Below are positions 1 through 64,000 of a stretch of 64,000 bases of DNA, piece by piece. The DNA is taken from contig NZ_CP011266.1 of assembly GCF_001477655.1 (NCBI RefSeq), forward strand, positions 248,001 through 312,000. The letters run 5' to 3'. Under the pieces are notes generated by a model. That model did no database searches. It had not been told where the DNA came from and saw only the letters and a list, made by a program, of their open reading frames with translations. The stretch is from Methanobrevibacter millerae. Its GTDB lineage: Archaea > Methanobacteriota > Methanobacteria > Methanobacteriales > Methanobacteriaceae. The translations under genes were made by a program, and so were the position numbers. Every line of letters begins with the position of its first letter. Position 1 is the first letter of the stretch.

Positions 1-518
1 AATTAGAAGAGGAACTTTTAAGTGATGAAAAGGAATTGGCTGAACATAATATGCTTGTTGATTTGGGGCGTAATGACATTGGAAGAATTGCAAAAATCGG
101 TTCTGTATCTGTTGATAAGTATATGTCGGTAGAAAGGTTTTCTCATGTAATGCATATTGGTTCAACTGTAACTGGAACTTTAAAGGATGATTTGGATTGT
201 CTGGTTGCTCTTGATTCAATTCTGCCCGCAGGAACATTATCTGGTGCTCCGAAAATCAGAGCTTGTGAAATTATCAATGAACTTGAAAATAACAAAAGAG
301 GAATATATGGTGGAGCTATTGGATATGTTGATTTGAGTGGAAATTTGGACACATGTATTTCCATTAGAATAGCTTTTAAACGAAACAATAAGGTATTTAT
401 TCGTTCTGGCGCAGGTATTGTTGCTGATAGTGTCCCTGACAATGAATTTGATGAATGCATGAATAAGGCAGCGGCAGTAATAAATGCTTTAAAAATGGCT
501 GATGGGGGATTAGAATGA
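1..518 (+). CDS. trpE: Anthranilate synthase component I, C-terminal part
   Basis: This is the C-terminal third of the chorismate-using subunit of anthranilate synthase, which makes anthranilate from chorismate with ammonia supplied by TrpG. The reading frame is already open at base 3, so the gene starts upstream of the window. Chorismate-binding-family signatures are visible: AEHNMLVDLGRND, LSGAPKIRA (the PAGTLSGAPK block) and IRSGAGIVADSVPDNE. The last codons overlap the trpG start by 4 bases, so the two subunits are probably translationally coupled. It opens the trpEGDCFBA operon. Any leader or operator lies outside the window. The only caveat is the missing N-terminus. Confidence 0.95.
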   Translation, partial: LEEELLSDEKELAEHNMLVDLGRNDIGRIAKIGSVSVDKYMSVERFSHVMHIGSTVTGTLKDDLDCLVALDSILPAGTLSGAPKIRACEIINELENNKRGIYGGAIGYVDLSGNLDTCISIRIAFKRNNKVFIRSGAGIVADSVPDNEFDECMNKAAAVINALKMADGGLE

Positions 519-1084
519 TTCTTTTGATAGATAATTATGACAGTTTTGCATACAATTTGTATCAATTAATAGGCGAGATAAATCCGGACATTGAAGTTTC
601 AAGAAATGATAAGATTTCTTTAAAGGAGATTAAAAATCTCAATCCTGAAGCTATTGTTTTATCTCCGGGTCCGGGCAAACCTGAAAATGCAGGAATCTGC
701 ATTGATTTAGTTCGTGAATTTAAGGGAAAAATTCCAATTTTGGGAGTTTGTTTAGGTCATCAGTCAATTTGTGCTGCATTCGGAGGTGAAATTTCTTATG
801 CCAGCAGGCTGATGCATGGAAAATCTTCTAAAATATCATTAAATGATGATTTGATTTTTAATGGTTTGGACAATGAAATTTATGTTGGCCGTTATCACTC
901 TTTAAGTCTGGTCGAATCAAGTTTGCCCGATGAATTGGAAGTACTGTCAAAAGCCTGTGATGATGGTGAGATAATGGCTGTAAAGCATAAGAATTATAAT
1001 ATTTATGGACTTCAGTTCCATCCGGAATCCATTTTGACTCCGGACGGTTTAGCTATGATTAAAAATTTTTTGGAGGCGATTTAA
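515..1084 (+). CDS. trpG: Anthranilate synthase component II (glutamine amidotransferase)
   Basis: A class I glutamine amidotransferase of 189 residues that releases ammonia from glutamine for TrpE. The catalytic triad is visible: nucleophile Cys79 in GVCLGHQ, and His169 and Glu171 in FHPES. The N-terminal LLIDNYDSF and the LSPGPGKP oxyanion strand are typical of TrpG/PabA. Length is normal for a stand-alone subunit. It overlaps trpE by 4 bases, and its stop overlaps the trpD start (TAATG). The trp context argues for TrpG rather than PabA. Confidence 0.96.
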
Positions 1085-2091
1085 TGATTAGGGAAGCAAT
1101 TTTAAAAGTATCACGAAAAGAAGACTTAACTTATGATGAAGCTTATACCACAATGGATGAAATTATGGGTGGTGAAGCAAGTGAAATTCAAATGAGCTCA
1201 TATTTAACCGCAATGTCGATGAAAGGTGAAACAATTGATGAGATTACGGCATCTGCTGAAGCAATGAGGAATCATTGTGTAAGGCTATTGAATGATGTTG
1301 AAGCATTGGAAATTGTTGGCACTGGTGGTGACGGATCAAACACTTTCAATATTTCAACCACATCTTCAATTGTAATATCTGCTGCAGGTGTACCTGTATC
1401 AAAGCATGGAAACCGTTCTGCATCAAGCAAATGTGGTGCTGCAGATGTTTTGGAGGAATTGGGTGTTAACATTAACATTCCTCCTGAAAAAAGTGTGGAA
1501 TGTTTAAAAAAGCATAATATCTGCTTTTTGTTTGCTCAAAATTATCATATTGCAATGAAATACGTCGCAGGTGTTAGAAAGGAGCTTGGAATAAGAACAA
1601 TTTTTAATATTTTGGGGCCATTGACTAATCCTGCCGGTGCAACTATGCAGGTTTTAGGGGTTTATGATAAAGAATTAGTAGAACCTTTGGCAAAAGTATT
1701 AAATAACCTCGGTGTAAAATCAGCATTATCTGTTTATGGTGTCGACGGCATGGATGAAATATCAGCTAGTGATAAAACATGTGTCTGTGAAATTAAAGAT
1801 GGTGAAACCAAATCATATGAAATCGATCCTATGGATTTTGGATTTGAAAAATGCAGGAAAGAGGATTTGGTTGGCGGTGACCCTAAGGAAAATGCTCAAA
1901 TTACATTAGATATTCTTAAAGGTCAAAAAGGACCTAAAAGAAATGCTGTTGTTTTGAATTCTGCTGCAGGATTATATGTTGCAGGTGTTGTTGAATCAAT
2001 AAAAGGTGGTGTGAAAATCGCCGAAGAAATTATTGATTCAGGTAAGGCATTAAAACAGCTTGAAAAATTTATTGAATTTACAAACAGTTGA
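1084..2091 (+). CDS. trpD: Anthranilate phosphoribosyltransferase
   Basis: Transfers phosphoribose from PRPP to anthranilate, the second step of the tryptophan branch. The protein has 335 residues, the usual family size. The PRPP-binding glycine-rich loop [14 protein letters not shown] lies near residue 80, followed by [19 protein letters not shown] and the [13 protein letters not shown] block. It shares its start with the trpG stop and runs into trpC. In Methanothermobacter trpD is reported at the end of the operon; here it is third, so the operon order differs within the order. Confidence 0.96.
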
Positions 2092-2096
2092 TTTTT

Positions 2097-2873
2097 ATGT
2101 TGGATGAAATAGTCGAAAGAACAAAAGAACGTATTGAGCTTGAAAAATCTATTATTCCATTGGATGATTTGAAAAGAGAAGTTTCTTACTTGAAGATTGA
2201 TGATGAGTTTCCTTTTAAAAAAACCCTTCAGTGTGATGATATATCTATCATTGCTGAAGTTAAAAGAGCTTCTCCTTCAAAAGGGCTAATCAGTGAGGAT
2301 TTTGATTATCTGCAAATTGCTAGAGATTATGAGGATGCAGGCGCTTCAGCCATTTCTGTTTTAACTGAACCGTATTTTTTTAAGGGTGATGATGATTACT
2401 TAAAAGAAATTGCTCAAAATGTTAATATTCCAATTTTAAGAAAGGATTTTGTCATTGATGAGTATATGATTTATCAGGCCAAGTTTTTGGGAGCTTCTGC
2501 TGTTCTATTGATTGTGGCTATTTTGGATATAGTTGATTTGAAGAAATATTTGGATTTGGCTCATTCTTTAGGCCTGTCCGCTATTGTTGAAGTTCACGAT
2601 TCAACAGAAATCATGAAAGCATTGAGTGTTGGTGCTGAAATTATCGGTGTCAATAACCGTGACTTGACAGATTTTAGTGTAGATATTGAAAACAGTATCA
2701 ACTTACGTAGATGTGTTGGTGAAGATATTGTTTTTATTTCAGAAAGTGGTATCAAAACAAAAGAAGATGTTACCAGATTAAAAGAAAATAATGTTGATGC
2801 AGTTTTAATTGGTGAAACTTTAATGAAAAGTGATGATAAGAAGGCAATGATTTTGGAGTTGAAAAATGGCTAA
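2097..2873 (+). CDS. trpC: Indole-3-glycerol-phosphate synthase
   Basis: Closes the indole ring to give indole-3-glycerol phosphate. It is a TIM barrel of 258 residues from the ATG at 2097. The frame also has a TTG at 2088, inside the trpD stop region, but ATG with MLDEIVERTK fits the family N-terminus better. Family signatures seen: IIAEVKRASPSKG, LRKDFVIDEYMI, EVHDSTE, GVNNRDL and FISESGI. The end overlaps trpF by 8 bases. It is a separate protein, not a TrpC-TrpF fusion as in enteric bacteria. Confidence 0.95.
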   Translation: MLDEIVERTKERIELEKSIIPLDDLKREVSYLKIDDEFPFKKTLQCDDISIIAEVKRASPSKGLISEDFDYLQIARDYEDAGASAISVLTEPYFFKGDDDYLKEIAQNVNIPILRKDFVIDEYMIYQAKFLGASAVLLIVAILDIVDLKKYLDLAHSLGLSAIVEVHDSTEIMKALSVGAEIIGVNNRDLTDFSVDIENSINLRRCVGEDIVFISESGIKTKEDVTRLKENNVDAVLIGETLMKSDDKKAMILELKNG

Positions 2874-3468
2874 AATCAAAATCTGTGGATTGAAAAGATT
2901 GGATGACATTGAAATCATAAATAAATACAAACCGGATTATGTGGGATTTGTTTTTGCAGATTCTAAAAGAAAGGTTTCGCATGATTTGGCTAGACAAATG
3001 AAAGAAAATTTGGATTCTTCAATTACTTCTGTCGGTGTATTCGTTGATGCGGATGCGGATGAAATAATCGGATTATATGATGGTGGAATAATAGACATTG
3101 CACAATTACATGGAAGTGAAAGTGAAGAATTTATAAAGTTATTAAAGCAAAAATCTAACTATCAACTGAAAATTATTAATGCAATTGAAATGTCTGGTGA
3201 TAAAAATTTACTGGAGTATGATGAATCAATTGCGGATTATCTGTTGCTTGACAGTGGAAAAGGCAGTGGAAAAACCTTTGACTGGTGTTTAATAAGAAAA
3301 GATTTAAAAAAGGAATTCTTTTTAGCAGGGGGATTGAATGCAGATAACATTTCTCGAGCTATTGAAGAATTTGATCCATATGCTGTTGATTTAAGCAGCG
3401 GTGTAGAAACTAATGGTTATAAAGATGAATTAAAAATTAAGGAAGTCATGGAGGCAATAAATGACTAA
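2866..3468 (+). CDS. trpF: Phosphoribosylanthranilate isomerase
   Basis: Isomerises phosphoribosylanthranilate to the carboxyphenylamino-deoxyribulose phosphate used by TrpC. It has 200 residues and is a single-domain TIM barrel. Visible signatures are KICGLKR at the N-terminus with the catalytic Cys, [27 protein letters not shown] and [10 protein letters not shown] near the phosphate site, and [14 protein letters not shown]. The start overlaps trpC by 8 bases and the end overlaps trpB by 8 bases, showing a tightly coupled operon. The number order (C then F) differs from the pathway order. Confidence 0.95.
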
Positions 3469-4645
3469 AGGAAGATATGGGGAATATGGAGGTCAATATA
3501 TATCAGAGACGTTAATGCATGAATTACTCCATTTGGAAGAACAATATAACTATTATATGAATAATCCTGATTTTATTGATGAATTGAATACATTATTAAA
3601 GGAATATGCTGGAAGACCATCTCTTTTGTATTATGCAAAAAGGATGACAGAAGATCTTGGCGGAGCAAAAATATATTTAAAAAGGGAGGATTTAAATCAT
3701 ACTGGAGCACACAAAATCAATAATGTTTTGGGTCAAGTTTTGCTTGCTAAGAAGATGGGCAAGACCAGAGTAATTGCAGAAACTGGTGCTGGCCAACATG
3801 GTGTGGCAACAGCAACTGCAGCAGCACTCTTGGATATGGAATGTGAAGTTTTCATGGGTGAAGTTGACACCAAAAGACAAGCTTTAAACGTTTATCGTAT
3901 GGAACTGCTTGGTGCAAAGGTGCATTCTGTCAAATCTGGAACTAAAACCTTGAAGGATGCAGTTAACGATGCATTCCGGGATTGGATTGCTAATGTTGAA
4001 ACAACAAATTATGTGATTGGTTCAACAATGGGGCCACATCCATTTCCTCAAATGGTTAGGGATTTTCAGGCAGTTATAAGTGAAGAGGCACGCAAGCAAA
4101 TACTTGAAAAAGAAGGAAAACTGCCAACTGCAGTATTGGCCTGTGTTGGCGGAGGAAGTAATGCAATGGGTGCATTTTATAATTTCATTGATGATGAGAA
4201 TGTTCAATTAATTGGATGTGAGGCTGGAGGAAAAGGTGTAGACACTCCATATAATGCGGCTGCATTGACTAACGGTAGAATAGGGATATTCCATGGGATG
4301 AAATCGTTATTTAACCAGGGTGAATATGGACAAATCGCTCCAGTATATTCGATATCTGCAGGTTTGGATTATCCTGGTGTTGGACCCGAACATGCATTTT
4401 TAAAAGATTCTGGAAGGGCTCAATATGTCCCGGTTAATGATGAAGAAGCAGTTGAGGCTTTTGAATACCTGTCTAGAATGGAAGGTATCATTCCAGCTAT
4501 TGAAAGTTCACATGCGGTTGCTCATGCAATGAAAATTGCACCTGAAATGGGTAAAGATGATATTATAATTGTCTGTTTATCTGGGCGTGGAGATAAGGAT
4601 GTTAAATCCATTGCTGATTACAGGGGAGTTGATTTAAATGAGTAG
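3461..4645 (+). CDS. trpB: Tryptophan synthase beta chain
   Basis: PLP enzyme that condenses indole with serine to tryptophan. It has 394 residues, the size of the TrpB1 type that pairs with TrpA. The Schiff-base lysine lies in [11 protein letters not shown] near residue 83, the phosphate-binding loop is GGGSNAMG, and [13 protein letters not shown] is the carboxylate-binding segment. The N-terminal [12 protein letters not shown] matches TrpB1 rather than the longer TrpB2 family. It overlaps both trpF and trpA by 8 bases. Confidence 0.97.
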
Positions 4646-5411
4646 AATACCAAATGCATTTAAAAATGGAACAGCATTCATTGGATTTTTAACCGCAGGG
4701 GATCCTACAATTGAAAAAACTGTGGAATACATTTTAGCTATGGATGAGGCGGGTTGTGATTTGATTGAAATAGGTATTCCATTTTCTGATCCTATGGCTG
4801 AAGGTGTTGTAATTCAGGATGCTAACGTGCGTGCTCTAAAACACAATACAACAACTGATGACGTATTTGAAATTGTTAAAAAGGTTCGCCAGAAAACTGA
4901 TGTTCCATTAGTATTTTTAACTTATATCAATCCTGTATTTTTCTATGGCTATGAAGAGTTCTTTAAGAAATGCAATGAATATGGTGTTGATGGAATAATT
5001 TCACCGGATTTACCCTATGAGGAGAAAGGTGAAATTGCAGATATTGCGGCTCAAAATGGTGTTGACGTAATTTCACTTATAGCACCAACTTCCAAAGAAA
5101 GAATTCAGATGATAGCTTCTGATGCAACAGGTTTTATTTATGTTGTATCCTCATTGGGAGTAACTGGAATGCGTTCTGAAATTAAGACAGATTTAAATGC
5201 CATAATTTCAGACATTAAGGATGTGTGTGATATACCTGTTGCTGTCGGGTTTGGTATCAACACTCCAGAACAAGCATCAAAAATTTCTAAAATCTCTGAT
5301 GGTGTAATTGTTGGAAGTGCTATTGTTAAAATCATTGAGGAGCATGGTGAAAATGCTTCAGAAGCATTAAAGGAATATGTGTCTGATATGAAAAATGCAT
5401 GTATCCAATAA
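4638..5411 (+). CDS. trpA: Tryptophan synthase alpha chain
   Basis: Cleaves indole-3-glycerol phosphate and channels indole to TrpB. It has 257 residues. The catalytic Glu and Asp are in [15 protein letters not shown] and [14 protein letters not shown]; the phosphate site is GFGINTPEQ and [10 protein letters not shown]. It is the last gene of the trp operon. The 79-base gap that follows carries a TATA-like element for pcn and no hairpin, so trp transcription may end in the AT-rich spacer. Confidence 0.96.
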
Positions 5412-5412
5412 G

Positions 5413-5426
5413 AAATATTTATAATA
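5413..5426 (+). promoter_or_regulatory. Putative TATA box upstream of pcn
   Basis: The A/T stretch AAATATTTATAATA lies about 65 bases before the pcn start and fits an archaeal box A with a short 5' leader. A purine-rich ribosome-binding stretch (TTAGAGGA) sits about 9 bases before the pcn ATG. Inferred from composition and position only. Confidence 0.4.
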
Positions 5427-5490
5427 CATAATCAACATAATATTTAATATTATTCAAAGATTTTTTTGATTAAAAATTAGAGGATTATTT

Positions 5491-6225
5491 ATGTTTAAAG
5501 CTGAATTAAGTGATTCTAGTATTTTAAAAACCAGTTTTGATGCTATTTCATCTATTGTAGATGAGGTTCAAATCCAAACTGATAGTGAAGGTATGAGATT
5601 AGATGCCTTAGACCGTAGTCACATAACATTCGTTCATTTAGAACTCAAATCTAGTTTATTTGATGAATATATTTGTGATGTTCCTGAAAAAATCAATATT
5701 GATACTGATGAATTTATGAGAGTTCTTAAAAGGGCTAAATCTCAAGATAGAGTTTTAATGTCTGTAGATGAAGGTAATTTCATTATTACTTTTGAAGGAG
5801 ATGCTACAAGAACATTTAAAATAAGATTAATTGATATCGAGTATGATAATCCTACTCCTCCTCAAATTAATCACCCAACATCATTCAAAGTTCGTTTCTC
5901 TATCTTAAAAGATTCAATCAACGATATTGAAATATTCTCAGATAAAATTGCTTTGGAAGTTGATGAAGATTACTTCATTGCATCTGCTGACGGTGAGTTC
6001 GGGGATGCCAGTATCAAGTATCTTCACGGCGAAAATATAAAAGAGCATGAAAAAGCATTATTCTCTTTAGATAAAATTAGGGAAATGCTTAAAGCAGACA
6101 AATTTTCAGAGGAAGCTGAAATTAGTTTAGGTACTGACATGCCGTTGAGTTTAACCTTGACTATGGTTACTGGTGATGGTAAACTTAGTTTCTTGCTTGC
6201 TCCAAGATTAGAAACAGATGAATAA
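5491..6225 (+). CDS. pcn: DNA polymerase sliding clamp PCNA
   Basis: Homotrimeric ring that tethers DNA polymerases, Fen1, ligase and other factors to DNA. It has 244 residues, the normal PCNA length, with no duplication. Recognised by [24 protein letters not shown], the central-loop segment [16 protein letters not shown], and the C-terminal LAPRLETDE that follows the last beta strand. It is followed at 54 bases by a GINS-like gene, a replisome pairing expected in archaea. A hairpin over the stop codon suggests a transcript end between the two genes. Confidence 0.97.
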
Positions 6226-6240
6226 TTTCATTTGTTTTTT
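6212..6240 (+). terminator. Stop-codon hairpin and T tract after pcn
   Basis: An 11-bp stem (one G-U pair) formed by 6212-6222 and 6227-6237 encloses the pcn stop codon in its 4-base loop and runs straight into a T run. It has the shape of an intrinsic terminator. One of ten such structures in the window. Confidence 0.6.
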
Positions 6241-6279
6241 TCTTATTTTAATTTTTAAAACCATCCGAGATGATATTAA

Positions 6280-7269
6280 GTGGATTTATATCAATATTTG
6301 CGTAAAATTCAGAAAAAAGAACGTGATAATGGTACTTTAGCTCACGTTGAAGAATCTTTTTATGATGATATTCATAAATATATCAATGAATTGAAACAGT
6401 CCGCTATTGATGATCCATTTTCTGATGTATACAATACTTTAAATGAGGCTAGAAGGATAGCTACTGAAATTTGTGAAAGAAGGGAGCATAAAATTACTAA
6501 TGCTGCTGTCTTGAATATGAACAGGTCTTATCATCTCTTTTCTGGTAAACAGGAGTTTGATTTAGTTGATTCAATACCTCTTAATTTGACCCCTGAAGAA
6601 GAAACATTCTATTTTTCAGTAATAGAAACTTTAAAAAATCACAGGCTTAATCTTTCAGGACAAGAGGTTCCTAAAGTTTCTAAAAAGGATGATGTTGAAG
6701 ATATTCCTGAAGAAGAACCAATAAAATCTCCTTCCAATTCATTAAGTGATGTTGCCGATGCAGCTATTGATGATGTTAAAGTGGAAGATGATGTTTTACA
6801 GAAGGCTGATGAAACTTTAAATTCTCAAGATAAACCTTCATCTGATGCTGGTGATGTATCTGTTGATGAAAAACCAGTAACTTCTGGTGATGATGTCTTA
6901 GATAGACTTGATAAAATATCCAAGGCCAAAGTCATCACTGATGAAGTAAGAGAACCTATTGAAAAGCAAATCGCCAATTCTTCTGTTAGTAAAGTTCCTG
7001 AAATTAAAAAGGATGTTCCTAAAAAACAGGATAAATTTGATGATATAGAGATTTTAGATAATGATGATCAGTTCATTGATTTGGATGTTCCAAAAAGAAC
7101 TAAGGAATCTGAAATAGTAACTATTCTGGTTTTGGATGATGTTGATTCCATTATGGGTATTGATGAGAAGGTTTATGGTCCGTTTAGGTCTCAAGATATT
7201 GTAACATTGCCTAAAATCAATGCAAATATTTTTGTCAAAAATAGAAAAGCCCGTTTTGTAAAAATCTGA
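6280..7269 (+). CDS. GINS-complex subunit (Gins51-like)
   Basis: Likely archaeal GINS protein, part of the MCM-associated replicative helicase complex. From the GTG at 6280 it encodes 329 residues. The N-terminal A domain is helical (about residues 1-125, with MDLYQYLRKIQKKER, KITNAAVLN and NLTPEEETFY). A long acidic, low-complexity linker (about 130-275) follows. The C-terminal B domain is small and beta-rich (VTILVLDDVDSIMGIDEK, YGPFRSQDIVTLPKINA). A-before-B order is the Gins51 arrangement. The linker is much longer than in typical archaeal homologues. The neighbouring pcn supports a replication role. Upstream GAGATGAT may act as the ribosome-binding site. Confidence 0.75.
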   Translation: MDLYQYLRKIQKKERDNGTLAHVEESFYDDIHKYINELKQSAIDDPFSDVYNTLNEARRIATEICERREHKITNAAVLNMNRSYHLFSGKQEFDLVDSIPLNLTPEEETFYFSVIETLKNHRLNLSGQEVPKVSKKDDVEDIPEEEPIKSPSNSLSDVADAAIDDVKVEDDVLQKADETLNSQDKPSSDAGDVSVDEKPVTSGDDVLDRLDKISKAKVITDEVREPIEKQIANSSVSKVPEIKKDVPKKQDKFDDIEILDNDDQFIDLDVPKRTKESEIVTILVLDDVDSIMGIDEKVYGPFRSQDIVTLPKINANIFVKNRKARFVKI

Positions 7270-7558
7270 AATTAAATTTCAAAAATTACCTTATTTTTCA
7301 AGCAATTATGCAGATATTGCATAACTTTAAATACTTTTATTAATATAATTATATCTCATATCTATTTGTAATATTAAAAAATTATTTATTATAATTTGGA
7401 TTTTTGCTGTTTGTAGACATAAACAGTTACTATGCAGTTTCTATCTCTAACAATTTTTGATATAAATTGAGTTTAGATAAATTTACAACTAGATTTATAA
7501 TGACTATTTAATTAAGCACTTCAAGTGCCGATTAAAATAAAAAAATAATGGTGGAAAA
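7270..7558 (+). promoter_or_regulatory. AT-rich intergenic region before rpl44e
   Basis: No gene seen. It contains an A/T-rich candidate box A (ATTTATAATGACTATTTAAT, about 7494-7513) and a compact palindrome GCACTTCAAGTGC about 40 bases before the rpl44e start. The ribosome-binding stretch GGTGG is 5 bases before the ATG. The palindrome may be an operator or a leader hairpin; nothing further can be said. Confidence 0.4.
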
Positions 7559-7837
7559 ATGAAAATACCAAAAGAAAAAAGAACTTACTGTCCTCATTGT
7601 AAAAAACATACAATGCATGAACTCCACACTGCTAAAAAAAGAAAAGCTAGTGAGTTAACTTGGGGACAAAGACAATTCAGACGTGTCACTGCTGGTTACA
7701 GAGGTTATCCAAGGCCTTTACCTGCTGGAAACAAACCGGTTAAAAAATTAGACTTAAGAGCTAAATGTAAAGAATGTGGTAAATCTCACATTAAACAATC
7801 TTTCAGAACAGGAAAACCTGAATTTGTAGCAAAATAG
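7559..7837 (+). CDS. rpl44e: Large ribosomal subunit protein L44e
   Basis: Zinc-ribbon protein of the archaeal and eukaryotic large ribosomal subunit near the E site. It has 92 residues. The ligand pairs are CPHC (near residue 12) and CKEC (near residue 73). The core [32 protein letters not shown] is diagnostic in its parts. The ATG at 7559 follows GGTGG. The stop is followed within 10 bases by rps27e, so the two zinc-ribbon ribosomal genes are cotranscribed, the usual archaeal arrangement. Confidence 0.97.
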
Positions 7838-7846
7838 GTGGTTAAC

Positions 7847-8026
7847 ATGGTTAGTAAAGGTAGAGGAAACTTTTTAAAAGTTAAATGTTTAGATTGTGAC
7901 AATGAACAAATAATCTTTGACCGTGCAGCTTCTGATGTTAAATGTATTATTTGTGGTAAAACTCTTGTTAAATCTCGTGGTGCTAAGGCTAAAATCACAG
8001 CACACATTGAAAAAGTTTTAAACTAA
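7847..8026 (+). CDS. rps27e: Small ribosomal subunit protein S27e
   Basis: A zinc-ribbon small-subunit ribosomal protein of 59 residues. The ligands are CLDC and CIIC, with the typical NEQIIFDRAASDVKC spacing and a C-terminal LVKSRGAKAKI. The frame also has a GTG at 7838, but the ATG at 7847 is preceded by AGGTGG at good spacing and gives the family N-terminus MVSKGRGNF. It lies between rpl44e and the aIF2-alpha gene. A hairpin over its stop codon is followed by long T tracts. Confidence 0.96.
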   Translation: MVSKGRGNFLKVKCLDCDNEQIIFDRAASDVKCIICGKTLVKSRGAKAKITAHIEKVLN

Positions 8027-8041
8027 ATTTTTTTAGTTTTT
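8021..8041 (+). terminator. Stop-codon hairpin and T tract after rps27e
   Basis: AACTAAA and TTTAGTT (8021-8027, 8032-8038) form a 7-bp stem that includes the stop codon and continues into T-rich sequence. The next gene begins at 8093, so read-through to aIF2-alpha is possible. Confidence 0.45.
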
Positions 8042-8092
8042 TACTTATTTTAACTATTTTTTAATTTTTTACTTATTTTTGGGGTGATTTGC

Positions 8093-8890
8093 ATGGTAAG
8101 AAAAAGTCAAGAATGGCCTGATGAAGGAGAACTTATTGTAGGTACTGTTTATAAAGTTCTTAATTATGGTGCATTCGCTAAATTAGAAGAATATCAAGGC
8201 AAAGAAGCTTTTATTCATATTTCTGAAGTCTCTGCTGGTTGGGTAAAAAATATTAGAGATCACGTTAGAGAAAATCAAAAGATTGTATGCCGTGTTCTAA
8301 GAGTAAACCCTAAAAAAGGACATGTGGATGCTTCTTTAAAAAGAATCCGTGAAGATCAAAGAACTAAAAAGATTCAACATTGGAAAATTGAACAAAAAGC
8401 AGAAAAATTCTTGGAATTATCTGCTAAATCCTTAGATAAGACATTGGATGAAGCTTATGATGAAGTTGGTTATGAGATTATGGACATCTTTGGTGATGTT
8501 TATGGTGCTTTTGAAACCGCCGCTGATGAAGGAGCTGAATCTTTAACTGAAGAAGGAATACCTCAAGATTGGGCTGATGCTATTACTAAAGTAGCTCAAA
8601 AGAACATTACTCCTCCGGAAGTTCATATTAACGGTTATGTGGATATTGAAACCTTTGTTCCTAATGGAGTAGAAATCATTATTGATGCTCTTAAAGCTGC
8701 TGAAGACAACGGTGATGCTGAAGAAGAAATCAAAGTCCAATGTGTTGGTGCTCCAAGATACAGAATCACTGTAAAATCAACAGATTATATCCTTGCTGAA
8801 AAAGCGCTAAAAGCTGCTGCTGAAAGATGTATTGCTGTTGTTGAAGAATCTGAAGGAAACGGTTCATTTTTAAGAGAGTTAGATGATTAG
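8093..8890 (+). CDS. Translation initiation factor aIF2 subunit alpha
   Basis: Alpha subunit of the heterotrimeric initiation factor that delivers initiator tRNA. It has 265 residues from the ATG at 8093. A GTG at 8084 is also in frame, but GGGGTGA sits properly before the ATG. The N-terminal S1 domain (about residues 10-85) is clear: [20 protein letters not shown] and [17 protein letters not shown] helical middle domain and the C-terminal alpha-beta domain ([20 protein letters not shown]) follow. The gene stands beside ribosomal and rRNA-modification genes, as in other archaea. Confidence 0.95.
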
Positions 8891-8896
8891 ATTCTT

Positions 8897-9076
8897 ATGA
8901 GTATGAAAATGCGTAAATGTCCCGAATGTGGAATTTATACTTTAGAGGATAAATGCCCTAAATGTAGTGGGGAGCTTAAAGTTATTTATCCTCCAAAATT
9001 TTCTATTGAAGATAAATATGGTAAGTACCGTCGTATATTAAAAAAAGAATTAAGGGATAAAAATGAAAGCCACTGA
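8897..9076 (+). CDS. nop10: H/ACA ribonucleoprotein subunit Nop10
   Basis: A small zinc-binding scaffold of the H/ACA guide-RNA pseudouridylation complex, working with Cbf5. The frame runs from ATG 8897 to TGA 9074-9076 (59 residues); ATGs at 8903 and 8909 are alternative starts. The family pattern is plain: KCPECGIYTL, then DKCPKCSG (two CxxC pairs), then PPKFSIEDKYGKYRR. It begins 7 bases after the aIF2-alpha stop and overlaps the next gene by 14 bases. The aIF2-alpha/Nop10/PAC2 order is common in euryarchaea. Confidence 0.93.
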   Translation: MSMKMRKCPECGIYTLEDKCPKCSGELKVIYPPKFSIEDKYGKYRRILKKELRDKNESH

Positions 9077-9833
9077 AATTACTATTTTAGAAGAAGTAGA
9101 ATTGGAAAATCCTATTTTTATTGAAGCATTACCTGGTGTTGGTCATGTAGGTAAATTGGTTGCAGATCATATGATTGATGAACTTGATGCAACAAAATTT
9201 GCTGAAATATATTCCCCAACTTTTCCCCCTCAGGTTTTGGTTGGTGAAGACGGCATGATTGAAAACATGATTAATGAATTATATTATATCCGTGATTTAG
9301 GTGAAGAAAATCAGGATATTATTATAATTGGTGGAAATACTCAATCATTATCTCCGGATGGTCAATATATTGTTTGCAGCGAAATTTTAGAATTTTTAGA
9401 ACCTTTTAATATATCTAGAATTTTCACTTTAGGCGGTGTGCCTACAGGTCAGCCTATTGAAAATCCAAGAGTATTGGGAGCAGCTAGCGACGAAGCTCAC
9501 ATTGAACTTTTAAAAGAAGTGGGTGTTGAAATGAGATCCAATGATGGTGGAATTGTCGGTGCTTCAGGTTTATTCTTAGGTTTAGGAATGCGCAAAGGAA
9601 TATATGGGGCTTGTCTGATGGGTGAAACTCCAGGTTACTTTATCGATGCGGAGTCTGCTGAAGGCGTTTTATTGAAATTAGCAGAATTACTTAATTTTGA
9701 AATTAATACCGAAAAACTTGATGAAAGGGCTGAACAAACAAGAGAAATGTTAGCTAAAGCTCAACAAATGGAACAGGATTTAATTAATCGTGCTAATGCC
9801 GGAAACGCTGATGACTTAAGATATATTGGATAA
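9063..9833 (+). CDS. PAC2-family protein (proteasome assembly chaperone-like)
   Basis: A 256-residue member of the PAC2 family, which includes archaeal PbaB-type chaperones and eukaryotic proteasome assembly chaperones. Visible: FIEALPGVGHVGKLVADHMIDEL near the N-terminus, FPPQVLVGEDG, IIIIGGNTQSLSPDGQY, the central TLGGVPTG, and a charged C-terminal helix (LDERAEQTREMLAKAQQ). The start lies inside nop10, implying coupling. A proteasome role is known for some family members and is only inferred here. Confidence 0.85.
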   Translation: MKATEITILEEVELENPIFIEALPGVGHVGKLVADHMIDELDATKFAEIYSPTFPPQVLVGEDGMIENMINELYYIRDLGEENQDIIIIGGNTQSLSPDGQYIVCSEILEFLEPFNISRIFTLGGVPTGQPIENPRVLGAASDEAHIELLKEVGVEMRSNDGGIVGASGLFLGLGMRKGIYGACLMGETPGYFIDAESAEGVLLKLAELLNFEINTEKLDERAEQTREMLAKAQQMEQDLINRANAGNADDLRYIG

Positions 9834-9856
9834 TAATCCAATTTTTTTATTTTTTT
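9825..9856 (+). terminator. Stop-codon hairpin and T tract after the PAC2 gene
   Basis: ATTGGAT (9825-9831) and ATCCAAT (9836-9842) form a perfect 7-bp stem with a 4-base loop that holds most of the stop codon. It is followed by a long T-rich run. The next gene starts at 9858 immediately after it, without a clear ribosome-binding site. Confidence 0.6.
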
Positions 9857-9857
9857 C

Positions 9858-10388
9858 ATGAATATTATTGTTATTCCGGATGGTGCAATGATTGTTGTGC
9901 CTTTAATTGAAAAGAATGGACATAACTATTTGTCTCCAACTAATTTTTCTAAATATGATAATGAACTTAATCTCAATCCTAATTTTAGAGTTAAAATGTC
10001 CTGTGAAACGCCTTCCGGCGTTCGCGGTCGTATTTCCCTTTTAGCTCCATTGCTGGAAAAAACTGATGCTGCGATTATTCTTGGCGAAAGGCCTCAAAAA
10101 TACGCACCGATGTATGGAGTTTTAAATGAACTGATTTTGTTTTGCGGCAACGGATGCAATAACGCACATTCTTTATCTGCACGCATTGTAAGTGAAATGG
10201 ATATTCCTGTTTTGAAATTGGCTTATCCAACTACCCGTGATAATATTATTGATTTAATCAATCGAGTTAATTTATTCTTAAAAGATTTTGACTCATCTAT
10301 CAGTGATGATATTAACACTGATTTAAAAAAACCGACATCAAAAATTTCCTTTTCTGATTTTAAAAAAATTTTAAATAATTCAATTTAA
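9858..10388 (+). CDS. Methanogenesis marker protein 5-like (DUF2112)
   Basis: A 176-residue protein with no catalytic motif I can name. The pattern PSGVRGRISLLAPLLEKTDAAI, followed by a Cys-containing CGNGCNN segment and KLAYPTTRDNIIDLI, resembles what I recall of the methanogen-restricted marker-5 family. The role of that family is unknown. The start ATG at 9858 has no obvious ribosome-binding site and follows a hairpin with a T run, so it may be a leaderless transcript. It is followed by an EndoQ-like gene 12 bases on. Confidence 0.6.
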   Translation: MNIIVIPDGAMIVVPLIEKNGHNYLSPTNFSKYDNELNLNPNFRVKMSCETPSGVRGRISLLAPLLEKTDAAIILGERPQKYAPMYGVLNELILFCGNGCNNAHSLSARIVSEMDIPVLKLAYPTTRDNIIDLINRVNLFLKDFDSSISDDINTDLKKPTSKISFSDFKKILNNSI

Positions 10389-10400
10389 ATATTTTTATTC

Positions 10401-11588
10401 ATGTTGATAAATGCAGATTTTCATGTTCACAGTTGTTTTTCAATGGCATCATCTAAAGACATGCTGATTGAAAATATAGCACCAAAAGCTAGACTTAAGG
10501 GTTTAGGTCTTATAGGTACTGGGGATGGTCTTCATCCTAAATGGCTGGATATTATAGAGGAAAGCACTCATTATTCTGGTGATGGAATTTATTCTACACA
10601 AAATATGGATTTTATCATAACCACTGAAATTGAAGGAAAAAATAAAATTCATCATTTAATTATTATTCCCGACATTGACACTGCAAGGGAACTTTCTGAC
10701 AAATTACCTTCAAAAAATAAGAATATTGATGGAAGGCCTAAAACAAATTTAAACGGTGCTGAAATTTTAGAGCTGGTTCGTGAATATGATTGTTTAATTG
10801 GTCCTGCTCATGCATTTACTCCATGGACTGGCATGTATAAGTCTTTTGATAGTATTTATGACTGCTATGAAAAGAAAGCCGATTTTGTCGAGTTGGGCCT
10901 GTCTGCTGATACGGACATGGCCGATACGGTCGGTGAACTGAAAGACTTTACATTTTTAAGCAATTCTGATGCTCATTCTCCATGGCCTCATAGATTGGGT
11001 CGTGAGTTTAATCAAATTGAACTAAAGGATATTTCATTTTCATCAATTAAACATGCAATTAAACATTCTGATGTTAACGCAAATTATGGTCTTGTACCAA
11101 ATCTGGGAAAATATCATATGACTGCATGTACAAAATGCTTTAAATTGATAGATCCTGAAGTTGCAAAGGAAAATAAAATGAAATGTAGCTGCGGTGGAAG
11201 AATTAAAAAAGGTGTGGATTATAGAATTTCTGAAATTTCTGATTTTAAAAGTCCGCACCATCCGGATTCCAGGCCACCATATGTTCATTTAATGCCATTG
11301 GCTGAGTTAATTTCAACAGTTTATGACAAGGGCGTTACAACAAAAACCGTGCAGAGCATTTGGCAGAAATTGATAGATAATTTTGGAAATGAAATTAATG
11401 TATTGATTGAAAGTGAAATTTCCGATATTGAAAAGATTGACTCAAAGGTTTCAAATGCTATTGGTGCCTTTAGAAATCATACAATCGACATAATTCCTGG
11501 GGGCGGTGGAAAATATGGTGAAATTAACATTGAATCTGCAGTAAAAGAAGAAAAAAAGCCAAAATTCGTTACTTTAGATAATTTTTAA
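10401..11588 (+). CDS. PHP-domain phosphoesterase, endonuclease Q-like
   Basis: Likely a member of the EndoQ family, which in Thermococcales cuts 5' of deaminated bases and binds PCNA. It has 395 residues. The N-terminal PHP metal site is visible in NADFHVHSCFSMA, TTEIEGKNKIHH, GPAHAFTPW and SNSDAHSPWPHRLG. A zinc-binding region follows near residue 237 (CTKCFKLI then CSCGG). A conserved SRPPYVHLMPL segment and a helical C-terminus complete the protein. Its nearness to pcn fits a DNA repair role; activity here is inferred. Confidence 0.8.
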   Translation: MLINADFHVHSCFSMASSKDMLIENIAPKARLKGLGLIGTGDGLHPKWLDIIEESTHYSGDGIYSTQNMDFIITTEIEGKNKIHHLIIIPDIDTARELSDKLPSKNKNIDGRPKTNLNGAEILELVREYDCLIGPAHAFTPWTGMYKSFDSIYDCYEKKADFVELGLSADTDMADTVGELKDFTFLSNSDAHSPWPHRLGREFNQIELKDISFSSIKHAIKHSDVNANYGLVPNLGKYHMTACTKCFKLIDPEVAKENKMKCSCGGRIKKGVDYRISEISDFKSPHHPDSRPPYVHLMPLAELISTVYDKGVTTKTVQSIWQKLIDNFGNEINVLIESEISDIEKIDSKVSNAIGAFRNHTIDIIPGGGGKYGEINIESAVKEEKKPKFVTLDNF

Positions 11589-11590
11589 AA

Positions 11591-11664
11591 CGGACTTGGA
11601 GGGATTTGAACCCTCGATCTTAAGATTAGGAGTCTTACGCCCTTCCAGACTAGGCTACAAGCCC
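11591..11664 (-). tRNA. tRNA-Arg (anticodon CCT)
   Basis: A 74-base cloverleaf on the minus strand. The acceptor stem is GGGCTTG with CAAGTCC and a G discriminator. The anticodon stem TAAGA/TCTTA carries loop CTCCTAA, giving anticodon CCT for AGG codons. The T arm is GAGGG-TTCAAAT-CCCTC. CCA is not encoded. It is followed about 55 bases away by a second tRNA-Arg on the same strand. Confidence 0.93.
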
Positions 11665-11717
11665 AAAAAATATTAATTTTAATTAAAATCAGTATAAAAA
11701 TAAGTCTTTTTTATGAA

Positions 11718-11793
<76 letters not shown>

Positions 11794-11870
11794 TCATAAA
11801 CATCATTTTATTGTTTTGTTTTTCTTATTATATATAGTTAATTGTCATTTTTAAAATAAAAAAGAAAAGT

Positions 11871-11888
11871 GTAAATTAATAAATTTAC
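11871..11888 (-). terminator. Stop-codon hairpin after the small secreted protein
   Basis: GTAAATT and AATTTAC (11882-11888 and 11871-11877) form a 7-bp stem. On the minus strand it contains the gene's stop codon and is followed by a T-rich run. Same design as the other stop-embedded hairpins. Confidence 0.5.
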
Positions 11889-12388
11889 CCTCTACTTACA
11901 AATCCGTTTCTATCGTTTATTACAAATCCGTCTACAGCACTGTTATCTGTGGAATTGTAAATAGTGACATACCAGTATCCGCCGGAATAAGATGGTGTTC
12001 CTGCATAGCATCCGGATTCGCCGATGTGACTGTTTGCAATAGACCTAATTTGTGAAGATGAATAATTTGGTCCACTTGATGATCCGCCACCGGAACCACT
12101 ACCGGAACCGCTTCCTGATCCACCGGAACTTGAACCGGAACCGCTTCCTGAACCTGCACCGTTTCCACCTGAACTGCTTCCGCCGGAACCGCTACCATCT
12201 GAAGAGGTACTTGTTCCGTTTTGGGTTGTGTTGTTACCGATACCATTTCCACCATTTCCAGAACCAGAATTCATACTAGCCAAATCTGAAAATACAGCAT
12301 CTTGATTATTTATAATACCATATGCTGCAACTGCTGCTGCAATACATAATACAACGATAATAGATATTATTAAATTTGATTTATCCAT
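11885..12388 (-). CDS. Small secreted protein with Gly/Ser linker and PepSY-like tail
   Basis: A 167-residue exported protein of unknown role. A single N-terminal hydrophobic helix (about residues 6-26, LIISIIVVLCIAAAVAA) acts as signal peptide or anchor. Residues about 40-105 are an extreme Gly/Ser linker. The last 60 residues (SSSQIRSIANSHIGESGCY to NDRNGFVSRG) look like a compact domain resembling PepSY-type modules; this is a weak match. The ATG follows a strong AGGAGGTG ribosome-binding site. The Gly/Ser DNA is repetitive and therefore prone to length change. Confidence 0.75.
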   Translation of the reverse strand: MDKSNLIISIIVVLCIAAAVAAYGIINNQDAVFSDLASMNSGSGNGGNGIGNNTTQNGTSTSSDGSGSGGSSSGGNGAGSGSGSGSSSGGSGSGSGSGSGGGSSSGPNYSSSQIRSIANSHIGESGCYAGTPSYSGGYWYVTIYNSTDNSAVDGFVINDRNGFVSRG

Positions 12389-12497
12389 GGTTGCACCTCC
12401 TATGAATTTTTTAGTATTTTAATTCATACAATTAATTAAAAGATTTGTCAATTAAAATACTTAAATGTTATTTAATACAAAAATTTTAATATTAATG

Positions 12498-12507
12498 TTA
12501 TAAATAA
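12498..12507 (+). promoter_or_regulatory. Putative TATA box of the first frhD gene
   Basis: TTATAAATAA sits 37 bases before the start of the 12544 gene, at the distance expected for an archaeal box A with a short leader. A strong AAGGAGGA ribosome-binding site follows just before the ATG. Confidence 0.45.
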
Positions 12508-12543
12508 TTTACTATATTAATTAAAAAATAAGGAGGATTTATC

Positions 12544-13107
12544 ATGCCATATCATGCAAAAACAATTGTTGTTGGATGCGGCAATTTGCTTTTTAAGGAT
12601 GATGGGTTTGGACCTATTGTTGTAAACCTGTTGGAAAAATATTTTGAAAATCAGACTGAAGATGATTTTGATCCTATGGTAATTTCATATATAGAAAATG
12701 ACTTCTCAAAAGATGTGCTTAAAGAGGTTGAAGACATTGTCTGTGACGTTGATTTGTCCGGTGAGGTAAAATTCATTGATGCGGGCAATGGTGCAACTCA
12801 CTTTATTTTTTCTCTTCCCGATGAGTATTGGGAAAAAGTTATTGTGGTTGATGTTGTTGACTATGATGCAGAGCCTGGAAGTGTAAGGACATTCTCTCCT
12901 TTTGAAATGCCTAGGGACAAATATGAAAATGTTCACACTTATGCTGTTGAAGAGCCACTTCATGAACTGTCTGAAAAATGTGAAGTTGTCATAGTTGGAT
13001 GCAAACCTGGCGAGATTACAACACCTACTGTTGACATGGGTTTGACTGAAGAAGTTGAAAAATCTGTCCCTGATGCTATTCGTTTAATTTTAAATGAAAT
13101 TAAATGA
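12544..13107 (+). CDS. frhD: FrhD-like hydrogenase maturation protease (copy 1)
   Basis: A nickel-dependent endopeptidase of the HycI/FrhD type that removes the C-terminal tail of the hydrogenase large subunit after nickel insertion. It has 187 residues. The nickel-site motif [14 protein letters not shown], the VVDVVDYDAEPGSV segment with the second acidic ligand, and VGCKPGEI are present. It lies 396 bases upstream of frhA with its own promoter and AAGGAGGA site. A second copy lies inside the frh operon. Copy 1 may serve the same hydrogenase or another one such as the F420-non-reducing enzyme. Confidence 0.85.
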   Translation: MPYHAKTIVVGCGNLLFKDDGFGPIVVNLLEKYFENQTEDDFDPMVISYIENDFSKDVLKEVEDIVCDVDLSGEVKFIDAGNGATHFIFSLPDEYWEKVIVVDVVDYDAEPGSVRTFSPFEMPRDKYENVHTYAVEEPLHELSEKCEVVIVGCKPGEITTPTVDMGLTEEVEKSVPDAIRLILNEIK

Positions 13108-13503
13108 ACATTTTATTTTTTTAATTTATTACTTTTAAATCGGATTTCAACTATTTTTTATTACTATTTTTTATTTTTTATTACTGATTATTATTTTTTT
13201 AAATTTTGACCTATTTTTAATCATTATTAATTTTGTTTCATATTGTAAATTTTCTATTTATTTTTCAATTTTAAGAGATTAAAATATAAATTTTTGATAA
13301 CCTAAACTTAATACTACTTTTTTTAAAATTATTAATAATTTATCATTATTTTTAACGGATTTTCTCGACGGAAACGGCTCTGATTTTTTATTATTTATAG
13401 TTTACTATTTAATCCATAAAGTATTACTTATTAATGTTCATGTTTAAATATATATATCGTTAATTAAAATAACAAATTTTTAATTACAAAGAAGGTGACA
13501 TAT
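13108..13503 (+). promoter_or_regulatory. Long AT-rich region before frhA, with candidate promoter
   Basis: No gene seen in about 400 bases. It is very AT-rich, with repeated TTATTACTATTTTTTA-like runs. One GC-richer island, near 13355-13382 (TCTCGACGGAAACGGCTCTG), stands out and could be a regulator-binding or processing site. A strong candidate box A (TTAAATATATATAT, 13443-13457) precedes frhA by about 50 bases. The frh genes respond to hydrogen supply in related methanogens; regulation here is inferred. Confidence 0.45.
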
Positions 13504-14718
13504 TTGAAAGATAGAGTAGTTATATCTCCAACAACTCGTCAAGAAGGCCATGCCGAATTGGTCATGGAAGTTGATGATGAAGGGATAGTTACAAAAGGTA
13601 TGTATTTAAGTATCACTCCGGTAAGGGGTTTAGAAAAGATGGTTCTTAACAAAGCACCTGAAACCGCTCCTGTTTTATGTCAAAGAATCTGTGGTGTTTG
13701 TCCGATTCCACACACTTTGGCTTCAGCTGAAGCGATTGATATGGCATTAGGAATTGAAATTCCTAAAGCAGCTAAATTGTTAAGAAAAGCTACTTTAGCA
13801 GCACACAACATAAACAGTGCAGCAATTCACCACTTCCTAGTTGCTCCTGATATTACTGATGACAGTAATTTCGCACAAGCAGTGGACAGTGTTTCTGAAA
13901 TCAGAAAAAATGTACAGTATGTTGTTGACATGATTGCTGGTGAAGGTATTCACCCATCTGATATCAGAGTAGGTGGAATGGCTAGAAACATTACTCCATT
14001 CACTAAAGATAGATTGATTGAAAGAATGACCGCTCTCAGACCAAAACTTGAAGCTCACGTTGAATTCATTAAAAACCTTGTTTTAGAAGCAGGTTTACCT
14101 AAAGACTTAGGTGTTGTTAACCAACCTTTAATGGCTGTTGACCCACTTTACGGTTCCAATGATTTCGATATGGACAAATTCTCTGAAGTTTTACCTGAAG
14201 CATGGTATGATGATCCTGAAATTGGAACTAAAGCATGTTCAGTTATTCCTTTATGGGAAGGTACTAACGTAGAAACTGGTCCTAGAGCAAGAATGGAAAA
14301 ATACCAAGGATTTAAAGGCAAAGGTGTAATTGCTCAACACGTTGCACGTGCAGACGAAATGTTGAAAAACTACGATGCATGTCTTGAAGCATTAGATGCA
14401 ATTGATCCTGCAGCTTCTGCTAGAGCAGATTACGACCCAAGAGGTACTGGTGAACTTGGATTCGGTATTATCGAAGGTCCTAGAGGAACCAACGCTCACA
14501 TGGCAAAAGTAGTAGACGGCAAAACTGCATTCTACTCAGCTATTGTACCAACTACTTGGAATATTCCTACTATGGGTCCTGCTACAGAAGGATTCCACCA
14601 TGAGTTTGGTCCACATGTTATCAGAGCTTACGACCCATGTTTATCATGTGCTACTCACGTAATGGTAGTTGACGATGAAGACAAATCCATTCTTAAAAAT
14701 GAAATGGTGAGAATCTAA
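13504..14718 (+). CDS. frhA: Coenzyme F420-reducing [NiFe] hydrogenase subunit alpha
   Basis: The catalytic large subunit that oxidises hydrogen and passes electrons through FrhG to FrhB to reduce coenzyme F420. It has about 404 residues from a TTG at 13504, chosen because GAAGGTGA ends 5 bases upstream; a GTG at 13495 is also in frame. Nickel ligands are [10 protein letters not shown] near residue 63 and DPCLSCATH near the C-terminus. The tail [19 protein letters not shown] after that His should be cut off by FrhD. Cysteine, not selenocysteine, is encoded. It heads frhA-D-G-B. Confidence 0.97.
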
Positions 14719-14736
14719 GTTTGGAGGAAATTTTAA

Positions 14737-15306
14737 ATGCCTTATGATTCGGATATAATTGTTGTTGGATGCGGGAATATATTGTTTAAAGATGATGGAT
14801 TCGGTCCTATTCTAATAAATCTATTGCAAAAATATTCCAATGACACTAATGACTATTATGATCCTGTTGTTACATCTTATGTTGAAGAAGATTTTAACAA
14901 GAACATTCTAAATCAGATACAGGAAAAGTTTGAAGGCATTACATTGCCTGACAGCATTCAATTTGTTGATGGTGGTACTGCAGCTCCTTCCAATTTTTTC
15001 CCATTGTATGAACAATATGACTGGAAAAAACTAATTGTATTGGATGTAGTGGAGTTTAATGCAGAACCGGGCACAGTTGAAGTATTTGATCCTAATGTAA
15101 TGCAGATAGGAAAATATGATAATCCTCATGGAATGACCGTTGAAGAGCCTCTTCAAAAGATTTCCGAAAAGTGTGAGGTTGTTGTCGTTGGTTGCAAACC
15201 TGCTGAAATACCAACTCCGGATGTAGATATGGGTTTAACAGAACCTGTTGAAAAGGCAGTTCCTGAAGCTATAGATATTATTTTAAATGAAATTGGGGTA
15301 AAATAA
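14737..15306 (+). CDS. frhD: FrhD hydrogenase maturation protease (copy 2)
   Basis: A 189-residue FrhD inside the frh operon, 18 bases after frhA and overlapping the frhG start by one base. It has the same signatures as copy 1: [35 protein letters not shown] and [16 protein letters not shown]. The two copies are clearly paralogous along their whole length but differ in the middle. The operonic position makes this the likely processing enzyme for FrhA. A GGAGG ribosome-binding site precedes the ATG. Confidence 0.92.
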
Positions 15307-16157
15307 TGTTTGATAAATTGAAAAAAGCTTTTGGCGGTTCAGATGAACCAGAAAAACCAAAAGTAGAAAAAAAAGTTGAAGCTGCTCCTGTTAAAGAAGA
15401 AGTTAAAGCAGAAGCTCCTGCAGAAACTAAAGCTGCTTCAAACAAACCACGTATTGGTTACATACACTTAAGTGGTTGTACTGGAGATGCAATGTCTTTA
15501 ACTGAAAACTATGACATTTTATCTACTGTTTTAACTGATATGGTTGATATTGTATACGGACAAACTTTAGTGGACAAATGGGTACACGGTACTTTCGCTG
15601 AAGAAATGCCTGAAATGGATTTATGTTTAATCGAAGGATCTGTTTGTTTACAAGATGAACACAGTGTTCAAGAACTTTTAATGGCAAGAGAAAAATCCGG
15701 TTTAATCGCTGCATTTGGATCTTGTGCTGTAACTGGTTGTTTTACTACCTACGCACGTGGTGGTCAACAAGCACAACCTAAACACGAATCATTCTTGCCT
15801 GTTAGTTCATTAGTTAAAGTTGATTTAGCACTTCCTGGTTGTCCTGTAGCTCCTGAAATGATTGCAAAAACTGTTGTTGCTTTATGTGAAGGTGACTTAG
15901 ATTACTTAAAACCAGCAATGGATTGGGCTGCATGTGATAAAGGATGTGGTTGTGATGTATTAACTAACGTAATCCGTCAAGGATTATGTTCTGGATGTGG
16001 AACTTGTGGTCTCGCTTGTCCAACAAGGGCAATGGGATACTCTGAAGGTAGACCAAGCTGTGATAAAGACAGATGTATCAAATGTGGAACTTGTTACATG
16101 ATGTGTCCAAGGTCATGGTTACCTGAAGGAAGAATTAAAAAGGAAACAGGACTTTAG
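15306..16157 (+). CDS. frhG: Coenzyme F420 hydrogenase subunit gamma
   Basis: The small iron-sulfur subunit linking the NiFe site to FrhB. It has 283 residues. The NiFe small-subunit domain is seen in [26 protein letters not shown] and [11 protein letters not shown]-terminal ferredoxin domain has [12 protein letters not shown] and [12 protein letters not shown]. Residues about 12-45 are a low-complexity Lys/Glu/Ala/Pro segment, which looks like an added flexible N-terminus. It sits between frhD and frhB. Confidence 0.96.
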
Positions 16158-16168
16158 GAGGAATGAAA

Positions 16169-17020
16169 ATGCCATTAGGTACTTATAAAGAAGCATTATC
16201 TGCAAGATCTACTGAACAAAAGATCTTAGATGTATCACAAGACGGAGGAATTGTTTCTGCATTACTCTGTTATGCACTCGATGAAGGTATTATTGAAGGT
16301 GCTGTAGTTGCTGGAACTCCTGATGAAAATTGGAGACCTGTTCCTACTGTTGTAACTTCATCTGATGAAGTAATCGCAGCTGCCGGAACTAAATATTCCA
16401 TGTCCCCAACTTTATCCGCTTTAAAAGAAGCAACCCGTCAATACGGTCTTGAAAAAGTTGGTGTAGTTGCAACTCCATGTCAAGTACAAGGTTTAAGAAA
16501 AGCTAAAGCTTATCCATTCACTAGATTCGTCACTGAAAAAGTAAACTTAATCATCGGTATCTACTGTATGGAAAACTTCCCTATGGCTTCTCTTGATACT
16601 TTTGCAACTGCTAAATTAGGATTTGACTCCTTAACTGAAGCAAGCAAAATGGATATCGGAAAAGGTAAATTCTGGTTAACCAAAGATGGCGAAGACAAAG
16701 GTTTAGCTATTAAAGAAACCCACGGATACGAACAAGCTGGATGTAACGTATGTCAAGATTACGTTGCTGAATGGGCAGATGTATCTACCGGTTCTGTAGG
16801 TTCTCCAGATGGTTGGTCTACTGTTTTAACCAGAACTGATGATGGTGACAGTATCTTTAAAGCAGCTGTTGATGCTGGTTTAATTGAAACCAAACCAATG
16901 GATGATGTAAAACCAGGTCTTCCTTTACTTGAAAAATTAGCTAAAGGTAAAAAAGATAAAAATACCAAAGAACGTGAAAGAAGAGCTAAAATGGGAGTAC
17001 GTATCCCTACAATTTACTAA
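16169..17020 (+). CDS. frhB: Coenzyme F420 hydrogenase subunit beta
   Basis: Iron-sulfur flavoprotein that reduces coenzyme F420. It has 283 residues from the ATG at 16169, chosen over the ATG at 16163 because AGGAGG ends 7 bases before it. Recognisable segments are [64 protein letters not shown] and [15 protein letters not shown], which carry the flavin- and cluster-binding residues. It ends the frh operon and is followed by a long T-rich run. Confidence 0.96.
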
Positions 17021-17046
17021 CTTCTTTCCTTTTTTCTTTTTTTTAA
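17021..17046 (+). terminator. T-rich run after frhB
   Basis: The plus strand after the frhB stop is a pyrimidine-rich run ending in eight T bases, the simple T-tract form of archaeal termination. The convergent map gene ends 50 bases on, with its own GAAGAG/CTCTTC hairpin at 17057-17073. Confidence 0.5.
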
Positions 17047-17074
17047 AAAATAGTAATGAAGAGAATTAACTCTT

Positions 17075-17992
17075 CTATAATGTTGTAACAGTACAGCCTT
17101 CTTTTTCTACAATCAATGTGTGTTCCTTTTGTGAAACAAAGCAGCCCTGTTTTTCCTTAAGTGGTGCATATGGATAAATTGCCATTGCGTCTGAAAGCTG
17201 TTTCAATGCAATTCCGCCACGTCTTTCGCCGAACTTGTCTGTAATCCATCTGCCTGAAAACGGAACGTATTGGTTGTTGTTTTGGATATAGGTTAATACT
17301 TTTTGTGTGGATTTCATCCTGAATGGCTTGTTTGCCATATATGAGTAAATGTAATGTCCTGGAGCATCATTAACATGACCTATGCCTGTTGTTGCAAATG
17401 GTTCGATAGCTACTGCCTGACCTTCGTCCAATTTGAATGTATCGTTATTGTCATAATTCGGCACGGAAATACCTGCATGTAAATTATATTGCTCTAGACT
17501 ATGTCCCATTAGGTTAAAAATAGGATTAAAATCAAAATCGCTTATTGCTTCGTGAACTGCAGCTCCAATCTTATTCAGTTCTACTCCCGCTCGGACTGTT
17601 GCGATTGCTGCTTCAAGACCTGCTGCTGAAGCTTCAATAAGTTCCTGGTTTTCATTAATCTGGTCTTGTGTAAATCTTTCATCAATATTTCCTTCAGCCA
17701 TTACAGTTACTGCAGAGTCTGCTATGCATCCATTGACCATAGCACCTAAATCCAGTTTAACCAAATCTCCTGCATGAATAACGGTTTTATCATTTGCTGG
17801 GGAAGTATAGTGTGCTGCTACTTCATTAATTGATACATTACATGGGAATGCTATTTCTGCGTCTTGCTTTAATATTTCGCTTTCAACATATTCAACTAAA
17901 TCTAAAACCAAGCATCCTTCTTTAATCATTTTTGATGCATCAGTTCTTATTTTTGAAACAATTTTTCCAGCTTTTATATAAGAATCAATCAT
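17075..17992 (-). CDS. map: Methionine aminopeptidase, type II
   Basis: Removes the N-terminal methionine from new proteins. It has 305 residues, the archaeal type II size. Metal ligands lie in VKLDLGAMVNGCIADSAVT (two Asp), GHSLEQYNLHAG (His), IEPFATTG (Glu) and QKEHTLIVEK (Glu near the C-terminus). The substrate His is in EVAAHYTSP. It is convergent with frhB and divergent from the next gene. The ATG at 17992 gives the usual N-terminus (MIDSYIKAGKIVSKI). Confidence 0.95.
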   Translation of the reverse strand: MIDSYIKAGKIVSKIRTDASKMIKEGCLVLDLVEYVESEILKQDAEIAFPCNVSINEVAAHYTSPANDKTVIHAGDLVKLDLGAMVNGCIADSAVTVMAEGNIDERFTQDQINENQELIEASAAGLEAAIATVRAGVELNKIGAAVHEAISDFDFNPIFNLMGHSLEQYNLHAGISVPNYDNNDTFKLDEGQAVAIEPFATTGIGHVNDAPGHYIYSYMANKPFRMKSTQKVLTYIQNNNQYVPFSGRWITDKFGERRGGIALKQLSDAMAIYPYAPLKEKQGCFVSQKEHTLIVEKEGCTVTTL

Positions 17993-18070
17993 ATTATCAC
18001 TTTAATAATAAATATTATATTTAATAATGTTTATATATTTATAATATCTAAATTTAATTGGAGGCTAATT

Positions 18071-18478
18071 ATGGATATTCCAACAATTCCTGATCAAATG
18101 TTTTTATTAATAATATTGATTATTGTTTCGGTAGTTGTTATTATCGTTGTTGCTCAATGGAGAAGAGTTGCTCAAGCTAAAACATCTGTAGCTATGCTTG
18201 AAAAAGAAATTCAACTCAAGAAAATGTCCATGGTTGAAAAAGACATTGAATCAAAAAGATTAATGGATAATCCTATTCCTTTACCAAAGGAGCAACAAGA
18301 TTCCCTTAAGGAAATCAGGCAATCAACTACTGATGTAAGAAATGAAATTGGATTTTTACACAGTCAGATAAATGAAAGATTAGCAAGATTGGAAGCACAA
18401 ACTGAACAGAAAAAGTTAGAAAAAATGCTTAAGGAAATCGAAGCTAAAGAGAAAAAACTCAATAAGCAAAATAAATAG
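18071..18478 (+). CDS. Membrane-anchored coiled-coil protein
   Basis: Not assigned to a family I know. It has 135 residues. One hydrophobic helix lies at about residues 10-30 (FLLIILIIVSVVVIIVVA), followed by a long charged heptad-rich region to the end, rich in Lys and Glu, which should form a cytoplasmic coiled coil. It is preceded by a GGAG ribosome-binding site and separated by 8 bases from a gene of the same design, so the two may form one membrane complex. No enzyme motif is seen. Confidence 0.75.
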   Translation: MDIPTIPDQMFLLIILIIVSVVVIIVVAQWRRVAQAKTSVAMLEKEIQLKKMSMVEKDIESKRLMDNPIPLPKEQQDSLKEIRQSTTDVRNEIGFLHSQINERLARLEAQTEQKKLEKMLKEIEAKEKKLNKQNK

Positions 18479-18486
18479 GTGTTATT

Positions 18487-18996
18487 ATGGAAGCTATTGA
18501 AGCAGTTGCAATCATTATTTTAATTGTTGCTATTTTGATTTTGGTATATTATTACCTGTTAAACACTCCAAAAACTATGAATAAAGTTAAAGCTTATATT
18601 CCTACTAATGCTGATGCCCATATGAGTGAGGTAATATCTAAAAATACAGATTACAATGGTTTGCAAAAAGAAAATCAAAAAGAATCTGAATCTATGACTA
18701 AAAGAATCAAAGTTAAATTGAGTGATATTGACATGTCTGGAATTAATACTGATGCTTTTTCTAAAAAGCTTGATGCATTCTTGGATGAAAAAAGTGATGA
18801 ATTAATCAAAGATTGGTCACTTGCAACAACAGAGGATTTGGGTGATCTTGAAGCAAGGTTTAAAGAAACTTCTCAATCTGTTGATGCTCTTGATAAAGAT
18901 TATCAGGAATTTAAAAAATCTTCTAAAGAATTTCAGGAAGCTACTGAAGAAAAGCTTAAGGATATCGATAAAAGAATTGAAGCTTTAGAAAAATAA
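18487..18996 (+). CDS. Second membrane-anchored coiled-coil protein
   Basis: Unrecognised, 169 residues. It starts with a hydrophobic helix (about residues 5-26, VAIIILIVAILILVYYYLL), then a polar region with a SDIDMSGINTDAF segment, then an amphipathic helical C-terminus (KDYQEFKKSSKEFQEATEEK) likely to be coiled coil. It is cotranscribed with the preceding gene. The shared layout suggests two partners in a membrane scaffold; that is inference. It ends at a hairpin terminator before the initiator tRNA. Confidence 0.75.
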   Translation: MEAIEAVAIIILIVAILILVYYYLLNTPKTMNKVKAYIPTNADAHMSEVISKNTDYNGLQKENQKESESMTKRIKVKLSDIDMSGINTDAFSKKLDAFLDEKSDELIKDWSLATTEDLGDLEARFKETSQSVDALDKDYQEFKKSSKEFQEATEEKLKDIDKRIEALEK

Positions 18997-19001
18997 TTTT
19001 T

Positions 19002-19040
19002 GAGATTTAATCAAAATCTCTTAAATTTACTTTTTTCATC
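19002..19040 (+). terminator. Hairpin terminator before the initiator tRNA gene
   Basis: GAGATTT (19002-19008) and AAATCTC (19014-19020) form a 7-bp stem with a 5-base loop, followed by T-rich sequence. It lies 5 bases after the stop of the coiled-coil gene. Confidence 0.5.
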
Positions 19041-19099
19041 GAAAGTTTTATATATCATCTTTAACATAATATTAATATCGATTTATTTTTGTTTTGTAT

Positions 19100-19174
19100 A
19101 GCAGGGTGGGGTAGTCTGGTGATCCCGCAGGGCTCATAACCCTGAGATCCCTAGTTCAAATCTAGGCCCTGCTA
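19100..19174 (+). tRNA. Initiator tRNA-Met (anticodon CAT)
   Basis: A 75-base cloverleaf. The acceptor is AGCAGGG with CCCTGCT, giving the A1-U72 pair typical of archaeal initiators, with discriminator A. The anticodon stem CAGGG/CCCTG has three consecutive G-C pairs, another initiator mark, with loop CTCATAA. The T arm is CCTAG-TTCAAAT-CTAGG. A TATA-like TTTATATAT at 19047-19055 may be its promoter. It is followed by rnpB. Confidence 0.93.
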
Positions 19175-19190
19175 CTTTTAATTAATAATT

Positions 19191-19481
19191 TTCATGGCAA
19201 GTTAAAGACAGCTGCTGGTTATTTTAACTAAGGAAACTCCGCCCATCACACAGATTATGGCATCGAAAGATGTATGCTGAGAAGTATGGCAATGGAGCAG
19301 AAACGACACGGCTTTTAATGGTTGACGATGATATTTAATTGAGGACATTAGAAGAATCGGTGAAACGGCCATCCCATAAGGTGCAAGAACAAAGTTGCCG
19401 ATGATCACTGTTGTAGGCAAGGTAGTTCGCTAAGATGAATGCTGTAAAACAGAAGGTGGGTTACTCTTAACAGGCCATGAA
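19191..19481 (+). ncRNA. rnpB: RNase P RNA
   Basis: The catalytic RNA of ribonuclease P. Conserved cores are visible: GGAAACTCCGCCC (P4 5' strand, CR-I) at about 19230 and ACAGAAGGTGGGTTAC (CR-V and P4 3' strand) at about 19449. The ends TTCATGG (19191-19197) and CCATGAA (19475-19481) pair to form P1, fixing the boundaries to within a few bases. The total of about 291 bases fits the archaeal type. It follows the initiator tRNA closely. Its last 20 bases are repeated at 22005, where they mark the far end of an integrated element. Confidence 0.9.
19461..19480 (+). repeat. Attachment-site direct repeat, left copy (rnpB 3' end)
   Basis: The 20-base block TTACTCTTAACAGGCCATGA at the 3' end of rnpB is repeated exactly at 22005-22024. 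Identical copies at the ends of a region with integrase and primase remnants are the hallmark of site-specific integration into an RNA gene that keeps the gene intact. Confidence 0.8.
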
Positions 19482-19486
19482 TAATT

Positions 19487-19499
19487 ATGTGGGTTACCA
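19487..19499 (+). repeat. Inverted arm-site repeat near the left attachment site
   Basis: The motif ATGTGGGTTACC just outside the left core is found inverted (GGTAACCCACAT, 21980-21991) just inside the right core. A related GGTGGGTTAC lies within rnpB itself. Such symmetric motifs may be integrase arm sites; this is inferred from position. Confidence 0.45.
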
Positions 19500-19535
19500 A
19501 ACTTTTATATGTTGGTAATCTACATATTTTCAATT

Positions 19536-19789
19536 ATGACAACCAGAACCAAATTTACAGATACTGATGCTAAGTTAAGCAGATGATGGTGAGGCGAAAT
19601 CTTTCAGATAGTGCTAAGAAAACTTATAATACTGTTTTTAAGGAAATTTTTGAGTTATTTAATGTAACTCCATCTGAATTAATCCGTATTGCTAAAAGGG
19701 AGCAAAAACCATATTTGGATAAAGAAACTGGTGTATATGAACTTCTTGATTTAGAGGATACGACTATTACCGATTACCAAGATTTATAA
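19536..19789 (+). pseudogene. Integrase (tyrosine recombinase) N-terminal fragment
   Basis: Beginning at ATG 19536 (MTTRTKFTDTDAKLS) the frame stops at TGA 19584. It then continues in another frame from 19583 as a 68-residue piece (NLSDSAKKTYNTVFKEIF, FNVTPSELIRIAKREQKPY, DLEDTTITDYQDL). This looks like the SAM-like N-terminal core-binding domain of archaeal integrases. The catalytic domain is missing. A TATA-like ATAT box about 30 bases before 19536 suggests an originally leaderless gene. It lies right next to the rnpB attachment site, as integrases usually do, so it is probably the decayed integrase of this element. Confidence 0.6.
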
Positions 19790-20370
19790 AAAATCTACTT
19801 CTATTTTTTTAATACATCCAGATTACATTTTATACAGCACATGCAATATTTTTCACTGACTTTCCATATATAACTCTAAATCTTTATTTTTTATTGTGTA
19901 ATTAATTAATTGCATAATTATGTTATTACTTAAATCATGAAAGTAACTGTTATATTTTAATAAGTGATTGGTGCAGTAGCTAAGCCCAGATCGTCGAGGC
20001 GTTTATGTTGGGTAATAACTAAAATGTTAATGAAAGTTTTTGTTATTTAATTAAATGGCTAAATCTAGGGTTCTAAAGTTTTTGATGCATAAGTCTAGAT
20101 GGTGAAGATAGCGGGGTTCGGCGAATGGGTAGTTCTAGTGCTGTATTTGAGTTTTCATAGAGTTTGACCTATACTCACCAATGTATGTGATAAAGAAATA
20201 AATTAATTAATTAATAAAAAATTTATTTATTTTCTGCGATTATATGTCGAACTCTAGGTATTGTAAAATGAGGATTTTTAGGCTTTTGTTTTATGAAAAA
20301 AAGATGGAAATGTATCTAGAGTTTTAACTTAAAAGTCTAGAACTCTAGATTCTATTCTTTTTGCATATTG
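19790..20370. other. Non-coding element region with TCTAGA-type repeats
   Basis: No credible gene is seen in about 580 bases. Two GC-richer patches at about 19970-20030 and 20090-20140 contrast with the AT-rich background and could encode a structured RNA. From about 20066 to 20352 there are repeated copies in both orientations of a motif close to TCTAGAGTT (for example ATCTAGAGTTTT, GAACTCTAG, GTCTAGAACTCTAGA). The cluster ends just beyond the 3' end of the primase remnant, so it may be the replication origin or a regulator-binding region of the former plasmid or virus. Confidence 0.45.
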
Positions 20371-21078
20371 TTATGTGTCATTGTTCATTTTTTCTAACCA
20401 ATTATTATATTGTGGTTTTTTATATAACTGGGGATATGTATTAACAGATTTTTCAATTTGTGCGACATATTGCGGTTTGGTTGTCCATTTATTATCTAAT
20501 TCAAATGTGGCTCTTATTTGCGAAGCTAAATAATGCGGATTTATTTGTTCACTATCATTAATTTTAGTAATAGCTAACCCTTCTATTTTTGCTACATATT
20601 GAATTAAGTTGTTTAATTCAACTGTAGGTATGGGCTCTTCCATAGTAGTATCTTCTTTTGAATAGCTAACTAATTGATTTAAAATGTATGGAATTGGATT
20701 GATGTGTTTTCCTAATAGCTTTCTTGTTTCATCTTCATCAATTCGAGCTTTAAAATCACCATTACCTTGTATCATTTCTTTATATGCATTAATACCATTA
20801 TAAATTAACCATTCCATTTCTTCGGGTTCTTCAAGAATTTCATTTTCTAGGTTGGGATTTTGTTTGTCTGTTCCTCTGAATTGATTAAGAAATTCAAACA
20901 GCACTATCCTTTGAACAAATGCGTCTTCTATTCCTTCTTTAAATTTTGGAATGTTGTTACAAACTAAAATCATATCAGGTACTTCATCTTTTGGAATGAT
21001 GTATTTGTCTTTTCCTTTGGGTTCTACAACTATGTCATCATATCCAGTTATTGACTTCAGAATACCACTATCTTTGCT
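20371..21078 (-). pseudogene. Primase/helicase C-terminal fragment of a mobile element
   Basis: The minus-strand frame is open from a stop at 21079-21081 to 20371 (about 235 codons). It starts in the middle of a domain: SGILKSITGYDDI, EPKGKDKYIIP, then MILVCNNIPKF, EDAFVQRIVLFEF. These match the C-terminal part of the helicase core of P4/D5-type primases (the asparagine and the arginine finger). Downstream is a winged-helix-like segment ending in LYKKPQYNNWLEK. The N-terminal primase part and Walker motifs are absent, so this is a truncated relic of the integrated element. An internal ATG at 20973 would give a 200-residue product if translated. Confidence 0.7.
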
Positions 21079-21258
21079 CTAACTAGGTTATATTGTAGCG
21101 ATTTATATATAAAAACTTATATATGTACTTAATCAATTAATTATATATGTAATTGCTCTTTTGGGTAGTTATGTTTGATATTGTGGCATATTATTGTTTT
21201 ACAAAATGTTTATTAGGTTTGACTTTGATATTAATTAGTATAGGTTTAGGTGATTATC

Positions 21259-21564
21259 ATGAATGATAGGATTGAAATAGCTAAAAAATTCGCAAAAACT
21301 ATTAAATCTGATGATATCAAATTAATCATGTTATTTGGTTCTGTTGCTCGTGGTGAAGATACTGAAGAGTCAGATATAGATATTCTGATTGTATCTCCTA
21401 ATGCTGATGATTTAAGATATAAAATTAATAGAATAGCTGTTGATATTATTCTTGAAAAAGATGAAGTGATTTCTCCACATTTAATGACGGAAGAACATTT
21501 TAATAAAACAAAAAATAATCCATTTTTAACTAATGTGCTTAATGAAGGTGTTGTAATTGGATAA
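21259..21564 (+). CDS. MNT-type nucleotidyltransferase antitoxin
   Basis: A small nucleotidyltransferase of 101 residues from the ATG at 21259; AGGTGA upstream favours this over the GTG at 21250. The motif GSVARGEDTEESDIDILI gives the GS and DxD residues of the MNT fold. A further acidic residue lies in VDIILEKDE. In MNT/HEPN pairs such proteins neutralise the HEPN RNase, in some systems by AMP transfer. It overlaps the HEPN gene by 8 bases. The pair lies just inside the right attachment site, so it is element cargo, and this part looks intact while the rest of the element has decayed. Confidence 0.85.
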   Translation: MNDRIEIAKKFAKTIKSDDIKLIMLFGSVARGEDTEESDIDILIVSPNADDLRYKINRIAVDIILEKDEVISPHLMTEEHFNKTKNNPFLTNVLNEGVVIG

Positions 21565-21925
21565 TGTTAGAGAAGCATTTAATGTAGGTAAGGAGCAATT
21601 AATTTCAAGTAAAATGTTGTTTGAAGGTGAACAGTATAGGGATTCAGTGACTTTGTCTTATTATGCAATGTATTCTTCTGCTTTGGCATTGTTATTAAAA
21701 AAGGGTATATCTCCAAAAACTCATGAAGGAACTTTGAGGCAACTAGCTAAAGAGTATGTTAAAAAAGGTTTGTTAAGTAAGGAAGCTTATGATTATCTCT
21801 ATGATGGTAGAACACTTAGAAATAAATCTAGTTATGATTATTCTCTTGTTTTTTCTGAAAAATTAGCTGAAGAGCTTATTTTACAAGCTGAAAAATTTAT
21901 TGATGAAGTTGAGCAGTTATTATGA
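21557..21925 (+). CDS. HEPN-domain toxin, UPF0332-like
   Basis: A 122-residue all-helical HEPN protein with a TTG start inside the MNT gene. The N-terminal helix pair contains YRDSVTLSYYAMYSSALALLLKKG. The active-site-like segment is DGRTLRNKSSYDYSL, an R-x4-Y-x-Y form instead of the classical R-x4-H-x-Y. That matches the UPF0332 branch, where the pattern is close to R-x-x-x-D-Y. Whether it is an active RNase is uncertain because the usual His is absent. Together with the MNT gene it forms a probable toxin-antitoxin pair. Confidence 0.8.
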   Translation: MDNVREAFNVGKEQLISSKMLFEGEQYRDSVTLSYYAMYSSALALLLKKGISPKTHEGTLRQLAKEYVKKGLLSKEAYDYLYDGRTLRNKSSYDYSLVFSEKLAEELILQAEKFIDEVEQLL

Positions 21926-22004
21926 TATTTTCTAATTTATTTTGTTGGAATTTGTGGTAGTTTTGTCTTATTTTTATAAGGTAACCCACATGATTTTATA
22001 TAGC

Positions 22005-22024
22005 TTACTCTTAACAGGCCATGA
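22005..22024 (+). repeat. Attachment-site direct repeat, right copy
   Basis: Exact second copy of the last 20 bases of rnpB (left copy 19461-19480). The distance between copies is 2544 bases, the present size of the element. The inverted arm motif GGTAACCCACAT is 14 bases upstream. Confidence 0.8.
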
Positions 22025-22140
22025 GTTATTAATTATGATTTTTTTAGATTTATTATTTTAAATTATATCAGTTATAAAATCCCTCCTATTTGTTTTTGTG
22101 TTTATATTATATTTTCTAGTTATCTTTTTCGATAATTTTA

Positions 22141-24021
22141 CAATGCCGTCAACCTAATTTTTTCTAATTTGTCTTATTTTAGTTATTATTAATATATTAT
22201 TAATTTATTGTCTTTATATGGTGTTTATTTTTCTTTATTTTTAAAATAAGTTTGTTTTTAACTAGTATACTTCATTTAAATGAATATTTATGCTTCATTA
22301 TTATTTAAACTTTATTATTAAAATCCGATTTAATCAAAGGTCCTTTTATTTTGCTCGTACTATCATGTAATCATGTTGATTTTCAATCGAGTGATATTCA
22401 TGAATTTGTTAATTTATAGTATAGTAATTTGATTTTAAAAACAGTATTGAAGCAGTATGGATAGTTTTATTAAGGATTGAGGGTATATTATATATTATGC
22501 GAGAAAATAACAAACCCTCAATACTATATTGGGGTAACAAATTAATTAATCTTTCTATTTTTTGCGAAAAAATAGAATTTTTGAAAGTTGCTGTAAAATG
22601 TTTAAAAAATGAAATAAACAGTATTTTTAATGTTTTTTCATCCCAGTATGGTGTTGTGATGCTTCATGTTTTCTTATTTTAAATCAGCAATTGATAATAT
22701 TGTAAAACCAGCATCATTCTTTGTAATTGATGAAAAAAGATTTACAAGAGATAGTAAATTTTCATTCAAAGATTATGTGACTTTCTTTTGCGTAAACAAA
22801 GGCACTTCCAATCAAGCAGATCTTGAAGATTTCATCGAAGATGATTTCACCAACAATCTCGAAACAATAACAAGACAAGCACTATCCAAACAAAGAGTAT
22901 TCATAAATCCACTAGTATTTAAAGAAATAAGTAAAGAATATTTACGTTTAATTGGTTATAATAGAAATAATCACTTTTTTAAGGAATACAAAGGTTTTCG
23001 TTTGTATGGTGGTGACGGATCTGATTTTGAAATTCCTGATTTTGAAGAAGTGCGAAGAGATTTTGGAATCAAAGACACACCAAAATACAGAAAACCTGCA
23101 ATGGCCAAATTTTCATCAATAATGGACTTATTAAACGGATTTATACTCGATGGAATCATAGGAAACTACAAACAAGCAGAATTACCACTCATGCACCAAA
23201 ATCTTGACAACATTCAAGACTTAATAATCCCAGAAAAATCAATTTTCATATTTGACAGAGGATACAATGCCATGGAACTATACACACACATAATGTCCAT
23301 AAATAGTTATTTTATAGTCAGATTAAAGGATAAAAGCTACATAGACGAACGATACACAATTAAAGAAAACGACTCCGAAATCAAAATCAAACTAACCAAA
23401 GACAGAATAAAAAAATTCCACAACCCCTCATTAAAAGAAGAATATGAAAAAGAAGAACATCTAAATCTAAGAATACTAACCATTGAACTAGATAATGGAA
23501 AAACAGAAACATTATTAACAAACATTTTCAATAAAGAGTTCCAAATCAAAGATTTTAAAGAACTCTATAATTTACGCTGGGGAATCGAAACCAACTACAA
23601 TACAATGAAAAACAGACTAAACATCGAAAATTACAGCGGCAAAAAAAGAATAACAATAAAACAAGACATATATTCAAAATTCCTAAAATATAACGTCTTT
23701 CAACATTACGAAAACTACTTCAACCTACTAATAAACAGAACGCAACGACAAAAAGGAAAACTTGGACTCTTCAAGGTAAATCAAGCACACTTAATTCGAA
23801 AATTAAAAAAATATTTGCCTATAATGATTTTAAACCCAACACCAGAAATAATACGAACTTACACAAAAAATCTGATAATTTCCTGCACGAAATCCCCAAA
23901 CAAATCCACGAAAAAACAGACAACAAAAAGAAACCCTAAAAAACAGAGAAAATTCAATCTGAACTACAGACCAACATAAAAGGAAAAAAATATGAAATTA
24001 AAAATTAGGTTGACGGCATTG
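22141..24021 (+). mobile_element. Complete IS4-family insertion sequence (1881 bp)
   Basis: The ends are perfect 22-bp inverted repeats (22141-22162 and 24000-24021; tip CAATGCCGTCAACC). The flanks carry an exact 10-bp target duplication GATAATTTTA (22131-22140 and 24022-24031), so both ends are certain. It holds one full transposase gene preceded by a 525-base region that includes a minor 61-codon frame overlapping the transposase start. The element lies 107 bases beyond the right attachment site of the integrated element. Confidence 0.93.
22666..23979 (+). CDS. IS4-family DDE transposase
   Basis: Catalyses movement of the surrounding IS. It has 437 residues. Catalytic residues of the DDE fold are seen in GGDGSDFEIP (first Asp), IFDRGYNAMELY (second Asp) and LYNLRWGIETNYNTMK. 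The last has the Y-x2-R-x3-E-x6-K signature of the IS4 family and the catalytic Glu. The C-terminus is highly basic. A stop codon lies in frame just upstream at 22657, so the ATG at 22666 is the first possible start. The gene is intact, so the IS may be active. Confidence 0.9.
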   Translation: MFSYFKSAIDNIVKPASFFVIDEKRFTRDSKFSFKDYVTFFCVNKGTSNQADLEDFIEDDFTNNLETITRQALSKQRVFINPLVFKEISKEYLRLIGYNRNNHFFKEYKGFRLYGGDGSDFEIPDFEEVRRDFGIKDTPKYRKPAMAKFSSIMDLLNGFILDGIIGNYKQAELPLMHQNLDNIQDLIIPEKSIFIFDRGYNAMELYTHIMSINSYFIVRLKDKSYIDERYTIKENDSEIKIKLTKDRIKKFHNPSLKEEYEKEEHLNLRILTIELDNGKTETLLTNIFNKEFQIKDFKELYNLRWGIETNYNTMKNRLNIENYSGKKRITIKQDIYSKFLKYNVFQHYENYFNLLINRTQRQKGKLGLFKVNQAHLIRKLKKYLPIMILNPTPEIIRTYTKNLIISCTKSPNKSTKKQTTKRNPKKQRKFNLNYRPT

Positions 24022-24096
24022 GATAATTTTATATGAAATCATTATAAATTTTATATTATATTCAAGACTTTTTATAATCGAATCGCTGGTGAGATT

Positions 24097-24423
24097 ATGG
24101 CTAATGGAATATCCTATGATGATGTGATGGAATATGATCATCTTTTTACAATGGCTCCTGCTTTCATTTTAAAAATGATGGCCAGTACAAATTCAAATCT
24201 TGTTTCAAAGTTCAAATCTACAGTACAATATTATATGGATGGACTGACAGGTGAGCAAAAAAATAAGTTGGATATCATTTTAGGCAGTGACATTGATGAT
24301 TTACAGCGAGTAATGGATGAATCATATAGAAAAACTGGAAAGGAACAATATAAAATTTTGGCTGATTCCAATAATGCTGAATTCATTGAAAAAAATCTCT
24401 CTGAGCTTCGGCAAATGATTTAA
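24097..24423 (+). CDS. Hypothetical protein, 108 residues
   Basis: Unrecognised. It is a soluble, mostly helical small protein (FTMAPAFILKMMASTN, VQYYMDGLTGEQKNKLDIIL). It has no signal peptide, membrane segment or cysteine. It starts with ATG after GGTGAG. It lies between the IS and a broken HxlR gene. Its codon use resembles the surrounding genes. No function can be proposed. Confidence 0.6.
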   Translation: MANGISYDDVMEYDHLFTMAPAFILKMMASTNSNLVSKFKSTVQYYMDGLTGEQKNKLDIILGSDIDDLQRVMDESYRKTGKEQYKILADSNNAEFIEKNLSELRQMI

Positions 24424-24511
24424 CTCTTTCATGGTTAGTGAATGCTAACTGGTTATTATAAATAAAAATAACTATAAAAATATTGTTTAATTATTTTAAT
24501 TTGGTGTTTTC

Positions 24512-24888
24512 ATGACAAATGATTTAGTACATGTCCTATTGAAAATACTGTGAAGTTACTTAATCGTAAATGGACTATTGTCCTGATACGGGACATGTTT
24601 TTGGGTAAGAAGCATTTTTTTGAATTTAAGGAAAATAAGCCCAATCTCTCCAATAATGTGTTGTCTGATACTTTGAAATCCATGGAGAAAAACGGACTCA
24701 TTGTAAAAAAAGTTTCAAATTAGTCTAGTGAATACTATTTGACTGATCGGGGGTTGAAATTGAATAAGGTTTTATATGAATTGGCAGCATTCGGATTGGA
24801 TGAGCTGGAATGTGGTGAGGACGCCGATTTGGAAATAATTAATATGTTTAAGGATTATTATGCAAATCTGTTGAAGGTAAGTGATTGA
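24512..24888 (+). pseudogene. Broken HxlR-family transcription regulator
   Basis: The remains of a winged-helix HxlR regulator. The start MTNDLVH is followed by a one-base frame change; the rest reads CPIENTVKLLNRKWTIVLIRDMF, FEFKENKPNLSNNVLSDTLK, KNGLIVKK. It is then cut by an in-frame TAG at 24721 before SSEYYLTDRGLKL. The frame ends with TGA at 24886 and the next gene's ATG follows directly, showing it was the first gene of an operon with the oxidoreductase. Two independent lesions make a sequencing slip less likely. The HxlR Cys in the N-terminal part suggests it once sensed redox or electrophile stress. Confidence 0.8.
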
Positions 24889-25887
24889 ATGAAAGCAGCT
24901 ATTTTAGATAAATATGATAAAAACGGGACGGATGTTGAAATTAGGGAGGTTCCTGTACCTGAAATTGGCAGTGATGATGTTTTGGTTAAAATTGCCTATG
25001 CTGGAGTTAATCCTTTGGATAACATGATTATTCGCGGAGAAGTAAAACTCATCACTCCATATAAATTGCCTTTGGTTATGGGAAACGAATTTTCAGGTAT
25101 TGTCGAGGCGGTTGGAAGCGGTGTGTCCAACTTTAAAAAGGGCGACCGCGTATATGCAAGAATGCCTCTTGATAAGATTGGTGCTTTTGCAGAGTTCACT
25201 GCAATAAATAAGGATGCTCTTGCACATATTCCTGATTATATGGACTTTGAAAAGGCTGCCTGTGTTCCGTTAACTGCTCTTACTGCAATGCAGGCTTTTG
25301 AATTGTTGGATGTTAAATCAGGTGAATCAATATTCATTTCTGGCGGAACCGGCAGTTTGGGCGCTATGGCAATCCCTATAGCAAAAAGTTTGGGGTTGAA
25401 AGTTATAACCAGCGGAAGTGCTAGAAACAGGGATAGGGTTGTTGAATTGGGTGTTGATGAGTTCTTTGACTATAAGACTCAGGACTATTCTCAAATCCTG
25501 TCTGATGTAGATTATGTATTGGATACTTTGGGTGAAAAGGAACTTGAAAAGGAGTTTAAAATATTGAAAAACAATGGTTCATTGGTATCACTTAAAGGAC
25601 TTCCAAACAAGGAATTTGCTGAAAGGATGGGTTTTTCATTTGTTAAAAAAACATTGTTCGGCTTTGCAGGAATGAAATTTGACAAAATGGCAGGCAAAAA
25701 GAACCAGAATTATTACTTTTTGTTTGTTGAACCAAACGGCCCTCAACTTGAAAAAGTTTCTCAAATATTTGAGCAGAACAATATTGAAGCATCTGTTGAT
25801 GAAGTATATGAGTTATCTGATGTTAATGATGCTCTTAGAAAAGTAGGTACGGGTGGTTCCAAAGGAAAAACATTGATTAAAATTTAA
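24889..25887 (+). CDS. NADPH-dependent quinone reductase-like oxidoreductase (zinc-free MDR)
   Basis: A medium-chain dehydrogenase/reductase of 332 residues. GroES-like N-terminal domain: VPEIGSDDVLVKIAYAGVNPLD, MGNEFSGIVEAVGSGVSNFKKGDRV in parts. Rossmann domain: FISGGTGSLGAMAIPIAKSLG near residue 150. The zinc-binding Cys and His of alcohol dehydrogenases are absent, so it is a quinone-oxidoreductase-type enzyme. The start directly follows the stop of the broken HxlR regulator, which probably controlled it. Loss of the regulator could make it constitutive. Confidence 0.88.
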   Translation: MKAAILDKYDKNGTDVEIREVPVPEIGSDDVLVKIAYAGVNPLDNMIIRGEVKLITPYKLPLVMGNEFSGIVEAVGSGVSNFKKGDRVYARMPLDKIGAFAEFTAINKDALAHIPDYMDFEKAACVPLTALTAMQAFELLDVKSGESIFISGGTGSLGAMAIPIAKSLGLKVITSGSARNRDRVVELGVDEFFDYKTQDYSQILSDVDYVLDTLGEKELEKEFKILKNNGSLVSLKGLPNKEFAERMGFSFVKKTLFGFAGMKFDKMAGKKNQNYYFLFVEPNGPQLEKVSQIFEQNNIEASVDEVYELSDVNDALRKVGTGGSKGKTLIKI

Positions 25888-25910
25888 TCAATCTTTCTTT
25901 TTTTTATTTT
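25872..25910 (+). terminator. Stop-codon hairpin and T tract after the oxidoreductase
   Basis: ATTGATTAA (25872-25880) and TTAATCAAT (25884-25892) make a perfect 9-bp stem with a 3-base loop. The second arm contains the TAA stop. A run of pyrimidines with nine consecutive T follows. Confidence 0.6.
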
Positions 25911-25969
25911 ACTTTTAATTAATCTTTTTTGACCAAACAGTTATATTTATCAAAATTTAATCTATTATT

Positions 25970-26386
25970 ATGTCTAGGGTGGATGAAGCTGTTGGGTTGT
26001 TTGAAGATGGGCATTTGTGTTCACAGGCTGTGTTCAGTGTCTTCTGTGAGGAATTCGGACTTTCTAGGGATGATGCCTTTAAAATAGGGGCTTGTTTTGG
26101 AAGTGGTATGCGTCAGGGAGAAGTCTGCGGAGCCTGCACTGGTGCTTTAATGGCTATTGGATTAAAATATGGTGAAAACAAAAAGGACTGCACTGAACTT
26201 TCAAACGAATTTTTTAAGGAATTTTCAAATGAGAACGGTTCATATATCTGCAATGATCTTTTAGGATGTGACATAAGAACTCCTGAAGGTGTACAGCATG
26301 CAATTGATAATAATCTCTTTAAGGAATTATGTCCTAAGATGGTTGCATCAGCAGTAAAGATAACGGAAAAAATAATAGATAGATAA
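25970..26386 (+). CDS. C-GCAxxG-C-C family protein
   Basis: A 138-residue protein of the C_GCAxxG_C_C family, a redox-associated family of uncertain function often found near oxidoreductases. The signature is visible: HLCSQAVFSVFCEEFG, GACFGSGMRQGEVCGACTGALMAIG, then Cys residues at YICNDLLGCD and LCPKM. The conserved cysteines could bind a metal cluster. A hairpin that begins at the stop codon (26384-26434, outer stem TAACTAACA/TGTTAGTTA) follows. Confidence 0.88.
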   Translation: MSRVDEAVGLFEDGHLCSQAVFSVFCEEFGLSRDDAFKIGACFGSGMRQGEVCGACTGALMAIGLKYGENKKDCTELSNEFFKEFSNENGSYICNDLLGCDIRTPEGVQHAIDNNLFKELCPKMVASAVKITEKIIDR

Positions 26387-26434
26387 CTAACATCAAATTG
26401 ATAATATTAATGTTTAAATCAATAGTGTTAGTTA
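26384..26434 (+). terminator. Long interrupted hairpin after the C-GCAxxG-C-C gene
   Basis: TAACTAACA (26384-26392, starting with the stop codon) pairs with TGTTAGTTA at the far end; ATTGAT and ATCAAT form an inner stem. It could serve the plus-strand gene or the converging minus-strand operon. Confidence 0.4.
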
Positions 26435-26488
26435 ATTTATTATAAATTATTAATCATTATTTCATTTTAAATGATATGTTAATCCAGA

Positions 26489-27079
26489 CTAATTTTTTTG
26501 CTTAAGCTTATCTAGATTAAGCAGTGCAATTATCATCAAAATTATTCCAATATAGTATATTGAATTGATTAGGATATTTCCTGTAGCTATTGAAAAGCCA
26601 TATCTTCCTGTGATATGATTCCAGAAATCGACCTGTATCAGTGAGTAGATTCCAAATATTATGAATATTGGAAACAGTATTTTTTTATAGGGGATTTTGG
26701 CCAATAATTGATTAATATTGAATGACAGGTGCAATCCAAGAAGTATCACTGAAAGATATGCAAAGATTTTGTGAAGATATATTGCAGTTAAACTCCCAAT
26801 ACCTAAAGTTTGGCTAGACAGTATTCCAAGGATGCATGTTAATAGGAATGCAACTAAAAACCCCATGTTTATGGTTAGTTTAAAGCTTCTTTTAATGTTG
26901 TACTTTCCTTTTTTCAATATTTTGAAATATTTCCTGTTTAAGTATATGTGGGGGATAATTAGAATTATCAGGCTAATTCCAATTATCTCATGTACTGTGG
27001 AGTTCAGATATAATCTTGAATATTCAATTATCATCAATATGAATAGCAAGACGTCTACAATAATCTTTTTTGAGTTCAT
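26489..27079 (-). CDS. DUF4405-type membrane protein
   Basis: An integral membrane protein of 196 residues with about six hydrophobic helices. Membrane histidines in STVHEIIGIS, IPHIYLN, LHKIFAYLS and LGLHLSFN are spaced as in b-type cytochrome or DUF4405 proteins, which may bind haem; haem binding is inferred. It follows the flavodoxin gene with a 1-base gap on the same strand, so the two may form an electron-transfer pair. The lack of cytochromes in Methanobrevibacter makes a haem role doubtful. Confidence 0.65.
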   Translation of the reverse strand: MNSKKIIVDVLLFILMIIEYSRLYLNSTVHEIIGISLIILIIPHIYLNRKYFKILKKGKYNIKRSFKLTINMGFLVAFLLTCILGILSSQTLGIGSLTAIYLHKIFAYLSVILLGLHLSFNINQLLAKIPYKKILFPIFIIFGIYSLIQVDFWNHITGRYGFSIATGNILINSIYYIGIILMIIALLNLDKLKQKN

Positions 27080-27080
27080 T

Positions 27081-27731
27081 TTAATATCCTAAGCCTTTTA
27101 ACCAGTCTATTGTTTTTTGTTTTCCATCATCGCTTCTGGCTGTTTTGCCGTCAAGTGCGAGTCCGTCTGTTGTAACGTTGGCCTTTGGCAAGTCTTTTTG
27201 TACTGTTGAATAAGTTCCTGCATCTCCTGAGCCCTCATGAGTGTTGAATGGAATAACCTTTTTTCCATTGAAGTCATATGACTCAAAGAAAGTGTGCATT
27301 ATCATAGGCAAGTTTCCCCACCATATGGGATATCCTACAAATATTGTGTCGTATTGATCGAAATTTGTTATTTTGTTTTGAATTTCCGGCCTTGCATTTT
27401 CATTTTTTTCTTTTGTTGTCTGATCTAAACATTCCTGATACTTGTCTGGATATTTGTTTACTGGTATTATCTCAAATGAATCTGCTTTCAGATAATCTTT
27501 GATGTATGATGCTACCATTGCTGTGTTTCCGACTTCAACATTTCCTACATTATAATTTTCACCGGTTCTTGAGAAATACACTACTAAAATTTTGCTGTCT
27601 GTATTGTTTTTATTTAAAATGTCATTTGCCTGTGTTTCTGCATCTGAAACTGCAGTCACTTCACTTATTCCTAATCCGACTACGATTAGGGATAATATTA
27701 ATAACAGTATTATTTTTTTCATTTTAATCAC
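27081..27731 (-). CDS. Exported flavodoxin-like protein
   Basis: A 216-residue flavodoxin-type protein. The N-terminus has a signal or anchor segment (IILLLILSLIVVGLGIS). The FMN phosphate loop is VVYFSRTGENYNVG near residue 50. VGYPIWWGNLPMIMHTF and FNTHEGSGDAGTY are the other FMN-contact loops typical of the flavodoxin_4 branch. It overlaps the SDR remnant upstream by 4 bases and is followed by the DUF4405 membrane gene, so an envelope redox role is suggested. An exported flavodoxin is less common than a cytoplasmic one. Confidence 0.85.
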   Translation of the reverse strand: MIKMKKIILLLILSLIVVGLGISEVTAVSDAETQANDILNKNNTDSKILVVYFSRTGENYNVGNVEVGNTAMVASYIKDYLKADSFEIIPVNKYPDKYQECLDQTTKEKNENARPEIQNKITNFDQYDTIFVGYPIWWGNLPMIMHTFFESYDFNGKKVIPFNTHEGSGDAGTYSTVQKDLPKANVTTDGLALDGKTARSDDGKQKTIDWLKGLGY

Positions 27732-28555
27732 TCAGGCCTTAATTTTCCGTAGAAGTATGATGCAGTGGCTCCGCCGTCTATCAATATGTCGGAACCTGAG
27801 AAAAATGCACCTTCATCGCTCATGAGCAGTTTTGCTATGCTTGCAACCTCATCAGCAGTTCCGGGTCTTCCTGATGGACAGTTTGCAAACATGTTTTTGT
27901 AGAAGTCTCCTCGAGGACCATTGAATTCATCCAAAGCAAGGGGTGTTACAATGATTCCTGGAGATATGGAGTTTATTCTAGCACCTTTTTCTCCCCATCG
28001 GCATGCCTCATACATTACCCTTTTGACATTGCATCGCTTTGCCAATTGGTATGCATGAAGTGTGTCTTTGATGTTTTCCGGTTGCAGAATTTCCAAATCA
28101 AGCAGTTCTTCAGTTGGTGTCATTGCAAGCTGTTCATCTATTTCAGCACCCAGCTGTTCCATTCTATGTCCCGATTGTGATGATATCGTAACTCCGCATC
28201 CGCCTTTTTTAATTACTTTTCCAACTTCCTCTAAAAGCACTGCAGTTCCATACAAATCCACTTTCAGGATAGCTTCTATGGGTGCCTGTGAGGGTGATAC
28301 TCCGGCAGCATTGATGAAATATGCGATTTATCCATGTTCCTGTGCATTTTTTATGAGGTTTTTGATTGAATCTCTTGATGAGATGTCACATTCATAGGCT
28401 TCACTATCAAATCCTGATTATTTCATTATTTTGGATATGCTCTGCGCATTATTGATATTTTTATCACCAATTATGATTTTTTTGCCGTGTCCGATTCTTC
28501 TGGCGATTGCCATTCCAATCTGTCCGGCTCCGGTTAATAAGACTACATCATTCAT
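27728..28555 (-). pseudogene. Broken short-chain dehydrogenase/reductase
   Basis: An SDR gene read from ATG 28555 (MNDVVLLTGAGQIGMAIARR, a Rossmann glycine motif) to 27728. Two in-frame TAA codons interrupt it, one at about 28416-28418 after NNAQSISKIMK and one at about 28329 after KNAQEHG. Between them and after them the frame is otherwise intact (YFINAAGVSPSQAPIE, then INSISPGIIVTPLAL and FFSGSDILIDGGA). Both stops can be explained by single-base changes from Lys or Glu codons. The C-terminal part from 28261 could be translated alone but would lack the cofactor site. It heads the minus-strand operon with the flavodoxin gene. Confidence 0.82.
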
Positions 28556-28667
28556 AAATAGAATTATATTTTTAAAATATATAAATGTTGTTTTTTGCAA
28601 CAATTAACTATGCATTCTATAATCAATTTTAAAATTATTTATATTAATTAATATCAATGTAATATTG

Positions 28668-29177
28668 ATGAGTTTAGCATGGAATATTCTGATTGGTAAT
28701 GGAATATCATTTATTGCAGGAATCTTTTTAATAATCAGCTATTGTGTCAATGATGTTAAAAAGGCTTACAAGTATCAGTTTTTTAATGCATTCATACTTT
28801 CAATATCTTCTGTTTTCTTTTTTTCCTGGACTGGAGTCGTTACCATGCTGATTGCAGCTTCAAGAAATCTTTTTGTTTATTACGACAGGTTAACTAAAAA
28901 TTGGACGATTTTTTTTCTTTTGATTACTGTTGTTTTGGGTATTCATGTTAATAATTTAGGTTTTGTAGGTTTATTGCCTGTTTTTGCAATAATGGAAATT
29001 ACTTTATGCAATTATTACTTAAAAGACATTAAATCCCTTAAGATTGGCTTTATTGTAAATAGTGCTATCTATATACTATATTTCTTGACTATTTTCGATA
29101 TCTCTTCTGTTGCTATGGAGTCAATAACTGCACTGATAGGTTTAGTTTCACTTATTCAACTTGTAAGAAATAAATAA
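28668..29177 (+). CDS. YgjV-family inner membrane protein
   Basis: An integral membrane protein of about 169 residues from the ATG at 28668 (a TTG precedes it in frame). About six hydrophobic helices are seen. The pattern GNGISFIAGIFLIISYCVNDVKKAYKYQ, AASRNLFVYY and LPVFAIMEITLCNYYLKD resembles the bacterial YgjV family, whose role is unknown. It stands alone between the SDR remnant and a long repeat region. Confidence 0.7.
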   Translation: MSLAWNILIGNGISFIAGIFLIISYCVNDVKKAYKYQFFNAFILSISSVFFFSWTGVVTMLIAASRNLFVYYDRLTKNWTIFFLLITVVLGIHVNNLGFVGLLPVFAIMEITLCNYYLKDIKSLKIGFIVNSAIYILYFLTIFDISSVAMESITALIGLVSLIQLVRNK

Positions 29178-29560
29178 TCTTTTGTTTTATTTAATATTTT
29201 ATATTTGAGTTTATTTATTTGAATTTATAATCTTTATTTTATTATTTTAAATTTAAAACTATTTTTTCCAGTTATATTTATATTCGTGCTTTTTAAATCA
29301 AATAAATTAATGTTTCCAGGTTAATTATATTGTTCTCCAGTTAACTTTTTAATTCACTTGTTAACTATTTAGTTTCCCATTTAACTAATTGGTTTCTTTG
29401 TTTACTTTTTAATTCTCTTGTTAACTTTTTAGTTTTCTTGTTAACTAGTTAGTTTTCCTATAAACTAAATTTAAAGCCTTAATTTCTCGTTTTTTTCATA
29501 AAGTTTATATACTAAAAATTTAGGATATTATTACTGTAAAAATTAAATGGAGGCATAACT
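29178..29560. other. AT-rich gap holding a 20-bp tandem repeat
   Basis: No gene is seen. Bases 29178-29320 are low-complexity AT. Bases 29321-29460 are seven tandem 20-base units, listed separately. Bases 29461-29548 lead to a GGAGG ribosome-binding-like site at 29549. Confidence 0.6.
29321..29460 (+). repeat. Seven tandem 20-bp repeats
   Basis: Seven units of exactly 20 bases with consensus close to TTAACTTTTTAGTTTTCTTG. All units keep the length; the first (29321-29340) is the most diverged and the two units at 29421-29460 are closest to consensus. Each unit has TTAACT or TTTACT at its start and a T-rich end. A 20-base period is about two helical turns, which would place bound proteins on the same face of DNA. 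Confidence 0.85.
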
Positions 29561-30013
29561 ATAAAACTCAAAAACTTATTTATACTTTTGATATTTTTAT
29601 TTATAGATCCATCAATTGCAGTTTCAGGACTCAATGTAACTCCTGAAATGTTGATATATGATTTAGAAACTTTTGGATTCATTTTTGAAACATTATGCAT
29701 TAGAGATTTAAAAGTATATTCAGCACCACTTGGTGGAAAAGTGTTGTATTATAATGACGGTACTCTGGAAGTTGATTGTGTTTTGCAAATTGCTGATGGG
29801 CGTTATGGATTAATTGAGTTTAAATTAGGGGATAAAAGGATTGATGAGGGTGCACAATCTTTATTGAAAATAGATAAGTTGATTAAACAAAAAATTGCTG
29901 ATGGAGATACACATATTCCAGAACCTAGCTTTTTAGCTGTTGTAACCGGTGATTCAATAGCAAAGATTCGAAAAGATGGAGTAATGGTAATTCCAATTGG
30001 CACATTGAGATAA
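29561..30013 (+). pseudogene. DUF4143 C-terminal fragment fused to a signal-like N-terminus
   Basis: The last about 130 residues match the C-terminal nuclease-like domain of archaeal AAA ATPases with DUF4143 (DPSIAVSGLNVTPEMLIYD, FGFIFETLCIRDL, YYNDGTLEVDCVLQ, YGLIEFKLGDKR). The ATPase part is missing. The frame extends upstream to an ATA codon at 29561, 7 bases after GGAGG, giving KLKNLFILLIFLF, a signal-peptide-like segment that does not belong to this family. A TTG at 29588 is another start. This looks like a deletion that joined the start of a secreted-protein gene to an ATPase tail. Confidence 0.65.
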
Positions 30014-30361
30014 TTCTTTTATGGTATTTCTTGTTGACAATACTTTCAAAAATGGCTATAATTTATCTTAATAGTGAAAGAATACCCTGACCGTGTGACA
30101 AGCTAGAATCAGTAATTTGTCATATAATTGAATATATGTTCTATGAACTGATAATTTATTTTTTTGAAGTGTGATATTAAAAGTGAGATGTGTCAGTTAT
30201 GTGGTCATATTTGATATGCTGGGCAATTATTATTTGACTATTTTATTATCTATTTGTTTTCATTTTATGAACACTTATTTATATAAATGTGTTTTTATTT
30301 TATGAACAATTATTTATATAATAACGTTTATAAATTATAAATGATTCTGTGCAGGTGATAA
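30014..30361 (+). promoter_or_regulatory. Gap before the AAA ATPase with a duplicated promoter segment
   Basis: No gene is seen in about 350 bases. Near the downstream end a 29-base segment is repeated with 35-base spacing (30257-30285 and 30292-30320; core TTTTATGAACA-TTATTTATATA). The A/T-rich TTATTTATATA parts resemble archaeal box A elements. This could be a double promoter or tandem operator for the ATPase gene. Confidence 0.5.
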
Positions 30362-31810
30362 ATGATGGAAGATGTAATTTATAATTATATAATAAAACAG
30401 CTGTCTGAAGTGCCAATGATTCTAAACAGGAAATTATCATATAAAAACATCAAGTTTAATAGTAAAAACGAATTTGATAAGCTCAGATTGATGATTGATA
30501 GTTTTTTAGATGGGGAATCTGAAGAGAGATACTTTGTACTTCCAGGAATTCGAGGGGTTGGAAAAACAACAATACTATACCAATGCTATGAATACTTGTT
30601 AAAGGAAAAAAACTTCAATTCAAGTGATCTGTTATATATTTCATGCGAAACAACAAATTTTGCAGGTCAAACAGATATCAAAAAAATAATAGAAATATAT
30701 TTGGATAAAATTCACAATACAACTCCTGCACTTTTAGACAAAACGGTTTTCATTTTCATTGATGAAGCACACTTTGATGAGAACTGGGCAATGAATGGTA
30801 AAATTCTCTATGATGAGTCTCCATATATTTTCCTGATATTGACAGGTTCATCATCACTTCACCTGAATTACAATTCTGATGCAGCCAGAAGGCTCAATAT
30901 ACTGCCGGTAATGCCATTAAACTATTCACAGCACTTGAGCTTAAAATACAACTACCAAACGGATTTTGGAAATGATCTGATTGAGTTGATATTCACAGGA
31001 AACATTGAATCTGCACAGGAAAAGGAGCTTAAAATCCAAAAGGATTTAATAGGATTGAAAGATTATCCATTAAATGATTGGAACATTTACTTAAAATATG
31101 GTGGTTTTCCTGCAACATTCAACATCAAATTCGAGGATGTAATTGTATCAAAATTATGGACAATAATATCAAAAGTGATAACTGTCGATATGGCAAATGT
31201 ATTCAATTTAAATAGGAACAATCAAAACTTGACTTATAAAACACTTGTATATCTTGCATCACAAAAACCGGGAGAAATATCACATGACAAACTGTCAAAC
31301 TACTTGGATTGTGGCAAAACAACCATAAATAATATTATCAATATATTGGAAAAGACACAACTGATATTTCACAGTGAAGCTTATGGAGGGGCTTCTAAAA
31401 AAGTCAAAAAGCCATGGAAATATAACTTCGCAACGCCGAGTATCAGAAACTGCATAAATATAAAATTTGGAAACAATGCAGGATCAAAAAGTGAATATGA
31501 TGGGATACTATTGGAAAATCAAATAGCATCCAATCTATTTAATCTAAATAACAGTAATGTCTCATTTGATTTCAATGTCTATTATGATTCACAAAAGGGA
31601 GGTGTTGATTTTATCGTTAAAAAATTATTCGGCAGTGCAATACCAATAGAATCGGGAATAGGGAGCAAAACAAAAAGGCAAGTAAAAAAAGCAATGAACA
31701 AATATGATGCAGATTATGGGATTGTAGTTTCAAATAAAACAGATTTCATAGAAAAGGAAGATGATGTGATATTCATACCTCCAAAAACATTTTCTTTTTT
31801 ATCTAAATGA
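30362..31810 (+). CDS. AAA-family ATPase with C-terminal nuclease-like domain
   Basis: A 482-residue ATP-binding protein of the archaeal AAA_14-type group. Walker A is GIRGVGKTT near residue 64; Walker B is TVFIFIDEAHFDENW near 135; sensor-like LTGSSSLHLNYNSDAARR follows. A winged-helix segment (LSNYLDCGKTTINNIINILEKTQL) lies near residue 320. The C-terminal part has YDGILLENQIASNLF and a D-x(n)-E-x-G pattern (GGVDFIVKK, AIPIESGIGSK) like a restriction-type nuclease fold. Such proteins are common, rapidly evolving and of unclear cellular role. AGGTGA precedes the ATG. It is not fused to the DUF4143 fragment upstream. Confidence 0.8.
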   Translation: MMEDVIYNYIIKQLSEVPMILNRKLSYKNIKFNSKNEFDKLRLMIDSFLDGESEERYFVLPGIRGVGKTTILYQCYEYLLKEKNFNSSDLLYISCETTNFAGQTDIKKIIEIYLDKIHNTTPALLDKTVFIFIDEAHFDENWAMNGKILYDESPYIFLILTGSSSLHLNYNSDAARRLNILPVMPLNYSQHLSLKYNYQTDFGNDLIELIFTGNIESAQEKELKIQKDLIGLKDYPLNDWNIYLKYGGFPATFNIKFEDVIVSKLWTIISKVITVDMANVFNLNRNNQNLTYKTLVYLASQKPGEISHDKLSNYLDCGKTTINNIINILEKTQLIFHSEAYGGASKKVKKPWKYNFATPSIRNCINIKFGNNAGSKSEYDGILLENQIASNLFNLNNSNVSFDFNVYYDSQKGGVDFIVKKLFGSAIPIESGIGSKTKRQVKKAMNKYDADYGIVVSNKTDFIEKEDDVIFIPPKTFSFLSK

Positions 31811-32199
31811 TGCAAGAATACCACGACATCTTCAAGGTCGTGGATGAATTGCAAGTTGGGTTATACCTTTGTGAATTGTTATTTATTGGGTTTCATTTGC
31901 CATGATAATTGATTTTAATATTTTTTTGTATGGGTATTTATAATTCAGTGTACTTTCAGTTTTTTTTGGAGCATTTATTTTTGTATTTTTTTTGATATGT
32001 ATCACTTTTACAATGGAAAATTTGTAGTTTCATTTGTATTTCACGGGTGTTTATTTAATGTTTCTTGTTGTTTTTTAAACGTAGTTGATTTTTGTGGGCG
32101 ATATTACTTTTCAAATGCTCTCTGGGTATCTTTATATATTAATGGAGCATAAATTGTACTATTATGTGAAGATGGGTTAATAGTGTGGTGTTTTATGTT
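31811..32199. other. Gap between the ATPase and tnpB, with a relic hairpin
   Basis: No gene is seen. At 31821-31843 CCACGAC and GTCGTGG form a 7-bp hairpin followed by TGAATTGCAAG, similar in layout to the end hairpin of the tnpB element at 33374-33404. It may be the right end of an older TnpB element whose gene is gone. The remainder is AT-rich; the true left end of the present tnpB element should lie here but could not be fixed. Confidence 0.45.
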
Positions 32200-33342
32200 A
32201 TGGTGGATGTTAAAAAGGGAATGAAGGTTAAGATTTATCCTACTCAGGAGCAGAAGGATTGTTTTCATAGGAATTTTGGTTGCTGTCGCAAGGCCCATAA
32301 TGTCGTTCTTGACAAATACAATAAAATGCACAGTAACGATTCCAACCTAAGACCCACATTTACATTCTTAAATAAACTACTAAATGAAGCCAAGAGGGAA
32401 TTTCCTTATTTGGAGGATGTAGAATCAACAAGTCTCCAACAGGAAATAAGAGACTTGGCCACATCATTCGATAATTTCTTTAAAAATCCATCACACTTCA
32501 ATAAACCCCATTTTCACAAAAAGAAAACAGTTAAACTATCATTCAGACAAACAATAAGACAAGACATTAGAATCATCCAAAAAAATAAAATGATTCTGAG
32601 AAAATATGGCAAAGTAAAATTCCACACAAGCCAAGAATACTTCCAAATACAAAACGACAAAAATACAAAATTCAACAATGTAACAATCTCCTTTGATGGA
32701 ATAGACTACTTTGCAACATTCAACATTGATTTCACTGAAGAAGAATGGGAACTAACAGGTAAAAATGTAGGTTGTGATATTAATTCAAATGTAAACGGCT
32801 GGCTGGTCACAAGCGATGAGGAAAAGGAATACTTTGACATTGACCATGAAAACCAAATGGTCAAATTAATCAACCGGATAATGGCCAAATGCACAAATGG
32901 AAGCAAAAAATGGAAAAAACAGAAAATCAGACTATTAAAATGGTATCATCAACGATCCAATAAACTTGACGACTATATAGAGAAACTTTCAACAGAAATG
33001 GTCAAAAAATATGATGCCATAGTATTTGAGAAAAATTACTCAAAAATTAAAATATTGATTGGTGGCGAGCAAAACATGGTGTTTCCACTCACAAAATTCA
33101 TAACTAAACTACAAGACAAATTTGCTAGGCACAAACCTCAAGCAGAAGGCGTAGTATTTGTAGATGCAAAATATACCAGTAAAAAATGTCATTTTTGCGG
33201 AAACATCAACCATGAATTAGATGTGAAAACTCGAAAATGGAAATGTCCAAACTGCGGTAAAATACTAGACCGTGACATTAACGCCGCCATTAATATTTTG
33301 AACCGGTGGGACTACGGGGATAGCCTAGAAAACGCCAAATAA
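32200..33342 (+). CDS. tnpB: TnpB, IS200/IS605-family RNA-guided nuclease
   Basis: About 380 residues. The RuvC-like catalytic residues are in VGCDINSNVNGWL, VFEKNYSKIKI and DRDINAAINIL. The zinc ribbon is CHFCGNINHE then CPNCGK. The N-terminus KKGMKVKIYPTQEQKDCF is typical of TnpB. No TnpA transposase gene is adjacent, so this is a solo tnpB. TnpB proteins use an RNA from the element's right end as guide; the expected guide region is 33300-33404. The ATG at 32200 was chosen over two upstream GTG codons (32185, 32188). The gene appears intact. Confidence 0.9.
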   Translation: MVDVKKGMKVKIYPTQEQKDCFHRNFGCCRKAHNVVLDKYNKMHSNDSNLRPTFTFLNKLLNEAKREFPYLEDVESTSLQQEIRDLATSFDNFFKNPSHFNKPHFHKKKTVKLSFRQTIRQDIRIIQKNKMILRKYGKVKFHTSQEYFQIQNDKNTKFNNVTISFDGIDYFATFNIDFTEEEWELTGKNVGCDINSNVNGWLVTSDEEKEYFDIDHENQMVKLINRIMAKCTNGSKKWKKQKIRLLKWYHQRSNKLDDYIEKLSTEMVKKYDAIVFEKNYSKIKILIGGEQNMVFPLTKFITKLQDKFARHKPQAEGVVFVDAKYTSKKCHFCGNINHELDVKTRKWKCPNCGKILDRDINAAINILNRWDYGDSLENAK

Positions 33343-33373
33343 ACAAGTGGCACAAAAAAACAAATCTAGGAAT

Positions 33374-33404
33374 CCTCGATTTCTACAAAGTCGAGGTAGT
33401 TCAA
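33374..33404 (+). mobile_element. Right-end hairpin of the tnpB element
   Basis: CCTCGA (33374-33379) and TCGAGG (33391-33396) form a stem 32 bases after the tnpB stop, followed by TAGTTCAA. In characterised IS200/IS605 elements the right cleavage site follows a hairpin and ends in TCAA, as at 33401-33404 here. The outer group II intron begins at the very next base. Confidence 0.6.
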
Positions 33405-34057
33405 GTGCGACAAGATAGAGTCTCCAATTCCCTTATAAAGTCAGTAAACTGAATATTAATTTAGATAAATTAATATAAATGTTTAATCCTTGTTGTGTAG
33501 GATTTCCCCCATTGAAATCTCAAATCTGGCAACGGATTTAGAGAGTTGCATGATATTATGCCTAATTTAATGAGAGTATTCCGATTTAAAAGGCTAGGGG
33601 AAGAATAAGAATGGTCAACGTTATGTGAACAATTGTAAGCATCGTCACCTCGGAAGCAGGTGGGATACATTGCAGAATATTTTCTGCTACTGCTATGCAA
33701 TTAGGAAATAAGTAGTTTGAACGTACTTATATTTCACAACCCATAGAATTGCCGGTGTAAAGATTGGACCTTCCCTTATTCGTATCTGACGGGAGATTAA
33801 CTTGGTAAGCCATTTGAAGTCCAAAAAAAAAATTTTTTGGTAAGCCGATTGTGAAAGAAGCCGAATTCTTCAGGTGGTAGAGGATTTTGAAGAAAGCGAA
33901 TGCCGTTATAGTCGAAAGACAGCAGTAAACTGGGAATATAATAACTGTGAACGGATACCGTTCTTTATGAACGGCATGGAAACATGGCTGAATTTCAAAG
34001 AGTAGACAACGTGTAAATAAAACTAGGATTCTTGTTTATTGAAAGGATGGTGATCAG

Positions 34058-34636
34058 ATGAGTTATACTCAAAACTATGATGTTTTAGAGTCCACAGCAT
34101 CATACACTACAATTTGGCGAGAAACCAATTGGAAGAAAGTCAACAGGTATGTAAATAAACTAAGACATAGGATATTTCGTGCTGAAAGTGAAGGAAATAG
34201 TAGAAAGGTTAGAGATTTACAAAGACTGCTAATTCGCAGTAAGGCGGCTTTGAAATTAGCAATACGTAGAGTTACTCAAACCAATAAAGGTAAGAGGACT
34301 CCGGGTGTTGATGGTTTTACAGCCATGAATGATGCCAAACGAGGAAAATTATTTGTTAAACTGAATAATAGAGATATTAAGAAACATAAGCCAAAACCTG
34401 TCAAACGTATTTATATTCCAAAAAAGAACGGTAAAAAACGTTCTTTAGGAATACCAACTATAATCGATAGAGTATATCAGGAGTTGCTTCGTCTTGCGTT
34501 AGAACCACAATGGGAGGCTCGTTTTGAACCCACCAGTTACGGTTTTAGACCCGCAAGAAGGACTCATGACGCGCTAGAGAGGATATTTTTCAATACCAAA
34601 TCTGGCAAGTGGAGTCAAGTTTTCGAAGGCGATTTT
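34058..34636 (+). CDS. Outer-intron reverse transcriptase/maturase, 5' part
   Basis: The first 193 codons of the outer intron's RT. It has the N-terminal extension (NWKKVNRYVNKLRHRIFRA) and RT blocks 0-2 (TPGVDGF, RIYIPKKNGKKRSLGIPTI, QWEARFEPTSYGFRP). It is cut just after VFEGDF, inside RT motif A, by the inner intron. Without splicing the frame runs on for 10 foreign codons to a stop at 34669. The start follows GGATGGTGA at 34045. Confidence 0.9.
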
Positions 34637-36881
34637 GTGCGACAAGAAGTATCTCTTTCTTCATTTTAAGCAGTGAAAATTCATTAAAATGGATTTTCAA
34701 TCCCTGTTGTGTTGGGATTTCCCCCCTTGAAACTCTTAATTGAGTAATTGATTAGGAGGTTGCATGATTGTATGTCTAATCAGAATTTAGTATTCGAATT
34801 CTGAAGGCTAGGGGAAGGATAAGAACGATTAATCTTTATGGTGAACGGATGTAAGCGTCGTAACTTCGAACAATAGGTGGAATACGATGTTTTCCTATTA
34901 GTTAGGATGACTACTATTGTCTTGCAGACTGGAAATAAATATTGAAATCATATTTATATTGCACAACCCATATGTCTGTCGGTGTATAGTCCGAATCGTC
35001 CCTTATTCGTATCTGATTGGAGATAAACTTGGTAAACCCCACGAGGTCCCGATTAAGGTCGGGTAAACGGATTGTGAATGATGTTTAATTCCTTAGGGGG
35101 TAGAGGATTTCAAAGAAAGCAAATGCCGTTATTAACCGAAAGGTAGCAGGAAGAAATGAAGATATGTAACTGTGAACGGATATCACTCCATTGTGGGTGG
35201 CAGGGATAACCTGGCTGACTTTTGAATGGTATGCAACGTGTATATAATGCGTATTTGTATAAAACTATTAAAGGATGGTGACTAATAATGAGATTAACTC
35301 CAAATGATAACATTTGTGAGCCCGCGAAACCAGATGCAACCGATTGGGAAAGTATTAAATGGTACAAAGTCAATCGGCATGTAGATAGTTTACAAAAACG
35401 AATATATCGTGCTAGTAAAGATAATGATAAGAAAAAAGTCCGTGATTTACAAAGACAATTGATGAGAAGTAATTCTGCTTTGTTAAAAGCAATTAATAGA
35501 GTTACTAAAGAAAATAAAGGAAAATCAACTCCTGGCATTGATGGTTTTAAAGCTACAAGTGACCGTGCTCGTGGTAAACTATTTGACATGCTCAAAAAGG
35601 AGAAAATGAAATTACATAAACCTAAACCTGCGTATCGAAAATACATTCCTAAAAAGAACGGTAAATTAAGGTCTTTGGGTATTCCCACTATTAAAGACCG
35701 TATTTATCAGGAGATAATTCGTATGGCATTAGAACCCGAATGGGAAGCGAAATTTGAACCTACAAGTTATGGATTTCGTCCCAAAAGAAGTACACACGAT
35801 GCTGCGAGAAGAATACACTATAACATCAAATGGAATAAATGGTGTTGGGTGTACGAAGGAGATTTTCGCTCTTGCTTCGATACACTAAACCATGATTTCA
35901 TACTTAAACAAATCAAAGGCTTTCCTCATTATAATCTTGTTAAAAGATTTTTGGAAGCTGGATATGTTGATAATGGTGTATTTCATAATACTCTTGAAGG
36001 AACTCCTCAAGGAGGATTACTCTCTCCACTACTTGCAAATATTGCATTACATGGTATGGGGGAAATATTAGGTATATCATACGCTAGATATGAAAATAAA
36101 AGAGGAATAACATATGCTTCTAGGGGCAAATACCGTATGGTGAGGTATGCTGATGATTTTTTGATTTTTGCACAATCTAAAGAAGATATACTGAAAGTCG
36201 AAAGCATCTTACAACCTTATCTTGACGAAAGAGGTTTGGTTTTAGCTGAGGATAAAACATTCATTAAACATATTTCCGAAGGATTCGATTTCTTAGGTTT
36301 CAATTTTAGACAATATAAAACCAAAGACGGTTTATTGTGCTTAAATAAACCTTCTAAGGATAGTATAAATAAGTTTAAAATGAAAATTGATGATATATGT
36401 AAATCCTGTTATGGAAATAATGTGGGAGTTTTAATAAGGCGACTGAATCCAGTCATTCGAGGTACTGCTAATTATTGGAGACATGTTGTTTCAAAGAAAG
36501 TATTCGGTGCTATGGATGATTATATTTGGAATAAAATATATAAGTTCTTGCGAAGATTACATGGAAACAAAGGTAAAAAGTGGATTAAACAAAGATATTT
36601 TCCTTATTTCAATAACGGTAGATATACTGGCAATTGGATTTTGACTGATCCATTGACTGGTGATTATCTAATTAAAATGAAATGGACTCCTATTAGGCGA
36701 CATATTATGATAAAACATGATTATAGTCCTTATGATAAAGATAAAATTGATTATTTTGATATGCGCGATAAAAGATATTCTTATTTTACTGGATAAATGC
36801 ATACTTGAGCCCATTGTATCGAAAGGTACACGATGGGTTCTTAGGAGAGGCAAGGAGAGTAATCTCCTTGTTTTATCCGAC
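34637..36881 (+). mobile_element. Inner group II intron inside the outer RT gene
   Basis: It begins with GTGCGACAAG at 34637 and ends with TTATCCGAC at 36881, the same ends as the outer intron. Its 5' RNA region (34637-35287) aligns along its length with the outer one. Domain V is at about 36809-36841 (GAGCCCAT ... GAAA ... ATGGGTTC). Joining base 34636 to base 36882 restores an uninterrupted RT frame (EGDF then KACFDTISHEF). It carries a complete RT gene. Confidence 0.92.
35288..36796 (+). CDS. Inner-intron reverse transcriptase/maturase
   Basis: A complete intron-encoded protein of 502 residues that should drive splicing and retrohoming. RT blocks: TPGIDGF, KYIPKKNGKLRSLGIPTI, YEGDFRSCFDTLNHDF (motif A with catalytic Asp), EGTPQGGLLSPLLANIAL, and MVRYADDFLIFAQ with the YADD box. 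The maturase X region includes FDFLGFNF and LIRRLNPVIRGTANYW. The C-terminal segment RRHIMIKHDYSPYDKDK lacks the Cys pairs of an HNH endonuclease, so homing may use nicks made otherwise. GGATGGTGA precedes the ATG. Confidence 0.95.
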   Translation: MRLTPNDNICEPAKPDATDWESIKWYKVNRHVDSLQKRIYRASKDNDKKKVRDLQRQLMRSNSALLKAINRVTKENKGKSTPGIDGFKATSDRARGKLFDMLKKEKMKLHKPKPAYRKYIPKKNGKLRSLGIPTIKDRIYQEIIRMALEPEWEAKFEPTSYGFRPKRSTHDAARRIHYNIKWNKWCWVYEGDFRSCFDTLNHDFILKQIKGFPHYNLVKRFLEAGYVDNGVFHNTLEGTPQGGLLSPLLANIALHGMGEILGISYARYENKRGITYASRGKYRMVRYADDFLIFAQSKEDILKVESILQPYLDERGLVLAEDKTFIKHISEGFDFLGFNFRQYKTKDGLLCLNKPSKDSINKFKMKIDDICKSCYGNNVGVLIRRLNPVIRGTANYWRHVVSKKVFGAMDDYIWNKIYKFLRRLHGNKGKKWIKQRYFPYFNNGRYTGNWILTDPLTGDYLIKMKWTPIRRHIMIKHDYSPYDKDKIDYFDMRDKRYSYFTG

Positions 36882-37808
36882 AAGGCTTGCTTCGATACGA
36901 TAAGTCATGAGTTTATACTCAAGAAACTTGATGGATTTCCTTATGTTGACGTGATAGAGAAAATTCTTAAGGCAGGATATAATGACGAAGGAAATTTCTT
37001 TCCCACAGAGCAAGGGACTCCTCAAGGAGGCTTATTATCTCCACTATTGGCCAATATTGCATTAACTGGACTTGAAGACTATCTTAACATCTCATATAAG
37101 AAATCGTTTCGCAAAGATGGATATGAAATTATTACAACTCATGGAAATTATCGTTCTGTGAGATACGCTGATGATTTTCTTATCTTTGCCCAAACCAAGG
37201 AAGAAATCGAAGAAGTTTACAATATCTTAGAACCATATTTAGAAGAAAGAGGGTTAATCCTAGCAGAGGATAAAACCGACACTACTACAATATACGAAGG
37301 ATTCGATTTCCTTGGATTTAATATTAGAAGTGAAGATGGGAATAAATGTATTATTAAACCATCCAAAGACAGTCTAAAAGAGGCGAGAGCCATTATCAAT
37401 GAGGTCTTCGGTCATATGAAAGGGCATAATGTAGGTGAATTAATATCCGTGTTAAATCCCGTTATTGATGGGATTGCAGAATATTGGAAACCATTATGTT
37501 CTACGGATGCATTTCATGCCATAGACCATCATATATGGACTAGGACATGGATTTTCTTAAATCATCTCCACTCTGGTAAGAGTAAAGAGTGGATAGTTTC
37601 CAAATATTTTCCAAAACCGGAAAAGAATGCTAAACATAATGACCGATGGATTTTAACAGACCCAAAATCTGGAGAACAATTACACAAAATGCGTCAGGTC
37701 AATATTGAAAGGCACACGATGGTTAAAGGTAATTATTCCCCACTAGATAGAAGTAAATTTGAATATTTTAAGAAAAGATTCAATTCTAATAAGAATTACT
37801 TCAGATAA
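36882..37808 (+). CDS. Outer-intron reverse transcriptase/maturase, 3' part
   Basis: The continuation of the outer RT: KACFDTISHEFILKKLDGFP (rest of motif A), EQGTPQGGLLSPLLANIAL, SVRYADDFLIFAQ (YADD box), FDFLGFNIR and the maturase segment LISVLNPVIDGIAEYW, ending RSKFEYFKKRFNSNKNYFR. With the 5' part it gives 501 residues against 502 for the inner protein, with no lesion. An unspliced reading upstream to 36717 crosses inner-intron RNA and is not meaningful. Function depends on removal of the inner intron. Confidence 0.9.
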   Translation, partial: KACFDTISHEFILKKLDGFPYVDVIEKILKAGYNDEGNFFPTEQGTPQGGLLSPLLANIALTGLEDYLNISYKKSFRKDGYEIITTHGNYRSVRYADDFLIFAQTKEEIEEVYNILEPYLEERGLILAEDKTDTTTIYEGFDFLGFNIRSEDGNKCIIKPSKDSLKEARAIINEVFGHMKGHNVGELISVLNPVIDGIAEYWKPLCSTDAFHAIDHHIWTRTWIFLNHLHSGKSKEWIVSKYFPKPEKNAKHNDRWILTDPKSGEQLHKMRQVNIERHTMVKGNYSPLDRSKFEYFKKRFNSNKNYFR

Positions 37809-37906
37809 ATGTCTATTTGAGCCGTATGTCTTGAAAGGGACACGTACGGTTCTTGGGAGAGTGCGGGAGAGCAATCTCCCAATCTTATCCGACAGAAATT
37901 ACTGCC

Positions 37907-38881
37907 TTAATATTTCAGCCCTTTCACGTAATTTTCAAGCAGTTCAAAGAGTTCTTCTTTTGTGCTTGTTTGAAATATCTTCTTTTTGATTTCCTGGCTT
38001 CCATGGAGATTTTTCATATAATATGCGGCATTTGTCCTAAGTTTGTGCATCAGGACCTTATCTTCGTAATCTTCAATAATCATCTGTGAATGCCTTTTAA
38101 ACATGTCCAGCTTTTCTTTTGATGATACTCTTTGAGGTTCTATTCCTTCATCGATATAATCTATGCACTGTTTTACAATCCATGGATTTCCCAAAATGCC
38201 TCTTCCTATCATTACTGCATCACAGCCTGTAAAATCAAGCATGGCCTTTGCATCGTAGCATGTTCTGATATCTCCGTTTCCAATGACTGGAATTGACAAT
38301 TCCTCTTTTATGTCTTTTATTATTGACCAGTCTGCTGGAATGTCATATCTCTGATGTCTTGTACGTGGATGAACGGTTATGGCGGATGCCCCTGCATCTT
38401 CAATGATTTTTGCAATTTCAAGTGCGTTGTTTTCATCCCATCCGCTTCTTATTTTTGCTGTAACTGGGATGGGGACTGTATCTACAACGCTTTTTATTAT
38501 GTCTTCCACTTTATCAGGACTTTTAAGCAGTGCGCTTCCAGCTCCTGATTTTACTGCCACTTTCGTAACCGGACATCCCATATTGATGTCGATGATTTCA
38601 GGAGACATGTTTTTGTAAATGTATTCGGCGGCGATTTTGAATGATTCGGAATCTGATCCGAATATCTGCTGGGCAATAGGCCTTTCGTAATCGGTCATAT
38701 GAAGCATTTCGCGGGTCTTTCTGTTTAAATGCATCACTGCTCTTGTTGAAACCATTTCAGTTTCTATCAGTCCGCAGCCCATTGACTTGACGATTCTTCT
38801 ATATGCTGAATCACAGATTCCTGCCATCGGGGCTAAAACAATCTGATTTTCTATTTCCACATTGCCTATTTTCCATTTCAT
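37907..38881 (-). CDS. tRNA-dihydrouridine synthase
   Basis: An FMN enzyme that reduces uridine in tRNA D loops. It has 324 residues. Signatures: IVLAPMAGICDSAYRRI, QIFGSDSESF, DINMGCPVTKVAVKSGAG with the catalytic Cys, AKIRSGWDE, ITVHPRTRHQRYD, and GNGDIRTCYDAKAML. The C-terminal helical domain is short, so it is the simple archaeal Dus type. It is convergent with the group II intron, whose end is 13 bases from its stop. Confidence 0.93.
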   Translation of the reverse strand: MKWKIGNVEIENQIVLAPMAGICDSAYRRIVKSMGCGLIETEMVSTRAVMHLNRKTREMLHMTDYERPIAQQIFGSDSESFKIAAEYIYKNMSPEIIDINMGCPVTKVAVKSGAGSALLKSPDKVEDIIKSVVDTVPIPVTAKIRSGWDENNALEIAKIIEDAGASAITVHPRTRHQRYDIPADWSIIKDIKEELSIPVIGNGDIRTCYDAKAMLDFTGCDAVMIGRGILGNPWIVKQCIDYIDEGIEPQRVSSKEKLDMFKRHSQMIIEDYEDKVLMHKLRTNAAYYMKNLHGSQEIKKKIFQTSTKEELFELLENYVKGLKY

Positions 38882-38952
38882 ATACGTAGTCTCATCTAAA
38901 AATAATTGTTTATGATATATATTTGATTAAAATTATTTAATGGTTAATGAAA

Positions 38953-38992
38953 ATAGCCATTATTTCAAAATCTTTGTTTTAATAATGGCTAT
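38953..38992 (-). terminator. 12-bp hairpin after the sodium symporter gene
   Basis: ATAGCCATTATT (38953-38964) pairs perfectly with AATAATGGCTAT (38981-38992) around a 16-base loop. On the minus strand it lies just after the symporter stop and is followed by a short T-rich stretch. Confidence 0.55.
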
Positions 38993-39003
38993 CTTTTAGT
39001 ATT

Positions 39004-40491
39004 TTAGTGTTGGACTTCTTTGTAGAAATCTTCATTTTTCGCAGGCAGCTTTGTAAATATTATTGGAAGTGCAATCAATACAATAAGTAATATTGCTTTT
39101 ATGGTAATGCTTACAGGATCTTCATCTGCAAGTGATGAGAGGATTCCTTGAATCCAAAGGAATAAAATACATATTGGTAATATGAATTTAATAACAGTTT
39201 TCCAAGTTTTTCCTACTTTTATTTTTGAATTTTCATTTAAAGTAGCTATCAATTTATCAAAATCGTATATCCATCCGAATATTATACATTCAAGAAGCAC
39301 TGCAAATAATAATGCAAAGTTATTTAAGAATGCATCAAATACTCCAAGAATTAAGCTTCCAGCCCCTGTTGCAAATATTGATGAGACACATACTCCAACA
39401 ATACATACAATAGTTGCTGATTTTTTACGTGAAAAATTGAATTTTTCTGAAATTGAATAACATACTCCCTCTAAAAGTGCAATGATTGAAGTAATTCCTG
39501 CAAAGAATATGCACAGGAAGAATAGAGGTCCTATGATGTTTGCACTCGGTCCCATCACATTGAATACCTGCGGGAATACAACAAATGCCAGGCCTGTTCC
39601 TTCAGTTACCAATTCATTGAATGGTATTCCGCTAGTCATTGCCATGAATCCTAAAATGGAAAAGATTCCTATTGAGTTAAAAACTTCAAATCCTGAGTTT
39701 GAAAATGCTACGACTATTGCATTGTCTGTTAATTTGGATCCTTCAGGCAGGTAACTTGCATATGTAAGTGCAATTGCCATACCTAGACTTAAGGAAAATA
39801 CGATTTGACCGAATGCGGCAAGCCAAACATTCGGATTTAATAATGCATTCCAATCAGGAGTGAATATTTGGGTATATCCTATTGATGCACCAGGCAATGT
39901 TAAGGAAAATATTACAATAATCACTACGATTATACAAAGTAGCGGAAGTAAAACCTTGCTTACTTTTCCTATTCCGTCGTTTAAGTTAGTTCTCAATATT
40001 GCCCATGTAACAAACCAAATGGCCACGATTGATGCTAATACTGCAGGCACTATAGTTGTTATTCCATCTATTGAATCTGTTGCCTGCAATACGGACTGTG
40101 AAAAGAATAAATCAGGATTTGATCCCCATGCTTTTGTAAAGCTTAAGACAACATATATCAAATCCCATCCGACTACACAGATGTAATACGTTGTAATTAA
40201 AAACACGATTGTCAAAACAAACCATGCTACAGGCTCAAGTTTATTATACACTGAGTATAATATCTTTGATAGTGATGTCTTGAATTTATATCCAACTGCA
40301 TATTCTACTAAAACAAATGAGATTCCTAAAAGGAATAATGATACGATGTAGGGTATCATAAATGATCCTCCACCATTGGAGTACAATACATTTGGGAATC
40401 TCCAGATGTTACCAAGTCCAACAGCAGAACCTATCATTGCTAAAATAAATGTTATATTACTGTTCCACACACTTTTATTTTCATTCGACAT
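39004..40491 (-). CDS. SNF-family sodium-dependent transporter
   Basis: A secondary transporter of the neurotransmitter:sodium symporter family. It has 495 residues and about twelve membrane helices. The first-helix sodium and substrate site GSAVGLGNIWRFPNVLYSNGGGSFMIPY is highly characteristic in its parts. The substrate is probably an amino acid but cannot be told from sequence. It stands alone on the minus strand. Confidence 0.9.
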   Translation of the reverse strand: MSNENKSVWNSNITFILAMIGSAVGLGNIWRFPNVLYSNGGGSFMIPYIVSLFLLGISFVLVEYAVGYKFKTSLSKILYSVYNKLEPVAWFVLTIVFLITTYYICVVGWDLIYVVLSFTKAWGSNPDLFFSQSVLQATDSIDGITTIVPAVLASIVAIWFVTWAILRTNLNDGIGKVSKVLLPLLCIIVVIIVIFSLTLPGASIGYTQIFTPDWNALLNPNVWLAAFGQIVFSLSLGMAIALTYASYLPEGSKLTDNAIVVAFSNSGFEVFNSIGIFSILGFMAMTSGIPFNELVTEGTGLAFVVFPQVFNVMGPSANIIGPLFFLCIFFAGITSIIALLEGVCYSISEKFNFSRKKSATIVCIVGVCVSSIFATGAGSLILGVFDAFLNNFALLFAVLLECIIFGWIYDFDKLIATLNENSKIKVGKTWKTVIKFILPICILFLWIQGILSSLADEDPVSITIKAILLIVLIALPIIFTKLPAKNEDFYKEVQH

Positions 40492-40688
40492 TTATATCAC
40501 TTAATTATATAATTTAGATTTTTCCTTAATATATAATTGGTGATTTCTATATGTTTAATTATCAAATAAAAGCATTAGATTAATTATTATAAAAATTAAG
40601 CAATTTTTTTAAAAGTGAATAATATTTTTATAATATTTTAAAAAATAGAACATTTTTCATTAAAATGATTTAAATAAAAAAAGAGGAA

Positions 40689-40708
40689 ATTAGGATTATA
40701 ATCCTAAT
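40689..40708 (-). terminator. Stop-codon hairpin after the DUF1002 gene
   Basis: ATTAGGAT and ATCCTAAT (8-bp stem, 4-base loop TATA) on the minus strand contain the end of the coding sequence and the TAA stop (40698-40696). It is followed by CCTC and a run of seven T. Confidence 0.6.
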
Positions 40709-41544
40709 CTGCTAAATATTCCATCTAAAGAGAAGCCGCCTGAATTGTTTCCTACAATTTCAGTCACTTGATTTGTGTAGTTTGCAACATCTCCCTGTAC
40801 AGCCTGAACTCCACCGATACTTGTAGCAAGGTTTTCAATACTGCTGTTTGACATATTGATGTTGTTATTTACTGTATAGTTGTAAATAATGTTTACAATA
40901 GTGGAGTGGTCTGTGATATTATTTTGTTGTACAGTTTCTTTAACGTTGTCCACTAATTTTGTTAAGTTTTCTGCACTTACATTATCTTTTTGTACGATTT
41001 CTGATTCTGTGTAAATTTCTTCGTTAGCAGCTTTTTTTACAGTATCAGGTATTTGAACATTGGTTGCTGCTTCGTATGAATTCATAATGCCGGCAAGTGC
41101 GGATTCACCGGTTGCAGATACTGGACTGGTTACATATGCATGTCCATGAGTAACTCCAGCAGATTTTAGTGCTGAGATGTACATATCCGCAGTAATAGTG
41201 GTGATTTTTGATTTATCCACAGTTACTTTAATATTTCCTTGTTCGCTTAAGTCAACTAATGCACATGAGAATATTTGATCTGAACCATAGGTTTTTCCTG
41301 TTATGGTACTTGAGATTTTATTCACATCAGCTGCTGTAATAGTTTTGGAGTCAATATTTTTCACATCAACTTTTGCCTGTTGATTAAAGAAGTTATCCAC
41401 AGTAGACTTATAGTTTGCATTATTATAAGTCGTTTCACCATAGGTAATCACTTTGGTATTTGATTGAGCTGAAAACCCAATAGGCAAAGCGATACCAACA
41501 ATAACAATTGATAAGAGTATTATACCAATCAAAGATTTGCGCAT
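40696..41544 (-). CDS. Secreted DUF1002 protein
   Basis: A 282-residue exported protein. The signal segment is LIGIILLSIVIVGIALPIG, then SAQS. The body carries the DUF1002 pattern: VITYGETTYNN, ITAADVNKISSTITGKTYGSDQIFSCALVDL, ALKSAGVTHGHAYVTSPVSATGESALAGI. DUF1002 is known from Firmicutes and methanogens; its function is unknown. AGGTGAAA precedes the ATG. It is the first gene of the secreted-protein region that continues to 63291. Confidence 0.85.
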   Translation of the reverse strand: MRKSLIGIILLSIVIVGIALPIGFSAQSNTKVITYGETTYNNANYKSTVDNFFNQQAKVDVKNIDSKTITAADVNKISSTITGKTYGSDQIFSCALVDLSEQGNIKVTVDKSKITTITADMYISALKSAGVTHGHAYVTSPVSATGESALAGIMNSYEAATNVQIPDTVKKAANEEIYTESEIVQKDNVSAENLTKLVDNVKETVQQNNITDHSTIVNIIYNYTVNNNINMSNSSIENLATSIGGVQAVQGDVANYTNQVTEIVGNNSGGFSLDGIFSRLGL

Positions 41545-41647
41545 ATTTTCACCTCTAAATTATAATTATAATAAGTAGTATTTAAATATATATGTAGGTA
41601 AGTTGTGTTTATATATAAATGCATTGAAAATCAGAGTATAAACAAAG

Positions 41648-42307
41648 GTGTTGAAGTTGATAAGTGATAAAAAAGCTATTGATATGGCCAGAAATCTTGA
41701 AAAGATTGATATTGATGTTAAAAAAACAATAGAAAAAGCATCAACTGCAGGTTATTTGGGAGAAGAACATTTTTACTGCAGTGTAATACAAAACGGTTCT
41801 TATACTCTTCCTATTGATAGACTATTTGAGGAAAATCCTCCAAAATTAAAATTGGATAACTTTTACTTTGATTTGGTATCAAAAGCCCTGGATGATGAAG
41901 GCATTTATATTTCACTGGCTTACTGCAATCCCGAAATGATGGTTTCGCCTGATGCAGTTGATGAGCTGATATCATATGATGAATATGAACTGGAAGCAGA
42001 TGAGCTCTATTTCAAAAAGCAGTATGTTCTTGTCACTTCCAACTCAACAAAGGTCTTTGAAATCTATGAGGAGGAAGGCATTCCCGGCCATAAGCCAACA
42101 GATGATTTAGGCATAATCGTAAAATATGACAAAGGCCAGTATTATTCCTATTTTGCAGTAAGGTCAACTGACCTGTGCATGTCATCACTTCAGCTATTCC
42201 CTCTTAATGAAAACTTGCCTAAGGAAAATGAGTTTTCACTTCTAAATCCAATAAATAAAATTCTGATTGAAATGATGGGTGATGTTATCGTTTTAAAAAA
42301 TGAGTAA
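41648..42307 (+). CDS. Hypothetical cytoplasmic protein
   Basis: About 216-219 residues, unrecognised. It is soluble and acidic with no signal peptide (KKAIDMARNLEKIDIDVKK, YLGEEHFYCSVIQNG, DELISYDEYELEADELYFKKQY). The start is uncertain: GTG at 41648 or TTG at 41657. The latter lies at good distance from AAAGGTG and is preferred on spacing. No nearby gene suggests a role. Confidence 0.65.
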   Translation: MLKLISDKKAIDMARNLEKIDIDVKKTIEKASTAGYLGEEHFYCSVIQNGSYTLPIDRLFEENPPKLKLDNFYFDLVSKALDDEGIYISLAYCNPEMMVSPDAVDELISYDEYELEADELYFKKQYVLVTSNSTKVFEIYEEEGIPGHKPTDDLGIIVKYDKGQYYSYFAVRSTDLCMSSLQLFPLNENLPKENEFSLLNPINKILIEMMGDVIVLKNE

Positions 42308-42600
42308 CATATTAATTTTACATGTTTTCTAATCGAATTCCCATTTAATTTTTTTATTTAACATCCATTGTGATTGGCTCGTTATGCTGATTACATCGTT
42401 TGTTGTCTTTTTTAGTTGCGAATAGATTTTTTGACTTTTTTTGGCAGATTTTATGTGAGAACTGATATTTTTCATTGGTCAATGCCATGTAAAATTTTAT
42501 ATACAAATATTAAAATATATAATATTATATATAATCTCAATTATTTTTTTTAATTTGATTTTGATTGTATATTTACATGTTTTATACAGGTGTTAAAAAA

Positions 42601-45600
42601 ATGAACAATAAAATATTTATTATACTATTTTTCCTGTTTGCATTAATATCTGTGTCTGCTGTTTCGGCGGCGGATGCGGATGGAAACAATGATACGATTG
42701 TTTCATCAGCTAATGCGGAGATACTTTCCGCTGCAAATGATGTTAATGCAATAGACGATTTGAATAAAGATTATTCCGACAGTGATGATAAGGCACTTGC
42801 AAATGATGCCAAATCACTTGCTTTCGGTAAAAACAATGAAATTATTGGTGCGACATATGAGGAAGCTAACGGGGACTCAGCATCTCCAGTACTTGGTGCA
42901 GGCGAGTATGATGTTAATATAGAATGTTGGACTGCGTCATATGATGAATTTAGAACTGAATTTGAGGCTCATATTCAGGGACCGGATCAACCTGTTGGTC
43001 GTCTCCAGTTAGATGTCGATGGTAAGCAGGTGGCTTCCGTTGATATTGATAGACCTGGTCAGTTGTTCTCATGTGATCCTGTGAATGCCGGTACCCATAC
43101 TTGGTCTGCCAACTTCCAGCCTAATGGTGGTGGTGACACAAGTAGCGGAAGCGGATCGTTTACAATAAATAAGGCCGATTCCTCTATTAATATTATAAAT
43201 CCTTCAATTGAAATCGACGTTGGTGCCAGTGCAAATTTAAATTTATATGTTGATATGTACCCTTATTCAGCTAGTCCAAGTTTTTCTTCAAGTGATGATA
43301 ATGTTGCTAAAGTTGAAAACGGCCAAATTACAGGTGTTGGTGTAGGTACTGCAACAATTACAGTTTCATTTGCAGGAAATACAAATTATAATGCTGCTGA
43401 AAACAAGACTATCACTGTTACTGTAAACGAAGACAAGATACGTGCGAATTGGACTTATATTAGTATGGCCGGCAAGGAAGTAAGTATTACTGGCGTTATA
43501 CCTGTTCCATGGAACTATTATCCTGAATGTTATGTGAAATATGCTAATGGCACTGCTTTGCCTGTCGGTACAAAAATTACAATTTCATGTCAGGGTGAAC
43601 AAAATTATACTATCAACGCTGTTACTCAGGAAGATGGTTTATTCAATGTTAATTTAAGTAATGTTAAACTTGGAGAATATAAGACTACTTTCTCTGCTGA
43701 AAATTATACTGATGCAAAAGCTACAGTATATGTAGTTAAAGCATTAACTGAAATTAATGTTACCGATACTAATGTTTCTTTAAAAGTTAATAAGAATGTT
43801 CCTGCAAGCGCTACTTTAACTCCTGCTGATGCAGGTAACTTGACATACACTTCAAGCAATTCCAGCATTGCAATTGTTGAAAATGGTAAAATTAAGGGTA
43901 TTAAGGAAGGTAAAGCTAACATTACTGTCAGCTTCGCTGAAAATGAAATGTATTTTGCTGCTAAAAATAAGACAATTGAGGTTACTGTAACTTTAAATGA
44001 TGCTAGTGTTGCCGCTGAGGATATTACTTTGGATATTGGTGCTAATGCCACTATTGCTGCTACTACAACTCCTGAAGGTTTGAAAGTTGATTACACTCCG
44101 GATAACTCTGGTGTTGTGACTGTTGAAGATGGTGTTGTCACTGGTGTTAAAGTGGGTACTGCTAAAGTCACATTAACTGTCGGTGGAGATGAAGTATATG
44201 CTGAAAACTCAACCACCATTACCGTAACAGTTAAAAAGATTGATACTACTATTCTTGCTGAGGAATCTTTAGAGTTGACCATTGGTTCTAATGATACTGT
44301 TCTTGTTGTTATTGAACCTATTAGTGCTAATTTAAATGCTACTTTTGCTTCCAGCAATCCTTCTATTGTGACTGTTGACGATGATGGTAATGTTAAGGCT
44401 GTTGGCGTAGGTAATGCTACAATCACTGTCAGTTATGCCGGTGATGATAAGTATAATGCTGCTGAAAACAAGACTATCACTGTTACTGTAAACGAAGACA
44501 AGATACGTGCGAATTGGACTTATATTAGTATGGCCGGCAAGGAAGTAAGTATTACTGGCGTTATACCTGTTCCATGGAACTATTATCCTGAATGTTATGT
44601 GAAATATGCTAATGGCACTGCTTTGCCTGTCGGTACAAAAATTACAATTTCATGTCAGGGTGAACAAAATTATACTATCAACGCTGTTACTCAGGAAGAT
44701 GGTTTATTCAATGTTAATTTAAGTAATGTTAAACTTGGAGCATATCAGACTACTTTCTCTGCTGAAAATTATACTGATGCAAAAGCTACAGTATATGTAG
44801 TTAAAGCATTAACTGAAATTAATGTTACCAATACTAATGTTTCTTTAAAAGTTAATGAGAATGTTCCTGCAAGCGCTACTTTAACTCCTGCTGATGCAGG
44901 TAACTTGACATACACTTCAAGCAATTCCAGTATTGCAATTGTTGAAAATGGTAAAATTAAGGGTATTAAGGAAGGTAAAGCTAACATTACTGTCAGCTTC
45001 GCTGAAAATGAAATGTATTTTGCTGCTAAAAATAAGACAATTGAGGTTACTGTAACTTTAAATGATGCTAGTGTTGCCGCTGAGGATATTACTTTGGATA
45101 TTGGTGCTAATGTCACTATTGCTGCTACTACAACTCCTGAAGGTTTGGAAGTTGATTACACCCCAGATAACTCTGGTGTTGTGACTGTTGAAGATGGTGT
45201 TGTCACTGGTGTTAAAGTGGGTACTGCTAAAGTCACATTAACTGTCGGTGGAGATGGAGTATATGCTGAAAACTCAACCACCATTACCGTAACAGTTAAA
45301 AAGATTGATACTAATATTACTGTTGATGAAGAGTCTTTGGACTTGAGAGTTGGTGATGATTCTAGTGTTACTGCTACTTTGACTCCTGCTGATGCTGGTA
45401 ATGTTACTTTCACTTCCAGTAATCCTTCTGTTGTGACTGTTGATAAGAATGGTAATGTTAAGGCTGTTGGCGTAGGTAATGCTACAATTACTGTCAGTTA
45501 TGCCGGTGATGATAAGTATAATGCTGCTGAAAACGTTACTGTTGCTGTGACTGTTAAAGACCCTAAGCAAAATACTACAATGGATATTGTTACTGGTGAA

Positions 45601-46860
45601 GTTGTTGAGGATGAAAACTCTACAATCACTGTAAACTTGCCTGAAGATGCTACTGGTAATGTTACTGCTGTTGTTGAAGGCGAAGAGTACACTGCTCCTG
45701 TTGTTAACGGTACTGCAAATATTTCGGTTCCTGGCTTAAGGCCTGGAAACTATTCTGTTCCTGTAACATACTCCGGTGACGACAAGTACAACCCTGCTAC
45801 AGAAAAAATTACATACAATGTTGAAGAGGTTGACAAATCAGATATCATTTCAGCTCCTGATGTTACCAAATACTTCAATGGGCCTGAAAGATTTGTTGTA
45901 AACATTACTGATTATAAAGGCAATCCTGTTGCTAACAGATCTGTCAGCATTGTAATCAACGGTAAAGAATATAACAAAACTACTGATACAAATGGTACTG
46001 CAAGCATTGCTTTAGGATTAAACAGTGGTGTTTATAATGCTACTGTAACTGTTGGAAATGAAACCTTAAATCCAGTAGTTACTGTATTGTCTACCGTTAA
46101 CGGTACTGATGTTGTAAAAGTCTACAGAAATGATACACAGTACTACGCTACTTTCCGTGACAGCGAAGGTAACTACCTCAAAGACGGAACTGCTGTTAGA
46201 TTCAACATCAATGGTGTAATGTATGACCGTAAAATCTCAGGTAGTGAAGGTTTAGCTAAATTGAACATTAACCTTAATCAGGGTAATTATGTGATTACAG
46301 CAACCAACCTTGAAACCGGTGAAAACGCTGCAAACAACATTACAATCATTTCCAGACTCGTAGAAAACAGTGACATTACCAAATACTACAGAAACGCAAC
46401 ACAATACACTGTTAAAGTGATTGGTGATGACGGTAATCCTGTTGGTGCCGGTGAAACCGTAACATTCAACATTAACGGAGTATTCTATAACCGTACTACC
46501 AATGCATCAGGCATTGCTAAGTTAAACATTAATTTGCCGCCTGGAGATTACATAATCACTGCAGAATATAAAAACTGTAAGGTATCCAACAATATTAAGG
46601 TATTGCCTGTTTTATCTGCTAAGGACTTGAATAAAAAGTACGGCACTCCGGATCAGTTTGTTGCAACACTCCTTGACGGTCAGGGAAAAGCTCTGGCTGG
46701 TGAAACTGTTCAGTTTAATGTAAACGGTGTTTTATATAACAGAGTAACTGACAGTGACGGTCATGCTAAGCTTAACATCAGATTGATGGCTGGACAATAC
46801 ATTATAACTTCAAGTTATAATGGTGCAAGCATAGCAAACAATATAGTTATAACTGCATAG
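42601..46860 (+). CDS. Adhesin-like surface protein with Big2-type Ig repeats
   Basis: A secreted protein of about 1419 residues from the ATG at 42601 (AGGTG upstream). The signal peptide is IFIILFFLFALISVSAVSAAD. A series of bacterial Ig-like group 2 domains follows, recognised by the repeated ATITVSFAGNTNYNAAENKT and SSNPSIVTVDDDGNVKAVGVG patterns. A 1065-base unit is present twice in tandem. The C-terminus has four or more copies of a roughly 85-residue domain (KYYRNATQYTVKVIGDDGNPV, FNINGVFYNRTT) shared with the adhesin at 51945. No anchor helix is visible at the end. Attachment to the cell wall is inferred. Confidence 0.88.
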   Translation: MNNKIFIILFFLFALISVSAVSAADADGNNDTIVSSANAEILSAANDVNAIDDLNKDYSDSDDKALANDAKSLAFGKNNEIIGATYEEANGDSASPVLGAGEYDVNIECWTASYDEFRTEFEAHIQGPDQPVGRLQLDVDGKQVASVDIDRPGQLFSCDPVNAGTHTWSANFQPNGGGDTSSGSGSFTINKADSSINIINPSIEIDVGASANLNLYVDMYPYSASPSFSSSDDNVAKVENGQITGVGVGTATITVSFAGNTNYNAAENKTITVTVNEDKIRANWTYISMAGKEVSITGVIPVPWNYYPECYVKYANGTALPVGTKITISCQGEQNYTINAVTQEDGLFNVNLSNVKLGEYKTTFSAENYTDAKATVYVVKALTEINVTDTNVSLKVNKNVPASATLTPADAGNLTYTSSNSSIAIVENGKIKGIKEGKANITVSFAENEMYFAAKNKTIEVTVTLNDASVAAEDITLDIGANATIAATTTPEGLKVDYTPDNSGVVTVEDGVVTGVKVGTAKVTLTVGGDEVYAENSTTITVTVKKIDTTILAEESLELTIGSNDTVLVVIEPISANLNATFASSNPSIVTVDDDGNVKAVGVGNATITVSYAGDDKYNAAENKTITVTVNEDKIRANWTYISMAGKEVSITGVIPVPWNYYPECYVKYANGTALPVGTKITISCQGEQNYTINAVTQEDGLFNVNLSNVKLGAYQTTFSAENYTDAKATVYVVKALTEINVTNTNVSLKVNENVPASATLTPADAGNLTYTSSNSSIAIVENGKIKGIKEGKANITVSFAENEMYFAAKNKTIEVTVTLNDASVAAEDITLDIGANVTIAATTTPEGLEVDYTPDNSGVVTVEDGVVTGVKVGTAKVTLTVGGDGVYAENSTTITVTVKKIDTNITVDEESLDLRVGDDSSVTATLTPADAGNVTFTSSNPSVVTVDKNGNVKAVGVGNATITVSYAGDDKYNAAENVTVAVTVKDPKQNTTMDIVTGEVVEDENSTITVNLPEDATGNVTAVVEGEEYTAPVVNGTANISVPGLRPGNYSVPVTYSGDDKYNPATEKITYNVEEVDKSDIISAPDVTKYFNGPERFVVNITDYKGNPVANRSVSIVINGKEYNKTTDTNGTASIALGLNSGVYNATVTVGNETLNPVVTVLSTVNGTDVVKVYRNDTQYYATFRDSEGNYLKDGTAVRFNINGVMYDRKISGSEGLAKLNINLNQGNYVITATNLETGENAANNITIISRLVENSDITKYYRNATQYTVKVIGDDGNPVGAGETVTFNINGVFYNRTTNASGIAKLNINLPPGDYIITAEYKNCKVSNNIKVLPVLSAKDLNKKYGTPDQFVATLLDGQGKALAGETVQFNVNGVLYNRVTDSDGHAKLNIRLMAGQYIITSSYNGASIANNIVITA
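43392..45321 (+). repeat. Tandem 1065-bp internal duplication in the adhesin
   Basis: The block beginning at 43392 (NKTITVTVNEDKIRANW) recurs at 44457 with a period of 1065 bases (355 codons). About 865 bases match almost base for base (43392-44256 and 44457-45321), with few substitutions such as EYKTTFS to AYQTTFS and TDTNVS to TNTNVS. The rest of the unit (up to the next YNAAEN) has diverged. This implies recent duplication or gene conversion. Confidence 0.85.
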
Positions 46861-46890
46861 TGTGAATATTTCATTCACACTATTTTTTTT
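46859..46890 (+). terminator. Stop-codon hairpin and T tract after the Big2 adhesin
   Basis: AGTGTGAAT (46859-46867) and ATTCACACT (46873-46881) form a perfect 9-bp stem starting inside the TAG stop, followed by ATTTTTTTT. A clear intrinsic-type structure. Confidence 0.7.
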
Positions 46891-47094
46891 AGAATATTCT
46901 CTTTTTTTTATCTATCTGATTTTTACCGGGTCAAGGCAATATTTACTTCATGCAATTCTATTGGACAAAAAAGTCAATTTTACTTTAAGCTTACTAAATT
47001 TTATATATAATGTAATTAATAAATTACACTTATAGTGGATAATTTTTTAATGCTGCTATGATTTTATTAATTAGCATAAAAAGGGGGTGAAAAT

Positions 47095-50000
47095 ATCAAA
47101 AGGTTAGACAGTAAGTTGATGTTTATTCTAATAATTTCGTTAATGCTTATGTTTTCGCTGAATGCGATTTCTGCAGAGGATAATTCAACTTTGCTTGCGA
47201 CAAGCACAGATTCTCCTGATGTATTGCAGGCACCCAATTCGATAAATGTTCACGTAACTGATTCCTATGTTGCTGAAAACAATACATGGAGTGAAGATGG
47301 AGTAAATCTGGCTAATGCAAGCGTATCAGTTTATGATTCATCTAACAATTTGGTATTTTCAGGATTAACAAATAGTGAGGGTAATGTTGTTATATCAAAT
47401 TTAAACTCAGCAAATTATAATGTTGAGATTAAATATTCCACTTATGAGCCTTATCGCCAAAGTGTTGATTTGTCAACCAAAACTTCCCAGGCTATTGACT
47501 ATATGTTCATTCCTGACATACTCTTGTTGGTGGATTATGATTCACACAATGAAAAAGTTGATTTATTGATGGAAATGTCAAAAAGGGTTGCTTATATAAG
47601 TACGACAAACTTTGATTTGACAAGGGAATGGTTATTTGACTATGCAAAATTCATCCAATTGGATATGTTTAACGAAGGTTCATATCATACTGTAACTGGT
47701 GAATACTTAAAAGAAGTTCTTGAGACTTCACCTGCTAACATTAACTATAATGTGGCATATACATTTGGTATTTATTCAGACAGTATATTAAATGCAACGG
47801 GATTGCATATTGTGGGTGCTAGTCCATCCAATAACACATTCCATACAATAGAAAATACTTATATAGGTTCTTATTTCCAGGCTGATGATATTGATAATTC
47901 TGATGTTTTGGATGCAAACATGAAAAATTATCTTAAATATGTTTATTATTTAATTAATTCTTCCAAATATACCAATCCTTTATTGGATGTTAAAAATGCT
48001 CCGTTAATGAGTCCTGAATGTGGTTTTTACCATCCTGATTTGGGAATCTATACAATCGTGCCTGATGGAAATATAATCAATGAATGGATTAAAAACAATC
48101 CTGGTTACGATGCTGATGGGCATGGAAGTCTTAATTGGATGATTGAGAATTATCCTAACTGGCTTGAAAATACTTTGGATCCTACAACTCTTTTCAAAAC
48201 ATTTGAAAAAGATTATATTGGCAATATTTCTTATGACAAACCATTCATAGTTATTGCTACTTACTATTCTGGTGGAAGTGTAGTCGATGCTTTAATTAGA
48301 AGTTATGAGGCTAACGGAAGAGCTGCTTTTAATGTATTTAAAACAGGTACTGTTCCTTCAATGTCTTCTATATTAAATAAGATTACTGATATCTCAACTG
48401 TTGGTATTTCAGCTATCACATCACTTTATAGTTGGTCTTTAAATTATGCAAATGGTTCTGCTGAGGGGGATTTGGAAGATATTGATCTTGCAGTATTAAA
48501 AGGTGTTTATGATATTTCCGAAACAAGTTATCTCAATGAACTTGGTCCTCAAATAGAATGGACTTTTTCAGTAACTTATCCAAGTTTTGAAGGTGTATAC
48601 GGTCCTATAGTTTTATCATATGTTGATGGTATGGGTAAATCTCATGTCATACAGTCAGGTGTTGATAAAATGGTCAAATTGTCCTGTCAATGGGCTGAAC
48701 TAAAAGAAATGGATAATGCTGATAAGGTTGTTTCAATTATTTTGTATAATTATCCTCCAGGTAAAGCAGAAATCGGCGCATCATATTTGGATGTATTCCA
48801 AAGTACTTATGACTTGCTTTTCCAATTGGAAAAAGCGGGTTTTGATGTTGGAAATGTTTCAGACATTCCTTCTTTATATAACTTAACTGAATTGATTGTA
48901 AAGTTCGGTAACAAGGGTACTTGGGCAAGAGGTTTATTAAATGAATATGTAGAACAAAACTTTGATGAATTGATGGCACACAACCAGCTCATTGATATAA
49001 ACCAGTTCTATAATTTGACTGCACATATCAATCCTGCATTATATGAATGGATGATTAATCGTTGGGGTGATGGTTTGGGTGAAATCATGGTTTACAATAA
49101 CACATATATTGTAATTCCTGGTTTGTGGTTTGGTAATGTATTCATCACTTTCCAGCCTTCAAGGGGATGGGAAGAGGTTCAGAATTACCACGACTTGAGC
49201 TTACCTCCTCATCAGCAATATGTTGCATTCTATGAATGGTTGGATCAGGTAGTTGGTGCTGATGCAATAATCAACATGGGTACTCACGGAACACTTGAGT
49301 GGCTTCCTGGTAGAAATATTGGTGTAATGGAAGGAGATTGGACTTTTGAGTTAACTTTAACTCCTACAATTTATCCATATATTGTTTCTAACCCTGGAGA
49401 AGCTATGGTTGCACGTGATAGGATTGCTCCATTAATGATTACTCACATGACTCCTGCAATGGTTTCATCTGCATTATATGGTAACTATACTCTTTTGGCT
49501 GATTACATTGCTCACTACAGAGATCAAGTCAAACTTAATGTTTCTACAAATGCTGAGGAATATAAGGATTTAATCATAGATTTGGCTCCTTCTTTAGGTT
49601 ATTCCAAATTTAATGAATCCAATGAAACATTTGATGAATATGTTGCTGAATTGCATTCATATCTTGAAGGTATGGAAGATGATTTCTATACTTATGGTTT
49701 ACATTATTTAGGTAAGGTTTTAACTGGATACGAGTTAATCGAAGAGGTTATAACTGTTACAACATCTCAAACAAGAATATATAATCATATATTAGCTCAT
49801 TTCTATCCTGAATTGGCAAATATGAGTTTTTATGATGATATTCGTCACCATGATGCCTATGAGTTGGTTGAAGCTTCAGTTGTTTCATTCCTGAAAGAAT
49901 ATGTTACCGCTTTGGTTTGCGGAACTTCCGTTGAATATCTGAATGATGAGTATGGAATTGCTAAAGGCTCTGCTCTTTACAATGATACTGCTTATGCGGC

Positions 50001-51828
50001 CAGTGTTATTGTAAATATTGAAAACAATAATGAATGGGCTGCAATCATCAAGGCTCTTGAAGGAGATTATGTGCTTGCAGGTTTATTTGCAGACCCTGCT
50101 TACGGTGATTCAATTCCAACAGGTTATGATGGTTTTGCATCTGATTCAACAAAAATGCCGTCAAGGTCAGCTTATGCATCCGCAATCAAAATCGTTAATT
50201 TGCTTTTGGCTAATTACATGGAAGAACATGGTGAATGGCCTAAATTGACTTCATTAATCCTTTGGGGTACTGAAATATCAAGAACAGAGGGAATTGGTAT
50301 TGCAGAATTCTTATACTTCTTAGGTTGCAGGCCTGTCTGGGCTGAAAACGGTAAGGTCATTGGTGTTGAAATGCTTCCGTTAAGTGATTTGACTGTACAG
50401 TTAAATGATGGCAGTGTTGTAAACAGGCCAAGAATTGACGTATTTGCAAGTATCGTAACAAGTAATAAGGACTGGTTAACATGGCTGCTTACCGGTGTAA
50501 ATCTCGCGTTGAATGCTGAAGGCGAAGACTTCTCACAAAATTATGTAAAACTTCATTATAATCAAACTGGTATAATCGATAGGTTATATGGTCTTCCTGG
50601 TGCTATTTTGGAAGGTACGGGTATGAGTAATTTTATTCCAAGTACTAGTGACTGGAATATTGAAACTGTTAATGAAGAGGCAACAAGCATTTATCTTGAC
50701 AAGGTTTCATTTGCTTGGAACATGGATGATAAAGGTAATATTGTTGTAACTCCGCAAAAAGATGCTTATATGAAATTACTCTCACAAGTTGATTTAATTA
50801 CTCAAAATTTCGACAGTACATGGAGATTCATTGATTCAGATGATTATTATGATTGGTTTGGTGGATTATATAATGCTGCACGTACACTTGGTGCAAAACC
50901 TGATACCGCATTTGTTGATATCAGAAACCAGAACAATTATGTTTCAAGAACTTATGAGGAAGAATTGGACTTTGAAATTCGTAGTATGATTTTAAATCCT
51001 AATTATTATAATCCTTTAGTTAATTCTCAGGCAGGTTCACTTTCTTATGCTAAAAATATGGAAAACCTTTATGGAGGATTAATCTTAGGTGGAGGTCAAT
51101 TAAATGCAGAATTAGGTAATCAAATAGCTAATACATACAACGGATTAACAGGAACTATTAAATCCACTGCTCAGGCTGCAGCTTGGCAGAGTATGGCTGC
51201 TTGGATGTTTTACTTAAACGACCAAAAAGTATGGGAAGGTGATCCTAAGGCCGTTCAGGAATTGGCCAATAACATTATTGAAATAGCTACCCAGTACGGT
51301 GTTGCATGTTGTCACCACACCTGTAAGAACTTGGACTTTAACATGAAAATCATTCAGGCCAGTTCACTTTCTCCTCAAAAAAAGGCGGAATATGCTGAAA
51401 TTTTAGCTCAGGCTACTTTGACTGATCCGTTATTTGTGGCTGATGATGCTACTGTTGATGGAGACGGTAAAAGTGAAACAAATCCTTCATCTGAAGAGGT
51501 TCTAGTCAATGGAACCAGTGACAGCAATGGCGGTCAGGCCGGTGGTCAGACTGCTGTTGGAGACCAGCCTGCTTCATCACAGGATGCAAGTGCAAGCGCT
51601 TCAGCTTCTGCACAGTCAACCAGTGACTCATCACAGAACAATGATGCTAGTGAAGACGCTTCTCAAGCTAGTGACTCCAATGCTTATGAAATTTCAAAAA
51701 GCTCTCCAGCTAAAAGCGCTAGTCCTGAATCAAGCATGCCTATCGTTGTAATTATTGCTATCATCGTATTGATTGCAATATTCCTGGTTGGTTATTCTCG
51801 CAATAAAGATGATTTTGATGAATATTAA
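47095..51828 (+). CDS. Secreted, membrane-anchored CobN-like protein
   Basis: About 1570-1577 residues. The N-terminus is a signal peptide (LMFILIISLMLMFSLNAISAED) followed by a peptidase-regulatory-like beta domain (to about residue 130). Residues about 130-1440 form the CobN/magnesium-chelatase large-subunit domain, with MGTHGTLEWLPGRNIG, YPYIVSNPGEAMVARDR and a CCHHTCKN motif. A Ser/Ala/Gln-rich linker and a C-terminal helix (PIVVIIAIIVLIAIFLVGY) with a short charged tail follow. CobN normally works in the cytoplasm in metal insertion into tetrapyrroles; this copy should face outward. The start is odd: GGGGGTGA lies 4 bases before an ATC at 47095; the first NTG is TTG 47116. Confidence 0.8.
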   Translation: MKRLDSKLMFILIISLMLMFSLNAISAEDNSTLLATSTDSPDVLQAPNSINVHVTDSYVAENNTWSEDGVNLANASVSVYDSSNNLVFSGLTNSEGNVVISNLNSANYNVEIKYSTYEPYRQSVDLSTKTSQAIDYMFIPDILLLVDYDSHNEKVDLLMEMSKRVAYISTTNFDLTREWLFDYAKFIQLDMFNEGSYHTVTGEYLKEVLETSPANINYNVAYTFGIYSDSILNATGLHIVGASPSNNTFHTIENTYIGSYFQADDIDNSDVLDANMKNYLKYVYYLINSSKYTNPLLDVKNAPLMSPECGFYHPDLGIYTIVPDGNIINEWIKNNPGYDADGHGSLNWMIENYPNWLENTLDPTTLFKTFEKDYIGNISYDKPFIVIATYYSGGSVVDALIRSYEANGRAAFNVFKTGTVPSMSSILNKITDISTVGISAITSLYSWSLNYANGSAEGDLEDIDLAVLKGVYDISETSYLNELGPQIEWTFSVTYPSFEGVYGPIVLSYVDGMGKSHVIQSGVDKMVKLSCQWAELKEMDNADKVVSIILYNYPPGKAEIGASYLDVFQSTYDLLFQLEKAGFDVGNVSDIPSLYNLTELIVKFGNKGTWARGLLNEYVEQNFDELMAHNQLIDINQFYNLTAHINPALYEWMINRWGDGLGEIMVYNNTYIVIPGLWFGNVFITFQPSRGWEEVQNYHDLSLPPHQQYVAFYEWLDQVVGADAIINMGTHGTLEWLPGRNIGVMEGDWTFELTLTPTIYPYIVSNPGEAMVARDRIAPLMITHMTPAMVSSALYGNYTLLADYIAHYRDQVKLNVSTNAEEYKDLIIDLAPSLGYSKFNESNETFDEYVAELHSYLEGMEDDFYTYGLHYLGKVLTGYELIEEVITVTTSQTRIYNHILAHFYPELANMSFYDDIRHHDAYELVEASVVSFLKEYVTALVCGTSVEYLNDEYGIAKGSALYNDTAYAASVIVNIENNNEWAAIIKALEGDYVLAGLFADPAYGDSIPTGYDGFASDSTKMPSRSAYASAIKIVNLLLANYMEEHGEWPKLTSLILWGTEISRTEGIGIAEFLYFLGCRPVWAENGKVIGVEMLPLSDLTVQLNDGSVVNRPRIDVFASIVTSNKDWLTWLLTGVNLALNAEGEDFSQNYVKLHYNQTGIIDRLYGLPGAILEGTGMSNFIPSTSDWNIETVNEEATSIYLDKVSFAWNMDDKGNIVVTPQKDAYMKLLSQVDLITQNFDSTWRFIDSDDYYDWFGGLYNAARTLGAKPDTAFVDIRNQNNYVSRTYEEELDFEIRSMILNPNYYNPLVNSQAGSLSYAKNMENLYGGLILGGGQLNAELGNQIANTYNGLTGTIKSTAQAAAWQSMAAWMFYLNDQKVWEGDPKAVQELANNIIEIATQYGVACCHHTCKNLDFNMKIIQASSLSPQKKAEYAEILAQATLTDPLFVADDATVDGDGKSETNPSSEEVLVNGTSDSNGGQAGGQTAVGDQPASSQDASASASASAQSTSDSSQNNDASEDASQASDSNAYEISKSSPAKSASPESSMPIVVIIAIIVLIAIFLVGYSRNKDDFDEY

Positions 51829-51852
51829 AATCATCTGATTTTTTCTTTTTTT
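51808..51852 (+). terminator. Stop-codon hairpin and T tract after the CobN-like gene
   Basis: GATGATTTT (51808-51816) and AAAATCATC (51827-51835) form a perfect 9-bp stem whose 10-base loop and second arm cover the stop codon. A T-rich run with nine consecutive T follows. Confidence 0.65.
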
Positions 51853-51944
51853 TTCACAATTTTTAAATATGGTTTAATTACAAAAATAAACTTATAATAC
51901 ATTTTTTAGTCAAATGTATTTTAAAAAAGTTATGATGTGATTAA

Positions 51945-54900
51945 ATGTTTAAAAAGATTAATATTATTTTGGTCTTGTTTGTGCTTTTAATCGTTTCTTT
52001 GGGCGCAGTCAGTGCAGCTGATGATGTCAATGAAACTTTAAGCATTGATGGGACTTCTCAAAATAGTGAAGTATTGACTGCTTCACAATATACTGTCACT
52101 TCTGATACTTATAGCCAATATTTCTCAACTTCTGGTGAAATGGCAAGTGCTATTAATTCAGGAGATACTGTAGTCTTAAACGGTGATTTCTCACAAAAGG
52201 ATTTCACCATCAACAAGCAAATTATTCTTAAAGGTTCCGGCGGAACAATATCTAACGGTATCATTAAGCTTACCAGCGGAGCTTCCGGAACTGAAATCAG
52301 CGGTTTAACTATTAGAAATAATGAAAACTATCATTCTGGAATTTTCATTGATGGAGCTAAAAACTGTTATATTCATGACAATGACATCAAAAATACCGGT
52401 ATGTCATCTTATCCTATTGTTTTAAATGAAAATTCTGATTTCAACAGGATAGTCAAAAATACTCTTGAAGCTTACGGCCAAACCTATGGTCACGGTTCAA
52501 GGTCAACATCAATTATCCTTCTTGGAAGTGCGGATAATAACTACATAGCTGAAAATAACATTCGCGTTGCAGATGCAAATGCAATCTATTTGTCCAGCTA
52601 TGGCGGAGGTACTTTCAAGGGTGGAGAGTCATTCAACAATGTAATTTATAAAAATGTCATTACCTACACTGTTAACACTACCTCATGGGCTTATGCTATC
52701 CAGTTGATGGGTGGAAACAATACTGTAGATTCAAATATAATCAATGGTGCATACAGAGGAGTTTCCTCTTCAAATCAGCCATTGAATAAGGTAATTAACA
52801 ATATTATTTATGTTGCAGGTACTGATTTCAGTTCCCATGCTGCAACAGGTGGAGATTATGCTATTGCACTTGCAGCAAATGCAACAGTAAGAAATAATAC
52901 TGTAACTGGTAATTTTGTTGGTGCAGCTATTTCTGCAGGTGACAATTCAGTCATTGAAGATAATTATGTCAATGCAACCAAGGGATACGGTATAGAAGCA
53001 AGCGGTGACGACACCAAAATCATTGGAAATGAAATTTACACCACTTCAGGTGCTGCTGTTCACCAGCAAGGTAATCAGGAAGGCATTGTGGTTGACAGAA
53101 ATGTTATAGTTTCTGACACAGGTATCGGTGTTTTGCTTTCAAAATCATCCAAAACCAAGTATCCTTCAAGAATTACCGTTACCAATAACCAGATTACAAC
53201 TTCAAACAAGTATATGATTAATGCCGCCGATGCGGATAAGGATTCATGGGTTATTAAAAACAACACTGGTAGTGGTACAATATTGACTCCTTCAGGTGAG
53301 GTAGACCCTTCAGTTCCCGACTTTAACTTTAACGGAACAACCCATATAATTACTCCTGCAAATTATCACAATTTCATTGATGAAAACGGAAACCTGAAAA
53401 ATGACTTCGTACAGGACGGAGATACTCTATACTTCGATGGAGTATTTGACAATAAACAGATTCTTGTTACAAGCAGTGTTAAAATAACAGGTAACAGCCC
53501 TAAATTTACCAATTCCACTTTCATTGTAACAACAGATTCTGTATGGATTGAAAACTTGACAATAATCAATAAAAATGCTGAAAGGCATAATGCATGGGGT
53601 ATTTTTGTAGCGGATGCTCAAATCGTAAAGATTGTAAACAACAACATTACAGTTTATGACCCTGCATCAGCTTATGCAGTCTATATCTATCAATCATCAA
53701 AGGTTTATGTTGAAGATAATGAACTGTTCTCCGGCGGAAACTCCCTGACATATCCTTTGCTTGGTTACGGTGCTGAAGAATGTGAATTTACAAATAATGT
53801 TGTCAACTGTCTCGGTACCGGTGAGATACATGTATTTGAAGACGGCGCTGATATAAATGCAAACACTTCTGAAGTCTGCATCGGCCAATGCCTTGGAGAT
53901 GTATTGAAAGAGCACTGTCTTGACGGAACTAATATAGTTCCTGAAATCTACAGGACATACGGTATTTTAATGATCAAATCATCCAACAACACATTAACAG
54001 GAAATGATGTAAAAGTCCGTTCATTAATTAATCAGACATTGCCGTCCAATTCAACCAATTCACTTGTGGGTATTGACTTCTACTATGACTGTGACAACAA
54101 CATGATTTCAAACAATAAAATTGATGTTGAAGGTATGGATAATTACCTGTATGGTGCTGGAGCTATTGCACATTCAACCGGTCAGTTCTCATCAACAACA
54201 GCTAAAAACAACACTTTTGTGGATAATGAAATCACTGTAAAAGGACCTAATGTCGCTGAAGGATTAATATTCGGTGATGGCTGCGACGATACAAAAATCC
54301 TAAACAATGATTTGATATTGGAATGTGACCGTATGGTTTACGGTATTAATTTGGAGATATCTGACAAGTCAACAATCAAAGGAAATAACATTAAAATCAG
54401 TTCCGATGTTGCATATGGTATTGAAGCATTTGAATCAGATGGAAATGTCATTGAAAACAACACTATTGTTGGAGAAGGTAAAGTTATCTCCGGAATTGCA
54501 GGTGTTAAAACTAACAATAACATAATTCAAAACAATACCATCACATCTAAAGGCAGTGGTGATAAACTAGACTTTGCTGTTCGCGATTCTGTAAATGCTC
54601 CAAACTCTGGTGTGTTCCTTACCGGTGTATCAAAAGGCAATTTAATTGATTCAAACATTATTGAAACTGAAAATGGGTATCCTGTGGATCTGGATACTGC
54701 TGCAACCGGAAACACTGTAACATACAATTATCTTAAAGGAAAAGAAGGTTCCGGTGACGATGGAGTAAACAATTCAGCATCCAACACAGTACATGATAAC
54801 TACGCATCAACATTTGATAATTTGAAAATGGATAACGTTACTGTTGAATACAATACCAAATTCACAGTTACTGTTGAAACTGAAAAAGAGGCTAACGGCG

Positions 54901-56414
54901 CTAATGTACAGTTCATGTTGGGAAATCTCATTTTAGGCAATGCAACTGTAAGCAATCAAAAGGCCAGCCTGACTTATGATTTAAATAAGAATTTAAATGT
55001 TGGAAAATATAATGTTACGGCGGTTTTAACAAAATCCGGATTTAAATCCGGCGAGATTACTTCTGTTTTAGAAATTACTAAAGCTAACATAACTGTAACT
55101 GTTGATGATGTATCCGCTAAACAGGGAGGCAGCGTTCCTATAGTTGCCCATGTTGTCGATTCAAATAAAAATCCTGTCTCAGGAATTGTAGTCAGATTCC
55201 AGAGAAATACTAATTATATCGGAACTGCAACTTCTGATGAAAACGGTGTTGCATCATTCAATACTAAAATACCCGCATTGTCTGACGGAACATATAATCT
55301 AATTGCAACAACAACAGAATCAGATAATTATGCACAAAGCATTGGGCAAGGCAAACTGACTGTAAGCGACACTTCAAAGACATATACAAAAATCACTGCA
55401 GGTAATGTAACGATGTATTGTAAAGACGGAACCAGGCTTGCTGCAACCATAACTGATTTGGATGGAAAAGCATTGTCAGGATTGAAGGTTAATGTAACTA
55501 TTAACAATGTTCAATATACCAGAACAAGTAATGATAACGGCCAGTTCTCAATAGCTTTAGGATTGCCTTCAGGTGTGTATAACGCATCATTTGACTTCAA
55601 AGGAGATGCTAAATACAGGGCTTCAAGTGCAACTTCCACAGTCACAATCAATCCTACATTGTCAGGTACTGATGTCGTGATGATGTATAAGAATGGAACA
55701 AGGTATTATGTTTCCGTTAAAAAGGACAATAAGCCTGTAGCAGACGTTAAGATTAAGTTAAACATCAATGGTGTAATGTATTACCGTACAACCAGTGCTG
55801 TTGGAACTGCAAGCATTGCTATTAATCTTATTCCGAACACTTATATTGTAACTGCTGAAAGGGAAGACACTGGTGAAAAAGTAAGCAATACCCTTTTAAT
55901 CAAGCCATTGCTTGTTGAAAATAAGGACTTGACTATATACTACAGAAACGGTACCGGATACACGGTTAAAGTAATAAAACAGGACGGCAGTGTTGCAGGT
56001 GCAGGTGAAGTTGTTAAATTCAACATCAACGGAGTATTTTATGAACGTAAAACAAATGATCAGGGAATCGCTAAGTTAAATCTTAATTTAGGTCCTAGTG
56101 ATTACATCATTACTGCTGAATATAATGACTTCAAAGTTTCAAATAAAATTAAGATACTTCCTGTGCTTTCAGCATCTGATCTGACTAAAAAATATGGTAC
56201 CAGCACTCCATTCACTGTAAAAATAGTGGATGGTCAAGGAAAACCTCTGGCTAATGCAACTATTGGATTTAACATTAATGGAGTATTCTATAATCGTATA
56301 AGTGATTCAACAGGTACTGCTAAGTTAAACATCAACCTGATTGCTGGAGAATATATAATCACATCATCTTATAATGGTGCAAACATAGCAAACAAAGTAA
56401 CCATCACTGCATGA
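51945..56414 (+). CDS. Adhesin-like protein with parallel beta-helix and Ig-like repeats
   Basis: A secreted protein of 1489 residues. The signal peptide is IILVLFVLLIVSLGAVSAAD. Residues about 60-950 are right-handed beta-helix repeats of the NosD/PbH1 kind (NTVDSNIINGAYRGVS, NVIENNTIVGEGKVISG). Then come Ig-like domains (VPIVAHVVDSNKNPVSGI) and four or five copies of the roughly 85-residue domain found at the end of the 42601 adhesin (YYRNGTGYTVKVIKQDGS, FNINGVFYERKTND). It ends NGANIANKVTITA, nearly the same as the other protein, with no anchor helix. It probably binds polysaccharide or cell surfaces; inferred. Confidence 0.88.
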   Translation: MFKKINIILVLFVLLIVSLGAVSAADDVNETLSIDGTSQNSEVLTASQYTVTSDTYSQYFSTSGEMASAINSGDTVVLNGDFSQKDFTINKQIILKGSGGTISNGIIKLTSGASGTEISGLTIRNNENYHSGIFIDGAKNCYIHDNDIKNTGMSSYPIVLNENSDFNRIVKNTLEAYGQTYGHGSRSTSIILLGSADNNYIAENNIRVADANAIYLSSYGGGTFKGGESFNNVIYKNVITYTVNTTSWAYAIQLMGGNNTVDSNIINGAYRGVSSSNQPLNKVINNIIYVAGTDFSSHAATGGDYAIALAANATVRNNTVTGNFVGAAISAGDNSVIEDNYVNATKGYGIEASGDDTKIIGNEIYTTSGAAVHQQGNQEGIVVDRNVIVSDTGIGVLLSKSSKTKYPSRITVTNNQITTSNKYMINAADADKDSWVIKNNTGSGTILTPSGEVDPSVPDFNFNGTTHIITPANYHNFIDENGNLKNDFVQDGDTLYFDGVFDNKQILVTSSVKITGNSPKFTNSTFIVTTDSVWIENLTIINKNAERHNAWGIFVADAQIVKIVNNNITVYDPASAYAVYIYQSSKVYVEDNELFSGGNSLTYPLLGYGAEECEFTNNVVNCLGTGEIHVFEDGADINANTSEVCIGQCLGDVLKEHCLDGTNIVPEIYRTYGILMIKSSNNTLTGNDVKVRSLINQTLPSNSTNSLVGIDFYYDCDNNMISNNKIDVEGMDNYLYGAGAIAHSTGQFSSTTAKNNTFVDNEITVKGPNVAEGLIFGDGCDDTKILNNDLILECDRMVYGINLEISDKSTIKGNNIKISSDVAYGIEAFESDGNVIENNTIVGEGKVISGIAGVKTNNNIIQNNTITSKGSGDKLDFAVRDSVNAPNSGVFLTGVSKGNLIDSNIIETENGYPVDLDTAATGNTVTYNYLKGKEGSGDDGVNNSASNTVHDNYASTFDNLKMDNVTVEYNTKFTVTVETEKEANGANVQFMLGNLILGNATVSNQKASLTYDLNKNLNVGKYNVTAVLTKSGFKSGEITSVLEITKANITVTVDDVSAKQGGSVPIVAHVVDSNKNPVSGIVVRFQRNTNYIGTATSDENGVASFNTKIPALSDGTYNLIATTTESDNYAQSIGQGKLTVSDTSKTYTKITAGNVTMYCKDGTRLAATITDLDGKALSGLKVNVTINNVQYTRTSNDNGQFSIALGLPSGVYNASFDFKGDAKYRASSATSTVTINPTLSGTDVVMMYKNGTRYYVSVKKDNKPVADVKIKLNINGVMYYRTTSAVGTASIAINLIPNTYIVTAEREDTGEKVSNTLLIKPLLVENKDLTIYYRNGTGYTVKVIKQDGSVAGAGEVVKFNINGVFYERKTNDQGIAKLNLNLGPSDYIITAEYNDFKVSNKIKILPVLSASDLTKKYGTSTPFTVKIVDGQGKPLANATIGFNINGVFYNRISDSTGTAKLNINLIAGEYIITSSYNGANIANKVTITA

Positions 56415-56450
56415 GGTTAATTATTCTAACCTCTTTTCTTATTTTTTTTA
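56413..56450 (+). terminator. Stop-codon hairpin and T tract after the beta-helix adhesin
   Basis: GAGGTTA (56413-56419) and TAACCTC (56427-56433) form a 7-bp stem starting inside the TGA stop, followed by TTTTCTTATTTTTTTT. Confidence 0.65.
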
Positions 56451-57288
56451 AAAGAACATAAAATTAGATTGTTTTTGCAAAAAATTATTTAAATTATTTT
56501 TGGTGTGGTTTTATAAATGTAGGTTATGTTTCGAGTAGTCGAAACATATCCTAAAATGATTTTTTTATTTGTAACACGGGAGATGTTACAGTTTAATATT
56601 TTGTTAAAATTAGTATTTAAGTGTTTCTTAATTTAAGAATGCCTAAATTTTAAAATTAGTCGTTGAAAATTGATATTTTTTATTTTTAAATTAAATGGTT
56701 AGGTTTTTATATAAAATACATGTTTTAATCATAAATGAAAAAAACATGTATCCGATAAATGATTTTTTAAATAGCAACACGGGAGGTGTTACCATTTAAT
56801 ATTATATGATTATATACTATTTAAACATTTCCATATAATTTTAAAATTTTATTATATGCAAAGTTGATTTGACTTTGTAAAAATCTTATTTTTTATATTA
56901 ATGTTTAATATTTTTAATATTTTATTAAATAATTGTATATTTTATTTTTTTAGTGGTATTCTTTTTATCAATTACTTTCTCATTGTTTTTAAAAAGTATT
57001 GGATTTTGTACAGAAAATATCTCTTAGAAATGATTAATTTTTAAATTATGGATTATCTTTATTTAATTCTTTTTTATTTGGGATTTTAGGTATTAATTTT
57101 TAATTTTTTTATAAATTTAATTATTCATTGATTTATTTTTTTAATTTATTTTTTTTAAAATAAATTTTGTTTAGATATTTTGTTCATTAATAAATTAACA
57201 ATATTTATTTATGAATATTAATAAATAGTTTAATGATTAAGTTTTTCTCTTTGGATTTAATCTATAAATTTAAAGGAGGTGAAACTAT
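56451..57288 (+). promoter_or_regulatory. Long leader region with two repeated hairpin modules
   Basis: About 840 bases without a gene. A 9-bp hairpin ATGTTTCGA-GTAG-TCGAAACAT lies at 56526-56547. A module ending GTAACACGGGAGATGTTAC (56571-56589) and TTTAATATT recurs about 203 bases later as GCAACACGGGAGGTGTTAC (56774-56792) and TTTAATATT, each preceded by an ACATRTATCC-like box and AAATGATTTTTT. The CGGGAG loop is kept. From 56830 to 57270 the region is extremely AT-rich. The structures could belong to a long 5' leader or to separate small RNAs. Confidence 0.5.
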
Positions 57289-60200
57289 ATGAAAAAAAGA
57301 ATGCTTTTAATTATTTCGATAATAATTATTTGTTTCTTCTCAATATCATGTGTTAATGCTGAAAGCAATCTAACTAATGATATTTTGGGTGATGATTTGA
57401 GTTATAAATCATTCACGGATTTACAGTCGTTAATACAAGATTCTTCTGGTGTTGTAGAACTAACTGATAATTATAAATATAATTCAACTATTGATACTTC
57501 TGATTTTTCAAATGGAATATTTATTCCTAATCCTGTTACCATCAACGGAAACGGCCATTCTATCGATGCTTTAAATAAAGCTAAAATCTTTACCATTACT
57601 GGATCTAATGTACTTTTAAACAACATAACTTTTAAAAATGCTTATGGTGATCTTTTCGGTGGAGCTATATCCTGGTCAGGTACTGGAGGTAGTCTTTTAA
57701 ACTGTCAATTCGACTCATGTAAAGCGAAAATAGATGGTGGTGCTATCTATTGGTCAGGAACTTACGCCAAAATCGATAATTCAAATTTCACTTCATGCAG
57801 TGCATTTGAAGCCGGAGGTTCAAGTGGTGGTGCTGTCATGATAGCTGGAAAATTTTCAAATATCCAAAATTCAATTTTTGATTCGAATATTGGTCAAAAT
57901 GGTGGTGGATTAGCTATTAGCGGAGATATGCCTTATTTGGATAATTTGACTTTTGTTAATAATTATGCTACTTCAAGAGGCGGAGGTCTTTATGTGACTG
58001 GGGGTAGTTGTGAAATATCTAACTGTAAGTTTATCAACAACTCTGCTCAAGGTCAGGGTGGCGGTGCATATTTCGATGCATGGGCACAGGAATTAACATC
58101 TTTGACTTTTGTAAATAACTCCGCTGCATTAGGTGGAGGTTTAGTATTCAAATCATGGAGTAATGGTTTTCTTGTAAATTCTGAATTCTATAATAATCAT
58201 GCTGCATACGGTGGTGGAGCCATTCTTGAACAAGGACAAACAGGTTTATTCATGAATTTAAAAATTATAAATAATTCTGCAAATGGTTATGGTGGAGCTA
58301 TATGTTTAAATCATGCTATTTTAAGATTTTCTGATATAATTAACAACACCGCATATGTTGGTGGTGGAGTTTATGCTAGCGGTGGAGAAATATATAATGA
58401 TACTCATTTCTCAGGCAATGCTGCTGAGTTTTTAGATTCAATTGCACTTTTAGATAATGTGGACCTTCACGGTAATTTCGATTGCGATATTGGTTATGTT
58501 AATGTTACTGATGATGTAAGTCCATTGTCTAGGGATGTTTATAAAATGGTTAAATTATCAAATGGTTATTATGCATATTGTAATGAAAAATATGGTGATG
58601 GGCCTAATGATGCTTATTTCTATGAAAATATAGATTTAATTAAAAATAGATTAACTGGAGAGTTCATAGGTGAATATCTCAAAATTCTAATCTATGATAA
58701 TATTAATTCCAAACAGGATGCATTAGCGGTAGATTTAACTTGGGACATTTATGAGTTCACTGATGGTGATTTTAGAAACTCCCTATATTATCCTAAAGTA
58801 AAAAGGGCAATAAGCTTGTACGATAGTGGGTTAAGAATTCCAAACAATGCCACTAAGATTTTACAAAATGGTACTGTTGTAACATATCAGTTTGCTTCAT
58901 ACATTACTTCAAAAGCTAATCAGAACTTGTTCTGTTTTTATATAAATGAAAGCGGACCAGTCAACAAAACCTTGATTAAAGATACTTTAAATAAAACAGT
59001 ATTCGTCGGTGAAAATGTTGAATTTAATGTTACATTAAATAATCAGTATAATTTCACAATGTGTGGTATTGTTGTTGAAGATCATTATTCAAACGGTTTA
59101 AGCTATGTTGGGTGGAATCCTACTCATGGTGACTGGACTTATAATGAAACCACTAAACAATGGCATTTAGATAGCCTAAAAAGTGGAGATGTTGCTTCAT
59201 TTGTTGTAAAATTCAAAACAACTATTAGTGGAGTATTGAACAATACTGTTGTTTCATGGTCTAGAAACACTACTGAGGTATATGATAATAATACAACTCG
59301 CACATACCTTAAAAATCTCACAATTGAAAAAATTGCACTTAACCCAACTGTTTTCGTTGGAAATCAAACAACATTTAAAATCGTAGTTAAAAACACAGGT
59401 GAAGTAAGTTTGGCTGATGTTAAAATAACTGAGGTTTCTTATGATGGTTTGATTTATGATTCATACAAATCAGATGAGTCATGGGATTATTCAAATAATG
59501 TATGGGTTTTAAAAAGAATTTTAGAACCTGGTGAGACTGTAAGTATTGATGTAACATTCAACACAACTCGTGTTGGTAATTTTACTAATATTGTGTGTGT
59601 AAGTTCCAATATAACTGAAAATAAAACTACAAATAATAATACAACAGTTTTAAAAGCAGATTTGGAAGTTAAAAAAATTGCTTTAACTCCAAAAGTTAAA
59701 TTAGGAGATTTAACATCCTTTGAAATATATGTTCACAATATCGGCGATGTTGAACTAAGCAATGTTTGTATTGTTGAAGAGTCTTATCCAGGATTGATTT
59801 ATGATTCATGGAATGAAGACAAATTGTGGACTTATGATGTTATCGGTGGTAAACATACATGGACATTAAATCGTAATTTGACTTTAGGCGAAAAATTAGC
59901 TATTGAAGTTTACTTCAAGACAAATTCCACAGGTAACTTTGTCAATACTGCAGTTGTATCATCTAATGAAACTGAAAATAAAACTGTTACTAACAATACA
60001 ACAGTTTTAAAACCGGCTATGGATGTTAAAAAAATTGCTTTAAATCAAAGTGTTTCTATTGGAGGCATTGCTATATTTGAAATTATAGTAAACAATGTCG
60101 GTGAAGTTGAATTGTATGATATTACATTAAATGAAGTAATTCCTGATGGTCTTGATTATCTTGGCTATCGTGAATCCAAATTCTGGACTTATAAAGGTAA

Positions 60201-63200
60201 TTATGTCTGGAAAGCTAATGCTCCTTTGCTTGTTAATGAGAAAGAGTCATTAATTGTATACTTTAATGCAACCAAAGTAGGTAACTTGACTAATGAAGTA
60301 ATTGTAAGTTCAAATCAGACTGAAAATAAAACTTCCAACAACACTACTGAGGTTTTAAAATGTGATTTGTATGTTGAAAAGATTGCTCATAACAAAACCG
60401 TTGCAATCAATGAAATTGTGACCTTTGAAATTTTCGTTAAAAACACAGGAGAAATTGATTTAACTGATGTTACAGTTAAGGATATTCCTCAAGAGGGCTT
60501 GAATTATGTTGGTTATAGACATACTAATGATTGGAATTATGTTGGTGGGGTTTGGAAACTTAATCGTGTTTTAGAACCGCAGGCTTCTTCAGTTATTTAT
60601 GTTTATTATAATGCAACTAAATTGGGTAATCTAACCAATACTGCTGTTGTTTCATCTAACAAGACAGAAAACAAAACAGACAATGATACTGTTGAAGTTT
60701 TAAGACCACATATGTCTGTTGTAAAGATTGCAAAGGATAAAACCGTTAGCTTAGGTTCTAATGCTACATTTGAAATTGTTGTCCATAATGATGGTGAAAC
60801 TGACTTAAACAATGTACAAGTATCTGATATTGTGCCTGAAGGATTAATTTTCCTATCTCAAAATTCTAGGGGATTGTGGGATTATTCCAATGGGGTATGG
60901 ATACTTAAAGATACTTTAAAAGTTGGTGAGTATGCTGCATTTTATGTAACATTTGCTACTAATAAAACAGGTAATTTAACAAATACTGTTGTTGCCACTT
61001 CCAATGAAACCGGTAACATTACTAATGAAACTAATGTTACAGTTTTAAGCGGTAATTTAAGTGTTAGAAAAATTACTTTAAATCATTATGTAGCTATTGG
61101 TGAGAGCATTGCTTTTGAAATATTCGTTGAAAATACCGGTGAAATTGATTTACATGATGTCTATATTATAGAAGAGTCATACGAAGGCTTGATTTATGAA
61201 GGCTATAGCAATATCGATGACTGGTCTTACTCTGACGGCAAATGGATATTGAATCATATCCTAAAACCGGGTCAGTTCACAGGTTTGCTTGTATATTTCA
61301 TTTCAAATAAAACAGGTAACTTTACAAATTATGCAAGTGCTGGTTCTAATGAAACCAATAAAACTTATACCAACAATACTACTGAAGTTTTCAATACGAC
61401 TGAAGAAATACCTATTTCAAACTCAACAGAAATTGAATCTCTTGATTTGATAAAAACAGCTTTAAACAAACAGGTTACTTTAGGCGATAAGGCTATTTTC
61501 CAAATTGTTGTTCACAATACTGGAACAGCTACATTGTATAATGTAACTGTAAGTGAAGTGTTCTATGGTGGATTAATCTATGATTCCTTTGTGGATTATA
61601 CAGGATTATTTACCAAAAATAGCAATCTGTCATGGACAGTTGATGTTCTTTATCCTGGAGAGTTCTTAGGTTTTACAGTCTATTTCAATACTACAAAACC
61701 TGGTGAATTTGTCAATGTTGTATCTGATGGAAATAAAACTGATAATGATACAGTTAAGGTTTTAAAACCATCATACACTATTGAAAAAATTGCCTTAAAT
61801 AAAAATCTGCATTTGGGTGATTTGGCGGTATTTGAGATAATGGTTCATAATGATGGCGAAGTAAATCTGGATAACATTACTGTCAGCGAATTATTATTCG
61901 AAGGTCTTGATTATCTGTACTTTGTAGATTATCTTAACTCATGGGAATATGTTGGAGATTTAACATGGTCCTTAAATAATACATTAGTTCCTGGTGAATA
62001 TTCAGGGTTCTTTGTATACTTTAACACAACTTTGCCGGGTAAATTCATAAATATGATTTCATCCGGAAATAAAACGGCTAATGACACTGTTGAAGTTCGT
62101 GACTTTGTATTTGACATTGAAAAAATAGCTGTTAATAAAGTTGTAAAATTAGGCGATCAGGTTATATTTGAAATCGTTGTTCACAACAGCGGTGAAATTC
62201 CATTGAATAATGTTGTTGTTCGTGAAATTTTCTATGACGGATTAATCTATGATCATTATATTGATGAGAATGGTTTATGGAGTTATGATAATTTAACATG
62301 GACATTAAATGATTTGCTTGTTCCTGGAGAATATTCTGTGTTTTCAGTTGTCTTCAACACTACTGAAGTTGGTAAATTTACAAATGTTGTAAGTTATGAT
62401 AATAAGACGGCAAATGATACAGTTGAAGTGTTCACTCCAGAATATGAAATTGGCAAAGTCGCTTTGGAAAAAAGTGCTGTTGTTGGAGATGAAGTAACAT
62501 TTGAAATCTATGTTCACAATACTGGTAAAGTAAATGTGGATAATATCACTATCAATGAATCATCCTTTGATGGTTTGGAATTTGTGAGTTTTGTCGATAA
62601 TTCAGAATTCTGGGATTATGCGGGCAATTTATCATGGACTTTAAATAGATTCATCGCCCCTGGTGCATATGTGGGATTCTTTGTAACATTTAAAACCACA
62701 AAATCTGGAGAATCAGTAAATGTTATTACTTCAGGCAATAAATCTGCAAATGACACTGTCGAAGTAAACAAACCGCAATACGAAATAGATAAAATAGTCT
62801 TGAATAAAACAGTTCAAGTTGGTGAGCAAGTAATTTTTGAAATTGTTGTACATAACAGTGGAAAAGTTGCTATTGATAACATTACCGTAGTTGAGTCTTC
62901 ATTTGTGGGTTTAGAATATGTTGGTTATTTGGATACCACTGGAAGGTGGATAAATAATGGCTTATCCTGGACATTAAGTGATACTTTAACTCCTGGTGAG
63001 TATATAGTATTCTTTGTAATATTCAATACTACTAGCGAAGGTAATTTTACAAATACAATTATTTCAGGTAATTTAACTGAAAATGATACTGTTGAAGTAC
63101 TTAAAAATGAAACTCCATCTGAAAACAAAACAACTCCTGATGTTCCTGAGGTTCCTAGTGAGGAAATTCCTGCTGAAGAAGTTGTTGTTGAGGATAAATC

Positions 63201-63291
63201 TGAGGTTAAAATCTCATCAGGAACTGGTAATCCAATTCTATTGATTTTATTAGTACTTTTAAATTTAGTAATTTTAAGACGCAGAAAATAA
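57289..63291 (+). CDS. Giant adhesin-like protein with PMP-type beta-helix and DUF11 repeats
   Basis: 2000 residues. The ATG follows a strong AAAGGAGGTGA site. The signal peptide is MLLIISIIIICFFSISCVNA. Residues about 100-400 are polymorphic-membrane-protein-like beta-helix repeats (GGAISWSG, GGGLYVTGGSCEISNCKF, FINNSAQGQGGGAYF). From about 560 to 1940 there are about twelve tandem DUF11 domains of roughly 115 residues (IEKIALNKNLHLGDLAVFEI, VHNDGEVNLDNITV). The end is a short acidic Pro/Glu linker, then SSGTGNPILLILLVLLNLVI and RRRK, a sorting-type tail. It is likely exported, processed at the tail and wall- or membrane-anchored. Confidence 0.9.
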   Translation: MKKRMLLIISIIIICFFSISCVNAESNLTNDILGDDLSYKSFTDLQSLIQDSSGVVELTDNYKYNSTIDTSDFSNGIFIPNPVTINGNGHSIDALNKAKIFTITGSNVLLNNITFKNAYGDLFGGAISWSGTGGSLLNCQFDSCKAKIDGGAIYWSGTYAKIDNSNFTSCSAFEAGGSSGGAVMIAGKFSNIQNSIFDSNIGQNGGGLAISGDMPYLDNLTFVNNYATSRGGGLYVTGGSCEISNCKFINNSAQGQGGGAYFDAWAQELTSLTFVNNSAALGGGLVFKSWSNGFLVNSEFYNNHAAYGGGAILEQGQTGLFMNLKIINNSANGYGGAICLNHAILRFSDIINNTAYVGGGVYASGGEIYNDTHFSGNAAEFLDSIALLDNVDLHGNFDCDIGYVNVTDDVSPLSRDVYKMVKLSNGYYAYCNEKYGDGPNDAYFYENIDLIKNRLTGEFIGEYLKILIYDNINSKQDALAVDLTWDIYEFTDGDFRNSLYYPKVKRAISLYDSGLRIPNNATKILQNGTVVTYQFASYITSKANQNLFCFYINESGPVNKTLIKDTLNKTVFVGENVEFNVTLNNQYNFTMCGIVVEDHYSNGLSYVGWNPTHGDWTYNETTKQWHLDSLKSGDVASFVVKFKTTISGVLNNTVVSWSRNTTEVYDNNTTRTYLKNLTIEKIALNPTVFVGNQTTFKIVVKNTGEVSLADVKITEVSYDGLIYDSYKSDESWDYSNNVWVLKRILEPGETVSIDVTFNTTRVGNFTNIVCVSSNITENKTTNNNTTVLKADLEVKKIALTPKVKLGDLTSFEIYVHNIGDVELSNVCIVEESYPGLIYDSWNEDKLWTYDVIGGKHTWTLNRNLTLGEKLAIEVYFKTNSTGNFVNTAVVSSNETENKTVTNNTTVLKPAMDVKKIALNQSVSIGGIAIFEIIVNNVGEVELYDITLNEVIPDGLDYLGYRESKFWTYKGNYVWKANAPLLVNEKESLIVYFNATKVGNLTNEVIVSSNQTENKTSNNTTEVLKCDLYVEKIAHNKTVAINEIVTFEIFVKNTGEIDLTDVTVKDIPQEGLNYVGYRHTNDWNYVGGVWKLNRVLEPQASSVIYVYYNATKLGNLTNTAVVSSNKTENKTDNDTVEVLRPHMSVVKIAKDKTVSLGSNATFEIVVHNDGETDLNNVQVSDIVPEGLIFLSQNSRGLWDYSNGVWILKDTLKVGEYAAFYVTFATNKTGNLTNTVVATSNETGNITNETNVTVLSGNLSVRKITLNHYVAIGESIAFEIFVENTGEIDLHDVYIIEESYEGLIYEGYSNIDDWSYSDGKWILNHILKPGQFTGLLVYFISNKTGNFTNYASAGSNETNKTYTNNTTEVFNTTEEIPISNSTEIESLDLIKTALNKQVTLGDKAIFQIVVHNTGTATLYNVTVSEVFYGGLIYDSFVDYTGLFTKNSNLSWTVDVLYPGEFLGFTVYFNTTKPGEFVNVVSDGNKTDNDTVKVLKPSYTIEKIALNKNLHLGDLAVFEIMVHNDGEVNLDNITVSELLFEGLDYLYFVDYLNSWEYVGDLTWSLNNTLVPGEYSGFFVYFNTTLPGKFINMISSGNKTANDTVEVRDFVFDIEKIAVNKVVKLGDQVIFEIVVHNSGEIPLNNVVVREIFYDGLIYDHYIDENGLWSYDNLTWTLNDLLVPGEYSVFSVVFNTTEVGKFTNVVSYDNKTANDTVEVFTPEYEIGKVALEKSAVVGDEVTFEIYVHNTGKVNVDNITINESSFDGLEFVSFVDNSEFWDYAGNLSWTLNRFIAPGAYVGFFVTFKTTKSGESVNVITSGNKSANDTVEVNKPQYEIDKIVLNKTVQVGEQVIFEIVVHNSGKVAIDNITVVESSFVGLEYVGYLDTTGRWINNGLSWTLSDTLTPGEYIVFFVIFNTTSEGNFTNTIISGNLTENDTVEVLKNETPSENKTTPDVPEVPSEEIPAEEVVVEDKSEVKISSGTGNPILLILLVLLNLVILRRRK

Positions 63292-63310
63292 CCTGCGTCA
63301 TTTCTTCTTT
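63278..63310 (+). terminator. Stop-codon hairpin after the giant adhesin
   Basis: GACGCAG (63278-63284) and CTGCGTC (63293-63299) form a 7-bp GC-rich stem around an 8-base loop that holds the TAA stop. A pyrimidine-rich stretch follows. Confidence 0.65.
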
Positions 63311-63525
63311 TAAATGAAATATTCATTCAATTATTTTTTGTGTTTTTGATTTTAATTAAATTTAATGAATCATTATTTTATAAATTATGGCTTTAATATT
63401 GAAGTTTATTTTTAATAGTTTGGTTCATCTACATGTAGTGGTTGAATTATGATTATTACATCATTTTAGCAAAAACTTAATATAACTCTGTGTTTAAACT
63501 ATGATTATATGATGGAGGTATTGTC

Positions 63526-63639
63526 ATGTGGGAATGTGATGTATGCGGATACTTGAATGATGACTATGATGATGTATGTGAACAATGTTGGGCAGTACGT
63601 GGTGTAAACAACTTCATGGACTGGTCAGACGAAGCATGA
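63526..63639 (+). CDS. 37-residue zinc-finger microprotein
   Basis: A small open frame with a strong GGAGGT site 6 bases before its ATG. The protein MWECDVCGYLNDDYDDVCEQC... has the W-x-C-x2-C-x10-C-x2-C spacing of RanBP2-type zinc fingers, followed by a short acidic tail with FMDWSDEA. All four Cys ligands are present. It is far below normal gene-calling limits. It is placed between a giant adhesin and a membrane protein gene. The role may be RNA or protein binding; this is inferred from the fold. Confidence 0.8.
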   Translation: MWECDVCGYLNDDYDDVCEQCWAVRGVNNFMDWSDEA

Positions 63640-63691
63640 TTAATGATATGTTTTAAATGTATAAACAACATATTTATATTCGAGGTTTAAA

Positions 63692-64000
63692 ATGACTAGG
63701 GTATATGATGTTTTTGATAAGTTTTCAATTGTTGATATTATTTTTGGATTTCTTTTAGGGATTTATCTTGCTGTTTTCCATAACAATCCTGATTTATGGA
63801 TTCATGCTGTTCAATGGGTGCTCATATATTCCCTCGTTATTACGCTACTTCCTGTAGCGACATCAATTTATGCTAAACACAAATACTCCGAGTCAATCAA
63901 TCTCCGTGCCCTTATAGAGGCATTTCTTTTGAATGTTGCAATGACTGCAGTCAGTTTGGCATTCGGATTTGTAATCGGATCATTTATTGTAGGCAATTTC
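63692..64000 (+). CDS. Membrane protein, N-terminal part
   Basis: The frame is open from the ATG at 63692 to the window end (103 codons), so the gene is truncated by the window. At least three hydrophobic helices are seen (IIFGFLLGIYLAVF, WVLIYSLVITLLPVATSIYA, LIEAFLLNVAMTAVSLAFGF). CGAGGT precedes the start. No family was recognised. Confidence 0.75.
   Translation, partial: MTRVYDVFDKFSIVDIIFGFLLGIYLAVFHNNPDLWIHAVQWVLIYSLVITLLPVATSIYAKHKYSESINLRALIEAFLLNVAMTAVSLAFGFVIGSFIVGNF

Follow-up and report, generated by a model that had tools for sequence, protein, structure and literature searches.

Group II introns nested within one another are the closest described parallels to the locus reported here. 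In Methanosarcina acetivorans, group II introns have homed repeatedly and site-specifically into one another to a depth of as many as five, and recombination has trimmed the resulting nests, as a 2015 review describes (PMC4424553, covering Dai and Zimmerly 2003). Compared with these nests, the locus of Methanobrevibacter millerae SM9 is similar in being archaeal, in its site-specific homing into group II introns and in losses by recombination between copies (PMC4424553), and differs in belonging to another archaeal order and in having both partners with open reverse transcriptase (RT) genes in one nest. Here EBS/IBS pairing pins the targets to the codons for EGDF, YADDF, GGLLS and FLGF.

In Thermosynechococcus elongatus, ORF-less introns occupy RT genes (PMC2882425). 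As with its TeI3/TeI4 introns, one family in SM9 uses one conserved RT-gene site, with inner copies near identical and hosts diverged (PMC2882425). The inner intron of TeI3/TeI4 is ORF-less, can use the host RT and lies between two start codons (PMC2882425), whereas in SM9 the inner intron has an RT gene of its own and interrupts the core of the host RT. The twintron of Trichodesmium erythraeum carries two RT genes and is spliced sequentially in vivo (PMC4649490); there, as in SM9, where the splicing order is a predicted one, both introns encode their own protein. Two differences from SM9 are that the Trichodesmium inner intron occupies domain I instead of the RT gene and that the two introns together split a host gene (PMC4649490). 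IStrons combine a group I intron with an IS605-type transposon (PMC4227781), and the SM9 locus likewise has a self-splicing type of intron at such a transposon (PMC4227781); the SM9 intron differs in being a group II retroelement for which the transposon tip is just a target, in one of three near-identical copies. We consider that the SM9 nest belongs with the known nested group II introns, and is not a new kind of element. The paper describing the SM9 genome makes no mention of introns or RTs (PMC4987999), and a literature search of partial coverage found no relevant paper joining Methanobrevibacter with group II introns.

Two nested group II introns in the SM9 window

The window, the whole stretch of 64,000 nucleotides that was analysed, is M. 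millerae SM9 DNA (G000:C1:248001-312000) from a genome of 2,543,538 bases in one contig. The nest comprises the following features:

33405..34636, plus strand: 5' part of outer intron O, with domains I-III and the beginning of the RT gene; 5' end GTGCGAC
34058..34636, plus strand: outer RT, codons 1-193 (to ...EGDF), RVT_N and start of RVT_1
34637..36881, plus strand: inner intron C1, complete, 2245 nt; second copy (97.9% identity) in locus L015
35288..36796, plus strand: inner RT/maturase, 502 aa (TIGR04416, 340 bits; Pfam RVT_N, RVT_1, GIIM)
36805..36881, plus strand: inner domain V/VI, bulged A at 36875 (RF00029, 44.3 bits)
36882..37893, plus strand: outer intron O, 3' part (remaining RT gene, domains V-VI; Rfam RF00029, 53.1 bits)
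36882..37808, plus strand: outer RT, codons 194-501 plus stop (KACFD...YADDF...GIIM), with the remainder of RVT_1 and with GIIM; joined frame open
37817..37893, plus strand: outer domain V/VI, bulged A at 37887 (RF00029, 53.1 bits)

The first-pass annotation had read this region as two full-size sibling introns with the same ends, and on re-reading the sequence the coordinates and lengths that it gave (2245 nt for the inner intron, 2244 nt for the outer once the inner is removed) proved exact. Both introns start with GTGCGACAAG and finish with TTATCCGAC, and both have a GUGYG-type 5' end and an AY 3' end (GTGCGAC ... CCGAC). The 5' end of O matches an intron 5'-end profile (E=1e-9), and the ribozyme regions of O and C1 are 71% identical. 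Joining 34636 to 36882 yields, as had been claimed, an open outer RT of 501 aa that reads EGDF-KACFD at the junction and contains YADDF, and neither this frame nor the 502-aa inner one carries a lesion. The arrangement is that of a twintron: the inner intron interrupts the outer, and its precise removal restores the 501-codon frame. Read without splicing, the outer RT would run 10 codons into the inner intron and then meet a stop (34058-34669).

According to Pfam and NCBIfam models, the inner RT contains RVT_N, RVT_1 and GIIM, and the two outer halves share these domains in the expected order, split at the insertion. The domain search found no HNH endonuclease domain in either RT, so both introns look like En-minus elements. 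Both copies of domain V/VI score above the gathering cut-off of 40 of the Rfam group II model (RF00029), including the inner one, which fast filters had missed. When the 3' ends of 16 introns of the family were aligned, 18 of the 27 domain V/VI pairs displayed double, pair-keeping changes, and an unpaired A lay seven bases before the 3' end.

Target pairing and the transposon host

The following elements of both introns and of their 5' exons bear on the choice of target:

34622..34636, plus strand: inner intron target in the outer RT gene; IBS2 TTCGAAG at 34622-34628, IBS1 GATTTT at 34631-34636
34864..34870, plus strand: inner EBS2 CTTCGAA, 7 Watson-Crick pairs with IBS2
34944..34949, plus strand: inner EBS1 GAAATC, 6/6 with GATTTT, one G-U
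33391..33404, plus strand: outer intron target, IS200/605 right tip; IBS2 TCGAGGT at 33391-33397, IBS1 GTTCAA at 33399-33404
33647..33653, plus strand: outer EBS2 ACCTCGG, 7 pairs with IBS2, one G-U
33717..33722, plus strand: outer EBS1 TTGAAC, 6/6 Watson-Crick with GTTCAA

In both introns, EBS1 and EBS2 pair with the 5' exon. EBS1 directly precedes an ACAAC-type motif that is conserved in domain I, and its partner is the last six bases of the exon. When exons were exchanged among introns, 44 automatically taken intron/exon pairs scored 528 for EBS1-IBS1 against a shuffled mean of 333.5 (sd 13.1; maximum 377.5, n=2000), and 28 pairs scored 344 for EBS2-IBS2 against 215.6 (sd 12.3); the introns in these sets are partly related to one another and hence not all independent. 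A hand-read version of EBS1 gave full matches in 17 of 18 cases and is weaker, since the loops were picked by eye. Single-sequence folding of the EBS1 segments was no better than shuffles, and the EBS1 hairpin therefore rests on its conserved position and on exon pairing. The choice of target is accounted for by EBS pairing, which far exceeds that of the shuffles.

The codons for EGDF in the inner intron itself (window 35852-35869) keep IBS1, with C rather than A at position +1 (CGC) and one change in IBS2. These changes are a possible lead towards self-avoidance; against it, sister lineages share non-K codons there, and one intron of the H family apparently lies inside another H (L063). A similar EGDF site stands empty in each of the three identical F introns of SM9, which implies that homing is either inefficient or not recent.

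The outer intron is hosted by a transposon:

31803..33404, plus strand: IS200/605-type TnpB transposon, with the outer intron at its right tip
32185..33342, plus strand: tnpB, RNA-guided nuclease, 385 aa (NF040570, 180.5 bits)

Two further copies of this transposon (contig C1:232860 and C1:197746) are 99.4% identical to it over 1610 bases. Neither holds the intron: both end at the same TTCAA and continue into unrelated flanks, which places the outer intron exactly at the right tip. An IStron identity was rejected on these 99.4% identical intron-free copies and on the group II nature of the elements. The sequence common to all copies begins at 31795 with TTTTTTAT, which is probably the target motif. 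The five nearest relatives checked yielded no alignable transposon-free allele of the locus: next to dus they carry sequence that bears no relation to what flanks the transposon on its left.

Transposons of this kind seem to be used by further intron families of the genus as well. The left part of the copy in the window contains an empty target site for the F introns (window 32102-32121, minus strand), a group with identical RTs in its three SM9 copies, and F introns seem to sit on the opposite strand of the left region of this transposon type. As read by eye, G introns occupy a hairpin resembling one near the transposon left end, and L086 and L087 lie in sequence resembling the end of tnpB. 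From window position 30093 onward (plus strand), GTGTGACAAGCTAGAATCAG looks like the 5' end of a group II intron, though no recognisable intron sequence follows; it is possibly an intron remnant.

In TnpB elements generally, the guide begins at the transposon tip. The outer intron sits exactly where scaffold would give way to guide, at the right tip GTTCAA, and if a guide RNA were made, the guide carried by TnpB would depend on whether the twintron is spliced, an idea that we regard as improbable. If it were true, the guide of the unspliced form would be the intron 5' end, and splicing of both introns would return the original flank; for a group II element, this would parallel the conflict between intron and guide RNA that is known from IStrons.

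A second nest and recurrence in the Methanobacteriaceae

SM9 contains a second, decayed nest:

G000:C1:1690000-1704000, minus strand: locus L015, with the nest at C1:1694037-1699351 (3760-9967 of the reverse complement)

Its order is a 202-nt 5' piece of an A-type intron, a B-type 5' half, C2 and the remainder of an A-type RT. C2 is a copy of the inner intron of the window (97.9% identity) and lies at the same codon, EGDF^K, but in another host intron; a third intron, D, which is a relative of B, in turn splits C2 after GGLLS. The C2 RT has a one-base deletion that shifts its frame, and host B is frameshifted and 3'-truncated; this damage suggests that many such nests decay.

Repeats as long and as similar as C1 and C2 could have led two similar introns to be misassembled one inside the other. 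We consider this extremely unlikely: SM9 has a closed chromosome with a pulsed-field gel check (PMC4987999), C1 and C2 are distinct at 45 sites and by two indels, assemblies made independently (L022, L051) show the junction motif again, and the insertion points fit EBS/IBS pairing.

In L015, the RT that follows C2 is A-type (90% identity to L085) and not B-type. L051 (G094:C31, 147-4949) has the same A/B layout around C', a relative of the inner intron that lies after YADDF; its RT is B-type before the insertion and A-type after it (75% identity to L085, 47% to B-type). The L015 chimera is best explained by recombination between two inner-intron copies in nested hosts. The B-type 5' half and A-type 3' half around the inner intron in both loci are a precedent for a similar origin of O, by recombination between inner-intron copies in different hosts, in which case the joined RT would not be ancestral. 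Unlike in L015 and L051, the three sequences nearest to one half of the window's outer RT (L057a, L062 and L052b) are also those nearest to the other half, and we rejected this origin, which is refuted at this resolution and is left with very little probability.

The nested-intron reading and the restoration of the frame stand in all sequence tests made, with support from the covariation of domain V/VI, EBS/IBS pairing, the second inner copy and the intron-free transposon copies. The nest is confirmed as a real observation, and chance is ruled out.

A related RT was present in 32 of the 139 Methanobacteriaceae genomes, and the control genome, M. acetivorans, was positive in the search. The same inner intron lies at EGDF in contigs L022 and L050, and in L066 a 48/48-nt identical inner-intron 3' end adjoins the same codon of another host; L068 starts at the codon following EGDF, which is suggestive and nothing further. 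Host RTs of the EGDF insertions are about 45-65% identical in most pairs. In another species, C' (L051) is 79% identical to the inner intron. Further kinds of nesting involve intron E, found after FLGF within the inner intron in L022 and L050; intron B, which in both L015 and L051 has entered domain I of A at one and the same base; H introns at the domain V/VI junction (L024, L061, L063, L065, L069-L072); and a shortened intron that occupies the terminal loop of domain V in an F-type intron (L054, minus strand, 744-1763). The H-family insertions include an ORF-less intron of about 0.9 kb (L061), and in L063 an H intron is apparently within another. In L050 (DEJH01000028.1), the methanogen intron nest is present at 98-99% identity in a contig labelled as Bacillales MAG UBA2753, which is probably misbinned.

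The comparison with Methanosarcina-type homing into intron ORFs, put forward in the first-pass annotation, is borne out by one lineage at one site in different hosts (two in SM9; L022, L050, L066). Its description of the case as uncommon holds for the intactness of both partners only, since intron-in-intron homing is recurrent in Methanobacteriaceae. In a quick RT tree, nested lineages do not form one clade and at least five changes of state are required, indicating that the nesting habit arose or was lost several times. The viral contigs searched held no relative of the introns, and the plasmids searched held distant group II RTs only (<60% identity).

Formation and present state of the nest

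The explanation that we favour, with a probability of roughly 0.85, is EBS-guided homing of mobile RT-encoding group II introns into multicopy mobile DNA. Outer intron O would have homed to the right tip of the TnpB transposon, and C1 would then have retrohomed into the RT gene of O, a different group II intron. Once a transcript is made, the C1 maturase would be translated from C1's own domain IV and C1 spliced out; this would restore the RT frame of O, allowing the O maturase to be made and O to be spliced out in turn. Splicing, the order of events, the retrohoming route and current activity are what we infer from the sequence. The damage in L015 and the empty EGDF sites of the F introns weigh against this explanation.

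The low dN/dS values of the inner RT, about 0.10 (C1-C2), 0.07 (C1-L022) and 0.09 (C1-C'), show purifying selection, under which the inner lineage has remained functional. The loci compared included none closely related to the outer intron, whose open frame may reflect recent insertion alone. These data bear on a rather unlikely alternative, which agrees with EBS-guided homing on how the nest formed and differs on present function: the inner intron would have homed without splicing, the outer would be dead, and the nest would be intact by recency. In its favour, the sister nest L015 is already decayed, and the outer RT has no close relative among the loci compared by which selection after the insertion could be gauged. 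Against it, all splicing cis elements examined are intact in both introns and the inner RT lineage is under purifying selection; the C1-C2 dS of about 0.06, an upper bound on recency, allows some decay and requires none.

The nest also suggests that annotation pipelines blind to outer introns, a limitation noted before (PMC8919778), will undercount archaeal group II introns. The SM9 nest is a well-preserved case of parasites parasitising parasites, in which a nest that is still intact can be seen next to one that has decayed and to the remains of recombination. It provides a natural system in a cultured host, a rumen methane-producing archaeon, where a mobile intron targets catalytic-core codons in the RT genes of its competitors, and in which sequential splicing in archaea, the avoidance of an intron's own RT gene, and the formation and collapse of nests can be tested directly.

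Follow-up and report, generated by a model that had tools for sequence, protein, structure and literature searches.

Layout of the locus

We analysed a 64,000-nucleotide stretch of Methanobrevibacter millerae DNA (the window) and found, by open-reading-frame reading, that it encodes a 1570-residue protein of the CobN/ChlH family at 47116-51828 (+). The same genome encodes two PF02514 proteins, the window protein (type A) and a 1645-residue paralogue (type B, L005:8082-13019); 56 unique PF02514 proteins were collected in all, 25 of them type A rows. The features of the locus are given below in window coordinates, with the evidence in brackets.

42565-46860, + strand: Ig-like adhesin-like protein, upstream, without a strong match in the other loci compared (domains; relatives)
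47080-47115, + strand: Shine-Dalgarno-like AAAGGGGGTG (47080-47089) and probable non-ATG start region with in-frame ATC 47095 (sequence reading; relatives are arranged alike upstream)
47095-51828, + strand: gene of the predicted surface CobN-like protein, counted from ATC 47095 (open reading frame and upstream sequence)
47116-47175, + strand: hydrophobic part of the signal peptide, predicted cleavage AISA/ED (translation, hydropathy)
47293-47493, + strand: CarboxypepD_reg-like beta domain, residues 60-126 (profile search, PF13620, E 3.3e-8)
47998-51246, + strand: CobN/Mg-chelatase H domain, residues 295-1377 (PF02514, E 3e-170; PDB relatives)
49279-49290, + strand: GTHG motif, residues 722-725, in which His724 is the equivalent of HmuS His538 (25/25 type A rows)
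50833-50865, + strand: DSDDYYDWFGG, residues 1240-1250, CobN-like, with Asp at the HmuS His1209 position (Asp in 25/25 type A rows)
51307-51330, + strand: CCHHTCKN, residues 1398-1405, candidate metal or thiol site (CCHHTC in 24/25 type A rows)
51436-51735, + strand: Ser/Ala/Gln-rich stalk, residues about 1441-1540, fast evolving (translation, dN/dS)
51736-51795, + strand: C-terminal transmembrane helix, then a short charged tail (translation, hydropathy)
51945-56414, + strand: beta-helix adhesin-like protein, downstream, a conserved neighbour of the type A gene (domains; relatives)

The architecture that an earlier note had read from this DNA, namely a signal peptide, chelatase and beta domains, a Ser-rich stalk and a C-terminal helix, was found in full. 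The PF02514 (CobN-Mg_chel) match scores 568.9 bits against a curated cut-off of 24.5 by profile search and covers profile positions 33-1087 of 1090; CCHHTCKN lies past this match and ahead of the stalk, and the last 30 residues form a strong hydrophobic helix (mean Kyte-Doolittle hydropathy 3.64) with a short charged tail. The outward location proposed earlier is supported by the predicted topology, with a signal peptide at one end and a membrane helix at the other. These results confirm that the observation of a secreted, membrane-anchored chelatase-family protein at this locus is real.

The called open reading frame begins at TTG 47116, and the start given in the earlier note, 47095, is an in-frame ATC. 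This ATC stands at normal spacing right after a strong Shine-Dalgarno-like AAGGGGGTG, and translation from it yields a normal signal peptide, IKRLDSKLMFILIISLMLMFSLNAISA/ED, with a charged n-region gained. Judged by the upstream sequence, ATC 47095 is likely the real start of the gene. A non-AUG start is possibly conserved, as a GGAGGTG-type Shine-Dalgarno followed by ATC or ATT (not ATG) at the expected start of the signal peptide is frequent in surface CobN-like genes (window 47080-47115, L005 upstream of 13019, L022, L034, L036-L040 and L054).

We found adhesin-like proteins on both sides of the gene by domain search, which agrees with its earlier placement between adhesins, but of the two, the downstream beta-helix adhesin alone is conserved as a neighbour. 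All nine genus loci with enough flank (window, L036, L037, L039, L040, L054, L056, L058 and L073; L038 is too short) have a relative of it next to the type A gene, and further relatives occur in L063-L065 and L067. Eight of the nine loci (not L054) also have a DUF1002 protein nearby. The upstream adhesin gave one weak match only among the relatives examined and looks like a local insertion. In a comparison of window positions 37907-41544 and 51945-56414, the order DusB, sodium symporter, secreted DUF1002 protein, type A gene and beta-helix adhesin was largely shared by close relatives.

Chelatase fold, active site and selection

The closest solved structures in a PDB search by sequence were ChlH (8e-67), a CobN that we take to be that of M. 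tuberculosis (1.1e-65) and HmuS (1.5e-64). Hence, the fold of the window protein is settled by kinship to solved ChlH, CobN and HmuS without a model, and the chelatase-fold similarity that had been named beforehand as a point on which the idea could fail is upheld by sequence. AlphaFold2 on residues 231-1425 with a six-row alignment gave a pLDDT of 35 and a pTM of 0.26.

The catalytic histidine found across the superfamily (HmuS His538) is retained as His724. At the position of the second ligand, every type A row has Asp (D[ST]DDY..W.GG), whereas HmuS (His1209) and BchH have His; by alignment, Asp is also found here in the CobN proteins of S. meliloti, Spirosoma and PDB 7c6o. The GTHG and DSDD regions rank among the best conserved of type A proteins. 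Equivalents of HmuS Met79 and His254 are absent from the window row, which has Phe and Ser in this weakly aligned part, and so is the methionine-rich insertion (at most 6 Met per 100 residues vs 25 in Prevotella HmuS). Type B has GRHATHE in place of GTHG, and its HDDHEHDDDE loop is a possible extra metal site. One secreted archaeal copy (L016:946-5076) has lost GTHG and kept CCHHTC, and is possibly a non-catalytic member of the family.

The Cys motif near the stalk, put forward earlier as a possible metal site, proved to be conserved in type A, and its role in metal binding is that of a candidate. All eight type B rows carry CCDCSC. Both CCHHTC and CCDCSC are absent from the HmuS, CobN and BchH reference rows and from the short cytosolic rows; their presence in the other secreted archaeal rows is mixed.

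Over four ortholog pairs, dN/dS was 0.05-0.17 in the chelatase domain, showing that this domain is under purifying selection; it was 0.07-0.10 in the tail with the Cys motif (four orthologs) and 0.19-0.61 in the stalk for the three of four pairs in which it was computable. Hence, given the low dN/dS of the chelatase domain and the presence of CCHHTC in nearly all type A rows, the features of the window protein go beyond chance. These results also bear on whether the protein is an adhesin in which the chelatase fold provides no more than a big surface scaffold, with no ligand bound and no reaction catalysed. Such a role would fit the conserved beta-helix neighbour, the Ser-rich stalk and anchor as in other surface proteins, and the annotation of a M. 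ruminantium protein as a candidate for surface peptides (PMC2812497). We consider it quite improbable, as the active-site and Cys motifs are conserved across 25 rows and dN/dS is lower in the domain than in the stalk where computable.

Secreted relatives, cytosolic enzymes and HmuS

PF02514 proteins occur by profile search in 97/120 Methanobacteriales genomes and in 49/52 genomes of the genus of the window, and the closest loci in a contig search are five contigs of rumen and gut Methanobrevibacter. Signal peptide and C-terminal helix are both present in 20/25 type A rows; the five exceptions are cut by a contig edge (L024, L075), broken at the C-terminal end (L025, L038) or start downstream of the signal (L054). 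The pair is not seen in the short cytosolic-type archaeal rows of about 1120-1240 residues (0/10), and in L069 the neighbours of a gene of this short type include a chelatase-type ATPase and genes for CbiQ/ABC transport. In the genus of the window, CobN-like proteins are usually secreted.

The earlier note had pointed out that cytoplasmic CobN depends on ATP and partner subunits; TIGR02442, the model of the CobST/ChlID ATPase partner, has 0 matches in the genome of the window. It matches 36/120 Methanobacteriales genomes, and in the genus only 1/52 (G032), as a 114-residue fragment. The partner is present in 25/97 genomes with PF02514 vs 11/23 without it, and 72/97 genomes with PF02514 have no match.

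We weighed whether the window protein is an ordinary cobaltochelatase of B12 synthesis whose secretion is mis-predicted. The NCBIfam family name (cobaltochelatase CobN) and the CobN-like DSDDYY would suit it, and the window protein and the CobN of CobNST (PDB 7c6o, 9uk9) share PF02514, with GTHG/GKHG and DSDDYY aligning residue by residue in 7c6o. That enzyme, however, is cytosolic, ATPase-dependent and without signal, stalk, anchor or CC motif. The window protein falls below every NCBIfam CobN cut-off (best 452 of 1619, NF004645; 352.6 of 822, TIGR02257), and the two hydrophobic ends set type A apart from the cytosolic-type rows. Ordinary CobN was rejected on the predicted topology and the missing ATPase, and we find it hardly credible here. 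The ChlH/BchH subunit of Mg-chelatase (PDB 4zhj) likewise has PF02514 and GTHG in common with the window protein, but is cytosolic and ChlID-dependent, and the BchH row has His where the window protein has Asp. Annotations such as 'cobaltochelatase CobN' and 'BchH' in these genomes should not be taken to indicate cobalamin or chlorophyll chemistry.

An unrooted tree was built from 47 rows hand-picked from the 56 unique PF02514 proteins together with bacterial ones. The cytosolic enzymes form one group (100/99), HmuS, type B, bacterial secreted rows and some archaeal rows another (98/97), and type A a third (100/100), with two L068 rows weakly next to type A (64/50). One change separates secreted from cytosolic rows, and type A lies outside the HmuS-containing group while the paralogue lies inside. 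Hence, type A did not arise by a recent export of cytosolic CobN, and this tree does not make it an HmuS ortholog either. The phylogeny against cytoplasmic CobN proposed earlier thus does set type A apart from the cytosolic group, but not as a lone relocated CobN. The best reading of these sequences is that the window protein represents a third clade of class-I chelatase relatives that face outward and have no ATPase.

According to the HmuS paper (EMBO J 2025, PMC12583661), HmuS takes iron from heme without ATP, with NADH required in vitro, and loses turnover upon the H538A substitution; archaeal HmuS relatives are described there as numerous, not tied to cob genes, without complete hmu operons and of unclear function. 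HmuS of B. thetaiotaomicron (PDB 9d26) resembles the window protein in its PF02514 body, its membrane segments at both ends, the lack of an ATPase and the GTHG histidine His538. It differs in having His1209 (LSLDHxxEFMGG), Met79/His254 and the Met-rich insertion, whereas the window protein has an extra beta domain and CCHHTC and stands outside the HmuS-containing group. Plain HmuS orthology was rejected on the four missing features and the tree. A true heme dechelatase of the HmuS type, which would take iron from dietary heme in the gut, has in its favour the same family, the membrane anchor, the lack of an ATPase, the rumen and gut habitat of the relatives and an hmuS-T-U-V-like paralogue operon in the same genome. 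It is improbable for the window protein, which lacks four features that define HmuS (His1209, Met79, His254 and the Met-rich insertion), and it is the paralogue that groups with HmuS.

Other secreted members of the family have been described. In one paper (PMC6460266), BtuS1 and BtuS2 of Bacteroides fragilis are predicted periplasmic, membrane-attached CobN-like proteins of metalloporphyrin salvage, genetically linked to FeoAB and heme use, with the family name BtuS credited to Rodionov 2003. The window protein is like them in being CobN-like, membrane-attached and, by prediction, exported; the bacterial periplasm and the FeoAB/heme link are theirs. M. ruminantium M1 mru2047, annotated 'BchH', has a membrane helix at either terminus and served in 2010 to derive surface peptides (PMC2812497); by description, it is probably the same kind of protein as the window protein. 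CobN candidates in Methanothermobacter are reported in a further paper (PMC3087415). Papers on the archaeal vesicle proteome and on adhesins do not mention CobN or cobalt in their main text. Hence, a surface 'BchH' in M. ruminantium and extracytoplasmic HmuS and BtuS are already in print, and what is new here is the separate type A clade.

The T-U-V module and a proposed role in metal handling

In the genome of the window, the paralogue is followed by DUF2162 (T; PF09930, 3e-69), an ExbB-type protein (U; PF01618, 4e-10) and DUF2149 (V; PF09919, 9e-23), the slot order of Bacteroidota hmuS-T-U-V. The hmu operons of Prevotella, Bacteroides finegoldii and Aureibacter comprise HmuY and a TonB receptor, the CobN-like HmuS, a membrane protein, ExbB and DUF2149. 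Archaeal and Bacteroidota U and V match each other by phmmer and profile, whereas archaeal T is not detectably related to HmuT by hhalign. T as a relative of HmuT or of CcdA/UreH was rejected, as hhalign gave no support, and we therefore take T as a variable slot: it holds DUF2162 in methanogens and Trichlorobacter, a NicO/DsbD_2-like protein (below Pfam cut-offs) in Runella and HmuT in hmu operons. DUF2162, of about 235 residues, is annotated only as a predicted transporter. V carries DP..NLvDamlV, with a membrane Asp in 24/25 rows that resembles that of ExbD. A paper on P. gingivalis HmuS makes HmuU an ExbB homologue (PMC13227078). The paralogue operon thus has a gene order like that of hmuS-T-U-V, with no HmuY/R within the 20 kb read, and the window gene has no hmu neighbours.

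Across the genomes, at least 40 of the 131 better DUF2162 places listed are within 2.5 kb of a PF02514 place (40/40 on the same strand), and at least 49 of the 131 within 20 kb (47 on the same strand). Strong DUF2162 matches occur in 94/97 genomes with PF02514 vs 6/23 without (Fisher 5e-13, inflated by shared ancestry); when any DUF2162 match is counted, 12/23 genomes without PF02514 have one (Fisher 3e-7, likewise inflated by shared ancestry). T-U-V directly follows type A in L066, type A clusters with T-U-V and adhesins in L063-L065, and in G048 (L068) three secreted CobN-like genes lie together with T, U, V and CbiM. In the genus of the window, type A is mostly unlinked to T-U-V, and no T-U-V gene is adjacent to the window gene; type-A-only genomes such as G005 and G028 keep a separate T-U-V island (L057, L059). 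The sole DUF2162 found in the genome of the window is in the paralogue operon; hence, both surface proteins would share one T-U-V. The link is not exclusive, since U-V modules also occur without CobN-like proteins (e.g. V in G022). DUF2149 is present in several copies in PF02514-free genomes (G022, G047 and other g4 genomes), and so further surface proteins may depend on the ExbB/ExbD-like motor. We found no paper linking archaeal CobN-like proteins to DUF2162/ExbB/DUF2149 in the partial literature searched.

Our preferred explanation, which we hold tentatively and at a little less than an even chance, is that the window protein is a class-I chelatase relative comparable to HmuS and BtuS, anchored at the surface and working without an ATPase, which belongs to a separate clade and demetallates a metallotetrapyrrole or exchanges its metal. 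The PF02514 and PDB matches, the lack of TIGR02442 and PF01497, the paralogue operon, the co-occurrence with T-U-V and the ATP-independence of HmuS argue for it; the missing HmuS ligands, the lack of T-U-V linkage at the window gene, the occurrence of V without S and a T unlike HmuT argue against it. The analogy with HmuS leads us to expect binding of a metallotetrapyrrole and release or exchange of its metal; the window protein probably acts outside the cell, handling the metals of tetrapyrrole rings or removing them. Co or Ni is hinted at by the CobN-like ligand and the genomic context of relatives, and Fe by the analogy with HmuS. The earlier claim that an outward copy must do something else than CobN holds as far as a different role goes, but not as regards an isolated outward-facing CobN, secreted relatives being common; since they are common, since HmuS and BtuS are extracytoplasmic and since HmuS is ATP-independent, this something else is better put as demetallation or tetrapyrrole handling.

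A non-catalytic surface receptor, which would bind a corrinoid or other tetrapyrrole in the cleft and pass it intact to the membrane module for uptake, is rather unlikely, but has several results on its side. A BtuF/FecB-type binding protein (PF01497) was absent from the genome of the window by profile search and was found in 13/14 controls, the second His of HmuS is replaced in the window protein, and a Trichlorobacter relative adjoins cobamide genes and TonB receptors. Co is also chemically hard to remove from corrins, which counts against demetallation. However, the catalytic-site His is invariant (25/25), the conservation of GTHG and DSDD is above what a receptor appears to need, and T, at about 235 residues, would be small for a corrinoid permease.

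If the window protein is a demetallating or exchanging chelatase relative, a metallotetrapyrrole would be bound in the central cleft, reached from the cell exterior, and its metal removed or exchanged there, with His724 and Asp1242/1243 as candidate metal and acid-base residues. CCHHTC, outside the cleft domain, may take up or pass on the metal (or electrons). The metal would enter via the membrane protein T, aided by the U-V pair, which resembles an ExbB/ExbD proton-driven motor, and a single T-U-V module may be shared by the window protein and the paralogue.

A broader scheme is possible, although we regard it as doubtful: in gut methanogens, which have a pseudomurein wall but lack an outer membrane, an ExbB/ExbD-like proton-motive motor, a permease and giant surface relatives of chelatases may together strip or exchange tetrapyrrole metal (Co, Ni or Fe), with the window protein as a third, CobN-like branch that has its own CCHHTC metal or thiol site. 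Many of the Methanobacteriales relatives are secreted, no chelatase ATPase is detected in most of the genomes that have them, and T-U-V, of which U and V match hmuU and hmuV, is found along with them; this gives a concrete frame to the role of the many archaeal HmuS/CobN/ChlH relatives that the 2025 HmuS paper left open. If true, the principal gut and rumen methane producers would have a surface-exposed route of metal or tetrapyrrole acquisition, and a surface enzyme would be energized by ExbBD-like coupling in cells without an outer membrane.

Judged by the gene contexts of relatives, Co or Ni is a candidate metal besides Fe. A Trichlorobacter lovleyi plasmid protein (L078) is like the window protein in its signal, chelatase domain, CCDHTCNN, stalk, C-terminal helix and DUF2162/ExbB/DUF2149 neighbours; it differs in its cobamide cluster with TonB receptors, its type-B-like DNDDFF and its place outside the type A clade on the tree. 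On a T. lovleyi plasmid (L083:7252-19387), a secreted CobN-like gene, DUF2162-ExbB-DUF2149 and TonB receptors adjoin BzaF and cobT, a hint of cobamide or cobalt. A Runella slithyformis plasmid (L084:10787-18821) carries a secreted CobN-like protein, DUF2149, ExbB, a NicO/DsbD_2-like protein and a TonB receptor, and this cluster sits within hypABCDEF/NiFe-hydrogenase genes, a hint of nickel.
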